Assembly: GCF_038806765.1 (NCBI RefSeq)
Contig: NZ_CP152389.1
Span: 4,278,001-4,342,000, forward strand
DNA from: Mucilaginibacter sp. CSA2-8R
GTDB taxonomy: Bacteria > Bacteroidota > Bacteroidia > Sphingobacteriales > Sphingobacteriaceae
Direction of reading: 5' to 3'
DNA: 64,000 nt
Below, piece by piece: positions 1-64,000 of this stretch (position 1 is the first letter of the stretch; each line of letters opens with the position of its first letter). The position numbers and the translations under genes were made by a program. Under the pieces are notes generated by a model. That model was not told where the DNA came from. It worked only from the letters and a program-made list of their open reading frames with translations, and searched no databases.

Positions 1-63
1 TAAATAAAGTATAAAACCATCGCTTTAATCTTGATGTTAAATCATTAATTATAAATTAAATTT

Positions 64-636
64 ATGTCAACTATCCAGATTTTAAATCGCGAAACTTTAT
101 CAGACAAAAAGTACCCGCTTAAAAATTTCACTTATCTTAAGCCAGATGCCGAGGGTAACATGAAAGAGCAGAAGACCGAGGTATATTATCGCCCGGATGC
201 TGCTGCCATTTTACTATACGATAAAGAGAAGCAAAAATTACTGTTGACTAAACAGTTTAGGTTACCAACTTACTTAAACGGAAATGAATCGGGCTATCTT
301 ACTGAGGCTTGCGCCGGTTTAATTGACGATGGCGAGACACCTGAACAAACCGTTATTAGAGAAGCTAAAGAAGAATTAGGTGTTGATATCAGTAACATCG
401 ATAAAGTAGGCGCCGTATACACATCGGGAGGTGGTATCACTGAATATTTACACTTGTTTATAGCAGCCTATGATTCTTTGGCATTTAAACCCACAATGGG
501 CGGATTAGCTGCTGAAGGTGAAATTATAGAACCTTTTGAGCTAAATTTTGCTGAAGCTAAAACAAAGTTAAAAAACGGAGAGTTAAATGATGCAAAAACT
601 GTCATGCTATTGCAATATTACTTTTTGTTTTGTTAA
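64..636 (+). CDS. NUDIX hydrolase, NudK-like (GDP-mannose/ADP-ribose type)
   Basis: Predicted cytosolic pyrophosphohydrolase of 190 residues. A full Nudix box is visible at residues 85-107: G, five residues, E, seven residues, then REAKEELGV, which supplies the Mg2+-binding glutamates. Length, the preceding QFR motif (residues 64-66) and the beta-strand layout fit the ADP-ribose/GDP-mannose pyrophosphatase branch, of which NudK is the best-known member. The substrate is inferred from family resemblance only and could be another nucleoside diphosphate sugar. ATG start; the upstream 63 bases are AT-rich and show no other gene. It stands alone, with 95 bases before the next rightward gene. Confidence 0.85.
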   Translation: MSTIQILNRETLSDKKYPLKNFTYLKPDAEGNMKEQKTEVYYRPDAAAILLYDKEKQKLLLTKQFRLPTYLNGNESGYLTEACAGLIDDGETPEQTVIREAKEELGVDISNIDKVGAVYTSGGGITEYLHLFIAAYDSLAFKPTMGGLAAEGEIIEPFELNFAEAKTKLKNGELNDAKTVMLLQYYFLFC

Positions 637-731
637 TTACAATCGGTTTGCCTTAAGGCTTCATTTTATAAGTTACAACATTAAATATAAACCTAAAACC
701 AGTAATTAATTAATGCTCTTGATTGGACTGA

Positions 732-1973
732 ATGGTTAATAAAATCATTGCTTTTGTTTTCATATACTTTTTAGCTATTAATGGGCTGTTAGCGCAGGAT
801 AGCGTTATGGTATCTACATTTAAACAAACGCAGATTGATACCGTTGGCCAAAAAGATTTGATTGATGTTTTTAAGGTATTTTTTAAGTCCAACAAAACAT
901 CAACAAAGGTTAATACACAAGAAGGTAAAGTTTATTTTTCTTTTCTTCCTACTGCCTCTACTCTGCCTGATGGAGGTGGAAAGATGTTTATTACCTCTAC
1001 TACAGCTGGTTTTTATTTGGGCGACCAGCAAACTACCAATCTATCAAGCTTTACTTTCACCCCTTACTTTAACTTTAAAGGCCGTTTTGGCTTACCACTG
1101 CGCTCGAGCATATGGTTTAATAACAATCAATGGTATTTAGCGGGCGATACCCGGCTGATGGTTTACCCGCAAGACACCTGGGGATTGGGCGGTAATCAGC
1201 CTGAAGAAAGCCGTATGCGGGTAGATTACCGGTACATTAGGTTTTATCAAAGCTTGTACCGACGTATTAAATCATACCTTTTTGCCGGTATTGGTTACAA
1301 CCTTGATTATCATATGCGCATTAAAGGTAATTATGCTAATAACGACCTACAAGACGTATCGGGCTATGCTTTTGGTACCGACTATGGTCAAAACTCCTTA
1401 TCGTCTGGCATTACTTTCAATTTACTTTACGATACCCGTAATAATTCGATTAACCCTTTGCCTGGTTGCTACGCCAATTTAATTTATCGAATTAATACGC
1501 CGGTGTTAGGCAGTAACCGTACCTGGACATCTGTTTATGCGGATATGCGTAAGTATATTTCACTTAATCCAGGTAAACCGGCACAGCAAAATACCCTTGC
1601 ACTATGGACTTATTTTTGGAGTACTTTAGACCGTGGCGCACCTTACTTAAGCCTGCCCAGCGTGGGTTGGGATTTGTATAACCGCTCGGGCCGGGGCATG
1701 GAACAGAACCGCTACCGTGGACAAAGCCTCTGGTATACCGAAGCCGAATACCGGCGCAGTATTACCCGCAACGGCTTAATCGGGTTTGTGCTGTTTGCTA
1801 ATTTAACTTCGGTAAATGAACCCGATACCCGGCAGTTTAATTATTTTCATCCGGCGGGTGGCGGTGGTTTACGCATAAAAATCAATAAAGCATCCAACAC
1901 CAACATCGCTATTGATTATGGCTTTAGCAAGGGCTACTCATCTATCAGGCTTAACCTAGGTGAAGCATTTTAA
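732..1973 (+). CDS. BamA/TamA-family outer membrane beta-barrel protein
   Basis: A 413-residue secreted protein with an N-terminal signal peptide (hydrophobic residues 4-20, cleavage likely after LLAQ) and a C-terminal transmembrane barrel ending in Phe, the usual outer-membrane insertion signal. Repeated alternating aromatic strands and the sequence GGGGLRIKINK near the C-terminus match the surface-antigen (D15) barrel. No POTRA repeats are evident between the signal peptide and the barrel, so it is a short BamA relative rather than BamA itself. A paralogue of similar design lies at 53309-54676 and also ends in NEAF/GEAF. Cargo or partner is unknown. Confidence 0.8.
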   Translation: MVNKIIAFVFIYFLAINGLLAQDSVMVSTFKQTQIDTVGQKDLIDVFKVFFKSNKTSTKVNTQEGKVYFSFLPTASTLPDGGGKMFITSTTAGFYLGDQQTTNLSSFTFTPYFNFKGRFGLPLRSSIWFNNNQWYLAGDTRLMVYPQDTWGLGGNQPEESRMRVDYRYIRFYQSLYRRIKSYLFAGIGYNLDYHMRIKGNYANNDLQDVSGYAFGTDYGQNSLSSGITFNLLYDTRNNSINPLPGCYANLIYRINTPVLGSNRTWTSVYADMRKYISLNPGKPAQQNTLALWTYFWSTLDRGAPYLSLPSVGWDLYNRSGRGMEQNRYRGQSLWYTEAEYRRSITRNGLIGFVLFANLTSVNEPDTRQFNYFHPAGGGGLRIKINKASNTNIAIDYGFSKGYSSIRLNLGEAF

Positions 1974-2202
1974 ATTTCAACGTTATCTGTTAAAAAGGTA
2001 TAGTATATATTTTTGATAAACGCCTTAACGGTTGTTTGCACGTAGTAGCAACCCATCTAACTATTACAACTATACCTAAAACTATTAATTATAAAGTATT
2101 GCTAAAACGTTATACTTCGGTGTAAAAACATGATTGCCAATAAAGCCGGGATAAACAGATTATGATAATATTAAGTACATTAGCCAGGCATAATGAGGTA
2201 AC

Positions 2203-3237
2203 ATGAGCATTCCTGAAAAAGAAATCACGATTTATGACATTGCCAGAGAACTGAACATTTCTGGTGCAACGGTAAGCCGTGCCCTGATGGATCATCCTTC
2301 GGTAAATATCAACACCAAACAAAAGGTACAGGATGCTGCCAAAAAAATGGGGTATCGCTCTAACCAATTGGCGAGTAACTTGCGGAAAAAGAAAAGCAAT
2401 ATTATTGGTATCATCGTAGGTAACCTTAATAGCAGCTTTATGTCTAACGTAATTTTCGGGGTTGAAAAGGTGTTAAGCGACGCCGGTTATAACTTAATTA
2501 TCAGCCAGTCGTTAGACAACGTTACCAAGGAAATTGCCATAGCACAAGCCATGTATAATAATCGGGTAGATGGTCTATTAGTATCATTAGCTTACAGCAC
2601 CGAAAATGCCGAACATTTTGAAAGTTTTGTTAAACGTGGCATCCCTCTGGTTTATTTTGACCGTGCCTGGCCTCACCCTGAATGCCCAAGCGTTGAAATT
2701 GACAACGTTAAAGCTGCTTATGAAATAACCAACCATTTAATTAAACAGGGCTGTAAGCGCATTGCTCACATTACCGCTTTTAAACTAAGCAGTGTTGCCG
2801 CCGACAGGTTTAAAGGTTACCGGCAGGCACTTGAAAAACATCACATTCCGTTTGACGAAAGTTTGGTCATCCCTACCCAACTTACTCTGGAAGCCGGTGT
2901 TGAAGCCGCCCACACGTTATTAGCTATGGCCGACCGGCCAGACGGCGTATTTGTAATCAATGATGCTTGCGCCGTAAGCTGTATGCAAGAATTGAAGCGC
3001 AACGGCATACGTATACCGCAAGACATTGCCTTTGCTGGTTTTAATAATGATACTGAATCCAGCATTATCGAGCCCAATTTGACTACAGTAGATTACAAGG
3101 GTTACGACATGGGTACTACAGCCGCGCAAATACTGCTCGGCCGGCTAAACAACACCAACGACAAAAACAGCCTCACAAACAAACTCATTCAACCTTCAGA
3201 AATTGTGATCAGGGCATCCTCCTTACATAAAGCATAA
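2203..3237 (+). CDS. LacI-family transcriptional regulator
   Basis: A 344-residue DNA-binding repressor/activator. The N-terminal helix-turn-helix (residues 9-30: ITIYDIARELNISGATVSRA) and hinge helix (around VQDAAKKMGYRSN) are textbook LacI. The rest is a periplasmic-binding-protein-like sensor domain with IIGIIVGNLNSSF at its start and FAGFNND near residue 280, expected to bind a sugar or sugar phosphate. The next rightward gene is an MFS transporter whose promoter region carries overlapping palindromes, so it is a plausible target; this is inference. ATG start, 229 bases downstream of the barrel gene. Confidence 0.93.
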   Translation: MSIPEKEITIYDIARELNISGATVSRALMDHPSVNINTKQKVQDAAKKMGYRSNQLASNLRKKKSNIIGIIVGNLNSSFMSNVIFGVEKVLSDAGYNLIISQSLDNVTKEIAIAQAMYNNRVDGLLVSLAYSTENAEHFESFVKRGIPLVYFDRAWPHPECPSVEIDNVKAAYEITNHLIKQGCKRIAHITAFKLSSVAADRFKGYRQALEKHHIPFDESLVIPTQLTLEAGVEAAHTLLAMADRPDGVFVINDACAVSCMQELKRNGIRIPQDIAFAGFNNDTESSIIEPNLTTVDYKGYDMGTTAAQILLGRLNNTNDKNSLTNKLIQPSEIVIRASSLHKA

Positions 3238-3268
3238 CTTATGCCTAACCTTTTAAGCTAATTACTGA

Positions 3269-3284
3269 GTAAGGCCAGCCTTAC
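3269..3284 (+). terminator. short GC hairpin after the LacI gene
   Basis: Seven-base inverted repeat GTAAGGC/GCCTTAC separated by two bases, 32 bases after the LacI stop codon and followed by AGTTTATT. It could be a weak terminator; the tight loop and poor U-run keep this uncertain. Confidence 0.35.
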
Positions 3285-3289
3285 AGTTT

Positions 3290-3308
3290 ATTAAGCTTAA
3301 TTTAAGCT
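3290..3308. promoter_or_regulatory. overlapping palindromes upstream of the MFS gene (candidate operator)
   Basis: Two overlapping perfect palindromes: ATTAAGCTTAAT at 3290-3301 and AGCTTAATTTAAGCT (7-1-7) at 3294-3308. They sit where the -33 element of the 3326-3333 promoter should be, so a bound repressor would block transcription. The LacI-type regulator encoded immediately upstream is the obvious candidate ligand, although classical LacI sites carry a central CG. AT-rich sequence makes chance palindromes more likely. Confidence 0.4.
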
Positions 3309-3325
3309 ATACAAACACATTTCTT

Positions 3326-3333
3326 TACTTTTG
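3326..3333 (+). promoter_or_regulatory. Bacteroidota -7 box TACTTTTG for the MFS gene
   Basis: Exact TAnnTTTG match. Transcription would start about 5-7 bases downstream, that is at or next to the ATG at 3339, giving a leaderless or nearly leaderless mRNA. The -33 element is weak (TTTA at 3301-3304). Confidence 0.55.
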
Positions 3334-3338
3334 CAGTG

Positions 3339-4487
3339 ATGACTGCTACAACAAACCGGTCGCCGCGCGAACTGCGAATCGGGTGTGCTATTTTCTTTTT
3401 CATTTCGGGTTTTGGCTATTCCTCCTGGGCTTCACGTATACCTACCGTTCAGCATCAGTTACATTTAAACGAAGCACAATTAGGCACGTTACTATTTGCG
3501 TTGCCCATTGGCCTCATGCTTACGCTGCCTATAACTGGCAAGCTGCTCGGCCATTATACCAGCCGCAGTATTATGCTTTTTGGTGCCATTGCATTTAACG
3601 TCGTATTATTTTTATTAGGTCTGGCTACAGTTGCCTGGCAGTTTGCCATCATTTTATTTGCTTTGGGCTCGGCACGTAACCTGCTAAACCTTTCGGTTAA
3701 TGCGCAATCTGTCGGCGTGCAATCCGTTTATCAAAAATCAATTATCACCACTTTTCATGGTATCTGGAGTATAGCAGGCTTTGTGGGTGCAGCCGTTGGG
3801 TATTTAATGGTAAGCTATAACGTTAATTTGTTTTACCATTTGGGTGCTATCAGTATTTTACTTTGCGCCTGCTCTGTTTACTTTTACTCCTATACATTTT
3901 ACCAAAAGCCTAAAGCGGTTGAACGCAAGCCATTTTTGATTTTGCCAGACAAATACATGCTCAAGTTTGCTGTAATTTGCTTTGCCTGTATGGCTTGTGA
4001 AAATACCATGTATGACTGGAGCGCTATCTATTTTGAAAAGGCAGTACACGCCGGCAAAGCCACCGCAACCGCTGCCTTTGTGGTCTATATGATAGCTATG
4101 ACTACCGGCCGCTTTGCGGGCGATAAAATTGTATTGCGCATTGGCATCAAAAATATGCTGAATTATAGCGGCTGGTTCATTTTCACAGGTTTGATGTTGG
4201 CTGTAGTATTCCCCTACCCGCTTGTTGCCGGCGCTGGTTTTATACTGGTAGGTTTAGGTGTAGCGTGCGTAGTCCCTTTAGTATTTAGCATTGCCGGTAA
4301 ATCTGCATCCTTAAGCAGCGGTACAGCTATAGCATCTATATCTACCGTAGGCTACTTTGGCTTTTTATTAGTTCCACCTTTTGTAGGCTACATTGCACAA
4401 GCGGCAGATTTACGCTGGTCATTTGGTGTTATTGCCATATTAGGTATGCTGATTGTTTGGATGGTTAGCAAAATAGAAGCGACCTAA
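3339..4487 (+). CDS. MFS transporter, YbjJ-like
   Basis: Inner-membrane secondary transporter of about 382 residues with roughly 12 hydrophobic segments. The N-terminus carries GYSSWASRIP, a signature of the YbjJ-type branch of the major facilitator superfamily, followed by the first cytoplasmic loop region. The substrate is not predictable from sequence. A GTG at 3336 is in frame, but the ATG at 3339 is preferred because the promoter box would place transcription start almost on it. It follows a LacI-type regulator by about 100 bases, suggesting sugar-linked control (inference). Its end faces a leftward gene across a terminator. Confidence 0.85.
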   Translation: MTATTNRSPRELRIGCAIFFFISGFGYSSWASRIPTVQHQLHLNEAQLGTLLFALPIGLMLTLPITGKLLGHYTSRSIMLFGAIAFNVVLFLLGLATVAWQFAIILFALGSARNLLNLSVNAQSVGVQSVYQKSIITTFHGIWSIAGFVGAAVGYLMVSYNVNLFYHLGAISILLCACSVYFYSYTFYQKPKAVERKPFLILPDKYMLKFAVICFACMACENTMYDWSAIYFEKAVHAGKATATAAFVVYMIAMTTGRFAGDKIVLRIGIKNMLNYSGWFIFTGLMLAVVFPYPLVAGAGFILVGLGVACVVPLVFSIAGKSASLSSGTAIASISTVGYFGFLLVPPFVGYIAQAADLRWSFGVIAILGMLIVWMVSKIEAT

Positions 4488-4494
4488 TCATAAA

Positions 4495-4520
4495 GCAAAA
4501 AAAGGCACCTTACAGTGCCT
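4495..4520 (-). terminator. intrinsic terminator of the trans-sulfuration gene
   Basis: Read leftward, AGGCAC and GTGCCT form a 6-bp stem with a 6-base loop, followed by a run of at least seven U. It lies 32 bases past the stop codon of the leftward gene. Confidence 0.75.
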
Positions 4521-4551
4521 CTCGATAGTATTCTTTGCAAGTATATCGGTA

Positions 4552-5676
4552 TCAGGCTTTGTTTAAGGCATTTTGCATATCCGCAATTAAATCGTCAATA
4601 TGCTCTAACCCAACCGATACCCGTAACAGATTCTGTGGTGTTTTGGTGTCCGGTCCTTCAATGGCGGCACGGCGCTCAATCAAGCTTTCCACACCGCCCA
4701 AACTGGTAGCACGGGCAAACAACTGCAGCTTATTAATTACACGTTCTGCAGCGTCCTTTCCTCCTGCCACCATAAAAGATAGCATGCCACCAAAACTTAA
4801 CATTTGTTGTTTAGCCAGCTCATGCTGAGGGTGCGATGCCAAACCAGGATAGAGCACCTGTTCTACCTGAGTGTGCTGCTCTAAGTACTCGGCCAGCAGC
4901 TGGGCATTATGCACATGCCCGCGCATACGGTAAGGTAAAGTTTTAATACTCCTGGCCAGCCAGTAGCAATCGGTAGGTGCCGGTATAGCTCCTCCCATCT
5001 GCTGTATATTCAGTATTTTTTTCCACCATTCATCATCCTGAGCGGTAATTAAAGCACCACCGGTTAAATCGCTATGCCCGCCCAAATATTTAGTAGTCGA
5101 ATGCATAACTACATCAGCCCCCAAACTTAGTGGCTGCTGCCCTAAAGGCGAGGCAAAAGTATTATCGCATACTACTTTAATATCATGCTTGCGTGCCAAA
5201 GCAGCTACCTTGGCAATATCAGTTAGTTTTAGCAGTGGGTTAGACGGCGTTTCGATCCAAATTAAGCCAGTGTTTGGTTTAATAGTAGCCAATAGCAGCT
5301 CGTCATTATTTAAATCAATAAAATCAAATTCGAGTATGCCGGCAAACAAGGTTTTAAGCTGGTTACGTAAGCCGTGATACATATCATCGGGAGCGATGAT
5401 GTGTGTGCCTGGCTTTAACGATTGAAAAACCGTCATTCCGGCCGCATTACCTGATGCAAACGCTGCCGCCTGCACACCGCCCTCTAAACGAGCTAATACG
5501 GTTTCGAGCGCCTGGCGGTTAGGGTTACCAGCACGGCTATAACTATAGCCTTTGCTGTAATTACCATCATGGTCGCGCTCGAAAGTGGTAGATAATACAA
5601 TAGGTGCCACCACTGCCGACGTGCTTTCATCAACGTGGCTGCCGGCATGAATAACCAGGGTTTCAACTTTCATCAT
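4552..5676 (-). CDS. PLP-dependent trans-sulfuration enzyme (cystathionine gamma-synthase/lyase family)
   Basis: Cytosolic Cys/Met metabolism enzyme of 374 residues. The PLP-binding lysine is K196 in HSTTKYLGGHSD; the SRAGNPNR motif (residues 47-54), the ASGNAAG phosphate-binding stretch (74-80) and DNTFASP (171-177) are all in place. These features define the Cys/Met metabolism PLP family but do not separate cystathionine gamma-synthase, cystathionine gamma-lyase/beta-lyase and methionine gamma-lyase. Two consecutive ATG codons (5676, 5673) are possible starts. Single gene with its own terminator; no methionine-pathway neighbours are present. Confidence 0.88.
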   Translation of the reverse strand: MMKVETLVIHAGSHVDESTSAVVAPIVLSTTFERDHDGNYSKGYSYSRAGNPNRQALETVLARLEGGVQAAAFASGNAAGMTVFQSLKPGTHIIAPDDMYHGLRNQLKTLFAGILEFDFIDLNNDELLLATIKPNTGLIWIETPSNPLLKLTDIAKVAALARKHDIKVVCDNTFASPLGQQPLSLGADVVMHSTTKYLGGHSDLTGGALITAQDDEWWKKILNIQQMGGAIPAPTDCYWLARSIKTLPYRMRGHVHNAQLLAEYLEQHTQVEQVLYPGLASHPQHELAKQQMLSFGGMLSFMVAGGKDAAERVINKLQLFARATSLGGVESLIERRAAIEGPDTKTPQNLLRVSVGLEHIDDLIADMQNALNKA

Positions 5677-5755
5677 TGCTCAAATTAAAGCATAATTTTT
5701 ATCACCTACGCCTTGCAGCAGCGCAAACCATATGATAACTATTTAATTTTTACAA

Positions 5756-6715
5756 TCAATTAGTCATCTTAACCGGCAGGATATGCCCCTCTTTATCAAA
5801 CAACATTTGATCAAGGCATATTACCCTTTGGTTGGCGCCCGTTTGGTCGAGCGGCCTGCGGTGATAAACAATGTAATACTTATCGTCCTTAGCCGAGTGT
5901 ATTACCGAGTGATGCCCTGCACCACGTGCAATATTGGGGTCTTGTTCTAATACAGTTGATAACCGCTTAAATGGCCCAAAAGGAGAATCGGCAATGGCGT
6001 AAGCCACTTTATAATCCGGACCGGTCCAGCCACCTTCCGACCACATAAAATAGTATTTATTGTTGCGGATAAACATGTAAGGGCCTTCTACGTAATGCTC
6101 GGGTGTAATTTCTTTATACAAGGTACCGTCCGGCAAAGGCTCAATACCGGTAAAATCAGCCTTTAATTTAACCATATTGCAGTGCCCCCATCCGCCATAA
6201 TACATATAGTACGAACCGTCTTTATCCCTAAAAACAAACTGATCAATAGGCTGCGCTCCGTTAACAATAGTATCAATTAAAGGATGCCCCAACAAATCTT
6301 TATAAGGGCCATCTGGCTTGCTGGCTACAGCAACGCCAATGCCCCCTACCTCGCCGGGATGAATATCGTTTGCACCAAAAAACAAATAATACTTGTCACC
6401 TTTTTTGAGTACGGCCGGGGCCCACATTGCTTTTTTAGCCCATTTAACGCCGCTGGTATCAATAATGCGTGGATGCTTTGTCCACGTCTTTAAATCAGCA
6501 GATGAAAACGCATCCATAAATACCTGGTCTTTGTAGGGCGCAGAATACGTAGGATAAATCCAATAGGTGTTACCGTATTTAATACCCTCCGGATCTGCAT
6601 ACCAGCCTTGTATAACTGGGTTATGCTGACCGTAAACTTTAATACCTAACAGCAAGAACGCGATGAGCAAAACGCGTAAACAGAAGTAATTAAATTTGAT
6701 TGTTTTTTTTAACAT
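5756..6715 (-). CDS. Secreted glycoside hydrolase family 43
   Basis: Predicted exported arabinosidase/xylosidase-type enzyme of 319 residues. An N-terminal hydrophobic signal segment (residues about 12-30) precedes a five-bladed beta-propeller. The three carboxylates expected of GH43 are visible: Asp in YADPEG (general base), Asp in QPIDQF (pKa modulator) and Glu in YVEGPYMF (general acid). The WAPAV motif after the first blade is also typical. Exact specificity cannot be read from sequence. It is a single gene, not part of a SusC/SusD locus. Another GH43 protein of a different subtype lies at 27739-28773. Confidence 0.87.
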   Translation of the reverse strand: MLKKTIKFNYFCLRVLLIAFLLLGIKVYGQHNPVIQGWYADPEGIKYGNTYWIYPTYSAPYKDQVFMDAFSSADLKTWTKHPRIIDTSGVKWAKKAMWAPAVLKKGDKYYLFFGANDIHPGEVGGIGVAVASKPDGPYKDLLGHPLIDTIVNGAQPIDQFVFRDKDGSYYMYYGGWGHCNMVKLKADFTGIEPLPDGTLYKEITPEHYVEGPYMFIRNNKYYFMWSEGGWTGPDYKVAYAIADSPFGPFKRLSTVLEQDPNIARGAGHHSVIHSAKDDKYYIVYHRRPLDQTGANQRVICLDQMLFDKEGHILPVKMTN

Positions 6716-6761
6716 GAGTTAAGATGATTGTAAAGAGCTTGGTTCTTAAAAAAGCAGCAAC

Positions 6762-6795
6762 AAAAAAAGGGTTGACAGTTTAAGCTATCAACCCT
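6762..6795 (-). terminator. intrinsic terminator of the citrate synthase gene
   Basis: Read leftward, AGGGTTGATAG pairs with CTGTCAACCCT (11 bp with one G-U) and is followed by seven U. It lies 17 bases after the stop codon. Confidence 0.8.
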
Positions 6796-6811
6796 CTATG
6801 ATATATTTTAA

Positions 6812-8098
6812 TTAGCGATTATCGATATCTGTATAATCATTACCAGTTTCGCCGGTATAAATTTGACGCGGACGACCAATAGGCTCTTTGTTTTCTTTCA
6901 TTTCTTTCCATTGTGCAATCCATCCCGGTAAACGGCCTAAAGCAAACAGCACAGTAAACATTTCGGTTGGGAAACCTAATGCACGGTAAATAATGCCTGA
7001 GTAGAAGTCAACATTTGGATATAATTTACGCTCAACAAAGTATGGATCTTGCAGGGCAACTTCTTCCAGGCGTTTGGCAATTTCCAATACCTCGTCATTC
7101 ACACCTAATTTTTCCAAAATATCGTCACAAGCCTTTTTAATGATTTTAGCGCGCGGATCAAAGTTTTTATAAACGCGGTGACCAAAGCCCATCAAACGGA
7201 ACGGATCATTTTTATCTTTAGCCTTGGCAATCCATTTATCAGTATCGCCGCCATCCGCTTTAATTTTTTCCAGCATTTCGATCACCGCCTGGTTGGCTCC
7301 ACCGTGCAACGGGCCCCACAATGCCGAAATACCGGCCGAAATAGAAGCATATAAGTTAGCATCCGATGAACCTACAATACGAACCGTAGAAGCAGAGCAA
7401 TTTTGCTCATGGTCGGCATGCAGAATCAGCAATTTATTCATAGCATCCATTACCACCGGGTCAATCTCATAAACCTCAGTTGGTTGGCTAAAGGTCATGT
7501 ACATGAAGTTGGTAACGTAGTCGAATTTGTTTTTAGGGTAGTTAACCGGGTGCCCTAATGATTTTTTGTAAATCCAGGCCACGATGGTGCTCATTTTAGC
7601 AATAAGCTTGTGAATTTCAAGGTCAACAATTTCTGGAGGCAATGATGGCGCTAACGACTCAGGATTAAATGCAGCCAGGGCACCAATCAAAGATGACAAT
7701 TGCCCCATCGGGTGCGATTTGGAAGGGAAGCCGTCGAAAAACTTCTTCATATCCTCATGCACCAGCGTATGGCGGTTTAGCTCATACTGAAAGTTTGCTA
7801 ATTGCTCTTTAGTAGGCAGTTTACCATAAATCAGCAGGTAAGCAACCTCAACAAAAGTTGATTTTTCGGCCAGCTGCTCAATCGGGTAACCACGATATTT
7901 TAATATACCCTGCTCGCCATCTAAAAAGGTGATAGCACTTTTAGTGGCACCTGTATTTTTATAACCAATATCTAAAGTAATGTATCCGGTTAAATCACGC
8001 AGTTTAGAGATATCTAAAGCTTTTTCGTTTTCTGTACCTTCAATAACAGGTAAGTCGTATGTTTTGTCGCCGATTTTTAATTGTGCAGTTTCCGACAT
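6812..8098 (-). CDS. gltA: Citrate synthase
   Basis: Condenses acetyl-CoA and oxaloacetate to citrate at the entry of the TCA cycle. The 428-residue product matches the usual length of hexameric bacterial (type II) citrate synthase. Active-site blocks are present: GPLHGGANQAVIEML and GFGHRVYKNFDPRA, plus the N-terminal beta-sheet domain with LKIGDKTYDLPVIEGTE typical of the Gram-negative form. The start is set at ATG 8098 (protein MSETAQ); the longer frame to 8125 adds nine unlikely residues and overlaps the promoter box at 8123-8130. Monocistronic, with its own terminator. Confidence 0.96.
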   Translation of the reverse strand: MSETAQLKIGDKTYDLPVIEGTENEKALDISKLRDLTGYITLDIGYKNTGATKSAITFLDGEQGILKYRGYPIEQLAEKSTFVEVAYLLIYGKLPTKEQLANFQYELNRHTLVHEDMKKFFDGFPSKSHPMGQLSSLIGALAAFNPESLAPSLPPEIVDLEIHKLIAKMSTIVAWIYKKSLGHPVNYPKNKFDYVTNFMYMTFSQPTEVYEIDPVVMDAMNKLLILHADHEQNCSASTVRIVGSSDANLYASISAGISALWGPLHGGANQAVIEMLEKIKADGGDTDKWIAKAKDKNDPFRLMGFGHRVYKNFDPRAKIIKKACDDILEKLGVNDEVLEIAKRLEEVALQDPYFVERKLYPNVDFYSGIIYRALGFPTEMFTVLFALGRLPGWIAQWKEMKENKEPIGRPRQIYTGETGNDYTDIDNR

Positions 8099-8122
8099 AG
8101 AAATATGGGGTTGTATCCGTAA

Positions 8123-8130
8123 CAAATGTA
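8123..8130 (-). promoter_or_regulatory. -7 box TACATTTG for gltA
   Basis: Reverse-strand exact match to TAnnTTTG, 25 bases upstream of the chosen citrate synthase ATG. No clear -33 TTG is seen at the expected spacing. Confidence 0.5.
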
Positions 8131-8261
8131 ATTAAATAAGCCATTAATCACCTTTGCCGGTAGTTATTATCACTTAAAATTTACGTTTATAATCTATAAT
8201 TGAAATGCAGGCTTTGTTAACTAACAAAAATTTATCAGTTGTCTGCATTTGAGTTATCTGG

Positions 8262-8780
8262 TTATTTAATTTCTTCTTTCACCTCGCCGCACTCCAGCAT
8301 TTCATCGCCGTAGTAAGGGTTTTTAATCTCTTTTTGAGCCGATAGCCAGTAGCCGCCTTTACCGTTACCAGCCATTGGGCAATAAGCCACATACACGGGG
8401 CCTGATTTAGTTTTCATACCTTTTACTAACGGTATTACATCCTGGCTTAATAGCAGGAATATATTACGCTGCGATTTTACATCGTCGGTAGCCGCAATAC
8501 GAGTAGCCAAATCGGCAGCCTCAGTGCATCCTTTGATATTGCTTAAATTAGCAGCCAGGGCCTTAGCAGACTGCTGCGCTCCTTTAGAATCGGTTTTTAC
8601 TAAATTATCTTTAACTGACAAGTAGGCATTATATACTTTAGCCGTGTCGGTTTGCGCAACAGTAGTTACAGTTGCTGTAGAATCACCGCTTTGTGCCGCA
8701 GAAGCCTCTTGTTTACCCCCCGACTTGCAAGCAGTTAAACCCGAACCAGCAATAAGGGCCAGAAGAAAATATCTTTTCAT
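8262..8780 (-). CDS. DUF3347-type metal-binding lipoprotein
   Basis: A 172-residue exported lipoprotein with lipobox LTAC (Cys18) after a short signal peptide, then a low-complexity Ala/Ser/Thr linker, then a four-helix domain. The C-terminus with AYCPMAGNGKGGYWLS and NPYYGDEMLECG matches the DUF3347 domain that also ends some CusB/HlyD-type copper efflux adaptors; the Cys-Pro-Met motif and second Cys are likely metal ligands. Here the domain is free-standing. No efflux genes are adjacent, so a copper or other soft-metal binding role is an inference from the family. Confidence 0.8.
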   Translation of the reverse strand: MKRYFLLALIAGSGLTACKSGGKQEASAAQSGDSTATVTTVAQTDTAKVYNAYLSVKDNLVKTDSKGAQQSAKALAANLSNIKGCTEAADLATRIAATDDVKSQRNIFLLLSQDVIPLVKGMKTKSGPVYVAYCPMAGNGKGGYWLSAQKEIKNPYYGDEMLECGEVKEEIK

Positions 8781-8936
8781 TATAGGTAGATTAATTGCGG
8801 GGCTAAGGTAGGCAATTTAAGGTTTAAACAAGTAAAACTGACCATAGTAATTGTCTGCCACCCGGCACATTTGTGTCTGCCAACTTATTTTACTTAAAAC
8901 ATCATACTCAAATTTTACTTGGCATTTGTTTTAAAT

Positions 8937-8972
8937 TAACAAAGCCTTTGAGGAATCTCAAAGGCTTTGTTA
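8937..8972 (-). terminator. strong hairpin terminator, 16-bp perfect stem
   Basis: Perfect stem 8937-8952 with 8957-8972 and a four-base loop, 15 bases after the stop of the leftward small secreted protein gene. The stem is followed leftward by an AU-rich stretch. It may act in both directions. Confidence 0.75.
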
Positions 8973-8987
8973 TAGCTATAATATTTG

Positions 8988-9260
8988 TTACCATCTTCTA
9001 TGACCGTAAACGCGGTGTGGACGACGATAACGCTGAATTACTACCGGACGACGAGGACCATAATAGCCTCTGCGCACTACAACCTGACGGCGGTGATAAT
9101 AACGACGTGGCTGACGCTCTACTACCACTACTCTACGTTGCGGAGGAGCATAATAAGCCGGACGGCCGATATTGACACCTACATGTCCGTAAACCTGAGC
9201 CTTAGCGCCAAAACTCATGAGGGCTACTATAAATGCTGCTAAAAATGTAATACGTTTCAT
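8988..9260 (-). CDS. Small secreted Arg/Tyr-rich basic protein
   Basis: A 90-residue protein with a clear signal peptide (hydrophobic residues 5-18, AKAQ cleavage) and a mature part rich in Arg, Tyr, Val and Pro with repeated RRVVVVERQ, RRYYHRRQVVVRR and RRPVVIQRYRR blocks. The mature region is strongly basic. Similar short secreted basic proteins occur across Sphingobacteriaceae without known function; binding to an acidic surface polymer or nucleic acid would fit the charge but is not shown. Isolated gene with a strong terminator. The opposite strand has an open frame here that is only a shadow of the repetitive Arg codons. Confidence 0.75.
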   Translation of the reverse strand: MKRITFLAAFIVALMSFGAKAQVYGHVGVNIGRPAYYAPPQRRVVVVERQPRRYYHRRQVVVRRGYYGPRRPVVIQRYRRPHRVYGHRRW

Positions 9261-9471
9261 ACTGTAAAAGATTTAATTTCATTTGGATGCCGTTGCATCG
9301 TTTTGTACAAGTATGACATTTAACCCTTTTTTTGGTTTAATGCGATAGCAGAAACGGCGATAACTTTTCTGTTACAAACTAATTAAACTTTACTCGAGTG
9401 AGTTTTAGTTAAAAGACATTATTGTTAGTAAATGCTTGGCCCTCAATACGCATAACATATCAATACAAAAC

Positions 9472-9606
9472 ATGCAATACAGGTTTAAATTCAGAAAAAA
9501 TTTAATTTATAAAGGCCGGATTAACTTACAAGCAGTATTGCACGAGGCGATATCCTGTTATCAACCACTGAAGAATCTCTATAGTATCAGAGAAATGATG
9601 AAATGA
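9472..9606 (+). CDS. Possible 44-residue basic protein
   Basis: ATG-initiated frame encoding a Lys/Arg-rich peptide that begins MQYRFKFRKNL and ends SIREMMK. It is uninterrupted where the other frames are closed, in a region with no other gene. I do not recognise it, no promoter box precedes it, and a frame of this length can occur by chance, so it is only a candidate. Confidence 0.25.
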   Translation: MQYRFKFRKNLIYKGRINLQAVLHEAISCYQPLKNLYSIREMMK

Positions 9607-9700
9607 GGCACACCTTATTTGGAATCACCAAACACTTTGAAACTCAAACTAAACATTGCGTTAAAACAAATGGGATAATATTAATCCATGCAAAGCCGGG

Positions 9701-9720
9701 CACCTTTGTTAACAAAGGTG
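9701..9720. repeat. 20-base perfect palindrome
   Basis: CACCTTTGTTAACAAAGGTG is fully self-complementary. It lies 41 bases beyond the RRM gene terminator and 440 bases upstream of the small basic protein gene. As DNA it would suit a dimeric regulator; as RNA it would fold only poorly because it has no loop. Confidence 0.6.
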
Positions 9721-9761
9721 AGAAAACACAACATGCAGACGGGTATCTGCGTGTAAAATAA

Positions 9762-9796
9762 GAAAAGCCGGATTGTGCTTAAAAATCCGGCTTTTC
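9762..9796 (-). terminator. intrinsic terminator of the RRM gene
   Basis: Stem GAAAAGCCGGAT (9762-9773) with ATCCGGCTTTTC (9785-9796), ten bases after the stop codon of the leftward RRM gene. Leftward of it lies a U-rich stretch. Confidence 0.75.
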
Positions 9797-9806
9797 AATA
9801 TATGTC

Positions 9807-10202
9807 TTAGTTCCAACGGCCACCGCCACGGTTGTTATCTTTTTGATAACCGCCGCCGCCACCACCACGGTTACCACCGCCGCTGTAGCCACCGCCACCA
9901 CCACGGTTGCCACCGCCGAAGCCGCCGCCGCCACCTCTGCGCTCACCGCCGCTGCTTGGTTTTCTGTCTTCTGCCTGGCTTACGGCAATTGATCTGCCGC
10001 TTACTTCAGCACCGTTAAGACCAGAAATAGCTTTTTGAGCTGCTTCATCATCAGGCATTTCAACAAAGCCAAAACCTTTGCTTCTGCCGGTCTCACGGTC
10101 AATAATTAATTTCACTGAGTTTACCTCTCCGTATGCTTCAAAGAGTTCTTTTAAATCTGCTTCCTGTAAGCGGTAAGGAAGGCTTCCTACAAAAATGTTC
10201 AT
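9807..10202 (-). CDS. RNA-binding protein with RRM domain and Gly-rich tail
   Basis: A 131-residue cytosolic RNA-binding protein. The single RRM (residues 1-80) shows RNP2 IFVGSLPY and RNP1 KGFGFVEM. The tail (residues 90-131) is made of RGGGGG, GGGNRGGG and similar RGG repeats and ends in W-N. Such proteins are common in cyanobacteria and Bacteroidota and are often cold-induced; an RNA chaperone role is likely by family. The start is set at ATG 10202; an in-frame TTG three bases upstream is not needed. Upstream lies a long AT-rich stretch that may be a leader. Confidence 0.93.
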   Translation of the reverse strand: MNIFVGSLPYRLQEADLKELFEAYGEVNSVKLIIDRETGRSKGFGFVEMPDDEAAQKAISGLNGAEVSGRSIAVSQAEDRKPSSGGERRGGGGGFGGGNRGGGGGYSGGGNRGGGGGGYQKDNNRGGGRWN

Positions 10203-10205
10203 CAA

Positions 10206-10668
10206 TTTTAAATTATCAATTTAAGCATAGTTGCTTAACAACGCAATTAACAGAAAAAATTCTGTATTTATTCAATAATTATGTGCTAAAAAATTAAAAA
10301 AAGTTAATAAAAGTTTTTCAGCTACTAATTTGTCAATGTCTCAAGCATAACTTTGAGTTAATTACATCACTAATTGTTTCTACTTACCTAATAATCAACC
10401 ATTACAGCATTTATTAAACTTTCACCATTAGCACTATTTTATTTACACGATCTTAAGTTTTTTAAGTTAAATAACAATTGTTGAAAAAAATTTGGCGTTT
10501 CACAGAAATTAAAAATTTGAATTAATAAAATAGTACATTAAAACATACACAGTGTAGCAAGAAGCGGTTCTGACAGTTTTGCAGAACCGCTTCTGCCATA
10601 GTAAAACATATTTGTTTACTCCTTTGGTGTTATTATTGAACCTATGTGCCAGAATACAACATTCCCTC
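10206..10668. other. AT-rich divergent intergenic region
   Basis: Separates the leftward RRM gene from the rightward glycosyltransferase operon. A rightward TAACTTTG (10348-10355) matches the -7 consensus but its nearest TTTG (10329-10332) is only 15 bases upstream. A 13-bp hairpin lies at 10560-10594. No other gene is seen. Confidence 0.4.
10560..10594. promoter_or_regulatory. 13-bp hairpin in the leader of the glycosyltransferase operon
   Basis: AGAAGCGGTTCTG at 10560-10572 pairs perfectly with CAGAACCGCTTCT at 10582-10594 around a nine-base loop. No U-run follows on either strand, so it is not a standard terminator. If transcription starts near 10360 it would sit inside a roughly 300-base leader, 75 bases before the start codon. 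Confidence 0.5.
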
Positions 10669-11640
10669 ATGACACAAACACGGTTAAAAATTTTCACTTG
10701 GCACATCCATGGTAGTTACCTCTTTTATTTATCTCAAGGTAATTATGATATCTATATTCCTACCAAATCCGAAAAAACTGAAGGCTATTATGGCCGTGGC
10801 GAAACTTTTCCATTTGGCGCCAATGTAATTGAAATCCCGGCAGAACAAGTAAAAAATCAAGAATTTGACGTTATAGTTTACCAAACCAACCAAAACTTTT
10901 TAACAGATCAACACGAAATTCTATCGGCAGAGCAACGCGAATTACCCAAAGTTTATATTGAACATGATCCGCCCCGCCAACACCCAACCGATACAAAACA
11001 CGTGGTTAACGACAAAAGTATTACGTTGGTGCATGTAACGCATTTTAACAAGTTAATGTGGGACTGCGGCACAACGCCTACTATGGTGATTGAGCATGGC
11101 GTAACTATGCCTAATGCTACCTATACCGGCGAGAAGCCACGTGGTATTGTGGTTATCAACAACCTGCCTATACGCGGCAGATTGTTAGGTTTGGACATCT
11201 TTTTAAAAGTTCGCGAGCATGTACCTATTGATTTGGTGGGCATGGGCACCGGCGATTTAGGCTTAGGTGAAGTACTGCATCCGCAACTGCCGGAATTTAT
11301 CTCTAAGTACAGGTTTTTCTTTAACCCTATACGCTACACCAGCTTAGGCTTGGCCGTGTGTGAGGCATTAATGCAGGGTATCCCGGTAGTCGGGTTAGCT
11401 ACTACCGAACTCTCGGCCGTAATAGATAATGGTCATTCAGGATTTATACATACCGACGTAGATTACTTGATTGACAAAATGAACTTATTAATTGAAGATG
11501 CAGAACTGGCCCGGCAAATAGGCACCGGCGGCAAGCAACTGGCTCAAAGCCGCTTTAATATCACGCGCTTTGTGCAAGACTGGGAACAACTTTTTAATCG
11601 TGTAAGCCAGAAAGCAAAAGCTTCCATTTTTATTTCCTGA
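10669..11640 (+). CDS. Glycosyltransferase, GT-B fold (GT4-like)
   Basis: Cytosolic or membrane-associated sugar transferase of about 323 residues. The C-terminal half carries RYTSLGLAVCEALMQGIPVVG, the donor-binding E-x7-E-like region of retaining GT-B enzymes in slightly altered form, and the N-terminal half begins with a beta strand KIFTWHIHGSYL. The start is set at ATG 10669; the longer frame to 10579 adds 30 residues from the hairpin region and lacks an ATG. It is first of three rightward genes (39 and 5 bases apart) with a second glycosyltransferase and a GmhB-like phosphatase. Donor and acceptor unknown. Confidence 0.8.
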   Translation: MTQTRLKIFTWHIHGSYLFYLSQGNYDIYIPTKSEKTEGYYGRGETFPFGANVIEIPAEQVKNQEFDVIVYQTNQNFLTDQHEILSAEQRELPKVYIEHDPPRQHPTDTKHVVNDKSITLVHVTHFNKLMWDCGTTPTMVIEHGVTMPNATYTGEKPRGIVVINNLPIRGRLLGLDIFLKVREHVPIDLVGMGTGDLGLGEVLHPQLPEFISKYRFFFNPIRYTSLGLAVCEALMQGIPVVGLATTELSAVIDNGHSGFIHTDVDYLIDKMNLLIEDAELARQIGTGGKQLAQSRFNITRFVQDWEQLFNRVSQKAKASIFIS

Positions 11641-11679
11641 TCCTGTAAAATACCATTAACACATTTCACAATTTAAATC

Positions 11680-12969
11680 ATGAGAACTAACCAGCCGTAT
11701 ATTGCTTTTATAAGCGAACACGCCTCGCCGTTGGCTACATTAGGCGGCGTTGACACCGGCGGTCAAAATGTTTATGTTGCACAGGTAGCTAAGTACCTAG
11801 TGCGCAAAGGTTATATAGTAGATGTGTTTACCCGATGGGAGAATGCAGAACAGCCACAAATTATAAACTGGCTGCCCGGTATACGGGTAATACATGTTAA
11901 GGCAGGCCCGGTAGAAATTATACCAAAAGAGAATATTTTAGACTACATGCCGGAGTTTACTTCGTGCATGCTGGACTTTATAAAGAATAACGCAATAGAT
12001 TACGAACTGATTCATGCTCATTTTTTTATGTCGGGCATGGTGGCCGCTAATTTAAAAGCTGCGCTAAATATTCCGTTTGCCATTACTTTCCATGCATTAG
12101 GTCATGTGCGGCGTATACACCAGGGCAATAGCGATCTGTTTCCGGCCGAACGTTTACAAATAGAGGAAGATATTGTACAGCAAGCCGATTATATAATTGC
12201 TGAATGTCCGCAAGACCGTGACGACTTGATTAATCATTATCATGCGCCATCCTACAAAATCGTTATTATCCCTTGCGGCTTCAGTCACCAGGAATTTTAT
12301 CCAATTGATAAAAAGCTGGCGCGCCGAACGCTAAAACTTGATGCAGACAAACACATCATACTACAATTAGGTCGCATGGTGCCGCGTAAGGGGGTTGACA
12401 ATGTTATTCAGTCGCTCAAATATTTAAAAGATAAACAAGCTGTTCAGTTAGTAATTGTAGGCGGCGAAAGCGAAATACCTGACCCCACACAAAGCCCTGA
12501 ACTCAACCGTTTACAAACCATTGCAACTGAGCATGGTGTAGAAACTTCGATTAAGTTTGTAGGGCGCAAAAGTCGCGAACAGCTAAAATTTTACTATGCG
12601 GCAGCAGATATTTTTATCAGCACGCCCTGGTACGAACCGTTCGGCATTACCCCGCTCGAAGCCATGGCTTGTGGCACACCTGTCATCGGCTCGAATGTTG
12701 GCGGTATTAAGTATACTGTGGTAGACGGCGAAACCGGAGCATTGGTTCCACCTGAAAATCCGGTTGCTTTAGCAGCTAAAATTGAAGAACTGGTAGAAAA
12801 TCCGTCTAACCTGAAGCAACTTGGCAAAAACGCACTGCGCAGGGTAAATAACTATTTCACCTGGTCGCACGTTGCTGATAAGCTGAGCGCCTTATATGTA
12901 AAAATGATGGTAGAAACGCAACGCTTTGCTGTTGAGCCTGCAGTTAAGGCTAAAAACAAAGCGGCTTAA
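11680..12969 (+). CDS. Glycosyltransferase family 4, sucrose-phosphate-synthase-like
   Basis: A 429-residue retaining glycosyltransferase with both GT-B domains. The N-terminal GGVDTGGQNVYV motif is the glycine-rich acceptor loop shared by sucrose synthase and sucrose-phosphate synthase relatives; the C-terminal EPFGITPLEAMACGTPVIGS is the E-x7-E nucleotide-sugar site, and QLGRMVPRKGVD marks the start of the donor domain. Sequence does not establish that sucrose is the product. It sits between another glycosyltransferase and a heptose-bisphosphatase-like gene, so a role in building a glycan or compatible-solute-like disaccharide is possible. Confidence 0.87.
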   Translation: MRTNQPYIAFISEHASPLATLGGVDTGGQNVYVAQVAKYLVRKGYIVDVFTRWENAEQPQIINWLPGIRVIHVKAGPVEIIPKENILDYMPEFTSCMLDFIKNNAIDYELIHAHFFMSGMVAANLKAALNIPFAITFHALGHVRRIHQGNSDLFPAERLQIEEDIVQQADYIIAECPQDRDDLINHYHAPSYKIVIIPCGFSHQEFYPIDKKLARRTLKLDADKHIILQLGRMVPRKGVDNVIQSLKYLKDKQAVQLVIVGGESEIPDPTQSPELNRLQTIATEHGVETSIKFVGRKSREQLKFYYAAADIFISTPWYEPFGITPLEAMACGTPVIGSNVGGIKYTVVDGETGALVPPENPVALAAKIEELVENPSNLKQLGKNALRRVNNYFTWSHVADKLSALYVKMMVETQRFAVEPAVKAKNKAA

Positions 12970-12974
12970 AACGC

Positions 12975-13544
12975 ATGAACAAAGCCATTTTTTTAGACAA
13001 AGACGGTACCGTAATCAAAGACGTGCCGTATAATGTTGACCCAGACAAAATCACACTATTACCTGGCACCGCTATCGGACTGAAGCAATTACAGGCGGCC
13101 GGCTATTTGCTCATTATGATAACCAACCAAGCCGGTGTAGCCCGCGGTTACTTTACCGAAGCAGCGTTACCGGCTGTAAAAAAAAAGCTCCAACAATTAT
13201 TAGAGCCATCAAACATCAAGCTTGATGGCTTTTACTACTGCCCCAATCATCCTGAAGGCACTATTGCACCGTACAATGTAAGTTGCAATAACCGAAAACC
13301 AATGCCCGGCATGTTATTGCAGGCAGCAAGCGAACACGAGGTTGATTTAAGTGCATCCTGGATGATTGGTGATATTTTACACGATGTAGAAGCCGGTAAT
13401 CGTGCCGGTTGTCGTACTATTTTGATTGATAACGGTGGTGAAACTGAATGGTTGAAGAATAACAAATACCGCGAGCCAGCATATGTATGTGCAGATTTAC
13501 TGGAAGCTGCACAGTATATTTTGAGTATGGATGCAAAGCTGTAA
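12975..13544 (+). CDS. HAD-IIIA phosphatase, GmhB-like
   Basis: A 189-residue HAD-superfamily phosphatase. Motif I is FLDKDGTVI (nucleophile D8, acid/base D10), motif II TNQAG, motif III lysine in NNRKPMPG and motif IV GDILHDVEAG. The domain matches D-glycero-D-manno-heptose 1,7-bisphosphate 7-phosphatase or histidinol-phosphatase relatives. The zinc loop is altered: CPNH and the Cys of SCNNRKP remain, but the second Cys of the usual C-x-C is replaced by Asn. It starts five bases after the glycosyltransferase, so all three genes are probably one operon. Terminator follows. Confidence 0.85.
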   Translation: MNKAIFLDKDGTVIKDVPYNVDPDKITLLPGTAIGLKQLQAAGYLLIMITNQAGVARGYFTEAALPAVKKKLQQLLEPSNIKLDGFYYCPNHPEGTIAPYNVSCNNRKPMPGMLLQAASEHEVDLSASWMIGDILHDVEAGNRAGCRTILIDNGGETEWLKNNKYREPAYVCADLLEAAQYILSMDAKL

Positions 13545-13586
13545 GTAACATTAGCGAATTCTTAAGATTACACACATTGACACGTT

Positions 13587-13622
13587 ATACAAAGCAAATA
13601 ATTGTTATTTATTTGCTTTGTA
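13587..13622 (+). terminator. terminator of the glycosyltransferase operon
   Basis: TACAAAGCAAATA (13588-13600) pairs with TATTTGCTTTGTA (13610-13622) around a nine-base loop, 43 bases after the phosphatase stop. Low GC and no strong U-run leave its strength uncertain. Confidence 0.6.
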
Positions 13623-13656
13623 CTGTGAATAAATATAGGATGATTTGAGCTCTAGT

Positions 13657-13678
13657 GTGATCCCGCTGGGATTCGAAC
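13657..13678 (-). pseudogene. 3'-end fragment of tRNA-Lys
   Basis: Twenty-two bases identical to the 3' end (acceptor strand, T-stem 3' strand and T-loop) of both tRNA-Lys genes at 17008 and 17198, in the same orientation. Identity stops abruptly at 13679 and the T-stem can no longer pair, so it is not a functional tRNA. This is the classic form of a distal attachment site left by an integrase that uses a tRNA 3' end; a decayed third tRNA copy is the alternative. Confidence 0.75.
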
Positions 13679-13873
13679 TCGAGTCTCAATGAGTAATTAA
13701 TTATATTTTGACCAATACCCTAATCAAATCCGACTATTATATTGTTCATTAAGTGATCGTACATGAACTGCAGTAGTGATCCTAAACACTTTTGGACCAA
13801 CAAACCAGATAAGTAAACCACCGTATTTTTCACTTCAAAATCATCTGCAAATAAATTCTATTCAAATAATAGT

Positions 13874-13881
13874 TATATTTG
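13874..13881 (+). promoter_or_regulatory. -7 box TATATTTG for the receiver gene
   Basis: Exact TAnnTTTG match, 36 bases before the GTG start of the response regulator gene. Confidence 0.5.
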
Positions 13882-13916
13882 TTCTTTCATTACAAATAAT
13901 TAATTAATAAGATATA

Positions 13917-14282
13917 GTGAAGATTATTGTTATTGAGGATAACCCGGACATCAGCGAAATCATGGATTATATTCTCAAAGATGAAGGATATGAAGTTATT
14001 TCGGCTGAAGATGGTACCATCACCAACAGCTTTGATGAATTGAAGCCTGACCTGGTTTTAATGGACGAACTACTACCCGGAAAACGTGGCAGCGAATGGT
14101 GCCAGCACATCAAATCAACGCCTTCACTACGACATATTCCGGTAATACTGGTATCTACCATGCCTAACCTGGAGCAATTAGCGCAAAAAAGCGGCGCCGA
14201 TGGCTTTTTAGAAAAACCATTTAACATCAGCAGTTTAGGTGCATTAATACGCGAGTTTGCCGCTAAAAAAAATAATTTCTAA
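13917..14282 (+). CDS. Stand-alone response regulator receiver protein
   Basis: A 121-residue CheY-like protein with no output domain. The acidic pocket (E7, D8), phospho-acceptor D50 in LVLMDELLPG and the conserved Lys100 in FLEKPF are present; position 78-81 LVST supplies the Ser/Thr switch. Start is GTG at 13917, supported by the promoter box upstream and by the standard KIIVIEDNP beginning of the fold. No histidine kinase is adjacent. Two similar single-domain receivers lie at 39171 and 39830. Lies just inside the segment between the tRNA-Lys fragment and the tRNA-Lys genes. Confidence 0.9.
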   Translation: MKIIVIEDNPDISEIMDYILKDEGYEVISAEDGTITNSFDELKPDLVLMDELLPGKRGSEWCQHIKSTPSLRHIPVILVSTMPNLEQLAQKSGADGFLEKPFNISSLGALIREFAAKKNNF

Positions 14283-14420
14283 TTTCAGCTGTCTTTTAAT
14301 TGTCAAGCATTTATTTATCCACACAGAATACTGGAGCAAACGGTTAAATACCTGAAATAGTTTAACAACAAAAATTACAGAGCAGGGTTAATAGTAAGGT
14401 TATTTAAACCTTGTAACGCT

Positions 14421-14930
14421 ATGACTCCTTTATACGCCCTCTATAGAAAAGCTACCACTGCATTAGTCTGCATTAGCTTACTAATGCTTACCGCTTGCGA
14501 AAATTCATCCAGAAGAGAAGCGCAGAGTAACCCGGATAGTACTAACCGAGATGCCAAACGTGGGCGGATCACTAAACGTACCCAAGATGGATGTTATATG
14601 CGCGTTAGCGGAAAGCAGATGCGCGACACACAATATGTGCAATTACACATTGAAAGCGGTAAGGTAAGTGGTAAACTGGTAGAAAACATTTACGAAAAAG
14701 ACGCCCGCCGGGGGAACTTAGTGGGTAGTATCCAAAAAGATAAAAGTATAAAAGCCGTTTGGACATATATGCAGGAAGGCCAGACAGACACGCTTACCCT
14801 TTCGTTTTTATTAACACCGAAAGCATTGATGCAAAGACCACTTAAAGTTAATACTGCTACCGGCCGGCAGGTGACAGACAACAGCGCCTCCTTTTCGGTT
14901 GAATTGACACCAGCAGATTGTAAATATTAA
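14421..14930 (+). CDS. Lipoprotein of unknown function
   Basis: A 169-residue exported lipoprotein. A hydrophobic signal segment (residues 10-24) ends in the lipobox LTAC, with Cys26 as the likely lipidated residue, followed by a polar Ser/Arg/Asp linker and a beta-rich domain with one Cys near each end (GCYMRVSGKQ, ADCKY), which may form a disulfide. I do not recognise the family. It is 138 bases downstream of the receiver gene, too far to claim an operon. Confidence 0.75.
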   Translation: MTPLYALYRKATTALVCISLLMLTACENSSRREAQSNPDSTNRDAKRGRITKRTQDGCYMRVSGKQMRDTQYVQLHIESGKVSGKLVENIYEKDARRGNLVGSIQKDKSIKAVWTYMQEGQTDTLTLSFLLTPKALMQRPLKVNTATGRQVTDNSASFSVELTPADCKY

Positions 14931-15008
14931 TTCATTTTGTTTAGCAGCAACATAAGCTGTACTGCCGTTAATAAATTTCTGAATGTTATGACCCGTATTA
15001 CGAAAGCT

Positions 15009-15527
15009 TTAAGCACTCTGTAGTTCCAAACGTTTTTCGAAAGCCATAAATTTCAGTCCAGGTTTCTTGTGTAAAGTAATTTCGCCGCCTAAATGGTAAC
15101 CTATTTTTAAAAACAAGTTTTGCATAGGGCGATTTACCGTGTTAGTATCTAATCTAATCAGCGGGATATTTTTTTGTCTTGCCACCACCTCGCATTGCTG
15201 CAGTAAGCTGTTGGCAATGCCTTTACCTTGCATACTTGGACTTACCGCCAGTCGGTGAGCTACTACGGCAGTCTCGTTTATATCCCATTCGGGCACTTGT
15301 CCGTATTCTGGCTCCTGCCCCAATGTAATAGCAATTACGCCGGCAATATGCCCGTCAACATCGGCAACCCATAATTGATCAGCCTGAACATCAGCGGTAA
15401 AAACTTCGGCATCCGGATAATGATCGTCCCACTGTAAATTGCCTGTAGCTTGCATCATAGGCACTACCTCTTTAACCAACTGCATAATGGCATCAATGTC
15501 GGCAAGGGTTGCCAAACGAATATTCAT
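15009..15527 (-). CDS. GNAT family N-acetyltransferase
   Basis: A 172-residue acyltransferase. The acetyl-CoA pyrophosphate-binding motif A appears as LAVSPSMQGKGIANSLLQQCE in the middle, and the N-terminal strand IRLATLADIDAIMQLVKEVVP and the late RLDTNTVNRPMQNLFLKIGY match the GNAT fold. Substrate cannot be predicted. Leftward, 49 bases downstream of another leftward gene, so the two may be co-transcribed. Confidence 0.88.
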   Translation of the reverse strand: MNIRLATLADIDAIMQLVKEVVPMMQATGNLQWDDHYPDAEVFTADVQADQLWVADVDGHIAGVIAITLGQEPEYGQVPEWDINETAVVAHRLAVSPSMQGKGIANSLLQQCEVVARQKNIPLIRLDTNTVNRPMQNLFLKIGYHLGGEITLHKKPGLKFMAFEKRLELQSA

Positions 15528-15576
15528 ATCTAAATTTTAAATGATGGAGTATTGCAATGATTTTGTTTAGCAATAA

Positions 15577-15918
15577 TTAAAAAGCCTCGGGTTTCTCAGC
15601 CTCTTTTTCCTTTCCTCCTACCTCTACCAAATCCTCGCTAAATTCTTCGGCTTGTTCTGAGGTAGCATAGTTAAGTTTACGAAAACGCCAGATGGCAAAT
15701 GCCGGCTCCTGGAAACGGTTGATGAGTTTAAAGAATTTTGGGAAATTATGCACCTCCTCTAACAACACACCGGTAACGATACCATTATTATCCAATATTT
15801 CGCGAAGGGTGTATTCCTTGTCTTTAGTAATCCAGATTTCAAAGTCCTGCTTTATTTCTTCTGCTTTGTCAGGATCAATTTTATCATTAATGCAAACAAC
15901 TTTATCTCCGGGTCTCAT
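15577..15918 (-). CDS. Conserved hypothetical protein
   Basis: A 113-residue soluble protein without signal peptide. The N-terminus RPGDKVVCINDK looks like a small beta-barrel of the KOW/SH3 type, also suggested by YTLREIL and VLLEEVHNF, and the C-terminus is a Glu/Lys-rich tail likely to be disordered. I can assign no function. ATG at 15918; next leftward gene begins about 50 bases away. Confidence 0.65.
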   Translation of the reverse strand: MRPGDKVVCINDKIDPDKAEEIKQDFEIWITKDKEYTLREILDNNGIVTGVLLEEVHNFPKFFKLINRFQEPAFAIWRFRKLNYATSEQAEEFSEDLVEVGGKEKEAEKPEAF

Positions 15919-16017
15919 AAATGCAAAGATGTAGATTTAATCAGAAGTTTAACGCCCTTAAAAACCAATTTTACCAACATCTGATAAGTGTTAGCAAGGC
16001 TGAAATACCGAACTAAA

Positions 16018-16389
16018 CTAAACATCAGCTACTTTTTCAGGCACAAAATTAATATCGGTAGTATCATCAAATACTACATAAGCCCTTTGCCATGGGTCGG
16101 TACCCAGTAAACGCCATTTGTGTCCGCTGCCGGTAGTATCCTGCGCAATCAGTACATCGCCAGGCCTTAAAATAAATGTTGCGCCCTTAAATGTGGTAAA
16201 TTCGAGTGTGCCACGTAAATTTATCACGAATTGCATAGTAGGTGCCGGATGCCAATCATATACCGATCCGGGCGGCGACTCTTGGAAGCGGATAGATTGT
16301 GCCTTAGTAATTACCGCTTCTGATACATTGCCGGTTTTAAAGTAAGAATGGCCATCGGGGCCGGTATAAAGTTGATATGCTTTAATCAT
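16018..16389 (-). CDS. Cupin-fold protein
   Basis: About 123 residues forming a single double-stranded beta-helix. Recognisable cupin blocks are DWHPAPTMQFVINLRGTLEF (motif 1, with one His) and RPGDVLIAQDTTGSGHKWR (motif 2, with PGDV and a terminal His). The missing ligands relative to classic cupin motif 1 make metal binding uncertain. ATG 16389 is preferred; the longer frame to 16455 would overlap the divergent gene start at 16448 and adds an unlikely Cys-rich stretch. No partner gene identifies its substrate. Confidence 0.72.
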   Translation of the reverse strand: MIKAYQLYTGPDGHSYFKTGNVSEAVITKAQSIRFQESPPGSVYDWHPAPTMQFVINLRGTLEFTTFKGATFILRPGDVLIAQDTTGSGHKWRLLGTDPWQRAYVVFDDTTDINFVPEKVADV

Positions 16390-16447
16390 AACGCAAGTAT
16401 AATAGATATTAAAACATAAGACTATCTGCAAATGTTTAGACAGTACT

Positions 16448-16774
16448 ATGAACAAAGCCGACCAATCTTTTAACGAAGAGTTTAAACCTGTAGCACCGCC
16501 AGAAGCATATCATGCCGATGCCGACTGGCAAGACAAGGTATTGTATGCCTTAGCTCAATTAGGCGAAGGTACCGCTCCTGATGTAGCCGCTAAACTAACT
16601 GAATACGAACCTAACGAAGCCCCTCAAGGCTTACACCGTCAGGCTGAGCAGGTACTGCAAGGTTTGTACAGCAAAGGGTTGATTAAAGGTAATGAGCAGG
16701 ATGGTGAAGTAAGTTATAACTTGAGCAAGATTACACACGCTAATGAAGGTGGGACGGATCCGGATTTGCTATAA
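16448..16774 (+). CDS. Small winged-helix-like hypothetical protein
   Basis: A 108-residue acidic soluble protein. Residues about 27-95 (DKVLYALAQLGEGTAPDVAAKLTE, then QAEQVLQGLYSKGLIKG) have the helix-turn-helix plus wing pattern of small winged-helix domains, though I cannot name the family. Divergent from the cupin gene with 58 bases between start codons, so they probably share a control region. DNA binding is a guess from the pattern. Confidence 0.65.
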   Translation: MNKADQSFNEEFKPVAPPEAYHADADWQDKVLYALAQLGEGTAPDVAAKLTEYEPNEAPQGLHRQAEQVLQGLYSKGLIKGNEQDGEVSYNLSKITHANEGGTDPDLL

Positions 16775-16970
16775 CATGAAGCGAGTTTAGAAAAGAATAG
16801 CTCAAGCAAGTTACAGTTGACCGCAATCAAAAACTGTTTTGACGGGCTGTTTATCTTCATTTACGCTTCAGTGCTTAAAAAAGTTATAAATCCGAAAATG
16901 AAATTTAATTAGCCGGACAAGTTGGTACCGAATCTATAAATCTGTACAACAATTCGATACTCTGCTAAAC

Positions 16971-17006
16971 AAAAATGCCCCTGATTTACTATCAGAGGCA
17001 TTTTTT
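16971..17006 (-). terminator. intrinsic terminator of the tRNA-Lys operon
   Basis: Fourteen-base arms (16971-16984 and 16992-17005) with one mismatch and an all-T arm, directly after the 3' end of the leftward tRNA-Lys gene at 17008. Confidence 0.8.
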
Positions 17007-17007
17007 G

Positions 17008-17080
17008 TGATCCCGCTGGGATTCGAACCCAGGACCACTACATTAAAAGTGTAATGCTCTACCAGCTGAGCTACGGAATC
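17008..17080 (-). tRNA. tRNA-Lys (anticodon TTT)
   Basis: Complete 73-base cloverleaf on the reverse strand: acceptor GATTCCG/CGGGATC (one G-U), D-loop AGCTCAGCTGGTAGAGC, anticodon loop CTTTTAA with TTT, T-arm CTGGG-TTCGAAT-CCCAG and discriminator A. CCA is not encoded. Confidence 0.97.
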
Positions 17081-17197
17081 ATGTTTTGCGTATCTAAAAC
17101 CAGTTTGATGACTGATTTTTCTTGTTTTTTAACTTAACCCTTGCTTGCTAAGTTTCGAATAAAAGCCTTCTGTTACGCTCGAAAAGCTTTCATTTTG

Positions 17198-17270
17198 TGA
17201 TCCCGCTGGGATTCGAACCCAGGACCACTACATTAAAAGTGTAATGCTCTACCAGCTGAGCTACGGAATC
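17198..17270 (-). tRNA. tRNA-Lys (anticodon TTT), second copy
   Basis: Identical in all 73 bases to the copy at 17008-17080, and identical for a few bases on each flank. It is the promoter-proximal copy; a 117-base spacer separates them and a single promoter upstream could serve both. Confidence 0.97.
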
Positions 17271-17319
17271 ATCACTTTGATATTACCAGAAACGTTTAAC
17301 CGTTTCCGTTAAAGTGGTG

Positions 17320-17350
17320 CAAATATAGAGTTAATTACTATTGTGTGCAA
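17320..17350 (-). promoter_or_regulatory. promoter of the tRNA-Lys genes
   Basis: On the reverse strand TTG (17350-17348) is followed after 20 bases by TATATTTG (17327-17320), a full Bacteroidota -33/-7 pair, 50 bases upstream of the first tRNA-Lys. Confidence 0.65.
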
Positions 17351-17401
17351 GCACTAAATTTAAATATTTTTAAAGCTGTTACTAACAACTTTAATGTCAG
17401 G

Positions 17402-18415
17402 CTACTGGTATTTAAAAATTGCTATTCTACCTTTATCACCTGCCAAAATTATCAGATTACCTTGTCTTGCTTTCTGGCATACGTTAAAGCTGGCTGAATC
17501 AATCAATTTCCAGCCTTGCCCGCCATCTAAGCTTAAATTTGTACCCGAGGTTCCGGTAGCTAAAAAGGTAGCCTTATTTAAATACACTACTCCCGACTGG
17601 AAACCACCAGGCATTTGCTTAGCCAGTTTAAAACCGGAGGTTGCTTGCTTACCATCTGAATAACACGCTACCGAATCTACCTTTTTGTTTTGCACATAAT
17701 TGCCGCCTACAATAACGGTATTACCTCCGCCCTGCGCAACAGAGAAGCTGCCTTTGCTATTTAACCCTTGAGCTATAGGTAAGGTTTGCTTATTCCATGT
17801 TTTTAAATCTCGGCTAATTAGCAAACGCGATACCGGACCGCCGGTTACCATAATAGCCTGCCGGGTTGCTTTGTTTATAATGATAGATGTACCACTCGCG
17901 GCAAAAGCAGCCTCTTCTTTAATGGCAGCAGGAGCCGTACTTACCTCTTGCCAGGTTTCTCCGCCGTTTTGTGTTTCTAACAATAAAAACTTGCCATTGA
18001 TGGGGTCACCCATAATTAAGCCATGTTTAGCATCGTAAAAATCTATACCATCTAAAAAGTAAGCTTTATCTTCATTACGGTAACAGGCTTTCCAGCTTTT
18101 ACCGGCATCAGTAGTTTTTAAAATAACTGCCGGTGTGCCAGAGCTCATAATGATGGCTTCTGTTGCCGAAAAGGCTTCTACATCTCTAAAGTCACTTTGC
18201 TCAAAGCCAGGCACCTGCTGCCATGCCCACGTTTGCCCACCATTAGTACTGATACCCACATGCCCTTTGCTGCCGCTCACCCAAGCTACCTGATTGTTAA
18301 CTACTGATAGTCCGCGGATGCTGGTGGCCTTGTCTTTTTCTACTATGGTAAGCGATTGGGCGCTGATTACTTTTACAACAAACATTAGCCCGAGTAACAC
18401 CGATAAAAATCTCAT
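17402..18415 (-). CDS. Secreted YCF48/BNR-repeat beta-propeller protein
   Basis: A 337-residue exported protein with signal peptide (residues 1-19, VISAQ). The mature part repeats the blade motif S-x-N/D-G-G-x-T-W (STNGGQTWAWQQ, TTDAGKSWKACY, TQNGGETWQEV, SLDGGQGWKLI), the Asp-box pattern of BNR/sialidase-type and YCF48 (photosystem II stability factor) propellers. In Bacteroidota such proteins are called oxidoreductase or photosystem-like, but no active site is visible; a binding or assembly role is likelier. It follows the DUF2147 gene by two bases, so the pair is an operon. Confidence 0.82.
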   Translation of the reverse strand: MRFLSVLLGLMFVVKVISAQSLTIVEKDKATSIRGLSVVNNQVAWVSGSKGHVGISTNGGQTWAWQQVPGFEQSDFRDVEAFSATEAIIMSSGTPAVILKTTDAGKSWKACYRNEDKAYFLDGIDFYDAKHGLIMGDPINGKFLLLETQNGGETWQEVSTAPAAIKEEAAFAASGTSIIINKATRQAIMVTGGPVSRLLISRDLKTWNKQTLPIAQGLNSKGSFSVAQGGGNTVIVGGNYVQNKKVDSVACYSDGKQATSGFKLAKQMPGGFQSGVVYLNKATFLATGTSGTNLSLDGGQGWKLIDSASFNVCQKARQGNLIILAGDKGRIAIFKYQ

Positions 18416-18417
18416 TT

Positions 18418-18861
18418 TTATTTAACCCGTGTCCAAACTTCCGAACGGCCTAATAAGGATATACCTATAAAACCACGTATTTTGAGCTTATTATCGTTTA
18501 ACGTCATTTTGCAACTGTAGGTCTTGCCGCTTTTAGGGTCATAAATAGTACCGCCTTCATATACATCGTCGCCATCAAATTTAAAATTCTTCAACAGTTC
18601 TAATCCTAAAATCGGTCGCGACTGCAGGCTTTTGTCGGGATTGTTGACATCCGTTTTAGGTTTTCCGGTAGCTTTATCATCAGGTTCTTTAATCCAGGCC
18701 AGTTTACCAAAATATAAGTTGCCTTTTTTATAAATCTGTATCTGCCCCTCTCCGCTTGGGTTAATCCATTTACCTACTATAGCGTCGGCTGTTTGCGCGT
18801 TAGCATTTACCACAAATAACAGGGCTGTTATCAGCCAGTAAAAACTTAGTTTAGTTCTCAT
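18418..18861 (-). CDS. DUF2147 family secreted protein
   Basis: About 147 residues with a signal peptide (FYWLITALLFVVNANAQ) and a single DUF2147 domain beginning IVGKWINPSGEGQIQIYKKGN and containing GGTIYDPKSGKTYSCKM and the C-terminal GRSEVWTRV. The family is widespread and uncharacterised; its lipocalin-like barrel suggests a small hydrophobic ligand in the periplasm. ATG 18861 is chosen over the longer frame to 18909 because the signal peptide then starts correctly. First gene of a two-gene unit with the propeller protein. Confidence 0.85.
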   Translation of the reverse strand: MRTKLSFYWLITALLFVVNANAQTADAIVGKWINPSGEGQIQIYKKGNLYFGKLAWIKEPDDKATGKPKTDVNNPDKSLQSRPILGLELLKNFKFDGDDVYEGGTIYDPKSGKTYSCKMTLNDNKLKIRGFIGISLLGRSEVWTRVK

Positions 18862-18957
18862 AATATTCAATTGATACTCTAATGTATCAGGTAAACAGCA
18901 GGATAACAAAAGATGATTTTTTTATTATTAATTTTTATCCCGTTTGATTTAAACTTC

Positions 18958-18965
18958 TATATTTG
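18958..18965 (+). promoter_or_regulatory. -7 box TATATTTG for the tRNA-Leu genes
   Basis: Exact TAnnTTTG followed by C, 72 bases upstream of the first tRNA-Leu. The -33 position is T-rich but has no clean TTTG at standard spacing. Confidence 0.5.
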
Positions 18966-19037
18966 CAGCCTCAATACTGATTGGAGGGCGGTAACAACGG
19001 TTTAATTCAAACTGAAGTATTTAGCCTGATAAAATCA

Positions 19038-19121
19038 GCCCAGGTGGCGAAATTGGTAAACGTTGCGGTCTCAGAAGCCGTTGAGAATTGTCTCTTGAGA
19101 GTTCGAGTCTCTCCCTGGGCA
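19038..19121 (+). tRNA. tRNA-Leu (anticodon CAG)
   Basis: Class II tRNA of 84 bases with long variable arm. Acceptor GCCCAGG/CCTGGGC, D-loop GGCGAAATTGGTAAACG, anticodon stem GCGGT/GCCGT around loop CTCAGAA (CAG), T-loop TTCGAGT, discriminator A. Confidence 0.95.
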
Positions 19122-19240
19122 CACCACTTAAAGTCGAAAGTTTTTAAGTTATAGATTTTAGATAGCACTTTTTATAAGTGCTATTTTATTTCGGAGAGTT
19201 AAGTAGATTGATTAAATCTATTTAGTATACTCCAATAAAT

Positions 19241-19324
19241 GCCCAGGTGGCGAAATTGGTAGACGCACCATCTTGAGGGGGTGGCATCCGTAAGGTTGTA
19301 CGAGTTCGAATCTCGTTCTGGGCA
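19241..19324 (+). tRNA. tRNA-Leu (anticodon GAG)
   Basis: Eighty-four-base class II tRNA. Acceptor GCCCAGG/TCTGGGC, anticodon stem CCATC/GGTGG around loop TTGAGGG (GAG), T-loop TTCGAAT, discriminator A. Its 3' end borders the low-density region that follows. Confidence 0.95.
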
Positions 19325-19701
19325 CCCAAAAAACTACATTTCCAGGCTCTGAGAACACTTCCTCAGAATCAAATTCAAAATCCGGTGTAAAACGAGAAGT
19401 GTTTGACTTCGCCCCGAGCTGCTACACTGTCGGTGGGGCTGCACTGTAAGTGACTAATGTACGAGTAAAAGTAATTTTGTGGACCTTACTGTGCCCATCA
19501 AATCTAAAGCTAAGCACTACTAAAAAAGGCGATGCACCTCCATACCAATTTAACAACGCCGTTATTAAGCCACAGCTTAAAAATTATACCATTATTTTAA
19601 CAAATCTCGTTTCGTGACAATTATTCTTTTTTTATAACATTGTTTTTCTTTTTTGTACTAATTTACTCCAGTCATCACAAATATTCTATCAATTCCCGCA
19701 T
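19325..19701. other. gene-free stretch beside tRNA-Leu with coding-like debris
   Basis: No intact gene. The frame ending at the TAA 19447-19449 reads out of the tRNA end without a start codon (SSESNSKSGVKREVFDFAPS is part of it), and a second open stretch (KKGDAPPYQFNNAVIKPQLK) ends near 19617 at the TGA in tttcgtga. Both look like C-terminal scraps of former genes, as expected where an element that once used the tRNA has decayed. I could not assign either. Confidence 0.4.
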
Positions 19702-20022
19702 ATGTTTATCAAAATTGCATTGTCAATTACCTTTTGTCTATTAAGTTTTAGCTCGTTCTCGCAAGGTTTCCCATCGTTCCAGTGTACTAACCCGCCTTAC
19801 GATCAAGTAAAAGATGCCAATGGCAACCTTTACGGGCATTCGACTAATACTTGCGAATGCTGTGCAAACAATAATTACAACCCAACCGGCTGCACCAACC
19901 AAGTGAGACAAGCCTGCACTACCGGAGCTCCCATAAACGGGGGTTTAGTATTTTTATTAATATCTGGCGTAGGACTTGGAGCTTGGACGTTACATAAAGA
20001 AAAAGCCAAAATAAGCGTCTGA
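19702..20022 (+). CDS. Secreted Cys-rich protein with PID-CTERM-like sorting tail
   Basis: A 106-residue exported protein. N-terminal signal peptide (residues 1-20, SFSQ) is followed by a 55-residue mature part with seven cysteines (for example CECC and CTNQVRQAC), then a C-terminal tail with the sequence APINGG, a hydrophobic span LVFLLISGVGLGAW and basic residues HKEKAK. That tripartite tail resembles the PID-CTERM sorting signal of Bacteroidota surface proteins, thought to be processed by an exosortase-like enzyme. No such enzyme is encoded in the window. Function of the Cys-rich core unknown. Confidence 0.7.
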   Translation: MFIKIALSITFCLLSFSSFSQGFPSFQCTNPPYDQVKDANGNLYGHSTNTCECCANNNYNPTGCTNQVRQACTTGAPINGGLVFLLISGVGLGAWTLHKEKAKISV

Positions 20023-20092
20023 TACTACCAACATATGTACAAGAGCTGCAGCAAGGCATAAAATTTTAGAGAACTTCGTTAATTCAAGATAT

Positions 20093-20296
20093 ATGCCACA
20101 GAGCAAAATTATAAATAAAGTTATATTGGCAACAGCCGAGGCAGTATACGAATATTTTGAATCAGACCATGTTTTTATCGTTGACAAAGCAACTGGCGAG
20201 AGGCTAAGCAATGCTATAATCAAGAATGATGGACAAAATGAGGTATTAACGAAAATGATTGACGCAAAACTAACAGCTGCCGGCGTTGTAAGGTAG
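20093..20296 (+). CDS. Small hypothetical protein
   Basis: A 67-residue soluble protein, ATG start, 70 bases after the PID-CTERM-like gene. The predicted pattern is helix (residues 5-22), strand pair around HVFIVDKATGERL and helix at the C-terminus. Not recognised. It could be co-transcribed with the upstream gene; accessory location beside tRNA-Leu suggests acquired DNA. Confidence 0.45.
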   Translation: MPQSKIINKVILATAEAVYEYFESDHVFIVDKATGERLSNAIIKNDGQNEVLTKMIDAKLTAAGVVR

Positions 20297-20354
20297 TATA
20301 TCAATCGCCGCAAAGCAGACATTCGGGATTATATCATATTCATTATAATACATA

Positions 20355-20600
20355 TCAGCTTAACAGGGCGATTACTAATTCTCCAACATCTACCTCTAAC
20401 AGTTCACTGATTATCATTAACATTTCTATGGTAAACTGCGTCTGACCAAGCTCAATTTTACTGTAAGCGTTTTGTGATATTTTTAACTTAACAGCAAGAT
20501 CAATTTGTGTAAATCCCTTTTGTGATCTTATTAATCGAAGATTTTCACCTAATCGATATTTATCGAAAGACTTAATAGACGATGTTTTTAGTCGAGGCAT
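20355..20600 (-). CDS. XRE-family helix-turn-helix regulator
   Basis: An 81-residue Cro/C1-type DNA-binding protein made of little more than the five-helix HTH domain: LGENLRLIRSQKGFTQIDLA followed by VKLKISQNAYSKIELGQ. Such minimal regulators occur in mobile elements, toxin-antitoxin and restriction-control loci. A perfect 6-3-6 palindrome (20607-20621) lies seven bases upstream of its ATG, a position suited to autoregulation. No toxin, phage or restriction gene is visible next to it; the divergent side is decayed. Confidence 0.88.
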   Translation of the reverse strand: MPRLKTSSIKSFDKYRLGENLRLIRSQKGFTQIDLAVKLKISQNAYSKIELGQTQFTIEMLMIISELLEVDVGELVIALLS

Positions 20601-20606
20601 GTAGTT

Positions 20607-20621
20607 TAAGGTTGTACCTTA
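20607..20621. promoter_or_regulatory. 6-3-6 palindrome, candidate operator of the XRE regulator
   Basis: TAAGGT-TGT-ACCTTA, perfect arms, ending seven bases before the XRE start codon. Arm length and spacing fit binding by an HTH dimer. Confidence 0.55.
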
Positions 20622-21260
20622 CTTACGATTAAAAACAAGGCATGGTTTTAACGTTACCAGAATGATGGCAGGAAAGACAGAACAGGTTATTAATTATAAT
20701 ACTTCAAAGCCTGACTATGTAATGACTCTAAAAATTTTAATCTTACCGCTCAAAAGCTATTGAGCCAGTTGTATAATAACCTGGCAGTGCTTCATTCATA
20801 ACTTGCAGATAAATAAACTGTGAATCAAGATAAATTGGGTTAAGATGTTGTGAGTATGATGGAGGTGCTTAACAGGGGTAAACGGAAAAACAGTTGGTTG
20901 CGCCTCGCTCTTCGTAACTCAACATTTTCACAATTTGACTTTTGTAAGTTGTTAACATAACTCGTAAATTCCGGTATTAAATACCGTAAAAGCAAAATAC
21001 TAAAATGACTACTATTAATTCATGATTTGCTTTTTTGTAAGCTTTCAAATTTGATTTTCGCTTTGGAACTTATCTCAAGTTATTTTTCCTGTTTCATCCA
21101 TTAATACCAAAGCACTAATTAGTACCCTCTTTGTTACCTAACACCTCCTTTTTACTTCACAATAAAACGCCTGTTTAAAGGTTTAATGTAAAAATATGTT
21201 AACTAACTTTTAAATAAAGGTTCAGGTTAGCATATTTACTGCAACATACCTCATTGATCA
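20622..21260. other. 640-base region with no intact gene
   Basis: Contains short coding-like frames (33 codons from 20662; 34 codons from 20856, with RGKRKNSWLRLALRNS) that appear broken by stops and frame changes, and a 7-1-7 palindrome CGGTATTAAATACCG at 20972-20986. Likely remains of an acquired gene plus the control region of the large gene at 21261. No exact TAnnTTTG box was found for that gene. Confidence 0.35.
20972..20986. repeat. 15-base palindrome
   Basis: CGGTATT-A-AATACCG with perfect arms, 275 bases upstream of the macroglobulin/plug gene. Could be a regulator site; no protein can be assigned. Confidence 0.4.
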
Positions 21261-23981
21261 ATGATATACCGTTACGCTATTGTTTGTTTATTATTAGCTT
21301 TTTTTAGCCAGTCTGCCCAAGCGCAGCGCGACAGCATCCCATTAAACTCAATTATAGAAAAAACCGGAAAGCTATCAACCGGCCGTCCGGTAGAAAAAGT
21401 TTATGTACATTTTGACAAACCTTATTATGCCGTTGGAGATACCATTTGGTATAAAACTTACTTAACAGATAATTTTAGGCAGCCTTCGCAGCTTAGTAAA
21501 GTAGTATATGTAGAGATAGCCAACAGCCGCGATTCTATTGTAGATAACTTTAAACTTCCGGTACGCAACGGTGTAGCCTCCGGCAATATTGCTTTAAATC
21601 CTCTTAACTATAAACAGGATAATTACCACATCAGAGCTTATACCAAATGGATGGCCAATTTTGACGCCGCCTACTTTTTTACCAAGTCTATCCAAATAGG
21701 CAATGCGGTTGATAAATTAGTAAATACCCAGGTAACTTACAGTAAAACAGGTGCAGATAAATCAATGCGGGTAAATTTGCGGTTGGTGTACAAAGACCCA
21801 AATGGTGTGCCGCAAGCTAACAAGCGTATAAGCTGGGAGGTATTGAGTACACTGGACGATATCGCTAAAGGCAAAGGTAACACCGATGCATCGGGAGCTT
21901 ATACCATTAGTTTTGTAAATAGCAAGGGTACCGACCTGTCAAATGCCTCCATAGTAGCCTTTATTGATCTGGGCAACAAAAAAACTGCCGGCCGTACCTT
22001 CCCTTTAAAGCCATTGCTGAACAACAACGATGTACAGTTTTTTCCGGAAGGCGGAGAGTTACTTAACGCTGTGCGTACTAAAGTTGGCATTAAAGCCGTT
22101 GGCGGCAATGGTTTGGGTACCAGTTTTACCGGCACAATTACAGACAACACCGGTCAGGTGCTGGCTAATGTTACCTCGCAGCATGCGGGTATGGGTGTGT
22201 TTGTACTTACACCGGAGGAGGGTAAAACTTACAAGGCTGATATTGTTTTTGCCAACGGTGTTAAAGGCACTTACAACCTTCCTAAAGTACAAACTACGGG
22301 TTTTGCTATCAATATTAACAGCGGCGATGCAAACCAGTTGTCGCTTAAACTATCAACAAGTCCGGCATTTTTTCAGGCCAATAAAGGCAAAGCTTTTTAC
22401 ATTATTGCGCAAAGCGTAAATACTGTCTGTTTTGCGGCACAAACGTTGCTTAAAGAACAGATTTATTCGGCCACGATACCTAAAAATAAATTCCCGACCG
22501 GCATTATACAATTTACGCTCATGTCGTCGGCCGGTGTGCCATTGAGCGAACGTTTAGTGTTTGTGCAACAGAACGACCAGCTTAACCTAAGCATAGCCGG
22601 CGATAAACCCAGCTACACCGCACGGCAAAAAGTGAAGTTAAACATCGCGGCTAAAAATAAAACCGCACCGGTAGAGGGTAATTTCTCGATAGCAGTAATA
22701 GATGAAAACAAAGTGCCTGTTAATGAAAGCGACGAAACGACCATTCTTTCCAGCCTCTTGCTTACCTCAGACTTAAAAGGCTATGTTGAAAAGCCTAACT
22801 ATTACTTTACCAAAATAAGCGATAAAACGGCAGCCGATTTAGATTTACTGATGCTAACCCAAGGCTACCGCCGCTTTACTTATACAGATGTTATTGCCAA
22901 CAATTATCAGCAAATATTCTTTTTACCGGAGCAGGGAATTGAATTAGGCGGAACTTTACGCACTCTTAACGGTATGCCGTTTAAAGGTGGTAACATTAAA
23001 TTACTGATACCAGATAAATACTTTTCGGCCTCGGCGGTGAGCGATCCGGAAGGAAAGTTTAAATTTAATAACCTGGTGTTTGCAGATTCGGCCAAGGTAG
23101 TAGTATCAGCTAAAAATAACTATAATGGCAAAAACCTGATGCTGATGATGGACGGGCAAACCTATCCGGCTGTCCCCAAAAATCAGTTTTACCCTGATGA
23201 TGATCAAAACATTGACAGTACCATCAATACTTATCTGCAAAACAGCAAAAACCTGATGGATCGTATGCGCGTTTTGAAGGAAGTTGTTGTACGCGCCCCC
23301 AAAGCTACACCGCGTATTGACCACTCTGCTTACCCGGCCTTAACCGGCTTAAGCAACATCCCCGACCATTTAATTACTGCCGAACAATTAGGCGGTTGTG
23401 CTAATATGCTGTTATGTTTACAGGGCCGCCTGCCTGGGGTAACGTTTGATAACAATAACTTCTACGTATCGCGCGATTTTAACCAGGGGCGCCGTGTACC
23501 TATGCAGGTATTTGTTACCGGTATGCCGGTAGATGTGAGCTACCTTAACAATATGCAAAGCACCGACGTAGAATCAATTGAAGTGTTTTTGAAAGATGAA
23601 TTAGGTTTGGTAAGCAACTCGTATCAGGCTAACGGTATTATTGTAATTAACAGTAAGAAAAAACCTACCGGCGGCACTAAAATTAGTTTGGCCGAGTTTC
23701 AGGATTTGCTGCCTCAGCCTAACGTAGTTAATTTTACCCCTAAAGGATATAACTTTAGTCGCGAGTTTTACTCGCCGAAATATGACGTAGCCAAACCGGT
23801 AGGTGTTGATTTACGCAGTACCATTTACTGGAACCCGCACGTAATTACCGATAAAGCTACCGGCAACACCAGCGTAGAGTTTTATAATGCCGATGGCAAG
23901 GGTACATACCGGGTTGTAATTGAGGGTTTTGATAAAGATGGTAACATCGGCCGATTTGTGTACCGTTATAAGGTACAGTAA
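21261..23981 (+). CDS. Macroglobulin-domain protein with TonB-type plug
   Basis: A 906-residue exported protein. After the signal peptide (cleavage after AQAQ) comes an MG2-like domain with VEKVYVHFDKPYYAVGDTIW, then further beta-sandwich domains typical of large extracellular alpha-2-macroglobulin relatives, a carboxypeptidase-regulatory-like domain (LGGTLRTLNGMPFKGGNIKL) and, at about residues 700-805, a TonB-receptor plug-like domain (LCLQGRLPGV through NGIIVINSKK). No barrel follows, and there is no thioester motif. The architecture is common in Bacteroidota and uncharacterised; periplasmic or outer-membrane scaffolding is a guess. The methyltransferase gene starts 21 bases later. Confidence 0.8.
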   Translation: MIYRYAIVCLLLAFFSQSAQAQRDSIPLNSIIEKTGKLSTGRPVEKVYVHFDKPYYAVGDTIWYKTYLTDNFRQPSQLSKVVYVEIANSRDSIVDNFKLPVRNGVASGNIALNPLNYKQDNYHIRAYTKWMANFDAAYFFTKSIQIGNAVDKLVNTQVTYSKTGADKSMRVNLRLVYKDPNGVPQANKRISWEVLSTLDDIAKGKGNTDASGAYTISFVNSKGTDLSNASIVAFIDLGNKKTAGRTFPLKPLLNNNDVQFFPEGGELLNAVRTKVGIKAVGGNGLGTSFTGTITDNTGQVLANVTSQHAGMGVFVLTPEEGKTYKADIVFANGVKGTYNLPKVQTTGFAININSGDANQLSLKLSTSPAFFQANKGKAFYIIAQSVNTVCFAAQTLLKEQIYSATIPKNKFPTGIIQFTLMSSAGVPLSERLVFVQQNDQLNLSIAGDKPSYTARQKVKLNIAAKNKTAPVEGNFSIAVIDENKVPVNESDETTILSSLLLTSDLKGYVEKPNYYFTKISDKTAADLDLLMLTQGYRRFTYTDVIANNYQQIFFLPEQGIELGGTLRTLNGMPFKGGNIKLLIPDKYFSASAVSDPEGKFKFNNLVFADSAKVVVSAKNNYNGKNLMLMMDGQTYPAVPKNQFYPDDDQNIDSTINTYLQNSKNLMDRMRVLKEVVVRAPKATPRIDHSAYPALTGLSNIPDHLITAEQLGGCANMLLCLQGRLPGVTFDNNNFYVSRDFNQGRRVPMQVFVTGMPVDVSYLNNMQSTDVESIEVFLKDELGLVSNSYQANGIIVINSKKKPTGGTKISLAEFQDLLPQPNVVNFTPKGYNFSREFYSPKYDVAKPVGVDLRSTIYWNPHVITDKATGNTSVEFYNADGKGTYRVVIEGFDKDGNIGRFVYRYKVQ

Positions 23982-24002
23982 TCAGCCTATTTTTTGCTTT
24001 TG

Positions 24003-24611
24003 ATGAACAACCTGCAAGCGTTATTCGGCAATATTGATATTTATCTTTTCGACCAGTTACTGAAATGCACCTATAACCAATGCCATAAGATATTGGATGT
24101 AGGTTGCGGCGGCGGTCGTAATATCGTTTACTTTTTACAGCAACGCCATGACGTTTATGGTATAGACCCAAATCCTGACGCTATTGTTGCAGTTCGGGAA
24201 TTATCTGTTATGCTCACTGGCAAGGATACCGCAAGCAATTTCAGTGTAGGTTCTGCCGAAACCATGCCTTTTGAGGCTAACACTTTTGATTTGGTAATTT
24301 GCAGCGCAGTGCTGCATTTTGCGCAAAGCAAACAACATTTTGAAGCCATGCTCACCGGCATATGGCAGGTACTCAAACCGGGCGGATACTTATTTGCCCG
24401 ACTGGCTTCAAACATTGGTATCGAAAGCTTGGTGCAACCCTTAGGCAACAACCGGTACCTGCTGCCCGATGGCTCGGAGCGCTTTCTGGTGAGCGAGCAG
24501 GATTTAATGCACTACACCCAAAAGCTTAACGGCTACCTGCACGAGCCCATCAAAACCACCAATGTGCAAAACCTGCGCTGCATGACTACCTGGTGTCTTC
24601 AAAAGCTATAA
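24003..24611 (+). CDS. Class I SAM-dependent methyltransferase
   Basis: About 202 residues. SAM-binding motif I is ILDVGCGGGRNIVYFL, motif II around DVYGIDPNP, and motif post-II SAETMPFEANTFDLVICSAVLHF, all of the Methyltransf_11/UbiE type. Substrate not predictable. ATG 24003 is chosen; the in-frame TTG nine bases upstream lies next to a loose promoter-like TATTTTTTG. It overlaps the convergent oxygenase gene by 13 bases at their 3' ends. Confidence 0.88.
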   Translation: MNNLQALFGNIDIYLFDQLLKCTYNQCHKILDVGCGGGRNIVYFLQQRHDVYGIDPNPDAIVAVRELSVMLTGKDTASNFSVGSAETMPFEANTFDLVICSAVLHFAQSKQHFEAMLTGIWQVLKPGGYLFARLASNIGIESLVQPLGNNRYLLPDGSERFLVSEQDLMHYTQKLNGYLHEPIKTTNVQNLRCMTTWCLQKL

Positions 24612-25360
24612 TCCAGGCTACGGATCTGCAACTTATAGCCGGCTGGTAAAATAGCTTCTTTTAATAACCAGTCTACTTTCATAAACCGGGTTACCTTGTA
24701 AAGCCATAATACCGGCTTTAACAACGGCAGGGTATTGAGTTCTAACATCTCTCTTACAGCATTGGGTACCAAAATAACCTGCACTTGTCTAAGCAGTAAG
24801 TAACGTACCCAACCTAAATGCTGCAGGTATTTTTTGTACAAATCGGCAGTGTATTTACTTTTAACCATATCTTGTTGTAGGTGGCTTTCGCGCATGTACG
24901 TCCAGTGCACATAGTTTTGCGGCAAACCTGTAATGCCCATACGCTCTCCAACTCGCCGAAAAACCTCAAAAACTTCCTGCTTCTCTGCATCTGTCATTTT
25001 CCTTTCCAGCAGTTCAAAAGACCGGATGGAGTAGTCAATCAGCATAAATAATACATCGCGGTATGCCCAATCGGGTATCTGTTCTCCTCTGGCTTTTTCT
25101 ACTCCCTGATGAATATGGGTGATCTTATCTATTGCAGCCAAAGCCTGGTTATGCGGCAAAAAAAGAATTTGCCGGGCATACTCTACTGTCGAAAATAACC
25201 GGCCCAGTGGGTCTGCAGGTAAACGGCCGGTAAAGTATAACCAGTCGACCGCCTTATTCAAAGCAAACTCGGCTGCTGCGCCGGCAAAAATAAAAAGCAC
25301 CGTATCGGCCTTTCCCCAAATGCTTCTTACAATGCTGTCTTTATTTACAAAATAATCCAT
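24599..25360 (-). CDS. MpaB-type oxygenase-like protein (DUF2236)
   Basis: A 253-residue all-helical protein. The N-terminus SIVRSIWGKADTVLFIFAGAAAEFAL and the centre with GLPQNYVHWTYMRESHL match the family that includes fungal MpaB and latex-clearing-type haem oxygenases, although the His/Arg ligands known there are only partly evident. Substrate unknown. The annotated start is ATG 25360; the longer frame begins with TTG. Convergent with the methyltransferase and read leftward away from the GH42 gene. Confidence 0.75.
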   Translation of the reverse strand: MDYFVNKDSIVRSIWGKADTVLFIFAGAAAEFALNKAVDWLYFTGRLPADPLGRLFSTVEYARQILFLPHNQALAAIDKITHIHQGVEKARGEQIPDWAYRDVLFMLIDYSIRSFELLERKMTDAEKQEVFEVFRRVGERMGITGLPQNYVHWTYMRESHLQQDMVKSKYTADLYKKYLQHLGWVRYLLLRQVQVILVPNAVREMLELNTLPLLKPVLWLYKVTRFMKVDWLLKEAILPAGYKLQIRSLDYSF

Positions 25361-25508
25361 TTTCAATTTTATAATTCAAACATATTAAAAGTACTTTTAA
25401 ATACAAAGTATTATTTAATTTTATTATTTGCACACCGTCCTATTCTTACATGTACGTCATGGTGCTTTTCAATTTTAACCATACCTTAGTACATACCAAT
25501 TATTAATT

Positions 25509-27614
25509 ATGCACTGCCTTATTCGCTGCAAAAAATTAGCCCTGTGTTTACTCACCGCTTTAGCCATCAATTCGTCTTTTGCACAAAGTGCCGACAAGTT
25601 CTTTCCTAAAAAAGACCTAATGACCATCGGTTCTTACTATTACCCCGAGCAGTGGCCGCATGCTTACTGGGAGCGCGACCTGAAAAAAATGGGAGAACTG
25701 GGTTTTGATTTTACCCATTTCGGCGAGTTTGCCTGGGCATTTATTGAGCCCGAAGAAGGTAAGTTTGATTTTAGCTGGCTGGACGAGGCCGTTGCACTGG
25801 CACACAAAAACGGTATCAAGGTAATATTGTGTACCTCCAGCCCTACCCCACCGGTTTGGCTGGCGCAAAAGCATCCCGAAATACTGATGGTGAACGAAAA
25901 CGGCACCACCATGCAACACGGCTCGCGCCAGCAAATTTCGTGGTCGAGTCCGGTTTACCGGCAGTATGTGAGCAAAATGGTAGAGGCCCTGGCCAAACAT
26001 TATGCTAACGACAACCGCATCTGGGGATGGCAGTTAGATAACGAACCTTCGCACTACGGCCAATATGATTACAGCGAAGCAGCTCAAAAAAGCTTTCGTA
26101 ACTGGCTTAAAAATAAATACCAGAATATCGACTCGCTGAACGCCACCTGGGGCACGGCCTTTTGGAGTTTACGCTACAGCACCTTTGACCAGGTACGCAT
26201 ACCCAATGCCAAAGAGCTGATTGCGCAGCCTAACCCTCATGCCGTTCTGGACTTTAAACGCTTTAGCAGCGATGAGGTGACCGAATTTTTAGGCATGCAA
26301 TACCAGATATTGCGCAAGCACATACCCGCCAACCAATGGATTACTACTAATCTGATGCCCGAGCATGCCCCGGTTGAGCCCACCCGCATGACTAACCTCG
26401 ACTTTGTGACTTACACCAAGTACCTGGTAGCCGGTTACGATAAAGGTATAGGTCCGCAGGGTTTCCGGATGGGGTCGCCTACCAGTATCGCTTATGCTAA
26501 CGATTTATTCCGATCGGTTAACGGTACCACCGGGGTGATGGAATTACAGCCCGGGCAGGTTAACTGGGGTAAATTTAACCCGCAGCCACTGGCAGGTACC
26601 GTACGCATGTGGATATGGCATGCCTTTGCAGGTGGCAACAAGTTTGTATGCAATTACCGCTTTAAGCAGCCGCTAACCGGCGGCGAGCAATACCATTACG
26701 GCATTATTGGCACCGATGGCGTGAGTGTAAGCACTAGCGGTGTGGAGTACACCCAGGTAATTAAAGAACTTAAAAGCATTAAACCGCAGTACGACGCCAA
26801 TGCCAAAATGCCTGCAGCCTATGCATCACGCTTAACGGCAGTATTATATAGCCCCGATAGCCGCTGGGAAGAAGACAACCAACCGCAAACCTACCAGTGG
26901 GACTACATGCAGCACCTGATGCGCTATTACGGCGGGTTAAAGCAGCTGAATGCCCCGGTTGATGTAATTACCGAAGACAAAGATTTTTCTAAATACCCGG
27001 TCATGGTAGCGCCATCGTACCAGTTGCTGGATGCTAAACTGGTGGAGCGCTGGCGCCGGTATGCCGAAAACGGCGGTCACCTGATACTCACCAGCCGTAC
27101 CGGGCAAAAAGACCGCAACGGCAAATTATGGGAAATGAAATGGGCCGAACCTATTTACAACCTGATAGGCGCTAAAATATCTTTTTACGATTTGATGCCC
27201 GACAGTGTTAAAGGCACAATACAAATGAATGCACGCATTTATAACTGGAATAACTGGGCCGATATAATTGAACCTAACGCGGGTACCCAGGTTTGGGCTA
27301 CGTATACCAACCAGTTTTATGCCGGTAAAGCAGCCGTGATTAACCGTAAACTGGGCAAGGGCAGTGTAACCTTTGTTGGCCCGGATACCGATAATGGCGA
27401 TTTGGAAAAAGACGTTCTACGCCGCGTTTACCAACAAGCAGGCATCCCGATAAAAGAATTACCTGCAGGCGTAATTTTAGACTGGCGCGATGGCTTTTGG
27501 GTAGGCGTTAACTACGGCGACCGCCCTTACAATGTAACTGTTCCTACCAATGGCAAAGTGCTTATCGGCGACAAAGTTCTGAAACCTGCCGGTGTGGTTG
27601 TTTGGAAAGAGTAG
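25509..27614 (+). CDS. Exported beta-galactosidase, GH42
   Basis: A 701-residue enzyme that should remove terminal beta-galactose, for example from galactan or arabinogalactan side chains. A signal peptide (residues 1-26, SSFAQ) precedes the TIM barrel starting at SYYYPEQWP. The acid/base is E179 in QLDNEPS and the nucleophile E345 in MELQPGQVNW. The trimerisation domain and C-terminal beta domain follow. Length agrees with GH42. Export to the periplasm is clear from the signal; many GH42 enzymes are cytosolic. It faces the GH39/GH43 pair, so side-chain removal may be coordinated, though they are not one operon. Confidence 0.93.
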   Translation: MHCLIRCKKLALCLLTALAINSSFAQSADKFFPKKDLMTIGSYYYPEQWPHAYWERDLKKMGELGFDFTHFGEFAWAFIEPEEGKFDFSWLDEAVALAHKNGIKVILCTSSPTPPVWLAQKHPEILMVNENGTTMQHGSRQQISWSSPVYRQYVSKMVEALAKHYANDNRIWGWQLDNEPSHYGQYDYSEAAQKSFRNWLKNKYQNIDSLNATWGTAFWSLRYSTFDQVRIPNAKELIAQPNPHAVLDFKRFSSDEVTEFLGMQYQILRKHIPANQWITTNLMPEHAPVEPTRMTNLDFVTYTKYLVAGYDKGIGPQGFRMGSPTSIAYANDLFRSVNGTTGVMELQPGQVNWGKFNPQPLAGTVRMWIWHAFAGGNKFVCNYRFKQPLTGGEQYHYGIIGTDGVSVSTSGVEYTQVIKELKSIKPQYDANAKMPAAYASRLTAVLYSPDSRWEEDNQPQTYQWDYMQHLMRYYGGLKQLNAPVDVITEDKDFSKYPVMVAPSYQLLDAKLVERWRRYAENGGHLILTSRTGQKDRNGKLWEMKWAEPIYNLIGAKISFYDLMPDSVKGTIQMNARIYNWNNWADIIEPNAGTQVWATYTNQFYAGKAAVINRKLGKGSVTFVGPDTDNGDLEKDVLRRVYQQAGIPIKELPAGVILDWRDGFWVGVNYGDRPYNVTVPTNGKVLIGDKVLKPAGVVVWKE

Positions 27615-27678
27615 AGCGTAATCATTGAAAATACATCTTTATCTGTTCTTATAAATTTTAAGAACAACAGACTATGCG

Positions 27679-27713
27679 ATAGCAGGAAGGAACTAATTAC
27701 TGCTTCCTGCTAT
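27679..27713. terminator. hairpin between convergent GH42 and GH43 genes
   Basis: ATAGCAGGAAG (27679-27689) pairs with CTTCCTGCTAT (27703-27713). It sits between the two stop codons (27614 and 27739) and can serve both strands. Confidence 0.7.
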
Positions 27714-27738
27714 AATCAAAATTTTTAATTTTCTCGGC

Positions 27739-28773
27739 TTATTTACTCCCTACTACCTGCATATTCTTTTGGTCATCAAGCTTAAAAAGCTTCGGGATTT
27801 CTGCAACAGCTGGCCAGCCGTCGGCATCTACGTAAACGGGTTTAATGTTTAGCAGCGAGGCGCCGTTGGCCGACCGGGTATAGGCATGATAGACGATAAA
27901 TGTGGTATCCCGTTCGGTAAAAAAACCGTTGTGGCCACGGCCGGGCTCTTCGTAGTTACCTTCCAGAAAAACAGTATACTTATCGTTAAGCCAGCTTTCG
28001 CCTTGCTTGTTCAGGTATGGGCCTTTTATATTTTTAGCGCGGCCCATAACCACCTGATAAGTGCTTTGGATACCTTTGCAGCAAATGCCGCGCGATGCAA
28101 AAATATAATAGTACTCCGGCCCTTTGATGATATAACTCCCCTCGCCTAATGATGGTGTAATGGTAATGAGTTCAGGGTTATCTGATTTTAATTTTCCCGT
28201 TTTTTTATCCAATTCTACCAAACGCAAACCGGCTTTATATGAGCCGTATAGCAACCACACTTTACCGTTTTTTTCTACCACCACATTGGGGTCGATTACA
28301 TTAACGCCTTTACCGCCGTTTTTAAATCCTATTACCTGTCCCTCATCTATCCATTTATAGGCGGGGTCATCAGTGTTTAGGGTAGTGTTGGTAGCGTAGC
28401 CAATGCTCGAATTAAAATTCATCCAAGCCGATACCGAATAATATAAGTGAAATTTACCATCACGGTAATGAATGTCGGGCGCCCACAAAGAGCCATCCTG
28501 CTCGGGGATATCGGTTTTAAACCAGGGTAAAGGGTTGGTAAAAACAGTACCGCTGTTTTTCCAGGTTATTTTATCTTTTGATGTTTTAATCGGGATGCCT
28601 TTGCCTGTGGAAAATATGTAGTAAGTATCGCCCTGCTTAATCATTACCGGGTCGTGTACACGTAGGTCACCTTTTAAAATACTAGTTTTCTCCTGAGCAG
28701 ATGCCCGCACGCCAATCAGCCAAAACAAACTGCAAATCAGCAAATAGTGATAAGACTTTAAATAAGACATCAT
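27739..28773 (-). CDS. Exported GH43 arabinan endo-1,5-alpha-L-arabinosidase-like
   Basis: A 344-residue exported enzyme, signal peptide ending ASAQ. GH43 carboxylates are visible: Asp in VHDPVMI, Asp in VIDPNVV and Glu in GPEYYYIF. The GSYKAGL and SRGICCKG stretches and overall length resemble arabinan endo-hydrolases more than beta-xylosidases; the specificity is inferred. Two adjacent ATG codons (28773, 28770) are possible starts; the frame to 28785 opens with TTG. It follows the GH39 gene by 17 bases, so the pair is probably transcribed together. Confidence 0.88.
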   Translation of the reverse strand: MMSYLKSYHYLLICSLFWLIGVRASAQEKTSILKGDLRVHDPVMIKQGDTYYIFSTGKGIPIKTSKDKITWKNSGTVFTNPLPWFKTDIPEQDGSLWAPDIHYRDGKFHLYYSVSAWMNFNSSIGYATNTTLNTDDPAYKWIDEGQVIGFKNGGKGVNVIDPNVVVEKNGKVWLLYGSYKAGLRLVELDKKTGKLKSDNPELITITPSLGEGSYIIKGPEYYYIFASRGICCKGIQSTYQVVMGRAKNIKGPYLNKQGESWLNDKYTVFLEGNYEEPGRGHNGFFTERDTTFIVYHAYTRSANGASLLNIKPVYVDADGWPAVAEIPKLFKLDDQKNMQVVGSK

Positions 28774-28790
28774 GAATTTAATCAAGTAAG

Positions 28791-30470
28791 CTACCAGGTA
28801 ATCTTCAATAATTCCACATCCTGACGGGCCAATGCCGAGGGAATTGTTATTGTGTTATTTTTTATGTTTATCCGTTGCGGTTGCCCTATTTGCTGTAGCT
28901 GACCGGCTTTTTGCAACTGGCTGATTTGTGCAGCCGTAGGTTTTTGCGGCGAACCCATGTTTTTCCAGACGGTGTAGGCATTACTATGTTCCTGGTCTAT
29001 TTTAAACCTGGTTACGGTAGCGGCTTGGCCGGTTAAACCGTTTACGGTAACCTGTACGTTTTCCGGAGCAGCAAACTGGTCATCATCATGGTAGCTCCAT
29101 AGCATTACCGCTGCCTCGCGGCTACCTTTAGCCGCTAAAACACCAACATCGGCCGCTTTACGAATGCTCGAATCCAGAATATTGTTCAAAGCATACATCC
29201 GGTTACTGGTTGCTGCCACCCGGTTGCCCTTCATCTGGCCAAACATCCTGAACACGTTAAGCACCGGCTTATCTATGCCATTGGTAGCCAAATCGCGGAA
29301 ACCGTAAAACCAGGGCTGGTCTTCAAATTCAAAAGCCCAGGTTACGGCGCCAATCAAGTTGAGCCCATATTGGTCGGCCAGTTCGTATTTACGTGCAAAG
29401 GCTGCCGCGGTGTAGCTCGAGTACATGGTACCATTACGATAGGCATTTTGCGGGTCGGTAGCCATCCCGCACGCGGCACACCCTTCCGGGTCTGACTCGC
29501 CTATTACAATCGGCGTATTCTTCAGCTCCGGGTGCGAGGCAATCATTTTAAAATTATCGTTGATGTTACGCAGTTGTGCCCGTACATCCATGCGTACTAT
29601 ACCATTTACCAGTTTGGGTGAGCCCTTGGCATGAAACAGAATTAAGTTTAACGGAGTACCGGTTTTGCCGGTGGCATAGTTGGTGCCTGTGAGGCAATGA
29701 TTTATAAAATCATTAAGCCATTTGGTACCATTACCCGTTACGTCGGCACCACCAATGCGGGCACCAGGCAGCGACTTTTTTACGGCCATTACCGTATAGT
29801 CGTACAATTTAAAAAACTCCTCTTTGGTACCTTTCCAGTAAGGCGAGTTGGGTTCGTTCCAAACTTCCCAGTACCAGCTCAACACTTCCTTTTCGCCGTA
29901 GCGGGCCACGCTATGTTTTACCCATTGATAAACCAGTTCGGCCCATTTATCATAATCTTTGGGTGGGTAGGCCCAGCCGGTAATAATATCGGTGTAAGGG
30001 TCGCCTGGTTTCCAGTGGTGACGGTAAGGCTCCGGGTGTGTAGATAATGCCTCGGGCATAAAACCAATCTGCGCGAGGGGTTTCATGCCGCGTTTAACGT
30101 AAGTATCAATTATGCTGTCTATAATATTCCACTGGTAAACGGGCTTGCCGTTTGCATCCTCCGTATAAACGTTGGTCGATCCCCATTTAAGCGCCGCCTT
30201 TCCATCGCCGGTAACCAGCAAGCTGTGCGCACGTACATACACCGGTACGGGGCTCAACTGTGCAATTTCGGTAAGCAGCTTTTTACCGTCTTTCATGTAG
30301 GTGTAGTTGGGCTCGTCATAGCCAAACCAGGCCCAAATGGGTTTCATGGGTCCGATGGGCTTTCGTAAGTCAACCTGTATGGTAACAGGTGCCGTTACCT
30401 GTGCTTGTGTAAAACCAAAACAAGCCACAAGTCCTGTTAATAGTATTAACTTCAGATTTTTTGCAAACAT
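28791..30470 (-). CDS. Exported GH39 beta-xylosidase-like glycosidase
   Basis: A 559-residue exported enzyme with signal peptide (FTQAQ). The TIM barrel carries the acid/base E206 in WEVWNEPNSPYW and the nucleophile E325 in VIGESDPEG, both as in GH39. A beta-rich C-terminal domain follows. GH39 members cleave beta-xylose or alpha-L-iduronate; in a plant-degrading Bacteroidota xylose is likelier. First gene of a two-gene unit with the GH43 enzyme, consistent with joint attack on arabinoxylan or arabinan (inference). Confidence 0.88.
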   Translation of the reverse strand: MFAKNLKLILLTGLVACFGFTQAQVTAPVTIQVDLRKPIGPMKPIWAWFGYDEPNYTYMKDGKKLLTEIAQLSPVPVYVRAHSLLVTGDGKAALKWGSTNVYTEDANGKPVYQWNIIDSIIDTYVKRGMKPLAQIGFMPEALSTHPEPYRHHWKPGDPYTDIITGWAYPPKDYDKWAELVYQWVKHSVARYGEKEVLSWYWEVWNEPNSPYWKGTKEEFFKLYDYTVMAVKKSLPGARIGGADVTGNGTKWLNDFINHCLTGTNYATGKTGTPLNLILFHAKGSPKLVNGIVRMDVRAQLRNINDNFKMIASHPELKNTPIVIGESDPEGCAACGMATDPQNAYRNGTMYSSYTAAAFARKYELADQYGLNLIGAVTWAFEFEDQPWFYGFRDLATNGIDKPVLNVFRMFGQMKGNRVAATSNRMYALNNILDSSIRKAADVGVLAAKGSREAAVMLWSYHDDDQFAAPENVQVTVNGLTGQAATVTRFKIDQEHSNAYTVWKNMGSPQKPTAAQISQLQKAGQLQQIGQPQRINIKNNTITIPSALARQDVELLKITW

Positions 30471-30563
30471 AAAAAACAGTTATAATTGGCAATAACAGCT
30501 TTAATGCGGATAAAGCTTATGCCCTAAAAATACTGTTTTTAGCCTTTACTTGTCGTTTTGACA

Positions 30564-31055
30564 TTAATTAAATTGCCTTTGCTCCAGCCTCCGGATATTG
30601 AAATAAGCAATGCCCAGCGGAACCGCAGCGACTACGCCGAACGAGCAATCAATCAGCTGCCAGAAGAACGGAATATGCCTGATAGGGCCGGCAATAAACG
30701 CCAGCGGGATAATAAGCAGACAAGCAATCAACCCAAACTGTATCACCCAGCTATTTTTAACCGGATTGAGCAACGGACCAATAAATAAGATAGCCAGCAT
30801 CAGGTGCGCAAAAGCCAGCCAATCGGTACCATAACTCAGAAAAGGATAATTCAGATTGGTTTGTCTGAGACCGTTGTAAACAGTATGAAGCCAGGGTTGT
30901 AAAAGAGCAGGGAAGCTGTTGAGGTGATTATTGAAGTAAGCCAGTTCGCTCTCAATCGGGAAAGCGGTAATACCGCTAATAGCCAGTCCGGCGATGATGA
31001 ACAAGATACATAACTTTGTGCGGTATATTAATTGTGCTTTAGTAAGCGTTTTCAT
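30564..31055 (-). CDS. Four-helix membrane protein of unknown function
   Basis: A 163-residue inner-membrane protein with hydrophobic segments near residues 14-32, 82-95, 105-122 and 130-150. The second half contains SYGTDWLAFAHLMLAILFIGP. Not recognised as a named family. Its start overlaps the end of the SRPBCC gene by 17 bases, so it is the last gene of the leftward operon that begins at 35272. Confidence 0.7.
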   Translation of the reverse strand: MKTLTKAQLIYRTKLCILFIIAGLAISGITAFPIESELAYFNNHLNSFPALLQPWLHTVYNGLRQTNLNYPFLSYGTDWLAFAHLMLAILFIGPLLNPVKNSWVIQFGLIACLLIIPLAFIAGPIRHIPFFWQLIDCSFGVVAAVPLGIAYFNIRRLEQRQFN

Positions 31056-31533
31056 GATGGTTGAGGTTAGATAATCTGATAAATTGTGCTTCGACGGTTT
31101 GCTTAAGCAACCGGTTACGTGCTGACAATAACTTTTGCAGGTAATTTTTTAATACCCACTGGTCTGCTAACTTGCCCAACCAGCCCAAAGGCGATTTAAA
31201 TACAAACTCATCTACCATTATTGTTCCGCCATTTTGCGGCCAAAAGGCATGATAGTGTCTGAACCATTTAAACGGCCCGGAAACCATCTGGTCTACAAAA
31301 AATTCGTTGAGCTGCATTTCGGTAATTTGCACCTTAAGTTTAAACGGCAAACCAAAATGCCATGCCTTCCAGGTAACGGTTTGGTTCAGGTTAATCAGCC
31401 CCCGGGTTACGCCCGCTACGGCCTGCTCCTGGTGCCGCTGCATAGATTGCACATGCAGGTCGATACTCCGGGCTGCCTCAAAGCACACGTTTACTGGTGC
31501 CTGGATATAGGTTTTTAAATTAATGGCCGGCAT
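31039..31533 (-). CDS. SRPBCC (START-like) family protein
   Basis: A 164-residue soluble protein whose N-terminus INLKTYIQAPVNVCFEAARSIDLH is the typical entry into the START/Bet v1-like fold, followed by strands VTWKAWHFGLPFKLKVQIT and the late FVFKSPLGWLGKLADQWVLKNYLQKLL helix. The fold binds hydrophobic molecules in a deep pocket. Ligand unknown. Two bases downstream of the membrane gene at 31536 and overlapping the next gene, so it is firmly in the operon. Confidence 0.82.
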   Translation of the reverse strand: MPAINLKTYIQAPVNVCFEAARSIDLHVQSMQRHQEQAVAGVTRGLINLNQTVTWKAWHFGLPFKLKVQITEMQLNEFFVDQMVSGPFKWFRHYHAFWPQNGGTIMVDEFVFKSPLGWLGKLADQWVLKNYLQKLLSARNRLLKQTVEAQFIRLSNLNHHENAY

Positions 31534-31535
31534 AA

Positions 31536-32492
31536 CTACTCCACCCTTTGTTTAATGACTTGTAAAATGTTGTTTTGGATATCTTTCATAATCCAGCTGG
31601 CCCACCAGGCTGCGTAAAAATTGAAGGTGGTGGTTAGCTTAAAGTGGCTGTACAAATGCAGCCGGTAAGTATTGGCGTTTAGCTTTTGCAGTACATAAGT
31701 ACCGTCTAACACGTCAAAGTAGTTGCCTCCAATTACTACATGCTCATCCATTGTGGCCGAAGGTATTTCGTAAGGGTGGGCCTTAATGGTAAAACGCATT
31801 TGGCGCAAATCTTCGTAATCAGTTACCTGTTCATAAAACACCAAACCTTTCTCAAAAATGGCTTTGCGATAGCCTCCTACCCCGTTATAATTCAGTTCGG
31901 CGCGTACCGGCCTTGGAAAGCCCAGGGTGCTCGTCAGCCAGCCTTTATCGTCCTGCCTTTTGATGGCCTTAACACGGGTTACGTTTTGCCATATTTTTGC
32001 TTTATCAGCTTTAAGGTCGATAAAAGTATAAGCCTCATATACGTTAGCGATGCTGCCTATCCAGTTTTCTAACGGGGACAGCAGGAAAGGAAGCAGCACT
32101 ACAAAAGTTAAGTAAGTATTTTCCTGGCTATTCTTTTTCAATTTATAATGCCCGGCTACCGCGCCTCCCAAAGAAGCGGCCGCAAGAAATAAAGGCAAAG
32201 CCATCAGCCAACAGGCCCATCCCTCTAATGCAAACACCAGCGTCACTACCAGAAAAGCGAAAATGGGTACCCAAGGCATAAAAGCCCTGTACAATTTACT
32301 TTTTACTTTCTCAACGTCTGACAAGTAAATTGTCAGGGCACCTATACCGAAGGGCACTAAGAATAAAAAACTGATGGACATTACGCTAAAAAGGCGGCCC
32401 CAATTGCTTACACCAAAAAGGAAATGTACAACGAGTGCAAAAATCAGGGGGATAACGATAACAATGGCTATTTTTCTTAAATTGTATTTCAT
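31536..32492 (-). CDS. Membrane protein with C-terminal START-like domain
   Basis: A 318-residue protein. Residues 1-150 hold about five transmembrane segments (for example IAIVIVIPLIFALVVHFLF and FLVPFGIGALTIYL). Residues 165-318 are soluble and show START-like features (PRPVRAELNYNGVGGYRKAIF, then a C-terminal helix WASWIMKDIQNNILQVIKQR). The combination of a membrane anchor with a likely lipid- or ligand-binding domain is unusual. I know no named family. Twenty bases downstream of the epimerase gene. Confidence 0.7.
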   Translation of the reverse strand: MKYNLRKIAIVIVIPLIFALVVHFLFGVSNWGRLFSVMSISFLFLVPFGIGALTIYLSDVEKVKSKLYRAFMPWVPIFAFLVVTLVFALEGWACWLMALPLFLAAASLGGAVAGHYKLKKNSQENTYLTFVVLLPFLLSPLENWIGSIANVYEAYTFIDLKADKAKIWQNVTRVKAIKRQDDKGWLTSTLGFPRPVRAELNYNGVGGYRKAIFEKGLVFYEQVTDYEDLRQMRFTIKAHPYEIPSATMDEHVVIGGNYFDVLDGTYVLQKLNANTYRLHLYSHFKLTTTFNFYAAWWASWIMKDIQNNILQVIKQRVE

Positions 32493-32511
32493 GGTTTAAC
32501 AGGTTGATTGT

Positions 32512-33441
32512 TTAACTTTTTTGTTTGAGGATATTGCTTATTGCAGATGCTATCCCGGCAAAGCGGAATGCATAACCAGCATCAAGCAAACGTTGCGGTG
32601 CTACCCAGCGGCTTTTTAAAATCAGTTCGGTTTCGGTGCCAATCAGCCGCGCGCCTATCTCGAGTAACCATTGAGGTGATGGCAGGCCGAATGGCATCCC
32701 ATAGCATTTACGGATGGTATGCATCAAATTGGTATTGCTTACCGTTTGTGGTGCAGTACAGTTAATGATGCCGTCCATCTCCGGGTGTTGCAATAACCAT
32801 TTGGTAATCTGTGCCACGTCCTGTTCATGTATCCACGATACCTGCTGATGCCCGTTGCCTTGTTTGCCACCCAGCCCCAATTTAACCAGGTTAAGCAACC
32901 GCGGAAATACGCCATCACCGCGGCCAAGCACAATGCCCATACGCAGGGCCACTTTACGAGCTCCGGGTGTTTGTGCCTCAAAAAAAGTTTGCTCCCACTC
33001 TTTACATACCTCTACCGAAAAACCTTGACCAATCTCGCCGGCAAATTCATCCTGGGCATGGTCTTCGGCGTGGCGATATATGGTGGCCGAGGTAACGTTA
33101 ATCCACAACTTGGGTGGATGTGTAAGCTTACTAATGGCCCTGCCTAACAAAGCAGTTGGCTTTACCCGTGACTGGATAATTGCTTTCTTGTTTTTGTCGG
33201 TATACCGGCAGTTTACGTTTTTACCGCAAAGATTAATGAGCATATCTGCCCCATCAAGCACCCGCTCCCAGCTACCCTCGCTTTCACCGTCCCAAAGTAC
33301 TGTTGATATGTTGCCTACAGTGGCGGCCGGCTTGCGACTTAAGATTACTATCTGATGGCATAAGTTTTTGTAGTAATTGGCCAATACCTGGCCCAGGTAG
33401 CCGTTGCCACCGGCTAATACTACTTTTTGATACAGTAACAT
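32512..33441 (-). CDS. TIGR01777-type NAD(P)-dependent epimerase
   Basis: A 309-residue member of the extended short-chain dehydrogenase fold. The Rossmann signature is VVLAGGNGYLGQVLANYY at the N-terminus; GADMLINLCGKNVNCRYTDKNK and TSATIYRHAEDHAQ follow the pattern of the TIGR01777 (YfcH/SulA-like) group. The reaction is unknown across the family. It is 13 bases from the DCC gene and 19 from the membrane/START gene. In other bacteria members of this family lie near photolyase and START-like genes. Confidence 0.87.
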   Translation of the reverse strand: MLLYQKVVLAGGNGYLGQVLANYYKNLCHQIVILSRKPAATVGNISTVLWDGESEGSWERVLDGADMLINLCGKNVNCRYTDKNKKAIIQSRVKPTALLGRAISKLTHPPKLWINVTSATIYRHAEDHAQDEFAGEIGQGFSVEVCKEWEQTFFEAQTPGARKVALRMGIVLGRGDGVFPRLLNLVKLGLGGKQGNGHQQVSWIHEQDVAQITKWLLQHPEMDGIINCTAPQTVSNTNLMHTIRKCYGMPFGLPSPQWLLEIGARLIGTETELILKSRWVAPQRLLDAGYAFRFAGIASAISNILKQKS

Positions 33442-33454
33442 GGTTGTGTTTGGT

Positions 33455-34267
33455 TTAAATAATGACGATGAGAACCAGTAGCCTGTAAATTACCCAGCTT
33501 ATGGTAAGTGCCCACCCTAAATGGAGCAGCTTGGTACGGCGGATATGCTCTAAAAACATCAGCCCGGCAACAGCCATAAATAATGCGGTGCAAATTATAG
33601 ATGAGAGAGTTAACATTTTAGCCAGCCACATCACCGGCAGTAAAAGTAACGCGCCTGCAAGCGAAACGGTCATCATGTTACCTAAGTAATCCCATTTTTT
33701 AACTGGCGCATAAAGGGCAACTATGATTCCCTGAAAAAGTATTTGCCCGCCGCAGATGAGGTACTCGCGGTACGTATTACCCATCGGGACTACGCCGGTT
33801 AAAAAATCAGCATATTGGGTAAGTACGGCACCAACTATCAACCAAGTGATCACCAAATACAGTAAGCGGTAACTTAACCGGAACGCGGGTTGTAAATCAT
33901 TGCCACCCGCATTATTACCCGGCACTATTACCCTGCGATTGTAAGAAATAAAATTATAAGCTTTTTGCAGCAACCACAGCACCGGCTTACTACTAAAAAA
34001 AGGCTTTACTACCGGCACACTATGCGTGATCACCTTTAGCAAACTTTCTACGCCGTAAGTAACCTCACCGGTGTTGGTGTTAATCAGGGCAATTTCATTT
34101 ACAGCGCGTTGCCTGTCTATCATTGGGCAAACCTCGTCGGGCATTTGCTGGTAACTTGCTCTGCCGGCTGCATCAAGCATGTGCGTATTTACAAATGCTT
34201 GTGTATACAGCTTACACATCGGACATTCGGCATCGTAAAAAATGATATGATTTTGCAATGTTTTCAT
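33455..34267 (-). CDS. DCC-family thiol-disulfide protein with membrane domain
   Basis: A 270-residue protein. Residues 1-120 form the DCC (DUF393) domain with IIFYDAECPMCKLY; C15 and C18 are the redox pair. Residues 130-270 add four or five hydrophobic segments, so this is a fusion of a thioredoxin-like domain with a membrane part rather than the usual 130-residue protein. Role in the operon unknown; reducing or oxidising a membrane partner would fit. Confidence 0.8.
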   Translation of the reverse strand: MKTLQNHIIFYDAECPMCKLYTQAFVNTHMLDAAGRASYQQMPDEVCPMIDRQRAVNEIALINTNTGEVTYGVESLLKVITHSVPVVKPFFSSKPVLWLLQKAYNFISYNRRVIVPGNNAGGNDLQPAFRLSYRLLYLVITWLIVGAVLTQYADFLTGVVPMGNTYREYLICGGQILFQGIIVALYAPVKKWDYLGNMMTVSLAGALLLLPVMWLAKMLTLSSIICTALFMAVAGLMFLEHIRRTKLLHLGWALTISWVIYRLLVLIVII

Positions 34268-34331
34268 GATGGCTTAAAGTTTGGTTTGACGAGTGTTGAC
34301 AATTAGACAACTTGTGCGGGATGGGCAGCGC

Positions 34332-34688
34332 TTACTGATTAACTTGCTGAGCCCGGTTGCGTAGTTTAAAAAAGATGGTAAGGTTGATAAAGTGCATACC
34401 GCCCAGTATTAATATAATGCGGCCTAATTTAAAGCTCAGCACTTCTACCACAATGCGGGCATCGGTAATTAATCCGCTTTCTTTGAGCGCCAAACTAATG
34501 TAGCCAATGTTGATGAGATAAAAACCCACCAGTAACAACCGGTTAACAGAATCGGCCAGGGGTACGTTACCGTGAAAAATATCGACCAAAAATATACGGC
34601 CGTTGTTAAATAAAACTTTGGCTACCCAAACGGTTAAGCTGATGCTTACTAACAAATAAATGGCGTAGGTTACAATAAAATAGTTCAT
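34332..34688 (-). CDS. Small three-helix membrane protein
   Basis: A 118-residue inner-membrane protein with segments at about residues 5-24, 50-66 and 85-105. It starts 77 bases after the regulator gene stop and is followed after 64 bases by the DCC gene. Unnamed; its place as second gene after the GbsR/MarR regulator suggests it belongs to the same unit. Confidence 0.68.
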   Translation of the reverse strand: MNYFIVTYAIYLLVSISLTVWVAKVLFNNGRIFLVDIFHGNVPLADSVNRLLLVGFYLINIGYISLALKESGLITDARIVVEVLSFKLGRIILILGGMHFINLTIFFKLRNRAQQVNQ

Positions 34689-34765
34689 GATAATAGATTT
34701 AAAGTTTATATAATATATATTGAATTTTCAGTAATTATTGAAATGTATATTCAAAAAAAATATTC

Positions 34766-35272
34766 TTACTTGAATATCTTAAAAATAGAACTCCAAAACC
34801 AATTCTCTTCAGCTTTCAGCATGGTATCTAAAGTCTTATTCACGTTTTTAGCTAATTTATTGATGTTGGTAACAGAAGTTTTAAAGGTCTTGTACGCCGG
34901 GTCTTTTTCATCGCCTTTTACGTCCGACAGTTCATTAAGTATTTTAATCACCGGGTCAAGCTCGCGTTTTTTACGTTCTTGCGCTACCTGACGGGCTATG
35001 GCCCAGGTATCTTTTTCGGCATAAAAATATTCTTTACGCTCGCCGGCTTTATGTTGTTTTTCAATCAGACCCCAGCCCATTAAATCGCGCAGGGTCATGT
35101 TAGCGTTACCCCGGGATATACTTAACTCTTCCATAATTTCTTCGGTGGTCATAGCAACCGGCGAAATCAGCAATAAAGCATGTACCTGGGCCATGGTGCG
35201 GTTAATGCCCCACTCCGACCCCAGCTTACCCCAGGCTTCAATAAACTTTTGTTTACCCTCTGCTAATTCCAT
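34766..35272 (-). CDS. GbsR/MarR-type transcriptional regulator
   Basis: A 168-residue winged-helix protein. The DNA-binding part is MAQVHALLLISPVAMTTEEIMEELSISRGNANMTLRDLMGWGLIEK, close to the GbsR branch of MarR regulators, followed by a C-terminal helical dimer domain. ATG 35272 is chosen because the longer frame to 35290 starts with TTG. It is promoter-proximal in the seven-gene leftward operon and probably controls it; GbsR-type proteins often sense small osmolytes, but the ligand here is unknown. Confidence 0.87.
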   Translation of the reverse strand: MELAEGKQKFIEAWGKLGSEWGINRTMAQVHALLLISPVAMTTEEIMEELSISRGNANMTLRDLMGWGLIEKQHKAGERKEYFYAEKDTWAIARQVAQERKKRELDPVIKILNELSDVKGDEKDPAYKTFKTSVTNINKLAKNVNKTLDTMLKAEENWFWSSIFKIFK

Positions 35273-35377
35273 ATTCAAATGTATAAACAACTTTTTAAAC
35301 TTTCAAAAGTTTTTGAAAGTTTATTTTAACTTTATGTCAGTTTGCTTAGTCAGATGCTCCATTTATATGTCAACCCA

Positions 35378-35416
35378 TAAAAAACGGCAGCATAATTTAT
35401 TCATCATGCTGCCGTT
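35378..35416 (-). terminator. intrinsic terminator of the sulfatase gene
   Basis: Read leftward, AACGGCAGCAT and ATGCTGCCGTT form an 11-bp stem followed by six U. It lies 29 bases beyond the sulfatase stop. Confidence 0.85.
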
Positions 35417-35445
35417 GCTTTGTGATACAGGTGTATGCTCAAATG

Positions 35446-37071
35446 CTAAAACTCATCCCCTTTGCGCTTGTCCAGCTTTTCGAATGGGATTACACCTATG
35501 CGGTTAGCCCACTGCTCGTAAAGTTCGGTCAGAGCCTTAACCTTGTCCGGGTTTTGTGCTGCCAAATCATTGGTTTCAGAGCGGTCCTGAACAATGTTGT
35601 ATAAATGCCATTGGTTGGCCGGATATTCTGATACCAGTTTCCAGTTGCCCTGCCTTACCGCGCGGTTGCCTTCGTGCTCAAAAAACAAGGCGTTGTGCCC
35701 CTTCCAGGTTTTACCCTGAATTAAGGGCAGCAAACTGATACCCTCGGTAGGCTTAATGGCATTGTTATGATAAGTTTTAGGATATTGCGTACCGGCTAAA
35801 TCCAGGCAGGTAGCCATCAAATCCACAATATGCCCGGGCTGCTCGCTTTTTTTGTGTGCTTTAATTACGGCAGGGTAACTTACAATAAATGGCGTAGCTA
35901 TACCGCCTTCGTACACCCAGTGCTTAAACAGAGTTAACGGCGTATTACTCACATTAGCCCCGGTAAAACCGTAAGCCGTAAACGATGATGGATCGCTGGC
36001 TGGTTTTAAATTGGCGGCAATCATCTCGGGGGTAAAACCATTACCTTTGATGCTCTCACTGCTGGCACCATTGTCCGACAAAAACATGATGACTGTATTC
36101 TGGTCCTGCCCTGTTTCTTTAAGTGCCTGGCGTATACGACCGATGTTCTGGTCCATACGGTCAATCATAGCTGAGTAGGTAGCCATTTTATCATCCCAGT
36201 TTTGCTTTTCCTGCTCAGTTAAGGAGTTCCATTCGGGCACATTTTTATCACATGGCGAAAGCTGCGTAGTACTGTTAATAATGCCTAACTGTTTCATGCG
36301 GTTAAATCGTGCTTCACGCAGTTTATCCCAACCCGCCATAAATTTGCCTTTGTACTTGGCAATATCTTCGGGCAGGGCATTAAGCGGCCAGTGCGGAGCG
36401 GTAAAAGCCATATATAAAAAGAAAGGCTTTCCAGTGGTTTTGTTATCCTTGATGTATTTTACCGCATAGCCGGCATAAGCATCGGTTGCATAAAAGTTAT
36501 CGCCGGGCGTATAAGGCTGGTCATCTAATGCTACGGTTAAATGCTGGTTGGGCCGGTAAGGGTGGGTTGGCCTGAAATAACTCCCTGCACCATCAATTAA
36601 ACCAAAATAATGATCGAACCCGCGTTTTACCGGCCAGTGCTCTTGTGCCGTACCCACATGCCATTTACCGGCCATGTAGGTATTATAGCCACCGCTTTTA
36701 AGCGCCTCGGCAATGGTTACACAATTATTATTAAGGTAGCCCTGGTAGGCAGATTCTTTGCGGGTGTTCACCATATCGCCTACCCCGGCCTGGTGCTGGT
36801 ACAAACCGGTTAACAGCGAAGCACGCGACGGGCAGCAGCGGGAGGCATTATAAAACTGCGTCATCACCAACCCTGTTTTAGCCATGCCATCCAGATTAGG
36901 TGTTTGGGTAATGGAGCCAAAACAGCCAATATCTGAGTAACCCATATCATCAGCCAGGATGATGATGATATTAGGCTTCTTTGCGGGCTTAACGGCTGCT
37001 TTTTGAGCCCATATGGTTTGCGTACCCCAAAGTAAAAAAGTACTGAGGCAAATAAATTCCTTAAGTTTCAT
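35446..37071 (-). CDS. Exported type I arylsulfatase
   Basis: A 541-residue sulfatase with signal peptide (residues 1-22, IWAQ). The metal site begins at IILADDMGYSD; the maturation motif is C79-C-P-S-R (CxPSR), where C79 becomes formylglycine after action of a sulfatase-maturating enzyme not encoded in this window. LSDNGASS supplies later metal ligands. The substrate is probably a sulfated polysaccharide or aryl sulfate; it has no glycosidase partner next to it. ATG 37071 with a 12-bp hairpin 80 bases upstream. Confidence 0.93.
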   Translation of the reverse strand: MKLKEFICLSTFLLWGTQTIWAQKAAVKPAKKPNIIIILADDMGYSDIGCFGSITQTPNLDGMAKTGLVMTQFYNASRCCPSRASLLTGLYQHQAGVGDMVNTRKESAYQGYLNNNCVTIAEALKSGGYNTYMAGKWHVGTAQEHWPVKRGFDHYFGLIDGAGSYFRPTHPYRPNQHLTVALDDQPYTPGDNFYATDAYAGYAVKYIKDNKTTGKPFFLYMAFTAPHWPLNALPEDIAKYKGKFMAGWDKLREARFNRMKQLGIINSTTQLSPCDKNVPEWNSLTEQEKQNWDDKMATYSAMIDRMDQNIGRIRQALKETGQDQNTVIMFLSDNGASSESIKGNGFTPEMIAANLKPASDPSSFTAYGFTGANVSNTPLTLFKHWVYEGGIATPFIVSYPAVIKAHKKSEQPGHIVDLMATCLDLAGTQYPKTYHNNAIKPTEGISLLPLIQGKTWKGHNALFFEHEGNRAVRQGNWKLVSEYPANQWHLYNIVQDRSETNDLAAQNPDKVKALTELYEQWANRIGVIPFEKLDKRKGDEF

Positions 37072-37150
37072 ACTTAACCGGTTATTGAATTGGCTTAGCG
37101 GTAAATATAAATACTTAGGCTAATCATTTTTTAGTTTAACCAGTTAAGTA

Positions 37151-37188
37151 CAGGATAGTTAACCGCATGGGTGCAATTAACTATCCTG
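37151..37188. promoter_or_regulatory. 12-bp hairpin between the 94-residue gene and the sulfatase gene
   Basis: CAGGATAGTTAA (37151-37162) pairs with TTAACTATCCTG (37177-37188). Seven bases after the stop of the leftward gene at 37195. No U-run follows, so it may be a weak terminator or a leader structure of the sulfatase mRNA. Confidence 0.5.
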
Positions 37189-37194
37189 CTCAAA

Positions 37195-37479
37195 TTATGA
37201 TTGCTGGTATGAGGGATGCCTTACAATTTGTGCAGCTATGCCTAATACTTCGTTACCTGAAAAGGCGGCTACGCCATCGAAGTCAAAATCGCGTTCGCTG
37301 CGCAGAGTAATGGTACCCAGCAAGCCGTCTTCCGGTATATCAACGGAGCGCGCCTGTTCGTGGTCAATCCAGTCTAAGGCCGGGTCAACGGCGTAAACTT
37401 TAAATACATTGTTTCCGGCCTGCGGTTCTATACGTAACTGCCGCTGGCTCTGCCCTACGGCTACTTCAAAAGTTTCCAT
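37195..37479 (-). CDS. Small hypothetical protein
   Basis: A 94-residue acidic, beta-rich cytosolic protein with no Cys and no signal peptide. Alternating strands (FEVAVGQSQRQLRIEPQ, NVFKVYAVDPALDW) suggest a compact sandwich. I do not recognise it. It starts 52 bases after the DinB gene stop and is likely co-transcribed with it. Confidence 0.6.
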   Translation of the reverse strand: METFEVAVGQSQRQLRIEPQAGNNVFKVYAVDPALDWIDHEQARSVDIPEDGLLGTITLRSERDFDFDGVAAFSGNEVLGIAAQIVRHPSYQQS

Positions 37480-37531
37480 ATCTGTATGTTTGGTAGTATT
37501 GTACAGACACGCCGGCTTTTAAAAAGTTTTT

Positions 37532-38032
37532 TTATTGCATGGCCGGCATACCCATAGCCGCCCACTCCTCCTGCGACGGGCCATACAAACCAGGTACCGG
37601 TAAACCTACCATACGCATAATAATAGTCATCTGGCTGCGGTGATGTGCCTCATGCGAAATCAATACAGACAGCACTGTGCCTTTGCTCCAGTTTTCGCCG
37701 TACATGGGTACTTCTTCGGTCAGGTTTTCGTTAGTCCAGCGCTGCTGTACGGCTTCGGTTAAGCGTTGGCTATACTGCTGATAGATAGCGGTTAACTCAG
37801 CCATGGTTGCCGGGGCAGGTTGATCTTCTAAAGGGTTTTCATCAAACAAACCGGCCTTTGTTCCCATCTCAGTAATGGTTTCGGTGATGTGCCAGGCTAA
37901 TCTTTCCAAGCTACGGATGTTGGCGTTGATTTTTACTGTCTTGGTTTCTTCGGTAATGCCCGAAAATATTTTTACGGTGTTAGCCGACTCGTGCTGCCAG
38001 TCGGTACTAAAAACTTGAATGTCGCGATACAT
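37532..38032 (-). CDS. DinB-family four-helix protein
   Basis: A 166-residue helical-bundle protein. The three histidines of the DinB metal site appear in LAWHITETITEMG and SHEAHHRSQMTIIMRM. DinB-like proteins are typically thiol-transfer or detoxification enzymes with a Ni2+ or Zn2+ site; the thiol is unknown here. ATG 38032; the frame to 38056 opens with TTG. Confidence 0.85.
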   Translation of the reverse strand: MYRDIQVFSTDWQHESANTVKIFSGITEETKTVKINANIRSLERLAWHITETITEMGTKAGLFDENPLEDQPAPATMAELTAIYQQYSQRLTEAVQQRWTNENLTEEVPMYGENWSKGTVLSVLISHEAHHRSQMTIIMRMVGLPVPGLYGPSQEEWAAMGMPAMQ

Positions 38033-38189
38033 CGATTGGTGTTTTAATTGATGCAAATTGACTGAATTATTTGCAAAATGCTATTAACCCAATGGATGAA
38101 ATTTGTAAAAGCTGAAGACGTCTCTCAGAAATATATTTAATTAATCATTAAGTAATGTTGAACAAAAACCAGTTATTTTGTAACCCTTT

Positions 38190-39026
38190 ATGGCATTATT
38201 CATCACCTCACTCAATTCGGGCAGCAATGGCAACTGTTATTATGTTGGTAATCAACGCGAAGCTGTGTTGGTTGACGTGGGTTTATCGTGTCGCGAAACC
38301 GAGAAACGAATGCTGCGATTAGGGCTTTCCATGCATAAGGTTAAAGCCATCTTTATATCGCACGAACATTCGGACCATATTAAAGGCTTGCCTTTAATTG
38401 CTAAAAAGTACCAATTGCCGGTTTATATTACACCAGGCACCCTAAAAAACGGGCGCTTGTTGTTAGAAAACCATTTGGTTAAACCATTGCGAGGTTACGA
38501 GCCGGTACAAATTGGCGAGCTAACTATAACCGCCTTCCCTAAGTTTCATGATGCTGCCGAACCACATAGTTTTATCGTCAGTTGCCAAAATGTAAAAGTG
38601 GGTGTGTTTACCGATATTGGTTGCCCATGCGAAAATCTCGTCAGCCATTTTAAGCAATGCCATGCAGCTTTCTTAGAAGCTAATTATGATGAAAAAATGC
38701 TGGCACAAGGCAATTATCCGTACCATTTGAAACGACGCATTAGCGGAGGTTATGGCCACCTTTCTAACCGGCAGGCCCTGGAACTTTTCAAAACGCATAA
38801 GCCGGATTATATGAGCCATTTGCTGCTCGCGCATTTATCAAAAGATAACAACTGCCCCGACTTGGCCCGCAACATGTTTATACCCTACGCTGGCTCAACC
38901 CAGGTAATTGTAGCCTCACGTCATGAAGAAACACCGGTGTATAACATTAAACATACGGGCGTTAGCGAAGTGATTGTTCGCAACTACCAGCCACAAAGCC
39001 AAACAGTTCAATATCAATTATTTTAA
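38190..39026 (+). CDS. Metallo-beta-lactamase fold hydrolase, YycJ-like
   Basis: A 278-residue cytosolic enzyme. The binuclear metal motif is H58-E-H60-S-D62-H63, with later ligands in GHLSNRQALELF and LLLAHLSKDNN. This pattern and the opening ITSLNSGSNGNCYYVG match the YycJ/WalJ group, exonuclease-like proteins linked to cell-wall and DNA replication coordination in Firmicutes. In Bacteroidota its partner is not known. No WalK/WalR genes flank it. Confidence 0.88.
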   Translation: MALFITSLNSGSNGNCYYVGNQREAVLVDVGLSCRETEKRMLRLGLSMHKVKAIFISHEHSDHIKGLPLIAKKYQLPVYITPGTLKNGRLLLENHLVKPLRGYEPVQIGELTITAFPKFHDAAEPHSFIVSCQNVKVGVFTDIGCPCENLVSHFKQCHAAFLEANYDEKMLAQGNYPYHLKRRISGGYGHLSNRQALELFKTHKPDYMSHLLLAHLSKDNNCPDLARNMFIPYAGSTQVIVASRHEETPVYNIKHTGVSEVIVRNYQPQSQTVQYQLF

Positions 39027-39143
39027 GGCACTTAACGCTTAAAGCAGTTTTATACATTCATAGCTTGCTACGTTGGGATATAAACTGTTGTTATAGAAAT
39101 TTACACTGCTTTAACTTTTATTTCAAATTAGTTAAGATTTTTA

Positions 39144-39151
39144 TAAGTTTG
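39144..39151 (+). promoter_or_regulatory. -7 box TAAGTTTG for the receiver gene
   Basis: Exact TAnnTTTG match, 20 bases before the ATG at 39171. Confidence 0.5.
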
Positions 39152-39170
39152 TTATCACCTACTAGATAAC

Positions 39171-39545
39171 ATGCCAAAAAGAATAATGATAGCCGATGAC
39201 GATCCGGGGATTGTTGACGCGGTGGAAATGATTTTAGATTTTCATGGGTACACAGTTTCTTCTACCTATAATGCTACCGACTTACTGACTATTCGGCCAA
39301 ATCAATATCCTGATCTTTTGATTTTAGACATCTGGATGCCAGGATGCGACGGCCGTGATATATGCAGGCAACTGAAGATGCAGGATGAAACCCGCCAGAT
39401 ACCCATACTGATGATATCTGCCAGCAAAGACATCAGCGCATCTGCGCTTGAAGCCGGTGCAGATGACTTTTTAGCTAAACCTTTTGACATGCAAGATCTC
39501 ATTAGCAAGATTGAAATGCTGACCTGTGAACCGGCTGAAGTTTGA
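39171..39545 (+). CDS. Stand-alone response regulator receiver protein
   Basis: A 124-residue CheY-like domain without output module. Phospho-acceptor D53 in LLILDIWMPG, acidic pocket D9-D11, Thr/Ser switch in LMISAS and Lys103 in LAKPFD are intact. No kinase is adjacent. Probably a diffusible relay partner for a hybrid kinase elsewhere. Has its own promoter box. Confidence 0.92.
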   Translation: MPKRIMIADDDPGIVDAVEMILDFHGYTVSSTYNATDLLTIRPNQYPDLLILDIWMPGCDGRDICRQLKMQDETRQIPILMISASKDISASALEAGADDFLAKPFDMQDLISKIEMLTCEPAEV

Positions 39546-39698
39546 TTGCAGCGTTCAAATGTAAGCTGTAAGTATCAGCAGTTCGTTGTACTAAGATGTT
39601 AGGCCAAATCTTTGCAACCACTTTTTGAAATAGAATTCTTAAATCGTCTTTTAATTACCTGTAGCTTGCTCACAATTCAATGCTTAGGTTATACGCTA

Positions 39699-39728
39699 TT
39701 TGCTATGCAGAGTATTTTATTATCTTTG
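39699..39728 (+). promoter_or_regulatory. Bacteroidota promoter of the second receiver gene
   Basis: TTTG at 39699-39702, 18-base spacer, TATCTTTG at 39721-39728: a complete -33/-7 pair. It predicts a leader of about 95 bases before the ATG at 39830. Confidence 0.7.
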
Positions 39729-39829
39729 TATATACCGGTAGGAAACAGTGTTCAGCTATTTTATAAATCAGCTTTTTAAACTGCAATTTACGCTCAGCAC
39801 ACCCAGCCCTATTAGCTTTAAATAAATTT

Positions 39830-40195
39830 ATGCTCAAAAAAATATTGGTATTGGATGACAACATGGACATACTCGAAGTAGTTCATGAAGTACTTACCTA
39901 TGAGCATTTTGAGGTAAACAGCACCTCCGATAGCAAAAACATTGTTACCGTAGCCGAAAACTACCGGCCTGATCTCATCATTCTTGATTATAAGCTGATG
40001 GATGATAACGGTGGCGAAATTTGCCGCAGAATTAAATCGCATCATCAATTGCACAAAACTCCGGTCATCATTTTTTCTGCCTACACCAACAAAACCGATT
40101 TTTACAGTTTTGGATGCGACGCCGTGATTGCCAAGCCCTTTGACTTAACTGAGCTGATTGACACCGTTAATAGTTGCCTGCAATTAAGCCTTTAG
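39830..40195 (+). CDS. Stand-alone response regulator receiver protein
   Basis: A 121-residue CheY-like protein. D53 in LIILDYKLMDDNG is the phospho-acceptor, with D9/D10 in the pocket, FSAY switch and Lys102 in IAKPFD. Compared with the neighbour at 39171 it is clearly related but not a recent copy. Own promoter; convergent with the large barrel gene. Confidence 0.92.
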   Translation: MLKKILVLDDNMDILEVVHEVLTYEHFEVNSTSDSKNIVTVAENYRPDLIILDYKLMDDNGGEICRRIKSHHQLHKTPVIIFSAYTNKTDFYSFGCDAVIAKPFDLTELIDTVNSCLQLSL

Positions 40196-40200
40196 ACAGC

Positions 40201-40234
40201 TAAGCCGATACCATTCTGAGCTTGTACCGGCTTA
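40201..40234. terminator. hairpin between convergent genes
   Basis: TAAGCCGATAC and GTACCGGCTTA (11 bp including one G-U) between the receiver stop (40195) and the barrel-gene stop (40267). Moderately U-rich on the right. Confidence 0.55.
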
Positions 40235-40266
40235 TGTTAATTCACTAAAGGAAGTTAATGCTACTT

Positions 40267-42867
40267 TTAAAAACGGTATCCCAAATTCACGTATACGAAA
40301 TGCCCTTCAGTAGACCGCCCGTAAGTAGCCTGAATCAAAAACAGCTCCGCAGGCAGTATAAAAATACCACCGCCATAGCCATCGTGCCATTTAGAGGATG
40401 ATTCGCCAGGTGTCCAAACCCGGCCAACATCATTAAAACCTATTACGCCGAATGTCCCCGGGAACAGGTAAGCATTAAAATCAAATAGTTTTAACCGGGC
40501 CTCAATGTTATTGTACAACATGCTTTTACCGGTAAATCGCCAGGTACGGAAGCCGCGCAGATTATCAGTACCACCCAATTTTAACTGCTGAAAATAATCT
40601 GCCTTACCAAAAGTAGTTCCTCCGCCAAAACGGGCTGCTAATACAAAAACAGAATCTCGGTCGGGATTTAAGTAAAAACTAAATTCACTTTGCAATTGAC
40701 TATACCGGCGGTTTTGCCCGTTAATTTGCTGCAAACCAGTAAGGGTAGTGTTCCAATACACCCCTTTTGTTGTTACCACCTGGTTATCGCGGGTGTCCAC
40801 TTCGGCACCGGTAACCAAACCGGCATATACTTTACTGCCAAACACATTCTCGCCTGGGTTCTGCGAATCGTAGATGGCTAAATACCGGTTTGCGTTTTCG
40901 GAGCCATTGGCATAATAAAATTGCCCGGTAATGCCCCCGCTTACTTTAACCTTACCGTAGGTGTGCGCTAAACGGGCATCGCCATAAACAAAATCATACC
41001 TGTTACGAAAAAACTGAATCCGGCTCTTGTCTTTATCGTCGTCGTCATCATTTTTAAAAAAGGTTTCGTTACCCACGCCAAAAAAGTTACTGATGTTGTG
41101 CGGACCACGGGAAGTAATTTTAATTAATAAGTCGTTATTACCAATAAGCCCCTTAAAATCGGCATTGTAATTAATCCTGAATGATTGCCGGCCAAATGCA
41201 TAACTGCCCAAAATTTCCTGACGCCACTCGTAAGGGCTTTTACGAAACCCTTGTTTAGTGTAAGCGTAACCCAGCGTTAAGATAACACCGTAGTCATTAT
41301 TATACCGCGCTGATATAATAGGCTCGGGCTGGTCATATTGAAAGTTTTTACGGTCGTAAGCAGTTATAGTGCTATCTGTTCCAGTCTTAATTTTAGCCTG
41401 GCTCCTTTTTGGAAAAACGTTGGATTCATCCTTACGGTCATAAATGTATAAATTGTGCTTATCATCTACGTTAGGGCTTACGGAGTAAGTATCAACTCCT
41501 GGCGCGCCAATCATTCGTATCTTAATAGGCGATTTGCCCGAACCGGTTACCTCATACCTGTCGCCGCCACCAAAACCATACACCCGTAAATCATGCGTAA
41601 CTTTGGGGTCAAACACCCGCTTGTAAACTTCGCGGCCTAAGCTATTGTCTTTTTTAATGTTGCGCACGGTCAGGCTAACCTTACCGCTGTCAAGCAGTTT
41701 AACATCAATCTGCTCATTTTTTTCGCTGGCAGGCACGTCAACCTGGCCTGATATAAAACGGTAATACTCCAACCCCTGCTTGCTCATGTTATTACGCCGA
41801 GCAATAGCTGTAGCGATGATCTTTTTACCAGATATTGCAAATATTTGCCTGGGCATCTTACGCACAGCCCGGGATATCACATCATCAGTTAAATGTGTTT
41901 GTACATATTGTATTTGTTCTTTCCAATCGTCTTCGTTTAAATCATTTAAAAAATAGCGGTCAAAGTACCTGCCGTTAAAGTTCCATTCGCCTATGCTCCT
42001 AATTTCATTTTCATAAGGCTGAAATTTTGCCTTTAAAAACTGGTGCGCCACTATCCAAGGCAATACACCCGAGGTTTTATAATAAACCTGGTCGCGGTCG
42101 CGGGGTATAGGCGTGTAAATCGTTTCTTTATTGGTTTTATCTTTATCCCAACGCCACTGGTCGTCGTGGCGGTCCCAATCGCCAATAATCATATCCAGCA
42201 ACCGTGCACGCAGCACCAGTTTGCTGTCTACTCGCACATCATTATCTTCACGCTGTTTTTTTTGTACCTTTTTGGTATTATCCGTTTTTTCAGACTCTAA
42301 AGGTTCGCGCTCTTCAAAAAGGTAAACACTATTTTTGTAATCTTTTCTAAACTGACCTAAAACGGGATCGTCGCCTACGTAAACTATTTCGGGATTGGAG
42401 TGAGGGATTTCCAAGGCATCGGCCATGACAGGCACAGTTAATGAGGCAAACGGGTTTGCCGTACTGGTTTGGTCCTGGATGATGGCCTTAGCCAAACCCT
42501 TGCGCAAATTAGGTGGCAACACCCTCTCAGGATATTTCTGTACAGAGCGCAGCACCCATTCCTGCCCGGTTTTATCAACCAGGCGCAAAGATTTGGTTTG
42601 CATACCGCCACCCTTTTCCTCTACTTTCAGGCCGCCTTTTTCCTGCGCTAATTTGATGATACGTACTTTAACCGGCGTTGCCCACTCTTTACGGTAATTG
42701 CTACCCAGCATTAAGCGGTGAAAGCCATTTACGTGGTTGTATTCCGGTTCAATGGCTACAGTAATACTGTCGGCCGCTTTTTTGGCCTGGCTGTACGTAG
42801 CCAGTGGCAGCAAACCCATTACGGCCACTATATTTATAAAAGTAACACAATGTTTTTTTAAGAGCAT
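40267..42867 (-). CDS. Kinase-like domain fused to an outer-membrane beta-barrel
   Basis: An 866-residue exported protein. After a signal peptide (cleavage near SQA) residues about 60-320 look like an atypical kinase fold: a glycine-rich loop (KGGGMQTKSLRL, 85-96), GQEWVLRSV (101-109), a hinge-like VYLFEERE (181-188), the catalytic-like GDWDRHDDQW (229-238) and a metal-binding-like TPIPRDRDQ (252-260), reminiscent of HipA/FAM20/CotH-type enzymes. Residues about 520-866 form a BamA/D15-type barrel ending in Phe. Homologues are common in Bacteroidota and usually labelled only as surface antigen. Enzyme activity is an inference. Confidence 0.75.
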   Translation of the reverse strand: MLLKKHCVTFINIVAVMGLLPLATYSQAKKAADSITVAIEPEYNHVNGFHRLMLGSNYRKEWATPVKVRIIKLAQEKGGLKVEEKGGGMQTKSLRLVDKTGQEWVLRSVQKYPERVLPPNLRKGLAKAIIQDQTSTANPFASLTVPVMADALEIPHSNPEIVYVGDDPVLGQFRKDYKNSVYLFEEREPLESEKTDNTKKVQKKQREDNDVRVDSKLVLRARLLDMIIGDWDRHDDQWRWDKDKTNKETIYTPIPRDRDQVYYKTSGVLPWIVAHQFLKAKFQPYENEIRSIGEWNFNGRYFDRYFLNDLNEDDWKEQIQYVQTHLTDDVISRAVRKMPRQIFAISGKKIIATAIARRNNMSKQGLEYYRFISGQVDVPASEKNEQIDVKLLDSGKVSLTVRNIKKDNSLGREVYKRVFDPKVTHDLRVYGFGGGDRYEVTGSGKSPIKIRMIGAPGVDTYSVSPNVDDKHNLYIYDRKDESNVFPKRSQAKIKTGTDSTITAYDRKNFQYDQPEPIISARYNNDYGVILTLGYAYTKQGFRKSPYEWRQEILGSYAFGRQSFRINYNADFKGLIGNNDLLIKITSRGPHNISNFFGVGNETFFKNDDDDDKDKSRIQFFRNRYDFVYGDARLAHTYGKVKVSGGITGQFYYANGSENANRYLAIYDSQNPGENVFGSKVYAGLVTGAEVDTRDNQVVTTKGVYWNTTLTGLQQINGQNRRYSQLQSEFSFYLNPDRDSVFVLAARFGGGTTFGKADYFQQLKLGGTDNLRGFRTWRFTGKSMLYNNIEARLKLFDFNAYLFPGTFGVIGFNDVGRVWTPGESSSKWHDGYGGGIFILPAELFLIQATYGRSTEGHFVYVNLGYRF

Positions 42868-43145
42868 CGAGATATAATTGGCTGGTTGTTAAGTGTGAAA
42901 ATGTGAACCGCCCTTGAATGTAAGCTATAACACAAATTTGATACTTTTGTGCGAACCACAGCGCACTTCGTCTATAATTTTTATCCACAGCGTTAAGGGT
43001 AGTTTACGATTTTTTACTCTTGTTAGTTCTACATTGGTTACACCATTAATTAATTGAGAGCAACATTTAGTAAATTTAGATATAAGCTTGACTGATTGAA
43101 CCTTTGTTAATTAGCAAGATTAGCAAAAAACACCCGGAATTATTA

Positions 43146-44564
43146 ATGCTACAAAAAAAACGAACCCTATTTTACCTGGTTGATGGCGCACACAGTGAGA
43201 TCATGCCCGAACTGATAAATCAGGGGTTGCTGCCTAATATTAAAAGAATTATAGACGAGGGTACGTACCGTAAGGCTACAACCTGCTTCCCGTCTACCAC
43301 CGGCCCTGCTTATTTACCTTTTTTAACCGGACACTTCCCGGGCACCATGGGCATTACCGGCATCCGCTGGTTTGACAAAACGGAGTTTAAACGAACCCGG
43401 TGGAATAAAAATGCCATGCGCTCTTATTGCGGCCCCGAGGCTGCCTGGTTTAATACCGATATGCCGGCTGATAAGCCTACACTGTTTGAACTCATGGGCG
43501 AATCGTATAATTTGTATAACATGATTACCCGCAATGTGCCTGACGAATACGACTTAGGTAAAAAAGGTAAAGGTTGGCTATACACCCGTGCCCATTTCTT
43601 AAAAAGACACCATCCGGTTGATTTGCAGGGCCATCAGCGTATCATGAACATGCTGCACTCAGGCAAAGATTTTGATTTTTTATTTGCCGTTTTCCCGAGC
43701 GTAGATTGGGACTCACATTACCACCATGTACATGATTTACGCACTATTGAAGCTTATAAAATTGTGGATGACAGTTTGGGCGAAGTAAGAGCCCTGCTGG
43801 AGAAAAAGGGTTGGTGGAATGATACGTTATTTATTCTGACTTCCGACCATGGTCTTACCCCTACTACCCAACATTTAGATTTGGGCGACTGGATGACCAA
43901 TAACGGACTCAAGTCGGTTTACTATCCTACCATCTGGAAAAGCAATCCCAAATCGGCCGTAATGATCTCCGGTAACTCGTTTGGCAGCATTCATCTGCTT
44001 AACCATGATGGCGACCATGTTTTGCGCGAACGCGAAATATTAACAACCATGGGGTCGTCTCGCCTGGAAAGTTTAATTGCAGAAAAGGCAGTAGATTTTG
44101 CCATATACCGCGGTGATGAAGCGCAAAGTTACATAGTACATAATGCGGTAGGCAAAGCTACGGTAAGGGTTACCGGAGATACGTTTAGCTATGACCCGGA
44201 AAGCGCTGACCCGCTCAAATTAGGAAATAATATCAGGGCCGTGGGGCACCGCGAAGCTTTAGAAGCAACATTTGATAGTGAATATCCAGATTCATTATAC
44301 CAAATTCATCAGCTATTCAGGAGTCGCAGAGCGGGCGATATTGTGGTAAGCGCCCGTGTGGGCCATGATCTTCGAGACTTTTGGGAATACCCGGAGCACT
44401 TAGGTTCACATGGTTCGCTGCACCGCTCACATATGCATGTACCGCTTGTTTACAATCAGAAAAACTGGCACACTCACTCAGCCCGTACTGCCGACTTATT
44501 TAACAGCATTCTGAAATGGAAAGACATCTTTCCGAAAAGCTCTGAGGGCGAGGCTTTATATTGA
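43146..44564 (+). CDS. Alkaline phosphatase superfamily phosphodiesterase
   Basis: A 472-residue hydrolase of the nucleotide pyrophosphatase/phosphodiesterase type. Metal and nucleophile sites are readable: YLVDGAH (Asp), FPSTTGPAY (Thr nucleophile), SVDWDSHYHH and LTSDHGLTP (Asp-His pair), and GSHGSLHRSHMHVP near the end. No signal peptide is evident, so it is probably cytosolic, or the N-terminus is misplaced. ATG 43146 is preferred over the TTG at 43104. Substrate unknown; related proteins cleave phosphodiesters or phosphonoacetate. Confidence 0.85.
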   Translation: MLQKKRTLFYLVDGAHSEIMPELINQGLLPNIKRIIDEGTYRKATTCFPSTTGPAYLPFLTGHFPGTMGITGIRWFDKTEFKRTRWNKNAMRSYCGPEAAWFNTDMPADKPTLFELMGESYNLYNMITRNVPDEYDLGKKGKGWLYTRAHFLKRHHPVDLQGHQRIMNMLHSGKDFDFLFAVFPSVDWDSHYHHVHDLRTIEAYKIVDDSLGEVRALLEKKGWWNDTLFILTSDHGLTPTTQHLDLGDWMTNNGLKSVYYPTIWKSNPKSAVMISGNSFGSIHLLNHDGDHVLREREILTTMGSSRLESLIAEKAVDFAIYRGDEAQSYIVHNAVGKATVRVTGDTFSYDPESADPLKLGNNIRAVGHREALEATFDSEYPDSLYQIHQLFRSRRAGDIVVSARVGHDLRDFWEYPEHLGSHGSLHRSHMHVPLVYNQKNWHTHSARTADLFNSILKWKDIFPKSSEGEALY

Positions 44565-44659
44565 TTGCTCTACCGTTGCAGACAACCATTTATTAAATTT
44601 CTTAACACATTATATATTGATTTACAGTTTAGCTCTTTGATAATGATTAAACTGTTAGC

Positions 44660-45388
44660 ATGATTGTTAATTACACACAGCAAGGATGGGAAATTATAAC
44701 TCAACGTGCACACGGTGTATTGGCGGCACAACTGGCGGCTCATTGGGCTGTTAAAGAACGCCCCAAACGCTGGACGGAAACCCTGCTGGCCATTGCCGAG
44801 CACGATGATGCCCGTACTGAACTGGAGTCGAACATTCTGCTTACCCCGCAGGGTGGTCCGCTAAACTTTGACATGCATTTATTTGACCCCGAGCATTGCC
44901 GGTGCCTGAGTAACTTTTCGTTATCAAAAAGCCGTTACATTGCTTTGCTTACTTCCATGCACATGGCCTTTTTGTACAAGAAAGAAGAAAGCAGCAACCC
45001 CTTGGTTAAACCCTTTTTGCAGGAGCAGGCAAAACTGCAAAAACAATGGCTTGATGATTTAAGCATCAGCCCAACCGAAGCCAACCGTATTTATCATTTA
45101 TTGGAATGGTGTGATGCCTGCTCCTTATTACTATGCCGTAATGAGGTACAACCCGAACAGCGGGACATTGAAGTGAGCCAGGGCCCGGCCAAACGTAAAT
45201 ACAAGATGCAGCAGTTAGCCGATGGACGATTAACCATCAAGCCATGGCCTTTTGATACTGACAGCTTTGAGATACAGGTGGAAAAACGACTGCTACAACA
45301 ACTTCAGTTTAGCAGCAACGATGAATTTAAAGCATGTTTTTTAGCAGCTCCCGCAACCGAAGTAGTTTGGAAATTGGCAAAAACTTAA
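44660..45388 (+). CDS. DUF3891 family protein
   Basis: A 242-residue soluble protein. The N-terminal AHGVLAAQLAAHWAV and LLAIAEHDDARTELE carry conserved His and His-Asp-Asp residues that resemble a metal-binding HD-like helical site, and LLEWCDACSLLLCRNE follows. The family is uncharacterised. Convergent with the LytTR regulator gene with one base between stop codons. Confidence 0.8.
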   Translation: MIVNYTQQGWEIITQRAHGVLAAQLAAHWAVKERPKRWTETLLAIAEHDDARTELESNILLTPQGGPLNFDMHLFDPEHCRCLSNFSLSKSRYIALLTSMHMAFLYKKEESSNPLVKPFLQEQAKLQKQWLDDLSISPTEANRIYHLLEWCDACSLLLCRNEVQPEQRDIEVSQGPAKRKYKMQQLADGRLTIKPWPFDTDSFEIQVEKRLLQQLQFSSNDEFKACFLAAPATEVVWKLAKT

Positions 45389-45389
45389 A

Positions 45390-46136
45390 TTATATACCCA
45401 ACACCTGTTTTAGCTTCATGTAGCCTGTTTTACTTACCGGTATGCGGGCACCCGATTTAAGAATGGCCAGGTGGGTATCTTTTTCGTACGGGTCGATACG
45501 AGTGATTTCTGATATCCGGATCATGTATGAGCGATGTACCCGTACAAATTGCCGGGCATCTAAAGTTTGCTCAAAAAAGCTCATCGTTTTATTTTTAAGA
45601 AACGACCCTTCGGTGGTGTGTATACTCACGTAGTCATCATCAGCTGCCAGATATTCTACATCATGCACCGGGATGATTTTAACTTTGGTACCTGTTTTTA
45701 CCACAATACGCTCGTGCTGTGCCGGCGATTGCGAAGCGCTGTCTAACAAAGCTTCGGTAGCTTTGGCGGCAGGTGCCGTACCGCTTTGCGACAGGTATTT
45801 CTCTACCGCCTTGTTAAACCGGTCGCGGCTGAAAGGTTTTAAAAGATAATCTACCGCGTGGGCTTCAAAGGCTTTGATAGCGTATTCGTCAAAAGCGGTA
45901 GTAAAAATTACCTGCGGCGGCTGCTCTACCAGTTCCAGCATTTCAAAGCCGTTTATCTTGGGCATTTGCACGTCCAAAAAAATCAAATCGGGCTGATACT
46001 GCATAATTGCCTTAATACCTTCAAAACCATCACCACACTCCTGCATTACCTGCAACTGACTGTTAAAGGGCTGTAAATATTCCAGCACCACCATGCGGGC
46101 CAATGGCTCATCATCAATAATCAGTACGCGCTTCAT
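45390..46136 (-). CDS. LytTR-type response regulator
   Basis: A 248-residue DNA-binding response regulator. The receiver has D55 in LIFLDVQMP and Lys100 in YLLKPFS; the C-terminal LytTR domain has KVKIIPVHDVEYLAADDDYVSI and RVHRSYMIRISEITRI. It would bind direct repeats as a dimer. Its ATG overlaps the stop of the histidine kinase gene by four bases, so kinase and regulator are translated together. Probable partner of the LiaF-like gene upstream. Confidence 0.94.
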   Translation of the reverse strand: MKRVLIIDDEPLARMVVLEYLQPFNSQLQVMQECGDGFEGIKAIMQYQPDLIFLDVQMPKINGFEMLELVEQPPQVIFTTAFDEYAIKAFEAHAVDYLLKPFSRDRFNKAVEKYLSQSGTAPAAKATEALLDSASQSPAQHERIVVKTGTKVKIIPVHDVEYLAADDDYVSIHTTEGSFLKNKTMSFFEQTLDARQFVRVHRSYMIRISEITRIDPYEKDTHLAILKSGARIPVSKTGYMKLKQVLGI

Positions 46137-47167
46137 GCCTGAGGTATCTTTATCATGATGGTAAATATATCATCATTTTGGAAAGTTTCAACCAGGTCGT
46201 TACGGGCAAACAGCAAATAAAGGCGGCGTTGTATCCCCCGTATGCCAAAACCGGTACCATGCCGCGGCCGGGCTGTTTGCGGGTCATAAGGGTTTTGCAC
46301 CATGACAGACAGGTAGTTGTCGTCCATCTCGGCACGGATGCTAATGGTTACCTCGCCGGTGGTATCATATAAACCAAACTTAATGGCATTCTCAACAATG
46401 GGCTGCAATAATAGTGGCGGCAGCATGCTTTTGTTACAACGTTCGTCGCAGCTTATCTCAGTTTGCAAACGATGCCCGAAACGTACTTTCTCAATATCCA
46501 GGTAGAGGTTCAGGTGCTGTAATTCTTCGCTTAAAGTTACCTGCTGCTGGTCGTCTTTTTTTAGCGTACCGCGTAAAAAGTCTGACAGTTGGTGTATCAT
46601 CCGACGGGCTTCATCGGGTTTAAAACCGATTAACGCATTGATAGAGTTTAGGCTGTTAAACAAAAAATGGGGTTGCAATTGCTGGCGTAAGTTGTAAAGT
46701 TCGGCATCGCGGGCCAGTTTTTCGGCTTCGGCCTTACGCCTTTCATTTTCTTTCTGGTCTTGCTGTACATACCAAATCAGGCTAATCATGGCCATCCAGC
46801 CAATAGCCAGAAAGCTGGTTACAAATCGTAAAATGAGCGATTGCTTTAAAAACACGCCAAAGGTATCGCCAACATTTAAGTGTGGTAATATCCACCAAAC
46901 AGATGCTGTACAGGCTGCCGCCAGCACTAAACACCATATCAGTAAGTTGATATAGCTGCCTTTACCGGGCTGGTAATAACGTAGGTTGTTGTCAATAAGC
47001 CAGCAGGCGGCGCCAAGCGGCACAATGCTAACGGCACTATCAACAGCGGCCACATACCAATCGAAGCCGAAATCGTGTATCAAATATAAATGAGCGGCCA
47101 TCCAGGTAACCCCGCCTATAACCAAAGCGAGGTTAAACCTTCTAAATACCGTTAATGAAGCAGCCAT
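46133..47167 (-). CDS. LytS-type sensor histidine kinase
   Basis: A 344-residue membrane kinase. Four hydrophobic segments in residues 10-135 are followed by a short coiled linker rich in Glu/Lys and the His-kinase core: H167 in LQPHFLFNSLNSINALI is the phosphorylated His, with GTGFGIRGIQRRL as the ATP lid region. There is no large extracellular sensor loop, typical of intramembrane-sensing kinases. Stimulus unknown; neighbours point to envelope stress. Confidence 0.94.
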   Translation of the reverse strand: MAASLTVFRRFNLALVIGGVTWMAAHLYLIHDFGFDWYVAAVDSAVSIVPLGAACWLIDNNLRYYQPGKGSYINLLIWCLVLAAACTASVWWILPHLNVGDTFGVFLKQSLILRFVTSFLAIGWMAMISLIWYVQQDQKENERRKAEAEKLARDAELYNLRQQLQPHFLFNSLNSINALIGFKPDEARRMIHQLSDFLRGTLKKDDQQQVTLSEELQHLNLYLDIEKVRFGHRLQTEISCDERCNKSMLPPLLLQPIVENAIKFGLYDTTGEVTISIRAEMDDNYLSVMVQNPYDPQTARPRHGTGFGIRGIQRRLYLLFARNDLVETFQNDDIFTIMIKIPQA

Positions 47168-47212
47168 TTAACAGAATTGTAAATTGAGGTTGAGTTGAAA
47201 TTTGCTTTTTGA

Positions 47213-47293
47213 CTATCCTACCGGAGCAGCAAAAAAGGCAATGATTAACTTTAAAATAGTGTAAATGCTGACGATGATGAGATACCAGTTCAT
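47213..47293 (-). CDS. Possible 26-residue membrane peptide
   Basis: ATG frame encoding MNWYLIIVSIYTILKLIIAF plus six more residues, one transmembrane helix with a Trp/Tyr start. It fills the 145-base gap between the LiaF-like gene (start of gap 47313) and the kinase gene, same strand. Short single-helix peptides next to intramembrane-sensing kinases can modulate them. No Shine-Dalgarno is expected in this phylum, so the start cannot be confirmed. Confidence 0.4.
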   Translation of the reverse strand: MNWYLIIVSIYTILKLIIAFFAAPVG

Positions 47294-47312
47294 GATTGCT
47301 GTACTTTAAAGG

Positions 47313-48122
47313 TTAAAAACTACGTACATCTACTCCTCCAAAAATGGATGTACCTTTCAATACCAATATTTTATCAGGGCTTTGAGCACCTGCGTTGCTG
47401 AAGCGTTTATCGTCAATGCCGGCAAATATGGCGGCAATGTCCGAGCGTACCTGCCAGTGCGGGGGCACCAGCAGTTTCACACCGCCAAACACCTGGGTAA
47501 TGTCAATCATCACAATACCGTTAATGTCGGCACGGGTAAAATCAAGCTCGGCACCACCGAATATGTTTACGATTTCGCCCCCCTTAAAATCTTTGGAAAG
47601 GATGGTTTTCTTGATACCGCCAAATACAGAAACGGCATCCAGGTAATTATCGCCAAGCGGGTCGTTAGCGAAAGTTCCCTGGTTAGTTTCAGTGCCTTCG
47701 GGCTTTACTACATAATCGGCCTCAGGAGCAAAATCAAACTTTACTTCTTCTTTTTTCTGTGCCCAATTTTTCATGTGCGCCGGCGTCTGATTGCGTTTGA
47801 TGATTAACCAAATACCCATGCCCATAATGGCTAACGGCCAGAAATAAGCCCGTAAATTCAATGCTGGTATCAGGCGTCCGGATAAAAATATTACCCCAAT
47901 AACCACCATTACCAACCACGACGGATTTTTAAAATCGTGTTTGAAGCCGCTAAACAATCCTATCACGATTAATAACATCGGCCAGCTAAACACCCAGTCC
48001 GGAAAAAAGAAAAAAGAAAACTGGCGTATCAGCAACAAGGTGCCCAAAACCAGAAAAATCAGTCCGATAAAAACTTTGCCGTTATTTTTCGGACGATTGG
48101 CATATGATGATTCGATACTCAT
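47313..48122 (-). CDS. LiaF/cell-wall-stress-like membrane protein
   Basis: A 269-residue protein. The N-terminal half has about four transmembrane segments (from VFIGLIFLVLGTLLLI to YFWPLAIMGMGIWLII), then a charged linker, then a soluble C-terminal beta-helix-like domain with DAVSVFGGIKKTILSKDFKGGEIVNIFGG and further FGG repeats, as in the cell-wall-active antibiotics response domain of LiaF. In Firmicutes LiaF restrains LiaS; here a LytS-type kinase follows downstream, so a comparable inhibitory role is conceivable. Confidence 0.85.
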   Translation of the reverse strand: MSIESSYANRPKNNGKVFIGLIFLVLGTLLLIRQFSFFFFPDWVFSWPMLLIVIGLFSGFKHDFKNPSWLVMVVIGVIFLSGRLIPALNLRAYFWPLAIMGMGIWLIIKRNQTPAHMKNWAQKKEEVKFDFAPEADYVVKPEGTETNQGTFANDPLGDNYLDAVSVFGGIKKTILSKDFKGGEIVNIFGGAELDFTRADINGIVMIDITQVFGGVKLLVPPHWQVRSDIAAIFAGIDDKRFSNAGAQSPDKILVLKGTSIFGGVDVRSF

Positions 48123-48296
48123 GGTTATGTGTTTTGATGATGTAAAACTATAGCATATGTTAACGCTTACCTATAGTGAATAGGTTACCGGAGCAACATC
48201 CTCGGTAAAACGTATCATTTTATCGGTGAAAATTTTTGCCGATTGTTTTTTTGAATTGAAAGAGTCCGCGAACGCGAAACGACATAAACGAAAACA

Positions 48297-48315
48297 GCCC
48301 GGTTGATGACCGGGC
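48297..48315 (-). terminator. hairpin after the agmatine deiminase gene
   Basis: GCCCGGT and ACCGGGC around a five-base loop, 24 bases past the stop codon on the reverse strand and followed by GTTTTCG. GC-rich but with a short U-run. Confidence 0.6.
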
Positions 48316-48338
48316 CGCTGCTATTTTGAAAGGAAATG

Positions 48339-49388
48339 TTACACTTCAGGTTCCTGCTGACTCAAGCAATGAAAACTGCCCAAACCCCAGATAATATTGG
48401 TCGAGTCGATACCTACCACCTTACGGTCGCTAAAGCATTGCTGCAATATATCCAACGCCTTATCATCACTGGCGCAACGATAAGTAGGTACTACTACGGC
48501 GGCGTTACTGATGTAAAAGTTGGCATAAGAGGCTGGCAACAATTGGTCTTCGTGAATTACTGGTGTAGGCATCGGTAATTCTACGATGTTTAACTGCTTG
48601 CCGTTAAGCAAACGCATATTTTTAAGCGACTGAAGATTTTCCTGCAAAATGTGATAGTTCTCGTCGTTTTTGTTTTCTTCAACAACGGTAACTACGGTGT
48701 CTTCGTTCACAAAGCGGGTAATATCGTCGATATGCCCGTCGGTATCATCACCTATAATACCATCACCCAACCATAACACCTGCTCTACCCCATAATAGTT
48801 TTGCAGGTGTTCTTCAATTTGCTGCTGGTTAAGATGTGGGTTACGGTTTTCGTTTAATAAACAAGCTGTGGTGGTTAGCACTGTACCCTTGCCGTTAAAA
48901 TCAACCGAACCACCTTCCATCACAATACCCGGGTAATAAACCGGTAAATCAAAATGCTCGGCAATACGAGTTGGTATCACGTCGTCTAAATCAAACGGTG
49001 GATATTTACCACCCCAGGCATTGTAACCCCAGTCTACCACTACTTTTTGCTTAGTGTCAGGGTTTATTAAAAACGCCGGACCATGGTCGCGACACCAGGC
49101 ATCATTAGTCGGGAACTCAAAAAATTGGATGCGATTTAAATTAACTCCTACCTGCTGCAAGTGCTGTTTGGCAAAATCAGCCATTTGCTGGTTAGCCACG
49201 TTGATGCGCACTAATTCGCCAACTGCAACTTCTTTAATAAATTCGCAATACTTGGCATAAATAGTATCAATTTTACCGGGCCACGAGGCTTCTTTATGCG
49301 GCCAGCTTAACCAGGTAGCCGTATGCTTAGCCCATTCGGCCGGGAAGGTAAAACCTTTTCCGGCGGGAGCATTTTCTAACTTATTCAT
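48339..49388 (-). CDS. aguA: Agmatine deiminase
   Basis: Converts agmatine to N-carbamoylputrescine and ammonia in polyamine synthesis. The 349-residue protein has the guanidino-group-modifying-enzyme fold: WCRDHGPAFL, DDTDGHIDDITRF (catalytic Asp and His) and the catalytic C341 in GLGSFHCLSQQE near the C-terminus. Its start codon overlaps the last eight bases of the N-carbamoylputrescine amidase gene upstream, so two consecutive steps of the pathway are encoded together. Confidence 0.95.
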   Translation of the reverse strand: MNKLENAPAGKGFTFPAEWAKHTATWLSWPHKEASWPGKIDTIYAKYCEFIKEVAVGELVRINVANQQMADFAKQHLQQVGVNLNRIQFFEFPTNDAWCRDHGPAFLINPDTKQKVVVDWGYNAWGGKYPPFDLDDVIPTRIAEHFDLPVYYPGIVMEGGSVDFNGKGTVLTTTACLLNENRNPHLNQQQIEEHLQNYYGVEQVLWLGDGIIGDDTDGHIDDITRFVNEDTVVTVVEENKNDENYHILQENLQSLKNMRLLNGKQLNIVELPMPTPVIHEDQLLPASYANFYISNAAVVVPTYRCASDDKALDILQQCFSDRKVVGIDSTNIIWGLGSFHCLSQQEPEV

Positions 49389-50250
49389 CGTCCAACAGTC
49401 GTTTAGTGATGGGCTGATAAGTTTCTACTCGCCTGTCGCGCAGGAAAGGCCAGTGCGTGCGGTAGTAGTCAGTTTTCGACAAATCTAAATCAACCACGGT
49501 CACCTGCTCTTCCTGGTGGTCGCCCTGGAAAATAACTTTTCCGAAAGGGTTAGACACAAAGGAGCCACCCCAGAATTTCAGGCCAACTTCTTCGCCTACC
49601 CGGTTAACGCTTACCACGTGTACTCCGTTAGCTACCGAATGTGAGCGCTGTATGGTTTGCCATGCATTGTATTGCTCGGTATTGGTGTCCACATCCTGCG
49701 TAGATGCCCAGCCAATAGCGGTTGGATAAAATAATATTTCGGCACCCATTAAAGCAGTGATACGGGCAGCTTCCGGATACCATTGGTCCCAGCAAATCAA
49801 TACACCGATTTTTGCAAATTTGGTTTTGAATACTTTATAACCTAAATCGCCGGGAGTAAAGTAAAACTTCTCATAAAAGCCCGGATCGTCGGGGATGTGC
49901 ATTTTGCGATACTTACCCAGGTAAGCACCGTCAGCATCCAACACCGCAGTGGTATTATGATACAAACCTTGCGTACGTTTTTCAAACAAAGAGGCTATAA
50001 TTACTACGCCCAGTTCGGCAGCTACCTTCGAAAGCTCATCGGTAGATGGGCCCGGAATAGCTTCGGCTAACTGAAAGTTGTCGTAATTTTCCTCGTCACA
50101 AAAATACAATGAGGTAAAAAGCTCCTGCAAGCACACAATCTGCGCACCTTTGGCGGCTGCTTCGCGTACCTTTTCAATAGCTTTATGTAAATTTTGCTGT
50201 TTATCAGCCGTACAGCTCATCTGTACCAAACCTACTTTTACTTTGCTCAT
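49381..50250 (-). CDS. aguB: N-carbamoylputrescine amidase
   Basis: Hydrolyses N-carbamoylputrescine to putrescine. A 289-residue carbon-nitrogen hydrolase with the Glu-Lys-Cys triad E43 (LQELF), K116 (YRKMHIP) and C153 (LICWDQWYPE), and the DNFQLAEAIPGPST block typical of the plant/bacterial enzyme. Start set at ATG 50250 (protein MSKVKVGLVQ); the longer frame opens with TTG. Upstream, 200 bases separate it from a divergent membrane protein gene. Confidence 0.95.
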   Translation of the reverse strand: MSKVKVGLVQMSCTADKQQNLHKAIEKVREAAAKGAQIVCLQELFTSLYFCDEENYDNFQLAEAIPGPSTDELSKVAAELGVVIIASLFEKRTQGLYHNTTAVLDADGAYLGKYRKMHIPDDPGFYEKFYFTPGDLGYKVFKTKFAKIGVLICWDQWYPEAARITALMGAEILFYPTAIGWASTQDVDTNTEQYNAWQTIQRSHSVANGVHVVSVNRVGEEVGLKFWGGSFVSNPFGKVIFQGDHQEEQVTVVDLDLSKTDYYRTHWPFLRDRRVETYQPITKRLLDDE

Positions 50251-50462
50251 GGGCTTTAAAAATTTGCGCAAAAATACGTATTCTGTATTAATTACTAATG
50301 CAACGCCTGCAATACTTGTGCCGTGGCTTCAGTTATTACATACAGATGTATTTCTATAAAAACCCCTTCCAAAATACCTTTATCAATTAATAACGTAAAC
50401 GCATCAATCACTCATAAAGAGATAAGCTTTTACCAAAATAAGCCGGTTTAATTTGTTTTTCA

Positions 50463-50470
50463 TAATTTTG
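50463..50470 (+). promoter_or_regulatory. -7 box TAATTTTG for the YbhN-like gene
   Basis: Exact TAnnTTTG match ten bases before the ATG at 50480, implying a very short leader. Confidence 0.5.
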
Positions 50471-50479
50471 CGGGCATCA

Positions 50480-51439
50480 ATGATAGCTAAAGAAAAAGCT
50501 GCCAAGCCCAAAACCTGGAAAGACACGCTCTGGAGCGTTACCAAACTATTGCTCAAAATTGCAGTAACCTCTGCCTTACTTTATTACGTATTCAGCAAGA
50601 TTGAAATAGGAAAAGTTAAAGGTTTAATTGCCCAATCTAACCCCTGGTGGATGGTTGCGGCACTGCTCTGTTTTTTTACATCAACTATTGTATCAGCCTC
50701 GCGGTTACTGAGTTATTTTAAGTCTATCCACCTTAGACTGGATATTCGCTTTAACATAAGACTATACCTGTTAGGTATGTTCTATAACCTTTGCCTGCCG
50801 GGTGGCATTGGCGGCGACGGCTATAAAATTTATTTGCTTAACCAGCGATATAATCTGCCGGCTAAAAAAGTGTTTTGGGCTATCTTGTTCGACAGGCTGA
50901 GCGGCTTTTGGGCTATAGGGTTTATTACCATGGCACTTATTTTATTTGTGCCGCAAATACATATTCACATTGCTATTCCGCTAAGTGTATTTTTAGGTGG
51001 AACGGCCGTTTACTACTTAGTAATGCGCCGTTTTTTTAAAGAGTATACTCATTACTTTTTTGAGGCACACTTCAAGGCACTGGGCGTGCAGTCGTTACAG
51101 GTACTTACCATATTGCTTATTTTACTGGGCTTACATTTTAACGGTAAGTTTGCTCCTTATTTGCTTAGTTTTTTAATGTCGTCGCTGGCAGCCGTGTTTC
51201 CGTTTACTTTAGGCGGATTAGGCGCACGCGAGTATATATTTACCTGGTTATCAGGCATATTTCATATGAACGCCAGTTTGGCGGTGTTTGTAAGTTTGTC
51301 TTTTTACGTAGTATCAGCTATCGTATCGCTGATAGGCGTGTATTACGTTTTTAATGAAAACAAATTACAGGAAGGCCTGCCACCTATTGTAATTGAGGAT
51401 GACACCGAAGAAGAGCAAGCTAAACCAAACCTGAGCTAA
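50480..51439 (+). CDS. Lysylphosphatidylglycerol-synthase TM/YbhN-type membrane protein
   Basis: A 319-residue inner-membrane protein with about eight hydrophobic segments. The motif LPGGIGGDGYKIYLL and later FPFTLGGLGAREYIFTWL are signatures of the UPF0104/LPG_synthase_TM family, in which members flip or handle phospholipids and related isoprenoid lipids. Only the membrane domain is present, no aminoacyl-transfer domain. Function here unknown. ATG 50480 is used; the longer frame begins with TTG. Confidence 0.85.
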   Translation: MIAKEKAAKPKTWKDTLWSVTKLLLKIAVTSALLYYVFSKIEIGKVKGLIAQSNPWWMVAALLCFFTSTIVSASRLLSYFKSIHLRLDIRFNIRLYLLGMFYNLCLPGGIGGDGYKIYLLNQRYNLPAKKVFWAILFDRLSGFWAIGFITMALILFVPQIHIHIAIPLSVFLGGTAVYYLVMRRFFKEYTHYFFEAHFKALGVQSLQVLTILLILLGLHFNGKFAPYLLSFLMSSLAAVFPFTLGGLGAREYIFTWLSGIFHMNASLAVFVSLSFYVVSAIVSLIGVYYVFNENKLQEGLPPIVIEDDTEEEQAKPNLS

Positions 51440-51480
51440 TGATAGATGTTAGCTTAAAACCTTTATAATTTTAGTGTACC

Positions 51481-52185
51481 ATGAACATCGTAATCACTGG
51501 AGCAAGCAGCGGCGTAGGGTTTGAAGCAGTATTGGAACTCATTTTACAGAATCACCACCACGTGATTGCCTTGGCGCGCTCGCAGGATAAACTTACCCGT
51601 TTATTAGAAATTGCCAAAGGCTTAAACCCCGATTGTACGCTTTACCCCATAGCCTTTGACATTGTACACGATGAATATGCAGGTTTGCAACAGTTTATCA
51701 ACACCCATTTTGAGGGCAAAGTAGATGTGTTGATTAACAACGCCGGTACTTTGATAAACAAACCTTTTGAAAAACTAGACGAAGGCGACTTTATAGAAAT
51801 GCTGCAAAGCAATTACATTGGCCATGTGCGGATGATACAAAACCTGTTACCCCAAATTACCCAGGGAGGACATATAGTAAACATTGGCAGTATGGGCGGT
51901 GTACAGGGTAGCGTAAAATTTGCCGGCTTAGCGGCGTACTCTGCCAGTAAAGGCGCTTTACATACTTTAACCGAATGTTTGGCTTTAGAATTGAAAGACA
52001 GGCAAATCAATGTGAACTGCCTGGCCCTGGGCTCGGCCCAGACTGAGATGCTGGAACAAGCTTTTCCGGACTACCAATCGCCGGTAATGGCGTTTGAAAT
52101 GGGTAAATACATTGCCGACTTTGCCACTACAGGGCATAAGTTTTTTAACGGAAAAATTTTACCGGTTGCGGTAACTACGCCGTAA
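51481..52185 (+). CDS. Short-chain dehydrogenase/reductase
   Basis: A 234-residue classical SDR. The cofactor loop is ITGASSGVGFEAVLEL, then NNAGTLINKPFEKLDEGDF, catalytic Ser in NIGSMGGVQGS and the Tyr-x3-Lys in YSASKGALHTL. Substrate unknown. A loose -7-like TAATTTTA precedes the ATG. Its stop codon abuts that of the convergent PfkB-type kinase gene with no base between. Confidence 0.9.
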   Translation: MNIVITGASSGVGFEAVLELILQNHHHVIALARSQDKLTRLLEIAKGLNPDCTLYPIAFDIVHDEYAGLQQFINTHFEGKVDVLINNAGTLINKPFEKLDEGDFIEMLQSNYIGHVRMIQNLLPQITQGGHIVNIGSMGGVQGSVKFAGLAAYSASKGALHTLTECLALELKDRQINVNCLALGSAQTEMLEQAFPDYQSPVMAFEMGKYIADFATTGHKFFNGKILPVAVTTP

Positions 52186-53124
52186 CTATTTCATTTTGTT
52201 CATCATTTGCTGAAACAGCTTTTCGGCATCTGCTTTATTAAACAGCTCGGGGCCAGGGTTCATGGTGGCTGCACTACCGCAGGCAATACCCATGCGTATC
52301 GTCTGGCGTATGTCCATGCCTTTTTCGCAGGCATAAACCATTCCGGCCACCATACTATCGCCGGCGCCAACCGTGCTGCGCTTTTCTACCTGCGGTGCCT
52401 CAACATACTCGCTAAAGCCACGGGTAGCCACGTAAGCGCCTTGTGCACCTAATGATACTACGATAATCTGGCATTTACCTTTGCCTATAATCTGTTGTGC
52501 TGCGGCTTCAACCGCGCTAATATCCTTAATATCAATCCCGGTAAGTTTGCTTAGCTCTGCCTGGTTGGGTTTGAGTAAATAAACGCCCTCTTCTACCGCA
52601 TATTTTAATGCGTCGCCCGAGGTATCAACAATTAGCCTGGCTTCATTCTGTTGTGCTATGCGGGCAACTTTAGCTAAAAAATCAGCACTTAAACCCGGCG
52701 GCATACCTCCGCTAACCACCATAAATTTGGGTTTGGGTAACAGCTTTTTTATAACACTGAGTATTTCGCGCTCTTCTTTGGGTAACAACTCTACGGCAGG
52801 CATTCCAAAACGATACTCCTCGTGCACCTCGCGGTTGATGACGATAAAGTTTTCTCGGGTCATTTTTTCGGTAAGCACCGGCATTTGGTTAATGTGCTCT
52901 GCCCTGAGCAAGTCTTGCAAATGCTGACCGGTTAAACCTCCTGACGGGAATATAGCCAGTGACGTTAAATTCAGCCGTTTCAGTCCGCGCGACACATTGA
53001 TACCGCCACCTCCGGCTTCAAACCGGGGCTCAATGCAAATCAGTTTTTGATCGGCTATAATTTTATCAACTGTGGTACTTTTATCAACTACTGGGCTCAG
53101 CGTAAGGGTTATAATGTGTTTCAT
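52186..53124 (-). CDS. PfkB-family 1-phosphofructokinase-type hexose kinase
   Basis: A 312-residue sugar kinase. The N-terminal FEAGGGGINVSRGLKRL and the C-terminal GAGDSMVAGMVYA, with the catalytic Asp, are the two PfkB signatures; the GGGGxNV form and HIITLTLSPVVD opening point to the LacC/FruK (tagatose-6-phosphate or fructose-1-phosphate kinase, minor 6-phosphofructokinase) group. Cytosolic. Which phosphosugar it uses cannot be decided here. No PTS or transport gene is adjacent. Confidence 0.88.
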   Translation of the reverse strand: MKHIITLTLSPVVDKSTTVDKIIADQKLICIEPRFEAGGGGINVSRGLKRLNLTSLAIFPSGGLTGQHLQDLLRAEHINQMPVLTEKMTRENFIVINREVHEEYRFGMPAVELLPKEEREILSVIKKLLPKPKFMVVSGGMPPGLSADFLAKVARIAQQNEARLIVDTSGDALKYAVEEGVYLLKPNQAELSKLTGIDIKDISAVEAAAQQIIGKGKCQIIVVSLGAQGAYVATRGFSEYVEAPQVEKRSTVGAGDSMVAGMVYACEKGMDIRQTIRMGIACGSAATMNPGPELFNKADAEKLFQQMMNKMK

Positions 53125-53308
53125 GCAGATTTAGGCAATATTACATGCGTTGTAATATAGTTTATCTTCCGGAGCAGATAAAATGAAAAATATGCCTTAG
53201 CTCTCTAACTTATTGCCTTCGCTGCACTGATCCGAACTTTCAGTTTCTTGACCTTGTACAGACTTATTACGTCAAACAATTTGTCGGCATTTTAATTCTA
53301 CAACTTAA

Positions 53309-54676
53309 TTGTTTGTGTTAAATATCAAGAGTATAGTTTTGAGTAAACGCTTTATTTATACCTGTAAAAAGCTTTGGTTAACGCCGTTTGTTCTGTTTGC
53401 TTTGTTAATTGGTGGCTGCCAATTTGCCTTTGCACAAACAGCACCTGTTGACTCGCTGAAGGCCGACTCGTTGCGCCGGTTGCAAACTAAACGTACCCGC
53501 GTAGTCGACACGTTATACAAGCAGTACGACTTTGGCGATTTAGTTAACACCATTGTGCACCCTCATCGCAAGCCCGATTCATTAAAAAAAAAATCGGGCA
53601 TTACTGTTGTGCCTAATATAGCCTCTAACCCGAGTATCGGTTTTCAGCTTGGCATCAAAGCGGTGGCCGGACGTAAACTGGGTAACGACCCTAACACGCT
53701 GCTATCAGTGGCGGCTACATCAGCTTCTTACACAACCAAAAAAATCATTTATTTTTACATCAATCATAATGTGTTTACTCCTGGCAATAAATGGAATTTG
53801 CAGGGCAGCCTGGTGGTAGCTAAAACCGTTACCCCCGATTTTGGCTTGGGTATAGGGCAATCCAATAATGGTAGTATTGAAGACCAGGCTCTGGTTAATG
53901 CCGACCGAAAGCCTTTTGCTTATAACTCGATGTTCTATGCTTTCCGCGAAAAGGTTTATAAAAATGTAGCCAAGAATCTTTTCGTCGGGGCCGGCGTATC
54001 TTTTGATATCCGGAGAAATATTGAAGACAAACGAGCAACCACCGCACTAACACCATATAATATTTACAATGAACGCTACGGTTTTAACGGCAGCAGCTAC
54101 AGCGCTAACGGATTGATTTTGAGTGCCGAATATACCACACGCGACAACCAGAACCGCGCTTACAAGGGCATTTATGCCGATGCAGGTTTGAGGGTAAACC
54201 AAAGCTGGATAGGCAGCAGCCGCAACGCAACCATATTTACGACAGACTTTCGTAAATACTTTAGTTTGTCGCACCGCAACCCCGAACATGTGATTGCTTT
54301 GTGGAACTGGGGCTCATACGTAGTAACCGGTGCAGTGCCTTACCTCGAGCTGCCGGGTACGGCTAAAGACCCAAGCTTGCGCAGCGGCCGGGGCTATACC
54401 GTTGGTTATTTTAAAGGCACGCAATTTAACTACTCGGAGGCCGAATACCGTTTCCCGATTACCCGCAATAAATTTATCAGCGGCGTAGCGTTTGCCAACG
54501 TGCAAACAGCCAAAGATGGTGTTGGAACTGAACTGTTTGAAAAATGGCAGCCAGGGGGTGGAGGCGGTTTACGGATATTGTTTAATAAAGCTACCCGAAC
54601 CAACTTGTGCCTTGACTATGCGTTTGGTAAATATGGATCGAAGGGATTCTTTTTGGGGCTAAACGAGGCTTTCTAA
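53309..54676 (+). CDS. BamA/TamA-family outer membrane beta-barrel protein
   Basis: About 455 residues as listed, exported (signal segment WLTPFVLFALLIGG, cleavage near AFAQ), then a barrel ending FFLGLNEAF with terminal Phe and a GGGGLRILFNK strand. It is a paralogue of the protein at 732-1973. The start is doubtful: no ATG precedes the signal peptide; TTG 53309, GTG 53315 and TTG 53339 are available, yet a consensus promoter lies at 53312-53341. Start codon use may be non-standard. Confidence 0.72.
   Translation: MFVLNIKSIVLSKRFIYTCKKLWLTPFVLFALLIGGCQFAFAQTAPVDSLKADSLRRLQTKRTRVVDTLYKQYDFGDLVNTIVHPHRKPDSLKKKSGITVVPNIASNPSIGFQLGIKAVAGRKLGNDPNTLLSVAATSASYTTKKIIYFYINHNVFTPGNKWNLQGSLVVAKTVTPDFGLGIGQSNNGSIEDQALVNADRKPFAYNSMFYAFREKVYKNVAKNLFVGAGVSFDIRRNIEDKRATTALTPYNIYNERYGFNGSSYSANGLILSAEYTTRDNQNRAYKGIYADAGLRVNQSWIGSSRNATIFTTDFRKYFSLSHRNPEHVIALWNWGSYVVTGAVPYLELPGTAKDPSLRSGRGYTVGYFKGTQFNYSEAEYRFPITRNKFISGVAFANVQTAKDGVGTELFEKWQPGGGGGLRILFNKATRTNLCLDYAFGKYGSKGFFLGLNEAF
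53312..53341 (+). promoter_or_regulatory. consensus promoter overlapping the 5' end of the barrel gene
   Basis: TTTG (53312-53315), 18-base spacer, TAGTTTTG (53334-53341). Good match in both boxes and spacing, but transcription would begin near 53348, inside the open frame. Confidence 0.5.
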
Positions 54677-54796
54677 ACAGCAAGGTAAGAGCCTGCAAAT
54701 TATCCTGAACTGGCGACTTCTTATTTCAATAGCAGGCTGTTATAATAAAGCAATTACTTTTTAGTTGTTAGCATTATACCTTTTTAATAACCTTGC

Positions 54797-55309
54797 ATGA
54801 AACCCCAGTTCAAAATTCTGCTTTTTTGCCTCATTGCATCTTGTATGATTAGCTGTGATCAGGTTACGAAAAACATAGCTAAAAAGCATTTAATATTCGC
54901 TTCGCCTGTTTCATACTTTCATGACCTGTTTAGGTTAGAATATGCAGAAAATACAGGAGCGGCCTTGAGCTTAGGCGATAATTTACCCCGAACGTTAAAT
55001 TTTTTATTATTAGGGATTTTACCCTTAATGATGATGATAGCGATTTTATGGTATATATTCAATAACCTGAAAGCTATCAATATTTTTAGGCTGACTGCCC
55101 TTACCCTGGTTTTTGCAGGCGGTATAGGGAATCTCATTGATCGCCTTTTCAGGGATCGGCACGTAATTGATTTTATGAATATGGGCATCGGCGGCTTGCG
55201 CACCGGAATTTTTAACGTTGCCGATTTGTGTATTACTACGGGTGTAGTGATGCTGGCATTTTCATACAGCAGAACCCAGCGCCTACCCATGCAAGCAAAA
55301 GTTGAATAG
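54797..55309 (+). CDS. lspA: Lipoprotein signal peptidase (SPase II)
   Basis: Cleaves the signal peptide of prolipoproteins in the inner membrane. The 170-residue protein has four hydrophobic segments; the catalytic aspartates D125 (HVIDFMN) and D143 (FNVADLCI) and the motif GGIGNLIDRL are all present. The N-terminal LLFCLIASCMISCD is the first transmembrane helix. Ends at a strong hairpin shared with the convergent azoreductase gene. Confidence 0.95.
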   Translation: MKPQFKILLFCLIASCMISCDQVTKNIAKKHLIFASPVSYFHDLFRLEYAENTGAALSLGDNLPRTLNFLLLGILPLMMMIAILWYIFNNLKAINIFRLTALTLVFAGGIGNLIDRLFRDRHVIDFMNMGIGGLRTGIFNVADLCITTGVVMLAFSYSRTQRLPMQAKVE

Positions 55310-55330
55310 CCGGATTTAGCTAAAGCAAAA

Positions 55331-55367
55331 TTTGGATTAAGGACAAATTTTCCGTCCTTAATCCAAA
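55331..55367. terminator. bidirectional terminator, 14-bp stem
   Basis: TTTGGATTAAGGAC (55331-55344) pairs perfectly with GTCCTTAATCCAAA (55354-55367), 22 bases after the lspA stop and nine bases before the azoreductase stop. A-rich on both sides, giving U-runs either way. Confidence 0.85.
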
Positions 55368-55375
55368 AAATAAAA

Positions 55376-55975
55376 TTATAAAGTAATGTTATCAATACCT
55401 TTTTGAAGCGCTTCGGCTTGTAAATCAGGCATTGCAAAACCTTCGGCACGGTTAACTGTCACATCGGTAACACCAACAAAACCTAATACGGCTCTTAAAT
55501 ATGGCGCTACAAAGTCAGCAGATGCCATTGGCCCTGAACTATAAACACCACCTGTTGTTACCGCTAGATAAGCTTTTTTACCTTTGATCAATCCTTCCGG
55601 ACCTTCGGCAGTGTATCTAAAGGTGATACCAGCACGGGCAATATGATCTATCCAAGATTTTAAGGTAGATGGAATGCCAAAGTTGTACATTGGTGCATCA
55701 ATTACTAAAATATCGGCATCAAAAATTTCTTTAATTGCTTCGTTTGAATGACGGATAGCCTCTTTGTTTTCGTCAGTATGCTGTTCAACCGGCGTAAAGA
55801 AAGCATTCAGGTGAGCTTCTTCTAAATGTGGAAAAGGACCTTTAGTTAAGTCGCGTACTGTTACAGCAACTTCTGAATGCTGCTCTTTAATCTTATCAAT
55901 AATTGCGTTACCTAATTTAATGCTGTTAGATGCCTCGCCCCTTGGGCTTGAAATAACGTGAAGTATTTTTGCCAT
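55376..55975 (-). CDS. azoR: FMN-dependent NADH-azoreductase
   Basis: A 199-residue flavodoxin-fold quinone/azo reductase. The FMN phosphate loop is SSPRGEASNSIKLG, and PMYNFGIPSTLKSWIDHIARAGITF and TTGGVYSSGP match the AzoR isoalloxazine-binding loops. It acts as a homodimer in the cytosol and probably protects against electrophilic quinones. Single gene. Confidence 0.92.
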   Translation of the reverse strand: MAKILHVISSPRGEASNSIKLGNAIIDKIKEQHSEVAVTVRDLTKGPFPHLEEAHLNAFFTPVEQHTDENKEAIRHSNEAIKEIFDADILVIDAPMYNFGIPSTLKSWIDHIARAGITFRYTAEGPEGLIKGKKAYLAVTTGGVYSSGPMASADFVAPYLRAVLGFVGVTDVTVNRAEGFAMPDLQAEALQKGIDNITL

Positions 55976-56185
55976 GTTAATTTACGTGTTTAAACATATA
56001 TTTAACACAATAGTACGTCATCATGTTCTAAACAACAATGCCCAAAGCAAAGCTTGACAATTCAATGTCAATCTATACAAATGATGAATAACAGTAAGGA
56101 TGCCAGTCAACTTTATAGTTAGTATTCTCTACTCCTTTAATTAACTGTTCAGCCTCTTAAGCTAATTTGTTACCTTAGCCCACGC

Positions 56186-57022
56186 ATGACGGTATTTGTT
56201 TTAACGCTGATTGTTTTGGCAGGTTCGTACGTTGCCGGACTGGTAGGTTCGCTTACCGGTTTGGGTGGCGGGGTGGTTATCATTCCGTTGCTTACACTAT
56301 TGCTTAATGTAAACATCCATTACGCCATTGGGGCCTCACTGGTCTCGGTCATTGCTACTTCATCCGGCTCAGCTGCAGCTTATGTTAAAGAGGGTATCAC
56401 CAATATACGCCTCGGTATGTTTTTAGAAATTGCCACCACTATTGGAGCCATGGCCGGCGCCATGCTGGCCTTACATATCCAAACCAGCGTAATTGCTGTT
56501 GCTTTTGGTGTCATCCTTATTTTCTCGGCGTTTATGTCGCTCCGTAAAAAGAAAGAGCAAATCAATACACATAAAAGTGAGTGGGCAGAAAAATTTAAAC
56601 TGAACAGCCAGTACCCTACCGCCCAAGGTAAAGTAGAATACGGTGTTGTAAATGTAGGCGGCGGTTTTGCTATGATGGCCTTTGCCGGCGTTATTTCAGG
56701 TTTGCTGGGTATTGGCTCGGGAGCATTGAAAGTTATAGCCATGGATGGCATTATGCGTATCCCTTTCAAAGTATCTACCACTACCAGTAATTTTATGATT
56801 GGTGTTACAGCTGCGGCCAGTGCGGTGGTATATCTGCAACGTGGTTACATTGATCCAGGCTTATCCATGCCAGTAGTGCTCGGTGTGTTGTTAGGGGCGC
56901 TTACCGGCTCTAAAATTTTGGTACACAGCCAGTCGTCGCAGTGGGTACGATGGGTATTTGCTGTTATTGTAACTTTTTTGGCCAGCCAAATGATTTACAA
57001 CGGCATAAATCACAAAATATAA
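56186..57022 (+). CDS. TauE/SafE-family sulfite/organoanion exporter-like protein
   Basis: A 278-residue inner-membrane protein with two repeated halves: SLTGLGGGVVIIPLL near the N-terminus and SGLLGIGSGALKVIA in the second half, the hallmark glycine-rich helices of TauE/SafE. About eight membrane segments. Transported anion unknown. Nine bases separate it from a DUF1634 gene, a pairing seen repeatedly for this family. Confidence 0.9.
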   Translation: MTVFVLTLIVLAGSYVAGLVGSLTGLGGGVVIIPLLTLLLNVNIHYAIGASLVSVIATSSGSAAAYVKEGITNIRLGMFLEIATTIGAMAGAMLALHIQTSVIAVAFGVILIFSAFMSLRKKKEQINTHKSEWAEKFKLNSQYPTAQGKVEYGVVNVGGGFAMMAFAGVISGLLGIGSGALKVIAMDGIMRIPFKVSTTTSNFMIGVTAAASAVVYLQRGYIDPGLSMPVVLGVLLGALTGSKILVHSQSSQWVRWVFAVIVTFLASQMIYNGINHKI

Positions 57023-57031
57023 CTGCATAAA

Positions 57032-57421
57032 ATGGCCTCAAAAAAAACAGCGACAGATGTAGACATTCAGCATATTATTGGCTGGATATTGCGCGTTGGT
57101 GTAATATCGTCTATGCTGGTTGTTTTTATAGGCGGCTGCCTATATTTGTACCGGCACGGGCACGAGCAGGTACACTATACGGATTTTGTTGGCGTACCAG
57201 GCTTTATACATTCGGCCTCGGGCATTATCAACGGTATATTTACCTGGCGGGGCCGGGCTATTATACAGGCTGGTATTATATTGTTGATTGCTACGCCTGT
57301 AATACGGATTATATTTTCGGCCGTTGGGTTTGTGCTCGAAAAAGACTGGCTTTACACTGGTATTACCATGCTGGTTTTAACCATTATATTATTAAGCGCC
57401 CTCACCGGTAATGCGGGCTAA
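57032..57421 (+). CDS. DUF1634 membrane protein
   Basis: A 129-residue inner-membrane protein with three hydrophobic segments (WILRVGVISSMLVVFIGG, AIIQAGIILLIATPVIRI, LYTGITMLVLTIILLSAL). DUF1634 proteins are commonly encoded beside TauE/SafE transporters and may be accessory subunits. Co-transcribed with the upstream exporter gene. Confidence 0.88.
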   Translation: MASKKTATDVDIQHIIGWILRVGVISSMLVVFIGGCLYLYRHGHEQVHYTDFVGVPGFIHSASGIINGIFTWRGRAIIQAGIILLIATPVIRIIFSAVGFVLEKDWLYTGITMLVLTIILLSALTGNAG

Positions 57422-57438
57422 CGAAACTGATGTTTGAC

Positions 57439-57446
57439 TAATTTTG
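57439..57446 (+). promoter_or_regulatory. -7 box TAATTTTG for the hydrolase gene
   Basis: Exact TAnnTTTG, 11 bases before the ATG pair at 57458 and 57461, within the 36-base gap after DUF1634. Confidence 0.5.
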
Positions 57447-57457
57447 TGTTTACGATA

Positions 57458-58750
57458 ATGATGAGAAAATTACTGCTGCTGGTAACATTACTTTTTACTT
57501 TACCACAGGTTTACGCACAGGCCGAACCAACGGCCTACCGGGCTGCCTTGAATAAGTTTATGCTGTATTACAACCGCAACCAGGCCGACAGCATTTTTAC
57601 CATGTTTGCGCCGGATGTAAAAACTCAAATTCCGGCCGAAAAAAACCGGCAGCAAGTAACTACGTTGCAAAACCAACTGGGCCGTATGCAAAGGGCATCA
57701 TTTATGGGCCTGCAAGACGGTGTGGCCATGTACAGAGCCGATTTCCAAAAATCGAGCCTGGCCATGAAGGTAAGCCTGAACTCGAGAGGTAAAATGAGCG
57801 GTTTGCTGTTTGACAATTACAGATCAGAAACCGAAGCACCGGTACTGGCCGACGACCCATACACTGCCGAAACCCCATTCGAATTAAAAACATTGTCGGG
57901 CACCATCAGAGGCACACTGGCAACACCTAAACAGTTGAGCGGCAAAGTACCTGTAGTGTTAATTATTGCAGCATCCGGACCAACAGACCGCGACGGCAAC
58001 AAACCTAAGGTGAATCAAGCTACCAATATGTACCGCATGCTGGCAGCAGGCTTGGCCAAAAACGGCATTGCCTCATTACGTTACGACAAGCGTTTGGTAG
58101 GCGAAACTGTTAACGCTACCCGCGAGTCGCAGTTAAAGTTTGATGATTATGTAGATGATGCAACGGCGCTGATTAATCAGTTGTATGAAGATGCGCGCTT
58201 TTCAAAAATCATCATTTTAGGACACAGTGAAGGTTCGCTGGTAGGCATGCTCGCCGCGCCGGGTCAGCCGGTGAATGGTTTCATTTCGGTAGAAGGTGAA
58301 AGCATGACTGCTGATAAAGTGATTTCTGGACAGCTGAAAGGTCAGCCAGATTATATTACCCAGGGCTTTAAAGCAATTGCAGACAGTTTGCGCAAAGGTA
58401 AAGTTAACGAAAAGGTAGACCCATCATTATATGGTATTGCCCGTGCAAGTGTGCAGCCTTACCTGATGACCTGGATGCGTTTTGACCCTACCCGCGAAAT
58501 TAAAAAAGTAAAAGTGCCGGTGCTGCTTATACAGGGCGCTAACGATTTACAGGTAAGTATTGCCGATGCCGAAAAGCTTAAAAAAGTCAAATCGGACGCC
58601 AAGCTGACTGTAATCCAAGGGATGAATTATGTTTTGAAGGAAGCTCCGCAGGCAGCGCAGGCTAATATGGCTACCTACAACCAGCCCGATTTGCCGGTTA
58701 AACCCGAATTGGTTATCGCAATTACTGATTTTATTAAAGGCTTAAAATAA
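57458..58750 (+). CDS. Exported alpha/beta hydrolase with DUF3887-like N-terminus
   Basis: A 430-residue exported protein (signal peptide ends VYAQ). Residues 25-120 are a small DUF3887/SnoaL-like domain, then an alpha/beta hydrolase core with S257 in GHSEGS as nucleophile and GPTDRDGN after the oxyanion strand. The region where relatives have N-H-V-L reads GMNYVLKEAP here: Y391 stands where the catalytic His is expected (codon TAT, one base from CAT). It may be inactive or use another His. ATG 57458 chosen over the TTG at 57434. Confidence 0.85.
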   Translation: MMRKLLLLVTLLFTLPQVYAQAEPTAYRAALNKFMLYYNRNQADSIFTMFAPDVKTQIPAEKNRQQVTTLQNQLGRMQRASFMGLQDGVAMYRADFQKSSLAMKVSLNSRGKMSGLLFDNYRSETEAPVLADDPYTAETPFELKTLSGTIRGTLATPKQLSGKVPVVLIIAASGPTDRDGNKPKVNQATNMYRMLAAGLAKNGIASLRYDKRLVGETVNATRESQLKFDDYVDDATALINQLYEDARFSKIIILGHSEGSLVGMLAAPGQPVNGFISVEGESMTADKVISGQLKGQPDYITQGFKAIADSLRKGKVNEKVDPSLYGIARASVQPYLMTWMRFDPTREIKKVKVPVLLIQGANDLQVSIADAEKLKKVKSDAKLTVIQGMNYVLKEAPQAAQANMATYNQPDLPVKPELVIAITDFIKGLK

Positions 58751-58771
58751 ATTTCGGTGTTAAGCCTTTGC

Positions 58772-60268
58772 TTACAGGCTTACACCAACAATTAAAAATA
58801 CAGCGCAAAGCACAAGCAGCATCAGCATCAATGGCCAGATAAAATGCCACCAGGCCTTGAAGCTTATGCCCACCAACGCCAATGAGGGTAACAACAAACC
58901 GGTTGGCGTTACAAAGCCCATAATACCCATACCAAACAGGTAACTATTTACCATTTCGCGGCCAGGCACATGGGCAGCTACGGCCAAGGCCCCCATAATG
59001 GGCATGGTAACTACCGCCATACCCGACGAGCTGGAGATAAACAGCGTAAACAGGCAATACAGCAGCAACATCAGCACGATGAAGATGCCTGACGGCAAAC
59101 CGCTTACCAGTTGAGCAGCGCTGTTTACAATGGTATCGCTAATGTGGCCGCCATCTAAAATAGCCGTAACACCACGGGCTGCACCAATAATAAAGGCCAC
59201 ACTCAGTAATCCTTCGGCACCTTTAATAAAGGTTTCGATAAACTCGCGCTGACTCATACACTGCAGTAACGCAATTAACAATGCGGCTACTAAAAACACG
59301 GCCGACATTTCGAGCAGCCACCAGTGCCAAACCACTACACCGGTAATCATGGTGGCAAAGGCCAGAAAAAAAATAACAAGCAAACTGATGTTGCGCACCG
59401 AAAGCGGTTGCATTTGACCTTGCGCACTAAATGCCGGAAACGGGCTTTGCACATTGCCGTCAAACCGGTACACCAATGAATGGCTTGGGTTAAGTTTTAC
59501 CCGGCGCGCATAGCGTACCAAGTAAACAATATATAACACGGCCGATAATACAAACATCAGCAAACGGCCATTTAATCCATCCGTCCAGCTAATGCCACAA
59601 GCGTTTGAGGCAATGATGGTTGAAAATGGATTGGAGAATGAGGATAGCGTACCCAGTTGCGTACCGCCAAAAATAACAGCTACAGGTACCAGCAAATCAA
59701 AACCGGCAGCCAAAAATAACGGTACCAATATGGGATAAAAGGCAAAGGCTTCCTCGGCCATACCATAAGACGCACCACCAAAAGTGAGCAGGAAAGTGAG
59801 GATAATGATCAGCCACCCTTCTTTTCCGTTCATCAAAGCTGATAGCCTTTGCAAACCGGCCTCCAAAGCGCCCGTAGCATTAAACACCTGTATAAAGCCC
59901 CCAATGAGCAGTACAAATAAAATAATATCTATGGTATCATATATACCCTGAATGGGTGCTTCTATCATCTTAACTACCCCTTGCGCGTTTTTTGGCAGCC
60001 GGCGATAGCTGCCTGGCACAGATACCGGCTTACGGATAATGCCTTGCGTAAAGGCCCCTACTGATGCATTGATATGCAAACTATCCAGTACTTTTTGAGT
60101 GGCAGGTAATGTTTGCTCCGTACCGTTTTTGCTGAGCACAAAGTTAGGTGCTGCATAACTCAACGTATCATACTTACCGGCCGGTACCAGCCAGGTAGCC
60201 AATGCCGAAAGGATAATTACACTCATGAGTATGGCTAAAGGATGCGGTACATTACGGAGTATATTCAT
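58772..60268 (-). CDS. YfcC-family membrane transporter
   Basis: A 498-residue secondary transporter with about 12 membrane segments. The start PHPLAILMSVIILSALATWLVPAGKYDT, the conserved GGASYGMAEEAFAFYPILVP and the repeat FIGAARGVTAIL match YfcC/C4-dicarboxylate or basic amino acid antiporter relatives of the DcuC/ArsB group. Substrate unknown; peptides or amino acids would fit the neighbour. 41 bases after a substrate-binding lipoprotein gene, same strand. Confidence 0.85.
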   Translation of the reverse strand: MNILRNVPHPLAILMSVIILSALATWLVPAGKYDTLSYAAPNFVLSKNGTEQTLPATQKVLDSLHINASVGAFTQGIIRKPVSVPGSYRRLPKNAQGVVKMIEAPIQGIYDTIDIILFVLLIGGFIQVFNATGALEAGLQRLSALMNGKEGWLIIILTFLLTFGGASYGMAEEAFAFYPILVPLFLAAGFDLLVPVAVIFGGTQLGTLSSFSNPFSTIIASNACGISWTDGLNGRLLMFVLSAVLYIVYLVRYARRVKLNPSHSLVYRFDGNVQSPFPAFSAQGQMQPLSVRNISLLVIFFLAFATMITGVVVWHWWLLEMSAVFLVAALLIALLQCMSQREFIETFIKGAEGLLSVAFIIGAARGVTAILDGGHISDTIVNSAAQLVSGLPSGIFIVLMLLLYCLFTLFISSSSGMAVVTMPIMGALAVAAHVPGREMVNSYLFGMGIMGFVTPTGLLLPSLALVGISFKAWWHFIWPLMLMLLVLCAVFLIVGVSL

Positions 60269-60309
60269 AAGTTATGAGAAGACCAATAATTAAATTAAAG
60301 CTACAATAA

Positions 60310-61944
60310 TCAGTACTTTTTAATCCGCTTAAAAATCAGCAGGTTTTGCGGGTTAATACTGTAACCGCTCAGGTTATTTTGGTACAGGTTAACCAGCTTA
60401 TCGTAATACAAAATAACTACCGGCGATTGCTGCATCATTAAATTATCCATTTGCTGGTAAAGCTTGTATCGCTGCTCGTCGTTTTTGGTGCGGGCCGCTT
60501 GCTCAAATAAGGCATCAAAAGTTTTATTCTGAAACCCAGTATAATTAGGGCCGAACGGAATTTTGTTTTTGCTGTAAAAAAGCGACAGGTAATTCTCTGC
60601 ATCCGGATAATCGGCCACCCAGGAGGCCCGGAAAAAGTTAACTCCATTTTTAGCAATCATATCGCGCAGGCTTGCTCCCTGTACTAGTTCTACCCGTACC
60701 CTGATGCCCACTTTCTGCAGCTCGCCCTGTATATATTCAATCAAATCGCGGTAGCTGGTGGTGGTGCTCAGTACAATTTCGGGCAGGTTACGCCCTTCCG
60801 GGTATCCTGCCTCTTTTAACAGTTGTTTGGCTCTGGCAGGGTTGTACTGGTATCCCTTTACCGCAGTGGTATCAAAGCCCGGCATACCTTTGGGTATAAA
60901 ACCTTCAAAACCCGGCGTGCCTACGCTGTTGCGCAAAAACTTAATCATAGTAGGCTTATTTATAGCATAGTTAATAGCCTGCCTTATTTTAAGTTGTTTT
61001 AAAGGCGATGTTTTAACAATGCTAATGCTGGTATCAATTAAAATGCCTAAGTACTCCGTATTTAACGAAGGCTGTATAATGACCTTAAATTTGCCCTGAT
61101 ATTTTTTGGTCACCTTACCCGATTTACTTAAAAAATCATCACGGTAGCTGCCGTCGATACCGTTAAAAAAATCGAGTTTCTTTTTGATAAACTCCATAAA
61201 CGCCGTTTGCTTGTCGCTAATAAAGGTAGAGCGTATGGCATCCAGGTAGGGCAATACATGGCCTTGCTTATCCTTTTCCCAATAATGCTCGTTTTTGAGC
61301 AACACCAGTACTTCGCCTTCTTTCCAGTATTTAAACCTGAAAGGCCCGGTACCTACCGGATGGCTCCTGAAATCCTTACCGTAATGTTCAACCACCTCAT
61401 GCGGAACTACCGAACAATACTGCGCGGTAAGCACACTTAATAACGGCGGAAAAGGATGCTTCAATTTAATTTGGAATGTACTGTCATTTACCGATGCAAA
61501 GGCTTCTTTACCGGTTACCTTGTCGCTGAATATCCATGAGCCGGATGAGGCCACCTTGGGGTCAATCAAACGGCCAAAACTGTAGGCAAAATCGGCGGCC
61601 GTAGCTACGCGCCCCCGGCCCCTGGCAAAGTGTTCATCGTCGTGAAAGTGTACATCATTCCGCAAATGAAACGTATAAACCAAACCATCAGCCGATATTT
61701 CCCAGCTTTTGGCCACGCAGGGCTGTACATGCAGGCTATCATCAATTTGCACCAATCCGTTAAACACTTGGTTAACCATCCATAAGGCGTTCTGGTTACG
61801 GGCAAAAGCCGGGTCGAGCGAGGATAGTCCCTGGTCTAGATTGATATTAAAAACCGTTTTGCGCGAAATTTCCGGTTGATGGTCGCAGGCCATCAGCATT
61901 AGCACCAAACCTGTAAACCACCAGCATAATTTGTACCTCAACAT
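60310..61944 (-). CDS. Peptide-type solute-binding lipoprotein (SBP family 5)
   Basis: A 544-residue exported lipoprotein with lipobox LMAC (Cys20). The remainder is a family 5 substrate-binding protein of the DppA/OppA fold: AKSWEISADGLVYTFHLRNDVHFHDDEHF and VGTGPFRFKYWKEGE are standard. No ABC permease or ATPase genes are near. It directly precedes the YfcC-type transporter, so it may deliver oligopeptides or a related ligand to a non-ABC system, or the ABC genes lie elsewhere. Confidence 0.9.
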   Translation of the reverse strand: MLRYKLCWWFTGLVLMLMACDHQPEISRKTVFNINLDQGLSSLDPAFARNQNALWMVNQVFNGLVQIDDSLHVQPCVAKSWEISADGLVYTFHLRNDVHFHDDEHFARGRGRVATAADFAYSFGRLIDPKVASSGSWIFSDKVTGKEAFASVNDSTFQIKLKHPFPPLLSVLTAQYCSVVPHEVVEHYGKDFRSHPVGTGPFRFKYWKEGEVLVLLKNEHYWEKDKQGHVLPYLDAIRSTFISDKQTAFMEFIKKKLDFFNGIDGSYRDDFLSKSGKVTKKYQGKFKVIIQPSLNTEYLGILIDTSISIVKTSPLKQLKIRQAINYAINKPTMIKFLRNSVGTPGFEGFIPKGMPGFDTTAVKGYQYNPARAKQLLKEAGYPEGRNLPEIVLSTTTSYRDLIEYIQGELQKVGIRVRVELVQGASLRDMIAKNGVNFFRASWVADYPDAENYLSLFYSKNKIPFGPNYTGFQNKTFDALFEQAARTKNDEQRYKLYQQMDNLMMQQSPVVILYYDKLVNLYQNNLSGYSINPQNLLIFKRIKKY

Positions 61945-62000
61945 TGAGCTAAATATGCAAATAATTTAATTTACTGACTCGCTGGTATAATGGCTACTTG

Positions 62001-62008
62001 TAACTTTG
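62001..62008 (+). promoter_or_regulatory. -7 box TAACTTTG for the TMEM175-like gene
   Basis: Exact TAnnTTTG followed by C, 32 bases before the ATG at 62041. Confidence 0.5.
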
Positions 62009-62040
62009 CTGTACATTTAGCATTTACTTAAACCGCAAAC

Positions 62041-62628
62041 ATGAACAAAGGACGTTTAGAAGCTTTTAGCGATGGAGTAATTGCCATCATTATTACCATT
62101 ATGGTACTGGAGCTTAAAACACCACATGGCAATACACTGGCCGATTTAAAACCTTTAATACCGGTAGCCTTGAGTTACGTACTGAGCTTTGTTTATGTAG
62201 GCATTTACTGGAACAATCATCACCATATGCTGCATGCAGTGAGGCAGGTACGTGGTGCCGCTTTGTGGGCTAACCTGCATTTATTGTTCTGGCTCTCTAT
62301 CATCCCGTTTGTAACCAGTTGGATGGGCGAAAACCAATTTTCAGAATGGCCTGTTGCACTCTATGGTGTAATAATGCTGATGAGTGCTATTGCCTATAGC
62401 ATACTGGCGGCCATACTGGTAAAGCAGGCCGGGCCCGAGTCAACACTGGCCAGGGCCATGGGGCACGACTGGAAAGGCAAAATCTCTATCGTTATTTATC
62501 TTGTATCTATTGCGCTGGCTTTTTTACAGCCTGCCATCAGCCTCTGCTTGTACGCACTGGTTGCCGTTATTTGGTTTATACCTGATACCCGCATTGAACG
62601 GGTACTGATTGATGAGCATAAAGAATAA
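62041..62628 (+). CDS. TMEM175-family potassium channel-like protein (DUF1211)
   Basis: A 195-residue inner-membrane protein. The FSD motif (RLEAFSDGVIAI) in helix 1, which lines the selectivity filter in bacterial TMEM175 channels, is present, followed by five further hydrophobic segments and the His-rich NNHHHMLHAV loop. It would form a tetramer of one repeat. Single gene with its own promoter. Confidence 0.9.
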   Translation: MNKGRLEAFSDGVIAIIITIMVLELKTPHGNTLADLKPLIPVALSYVLSFVYVGIYWNNHHHMLHAVRQVRGAALWANLHLLFWLSIIPFVTSWMGENQFSEWPVALYGVIMLMSAIAYSILAAILVKQAGPESTLARAMGHDWKGKISIVIYLVSIALAFLQPAISLCLYALVAVIWFIPDTRIERVLIDEHKE

Positions 62629-62732
62629 TTAATTCACTCATCGTCAACAACTAAGAATATTTAAGCCGTTTTATGGATTACCTAGTGTAACAATATACCG
62701 TGTAAAGCACTCTTTGCTAAAAACACACTATA

Positions 62733-63596
62733 ATGAAACACCTTTACACTATACTGTTCTTACTCACCGGCTTATTGTCCGCTACTGTTTCGCAAACCCG
62801 ACCGGATAAAATTAATGTTATACTGATGGGTTCTACCCATTTTGGGCAGGAAGGCTTTTACAAACAAGGCCCGTCGATGGATTTATTTAGCCCGGGCAGG
62901 CAGAAAGAGATAGCCGATATTAACAAACAGCTGGCACAATACCGGCCGGATATGATTTTAATTGAACGGGAACCGAGTGAACAACATACGGTAGACAGTT
63001 TGTATAACTTGTATACATCAGGCAAGTTACAATTTGCCCAATTAAGTTATGGCCGTGCCGAACAATACCAGTTTGGCTACACGCTGGCTAAACAACTTAA
63101 TTTACCCCAGGTGTACGGTGTTGATTTTTACAGTAGCTTACCAACCCGCTTAATGCGCGATGGTAAGAACTTGGATAAATTTATAGAGGACCTGAACAAG
63201 TTTTCGAATCTTGGCCGTTCATTCGACCAGCAATTAAAAGATGGGCAACTGTCTTTAAAACAGTATTTACTTAAATTGAATGCCCCGGAAACATTACAAG
63301 CCACTTACTACAATATTTATATTAACCCGGCACGGGTAACCGACGGGAGTTTTGGTAAAGCAGATAAAACGGTAGACACCGCCCGAATTGACAAAAGCCA
63401 CATCGGCGCGGAGTACATTTCGTTGTTTTACAACCGCGAATTAAAAATATATTCCAACTTGTTGAGCCTGCAGCAAGCCCATCAAAGCAAACGAATACTA
63501 CTCATTATGGGACAACGCCATGCGGCGGTACTATCTAAAATACTGGAGGATAACCCAGATTTCAACCTCGTACCGTTGAGCAGTTATCTGAAATAA
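62733..63596 (+). CDS. DUF5694 secreted protein, TraB/TIKI-like
   Basis: A 287-residue exported protein (signal peptide ends SATVSQ). Two conserved blocks, MGSTHFGQEG (H36) and IMGQRHAAVL (H263), plus E78 and E80 in LIERE, resemble the paired GxxH and Glu residues of TraB/TIKI/EreA-type metal-dependent hydrolases. The family is uncharacterised in Bacteroidota. It ends before a strong bidirectional terminator. Confidence 0.82.
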   Translation: MKHLYTILFLLTGLLSATVSQTRPDKINVILMGSTHFGQEGFYKQGPSMDLFSPGRQKEIADINKQLAQYRPDMILIEREPSEQHTVDSLYNLYTSGKLQFAQLSYGRAEQYQFGYTLAKQLNLPQVYGVDFYSSLPTRLMRDGKNLDKFIEDLNKFSNLGRSFDQQLKDGQLSLKQYLLKLNAPETLQATYYNIYINPARVTDGSFGKADKTVDTARIDKSHIGAEYISLFYNRELKIYSNLLSLQQAHQSKRILLIMGQRHAAVLSKILEDNPDFNLVPLSSYLK

Positions 63597-63611
63597 TCAT
63601 AAAAACTAATC

Positions 63612-63653
63612 AACAGCAGCGGTCGCATGTCTACCCATGCGACCGCTGCTGTT
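63612..63653. terminator. bidirectional terminator, 18-bp perfect stem
   Basis: AACAGCAGCGGTCGCATG (63612-63629) pairs with CATGCGACCGCTGCTGTT (63636-63653) around six bases. Followed by TTATAAT to the right and by a T-rich run on the other strand. Confidence 0.9.
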
Positions 63654-63671
63654 TTATAATACAATGCAAAC

Positions 63672-64000
63672 TTAAACCGCGTCAGACAATGAACTGAAGG
63701 TAAAGTCGCGTATTTTCATGGGTGGAATTAATGCGTTCTGGCCGCTTTCGCCGCTCACGGTACGCTCAGTTTTTCCTAAGGCTTCGAGATTGTTTAGCAT
63801 AATCACCGGGCTCTCATTAAACCTGAAATTTTTTACCGGGAACTTGATCTGCCCGTTCTCAATGTAAAACGTACCATCGCGGGTAAGTCCGGTATACAGT
63901 AAAGTCTGCGGGTCAACCGGGCGGATGTACCATAAACGGGTTACTAAAATACCTTTTTCTGTTCCTTTAATCAGATCTTCTAAGCTTTGGGTACCGCCTT
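63672..64000 (-). CDS. TldD/PmbA-family protease subunit, C-terminal part (runs off the window)
   Basis: The last 109 codons of a leftward gene whose start lies beyond base 64000. The visible C-terminal domain includes TRLWYIRPVDPQTLLYTGLT, RDGTFYIENGQI and VMLNNLEALGKTERT-like sequence, typical of the modulator-of-gyrase TldD/PmbA family that processes peptides such as microcins and CcdA. The metal site (HExxxH) would be in the missing part for TldD, so which subunit it is cannot be told. Confidence 0.88.
   Translation of the reverse strand, partial: GGTQSLEDLIKGTEKGILVTRLWYIRPVDPQTLLYTGLTRDGTFYIENGQIKFPVKNFRFNESPVIMLNNLEALGKTERTVSGESGQNALIPPMKIRDFTFSSLSDAV

Follow-up and report, generated by a model that had tools for sequence, protein, structure and literature searches.

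On balance, the present data favour a reading in which one gene of the window, the whole 64,000-nucleotide stretch of Mucilaginibacter DNA that was analysed, encodes an extracytoplasmic phosphotransferase that is anchored in the outer membrane and belongs to the protein-kinase-like (PKL) superfamily. Domain architecture, predicted fold, active-site conservation and neighbourhood linkage were computed and export signals were judged by inspection, while catalysis, the donor, the substrate, the roles of individual residues and a periplasmic rather than surface orientation are what we infer. The open reading frame was judged to be real, with an ATG start, and its parts are collected in Table 1.

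Table 1. Gene and parts of the window protein (positions are those of the window)
Feature	Residues	Positions	Strand	Content or basis
Whole gene	866 aa	40267..42867	minus	Signal peptide, kinase-fold domain, all-beta linker, 16-strand Omp85 barrel
N-terminal signal peptide region	1 to ~28	42784..42867	minus	Sequence inspection only
Kinase-fold domain	30 to ~380 (model spans 30-425)	41728..42780	minus	AlphaFold2, Foldseek, VIA-align
Glycine-rich loop (GGG) between two N-lobe strands	G86-G88	42604..42612	minus	Conservation; strand-loop-strand in model
Candidate nucleotide-binding basic residue	R107 to K111	42535..42549	minus	Conservation and model position; putative role
Candidate partner of basic residue, in next helix	D132	42472..42474	minus	49/53; model position; putative role
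Hinge-like LFEERE	183-188	42304..42321	minus	E185 52/53; near strand end in model; putative role
Catalytic-loop-like GDWDRHDDQW	229-238	42154..42183	minus	HMMER and hhalign alignments, conservation
Metal-binding-like PIPRDRDQ	253-260	42088..42111	minus	D257 46/53, D259 44/53; hhalign
Linker domain, nearly all beta	~375-496	41380..41745	minus	Predicted model
16-strand Omp85/BamA-like beta-barrel	~497-866	40270..41379	minus	PF01103, model, Foldseek

Predicted fold

AlphaFold2 modelled residues 30-425 with a pLDDT of 89.9 and a pTM of 0.90, and the region is predicted to adopt an atypical two-lobe kinase fold that would place it in the PKL superfamily. Foldseek returned six matches at E<=0.001, namely CtkA (two chains), which ranked first, RIO2, PI4KIIalpha (two chains) and CotH, at query-length TM-scores of only 0.31-0.40 and rmsd values of 8-12, with EF-Tu appearing at rank 41. 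In VIA-align the highest structural score was that of PI4KIIbeta 9hhm (Z 14.6, rmsd 4.0, 245 aligned), followed by CotH 5jd9 (Z 13.5, rmsd 4.0, 242 aligned), CtkA 3akk (Z 13.1, rmsd 4.6, 240 aligned), HipA 4pu3 (Z 10.9, rmsd 4.5, 215 aligned), HipT (Z 10.6, rmsd 4.2, 208 aligned) and the Golgi casein kinase 4kqa, which we take to be FAM20-type (Z 10.3, rmsd 5.1, 234 aligned). These structural matches were made with a predicted model, and a fold alone shows no activity. The kinase-like domain that an earlier note on this DNA had read from motifs is thus supported by both the model and its kinase matches, and the likeness to HipA, FAM20 and CotH that it proposed holds for structure, where all three types are found, but not for sequence, where no match was significant. 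Its list was incomplete, as PI4KII and CtkA are likewise among the closest structures. In the five shortest stand-alone relatives (L113-L117) the profile match ends at position 351-357 of 402.

Conservation of the putative active site

The glycine-rich, hinge-like, catalytic-like and metal-binding-like motifs lie where the earlier note had placed them (Table 1), and because their residues are conserved across relatives they are not chance occurrences. Among 81 aligned sequences (80 loci and the window protein) E185, D230-W240 and P255-D259 are invariant, although this set is biased, WDRHDDQW having served as one retrieval pattern, and conservation from the 80 loci alone was therefore set aside. 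A set of 53 rows was instead drawn from 114 places found in whole-domain genome searches, not by motif; it consists of 56 profile matches minus L083 (the window gene) and minus L090 and L096 (duplicates of the L121 and L132 rows), and it is not random, comprising top-ranked loci and 20 stretches picked for stand-alone or divergent forms. In these rows E185 is conserved in 52, D230 in 50, D132 in 49, K111 in 48, Q237 in 47, D257 in 46, D232 in 45, R107 and D259 in 44 each and H234 in 41, and the glycine loop is kept at G86 and G87 in 45 rows each and at G88 in 34, while position 235 is variable. Neither of the outcomes that the earlier note had named as telling against a kinase, a fold unrelated to kinases or lack of conservation of the DRH and RDRD residues, was found. 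In the model, R107 sits in the strand preceding the first long helix; it is presumably the Arg at that strand's basic position, and Q237 is taken to be a Gln where the metal-ligand Asn would be expected.

D232, Q/N237, D257, D259 and D/N230 are all kept together in 41 of the 53 rows, and H234 is present in every one of these 41; the window protein likewise keeps the full set. The other 12 rows are degenerate. Ten of them lack H234 together with one or both of D257/D259, a joint loss such as pseudokinases would display, and four of these ten divergent rows still have D232 and Q237. Ten of the 12 degenerate rows are in kinase-plus-barrel-length proteins and none is in the long, phosphatase-bearing length class. 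It is possible on these grounds, if unlikely, that the domain is a non-catalytic pseudokinase, a ligand-binding or scaffold domain whose task would be to sense some phosphate compound or to dock partners beneath the barrel, and a compartment in which no donor is expected would suit such a function. However, the other 41 rows retain the full set of residues. When all 396 columns are ordered by conservation, the catalytic positions come 13th to 54th although the degenerate rows are counted in, and the residues that are lost elsewhere are lost in concert, as would suit a site that is normally under selection.

Relationship to kinase families at the sequence level

No Pfam kinase family recognised the window protein in a Pfam scan (matches at E<=10), and none stood among 25 of the 31 Pfam families listed for 72 family members. 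The same 25 of 31 families included neither CotH (PF08757) nor HipA_C (PF07804) nor FAM20C; CotH (E<=10) and HipA_C matched neither the window protein nor anything in its own genome, and no FAM20C family was listed for the window protein at E<=10. Direct membership in HipA, CotH or FAM20 was thus ruled out at the sequence level, no match being significant. A match to PF06453 (LT-IIB) at residues 90-133 (E 0.12, and 0.023 for a fragment) lay below the cut-off, was found in 1 of 72 members and was put down to chance.

CtkA was the best PDB match of sequence profile A1, with the catalytic loop in register, at an insignificant E of 0.05 (0.35 in a further profile match), and a non-kinase outranked it when the profile was widened; HMMER aligned the catalytic-like loop to FDRHNGNW of CtkA, so that DRHxxQ stands against DRHxxN. 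In an hhalign comparison of 18 families, 16 of which were control families from neighbouring genes, CotH ranked first for both the narrow and the wide query profile, at a probability of only 2.6-21 %, with the catalytic loop and the metal motif both aligned in register and D257 falling on the Asp of the CotH 'WDxN'. HipA came second with the wide profile, its loops aligned, and sixth with the narrow profile, out of register and below four controls, at a probability of 0.2-3.6 % overall.

The kinase fold need not serve phosphorylation, as SelO and SidJ are atypical members of the superfamily that transfer different groups. The domain could catalyse some other transfer that depends on a nucleotide, such as AMPylation, UMPylation or glutamylation, and the lack of a match to a named kinase family, the weak profile similarity, and Q237 and R107, both unusual for a kinase, are consistent with such a role. 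We nevertheless regard it as improbable, as the D-R-H and D-x-D residues line up with the phosphotransferases CtkA and CotH. It should be observed that the phosphotransferase reading itself has to accommodate the missing match to any known kinase family, the degenerate sites in 12 of 53 rows and the atypical R107 and Q237.

Probable export and anchoring

The window protein begins, by eye, with a Sec-type signal-peptide-like stretch, in keeping with the exported protein described in the earlier note, and 11 of 12 barrel-less kinase frames have, also by eye, a hydrophobic, signal-peptide or lipoprotein-like start, the start of the twelfth being unclear. PF01103 matched residues 639-849 (E 2.7e-7, 30.8 bits against a cut-off of 24), NCBIfam Omp85_fam reached 113.2 bits, below its cut-off of 200, and the predicted barrel has 16 strands (counted from the model), with BamA as its best Foldseek match and TamA also matched. 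Profile and barrel together place the protein in the Omp85 superfamily and confirm the BamA/D15 barrel noted earlier. The modelled linker shows no POTRA helix pattern, and no POTRA profile was listed for the window protein. That the protein is a PlpD (type Vd)- or BamA-like secretion or assembly factor, with the enzyme as a passenger that the cell exposes on its surface or releases there, is very unlikely: the barrel does match BamA and TamA, and Omp85 barrels with N-terminal enzymes such as PlpD are described in the accessible portion of Heinz et al., 2014 (PMC4104836), but PlpD is said there to possess a POTRA domain, and kinase-length forms without a barrel exist. Such a role concerns location and is compatible with a kinase.

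Phosphatase partners and genomic neighbourhood

Judged by frame length, 69 of 114 relatives are long enough to carry an N-terminal purple-acid-type phosphatase. PF00149 was found in all three long relatives scanned (above the cut-off in two), and the N-terminal domain of the relatives matched the purple acid phosphatase/TRAP type 5 structures 1ute and 1war (E 1.3e-8 and 3.1e-8), the best stretch lying in the last third. The window protein does not share this resemblance, PF00149 and any phosphatase domain being absent from it in the Pfam scan. Phosphatase metal ligands are lost in 16 of 63 relatives, and in all 16 the kinase motif is intact, in a set that is motif-biased. Relatives also include kinase-length forms that lack the barrel, and in one genome (L121) separate genes lying side by side encode the kinase, the phosphatase and the barrel.

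The family is present in 90 of 247 genomes sampled from the phylum of the window, Bacteroidota, and spans 17 families in our sample. Of the 90 positive genomes, 80 entered the linkage count; the other ten (G124, G238, G014, G067, G193, G153, G078, G031, G184 and G241) could reduce the linkage percentages, since nine of them carry degenerate active sites. A PycTM-domain gene lies within 5 kb of a family gene in 55 of the 80, with the length of an HD-PycTM protein in only 39 of these 55, and a polyphosphate kinase lies within 15 kb in 25 of the 80; in two genomes a PPK1 copy stands beside each of two family copies. A gene for an SdiA-regulated lipoprotein-like protein is also linked to the family. 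In the genome of the window, which has two family copies (4.32 and 4.73 Mb), neither PPK1 nor PycTM adjoins the family genes; PPK1 and PycTM occur together near 0.89 Mb, and a second PPK1 lies at 3.53 Mb. PADLOC models of PycTM matched neighbour B and those of PycC matched cyclase H, and no PADLOC model matched the two barrel proteins scanned. A reading as Pycsar defence was considered and set aside, cyclase H being found in only 12 of 81 loci and PADLOC being blank for the barrel proteins.

A proposed model for phosphotransfer at the outer membrane

The phosphotransferase reading may be cast as a model. This model proposes that the Sec signal would direct passage across the inner membrane and that the C-terminal Omp85 barrel would anchor the protein in the outer membrane, where the kinase-fold domain could bind, between its two lobes, a nucleotide or some other donor of phosphate. 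A catalytic D232, with Q237 and D257/D259 binding metal, may then transfer a phosphoryl (or nucleotidyl) group to an acceptor that could be an envelope protein, lipid or glycan. The polypeptide of most relatives would also supply a purple-acid-type phosphatase that may remove or recycle the phosphate, a part that the window protein does without. Neither the periplasm nor the cell exterior is expected to contain ATP, and the phosphatase in many relatives hints that phosphate may be both attached and taken off by these bacteria in a place where ATP would be unexpected. A speculative and rather doubtful extension would be an outer-membrane phosphate 'writer-eraser' of Bacteroidota, in which fused or adjacent kinase and purple-acid-type phosphatase modify envelope molecules from a donor other than cytosolic ATP, with PycTM as an inner-membrane partner; polyphosphate would be a candidate donor, since family genes often lie near polyphosphate kinase and two genomes have a PPK1 copy next to each of their two family copies.

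If the protein is active, there would be regulated phosphorylation at the outer membrane of a major bacterial phylum, which raises the question of its donor, and this phosphorylation would be connected with polyphosphate as well as with the gene of a Pycsar-type effector. Whether such bacteria phosphorylate outside the cytoplasm is directly testable with one point mutant.

Comparison with known systems

The kinase folds of several known systems resemble that of the window protein. CotH (PF08757; 5jd9/5jda), the best profile-profile partner, differs in giving no Pfam match, and we know of no barrel or phosphatase fusion in CotH. The type II phosphatidylinositol 4-kinases (9hhm, 4pla), which are eukaryotic lipid kinases, gave the top structural score at 10-14 % identity in the listed rows and were not retrieved by the sequence profiles. 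CtkA, HipA and HipT share the fold and, in CtkA, the DRH loop, whereas PF07804 is lacking in the window protein; to our knowledge, no such kinase is fused to an outer-membrane barrel. FAM20-type secretory kinases (4kqa), animal proteins that act outside the cytosol, are alike in fold and differ in giving no Pfam match.

Searches of an open-access library turned up no description of this kinase-fold family, nor is the family described in the accessible parts of PMC9758233 or PMC10281475. A Riemerella metallophosphoesterase is reported, in the part of the source available, as a type IX secretion effector (PMC10202324), and the accessible text on the phosphate-starvation regulon of Flavobacterium names no barrel-phosphatase (PMC8115612). 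Type Vd proteins (PlpD-like) carry a POTRA domain between enzyme and barrel, in place of which the window protein has its nearly all-beta linker. The earlier note held that family members are treated only as surface antigens, which is not quite accurate: an Omp85 subfamily with PF00149 is, in the available part of Heinz et al., 2014, named 'Metallo', called a metalloprotease and not placed among the subfamilies listed with POTRA (PMC4104836). The words kinase and phosphatase are absent from the main text of that paper. 'Metallo' has the same composition as most relatives, PF00149 plus Omp85 barrel, and is equated with them by composition; the window protein differs from it in lacking the N-terminal PF00149. 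If 'Metallo' is the same family, then, even if the kinase domain is inactive, the 'Metallo' domain would have the fold of a phosphatase and not be a protease, and a further domain, with the kinase fold, would have been overlooked. 'Metallo' is said, in the accessible part of the source, to be conserved at the genus level only (PMC4104836), whereas the family described here spans 17 families in our sample.

Predicted fold and active site

The window protein is rated here as representing a family new to the kinase-like superfamily, with an architecture that is new as well. Pfam and NCBIfam scans of this protein raised above noise the Omp85 part only. The glycine-rich loop (G86-G88), LFEERE (183-188), GDWDRHDDQW (229-238), and PIPRDRDQ (253-260), from which the earlier note had proposed an atypical kinase-like domain fused to a BamA/D15 barrel, all lie at the residues it named. 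An AlphaFold2 model of residues 30-425, computed from a 72-row alignment (A1, the window protein and sequences from 71 of the 80 related loci), reached pLDDT 89.9 and pTM 0.90. Six Foldseek matches to the PDB had E<=0.001, namely CtkA (twice), RIO2, PI4KIIalpha (twice), and CotH, with TM-scores by query length of 0.31-0.40 for the top six; one clear non-kinase, EF-Tu, appeared at rank 41 among the 50 matches listed. The Foldseek matches were examined a second time by VIA-align, in which models without a clear match typically peak at Z 7 to 8. Its scores included PI4KIIbeta (Z 14.6, rmsd 4.0, 245 aligned), CotH (Z 13.5, rmsd 4.0, 242 aligned), CtkA (Z 13.1, rmsd 4.6, 240 aligned), HipA (Z 10.9, rmsd 4.5, 215 aligned), and Golgi casein kinase (Z 10.3, rmsd 5.1, 234 aligned), and all 50 rows listed by VIA-align are kinase-fold proteins or complexes with one. 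HipA, HipT, LepB, mTORC1, Mec1, 4uwh, and 6i3u, whose match titles are silent on fold, are counted among these. LepB is termed a kinase in a portion of PMC9758233. On the predicted structure and its Foldseek and VIA-align matches to kinases, the kinase-fold proposal of the earlier note stands.

At the sequence level, the A1 profile placed CtkA first among PDB sequences, with WDRHDDQW over FDRHNGNW, at a non-significant E of 0.05; a wider profile (A4, 82 rows) again aligned CtkA on the catalytic loop, at a non-significant E of 0.35 and second to a non-kinase at 0.26. Profile-profile comparison with alignments of 25 proteins each gave weak probabilities, to CotH of 2.6 % (narrow query) and 21.1 % (wide query) and to HipA of 0.25 % and 3.6 %, respectively. 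Both queries placed the catalytic loop and 'PRDRD' on the CotH loop and 'WDxN', and the HipA 'NxDDHxxN' fell on the same catalytic loop with the wide query only. When 18 families were ranked, 16 of them control families from neighbouring genes, CotH came first with both queries, and HipA came second with the wide query and sixth, under four controls, with the narrow one. Taken with the predicted fold, these weak profile matches support remote homology, not membership.

E185, D230-W240, and P255-D259 are invariant in 81 sequences, a set biased by one retrieval pattern drawn from that motif, and conservation was therefore counted in 53 rows from whole-domain searches. Among these, E185 is kept in 52, D230 in 50, D132 in 49, K111 in 48, Q237 in 47, D257 in 46, D232 in 45, R107 and D259 in 44 each, and H234 in 41. 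D232, Q/N237, D257, D259, and D/N230 are jointly present in 41 rows (19 of at least 1150 aa, 12 of 850-1000, and 10 of 400-600), every one of which also has H234. The 12 non-intact rows include none from the long class; two (one each from loci L119 and L120) have S-R-R in place of D-R-H and retain the second motif, and ten lack H234 together with one or both of D257/D259, although D232 and Q237 are retained in four of the ten. By these sequence counts the family looks like a predicted active family with pseudokinase offshoots. The kinase-fold domain is predicted to be catalytic, and we infer the residue roles of R107/K111, D132, E185, and D257 versus D259.

Architecture of the family

A model of residues 375-866 (62 rows; pLDDT 91.9, pTM 0.84) contains a nearly all-beta domain followed by sixteen strands, by our count, lacks POTRA helices, and has BamA and TamA as its top structural matches. 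Open frames at 114 places fall into three length classes, 1150 aa or more (69 frames), 850-1000 aa (33), and 400-600 aa (12), and more than 300 residues precede the kinase-fold domain in 63 of the 80 related loci. An N-terminal PF00149 domain was found in all three long relatives scanned (over cut-off in two). A profile built from 33 of the 63 long N-termini matched purple acid phosphatase/TRAP type 5 (E 1.3e-8 to 5e-7) and glideosome-associated protein 50 (E 9.3e-9), best over the last third of the phosphatase domain. Six positions, which we take to be metal ligands from purple-acid-phosphatase motifs, are intact in 47 of the 63 N-termini and not in 16, and all 16 relatives with incomplete ligands retain the kinase motif in this motif-biased set. 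Ligand loss is seen, for example, in L033, L038, L042, L045, L043, L073, and L074, and nine of the 16 domains share the same three changes.

The window protein lacks the phosphatase part, as does its own-genome paralogue, judged from its length of 876 aa. The sole phosphatase-profile match in that genome lies elsewhere in the chromosome (G000:C1:3751795-3752076; L185:5793-6770), in a protein of 325 aa with a twin-arginine-like N-terminus. In L121 (genome G055) kinase, phosphatase, and barrel each have a gene of their own, the three lying side by side on one strand, and this arrangement is a natural split version of the fusion. The 12 barrel-less kinase frames begin with a hydrophobic segment in five (L113-L117) and a signal-peptide-like start in one (L118); five are lipoprotein-like by eye (L119, L120, L121), three of them matching a simple lipobox pattern, and one (L119 at 7391) has no clear assignment of start type. 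Tandem kinase-barrel genes occur at L122:4476-9690, the first copy with a degenerate active site and the second intact.

Genes of the window and of the split locus L121
Feature	Locus	Coordinates	Strand	Length	Remark
Kinase-barrel gene	window	40267-42867	minus	866 aa	
Receiver protein	window	39171-39545			CheY-like
Receiver protein, flanking gene	window	39830-40195	plus		CheY-like
Flanking gene	window	43104-44564	plus		divergent PF01663
Kinase-fold gene	L121	within 5051-9094		545 aa	lipoprotein-like
Phosphatase gene	L121	within 5051-9094		403 aa	TRAP-type; PF00149 over cut-off
Barrel gene	L121	within 5051-9094		395 aa	Omp85; PF01103 over cut-off

Prior description

In Heinz et al. 2014 (PMC4104836), ten Omp85/TpsB subfamilies are named, including a 'Metallo' subfamily with PF00149, whose domain is termed a metalloprotease and for which proteolytic quality control or virulence is offered as function; the words kinase and phosphatase are both absent from its main text. 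From the shared composition, 'Metallo' is presumably the present family. Its conservation is given there as genus-level only, which does not match the wide spread of the present family. No description of the kinase domain of this family was found in literature searches that covered open-access papers.

Genomic neighbourhood and proposed mechanism

Proteins encoded near the family gene at the 80 loci and in the window were clustered, and each cluster was named after Pfam scanning of one or two of its members. The clusters include a protein that combines HD and PycTM domains (54 of 81 loci), a lipoprotein-like SdiA-regulated protein with a Phytase-like match below its cut-off (50), a ~785-aa protein that matches GAF weakly (31), polyphosphate kinase 1 (PPK1; 25), and a class III nucleotide cyclase (12), and at least one of the five is present in 64 of 81. 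In 43 of the 81 loci the next gene upstream, in the same orientation, is the SdiA-regulated one; the median gap is 5 bases over 44 such pairs. The ~785-aa protein gave no Pfam family over cut-off in two representatives scanned; class III nucleotide cyclase-like motifs were noted in it by eye (e.g., L006:2498-4873, L017:8584-10950).

Because the 81 loci are taxonomically uneven, linkage was recounted by family searches in 80 of 90 positive genomes. A PycTM gene lies <=5 kb from the family gene in 55 of the 80 (13 of 17 families), its frame being at least 380 aa, the HD-PycTM length, in 39 (8 families) and <=301 aa in 16. PycTM-domain genes are of the Pycsar effector type, and a possible chromosomal role of HD-PycTM outside phage defence seems worth attention. 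PPK1 lies <=5 kb away in nine genomes (5 families) and <=15 kb away in 25 (7 families), and 15 of these 25 come from a single family, with distances of 11-14 kb. Under uniform placement in 4.3 Mb, chance alone would give roughly one pair or fewer at 15 kb, an estimate that ignores relatedness. G072 and G166 each carry two family copies, each with a PPK1 copy <=8 kb away.

In the model held here to be most likely, the protein would be exported and anchored by its barrel, with the kinase-fold domain facing either the periplasm or the surface and passing phosphate or nucleotide to an envelope substrate, and in most relatives the phosphatase of the same chain would oppose the transfer or recycle phosphate. 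As PPK1 lies near the family gene in some genomes, polyphosphate might, at a guess, be the donor.

The window locus lacks the neighbours listed above, and the kinase-barrel gene is locally alone on its strand. The PF01663 gene beside it encodes a phosphodiesterase/nucleotide pyrophosphatase and is found near the family gene in the window and at four Mucilaginibacter loci, five of the 81 in all. Directly downstream lie the two single-domain receiver proteins, without an output domain by eye.
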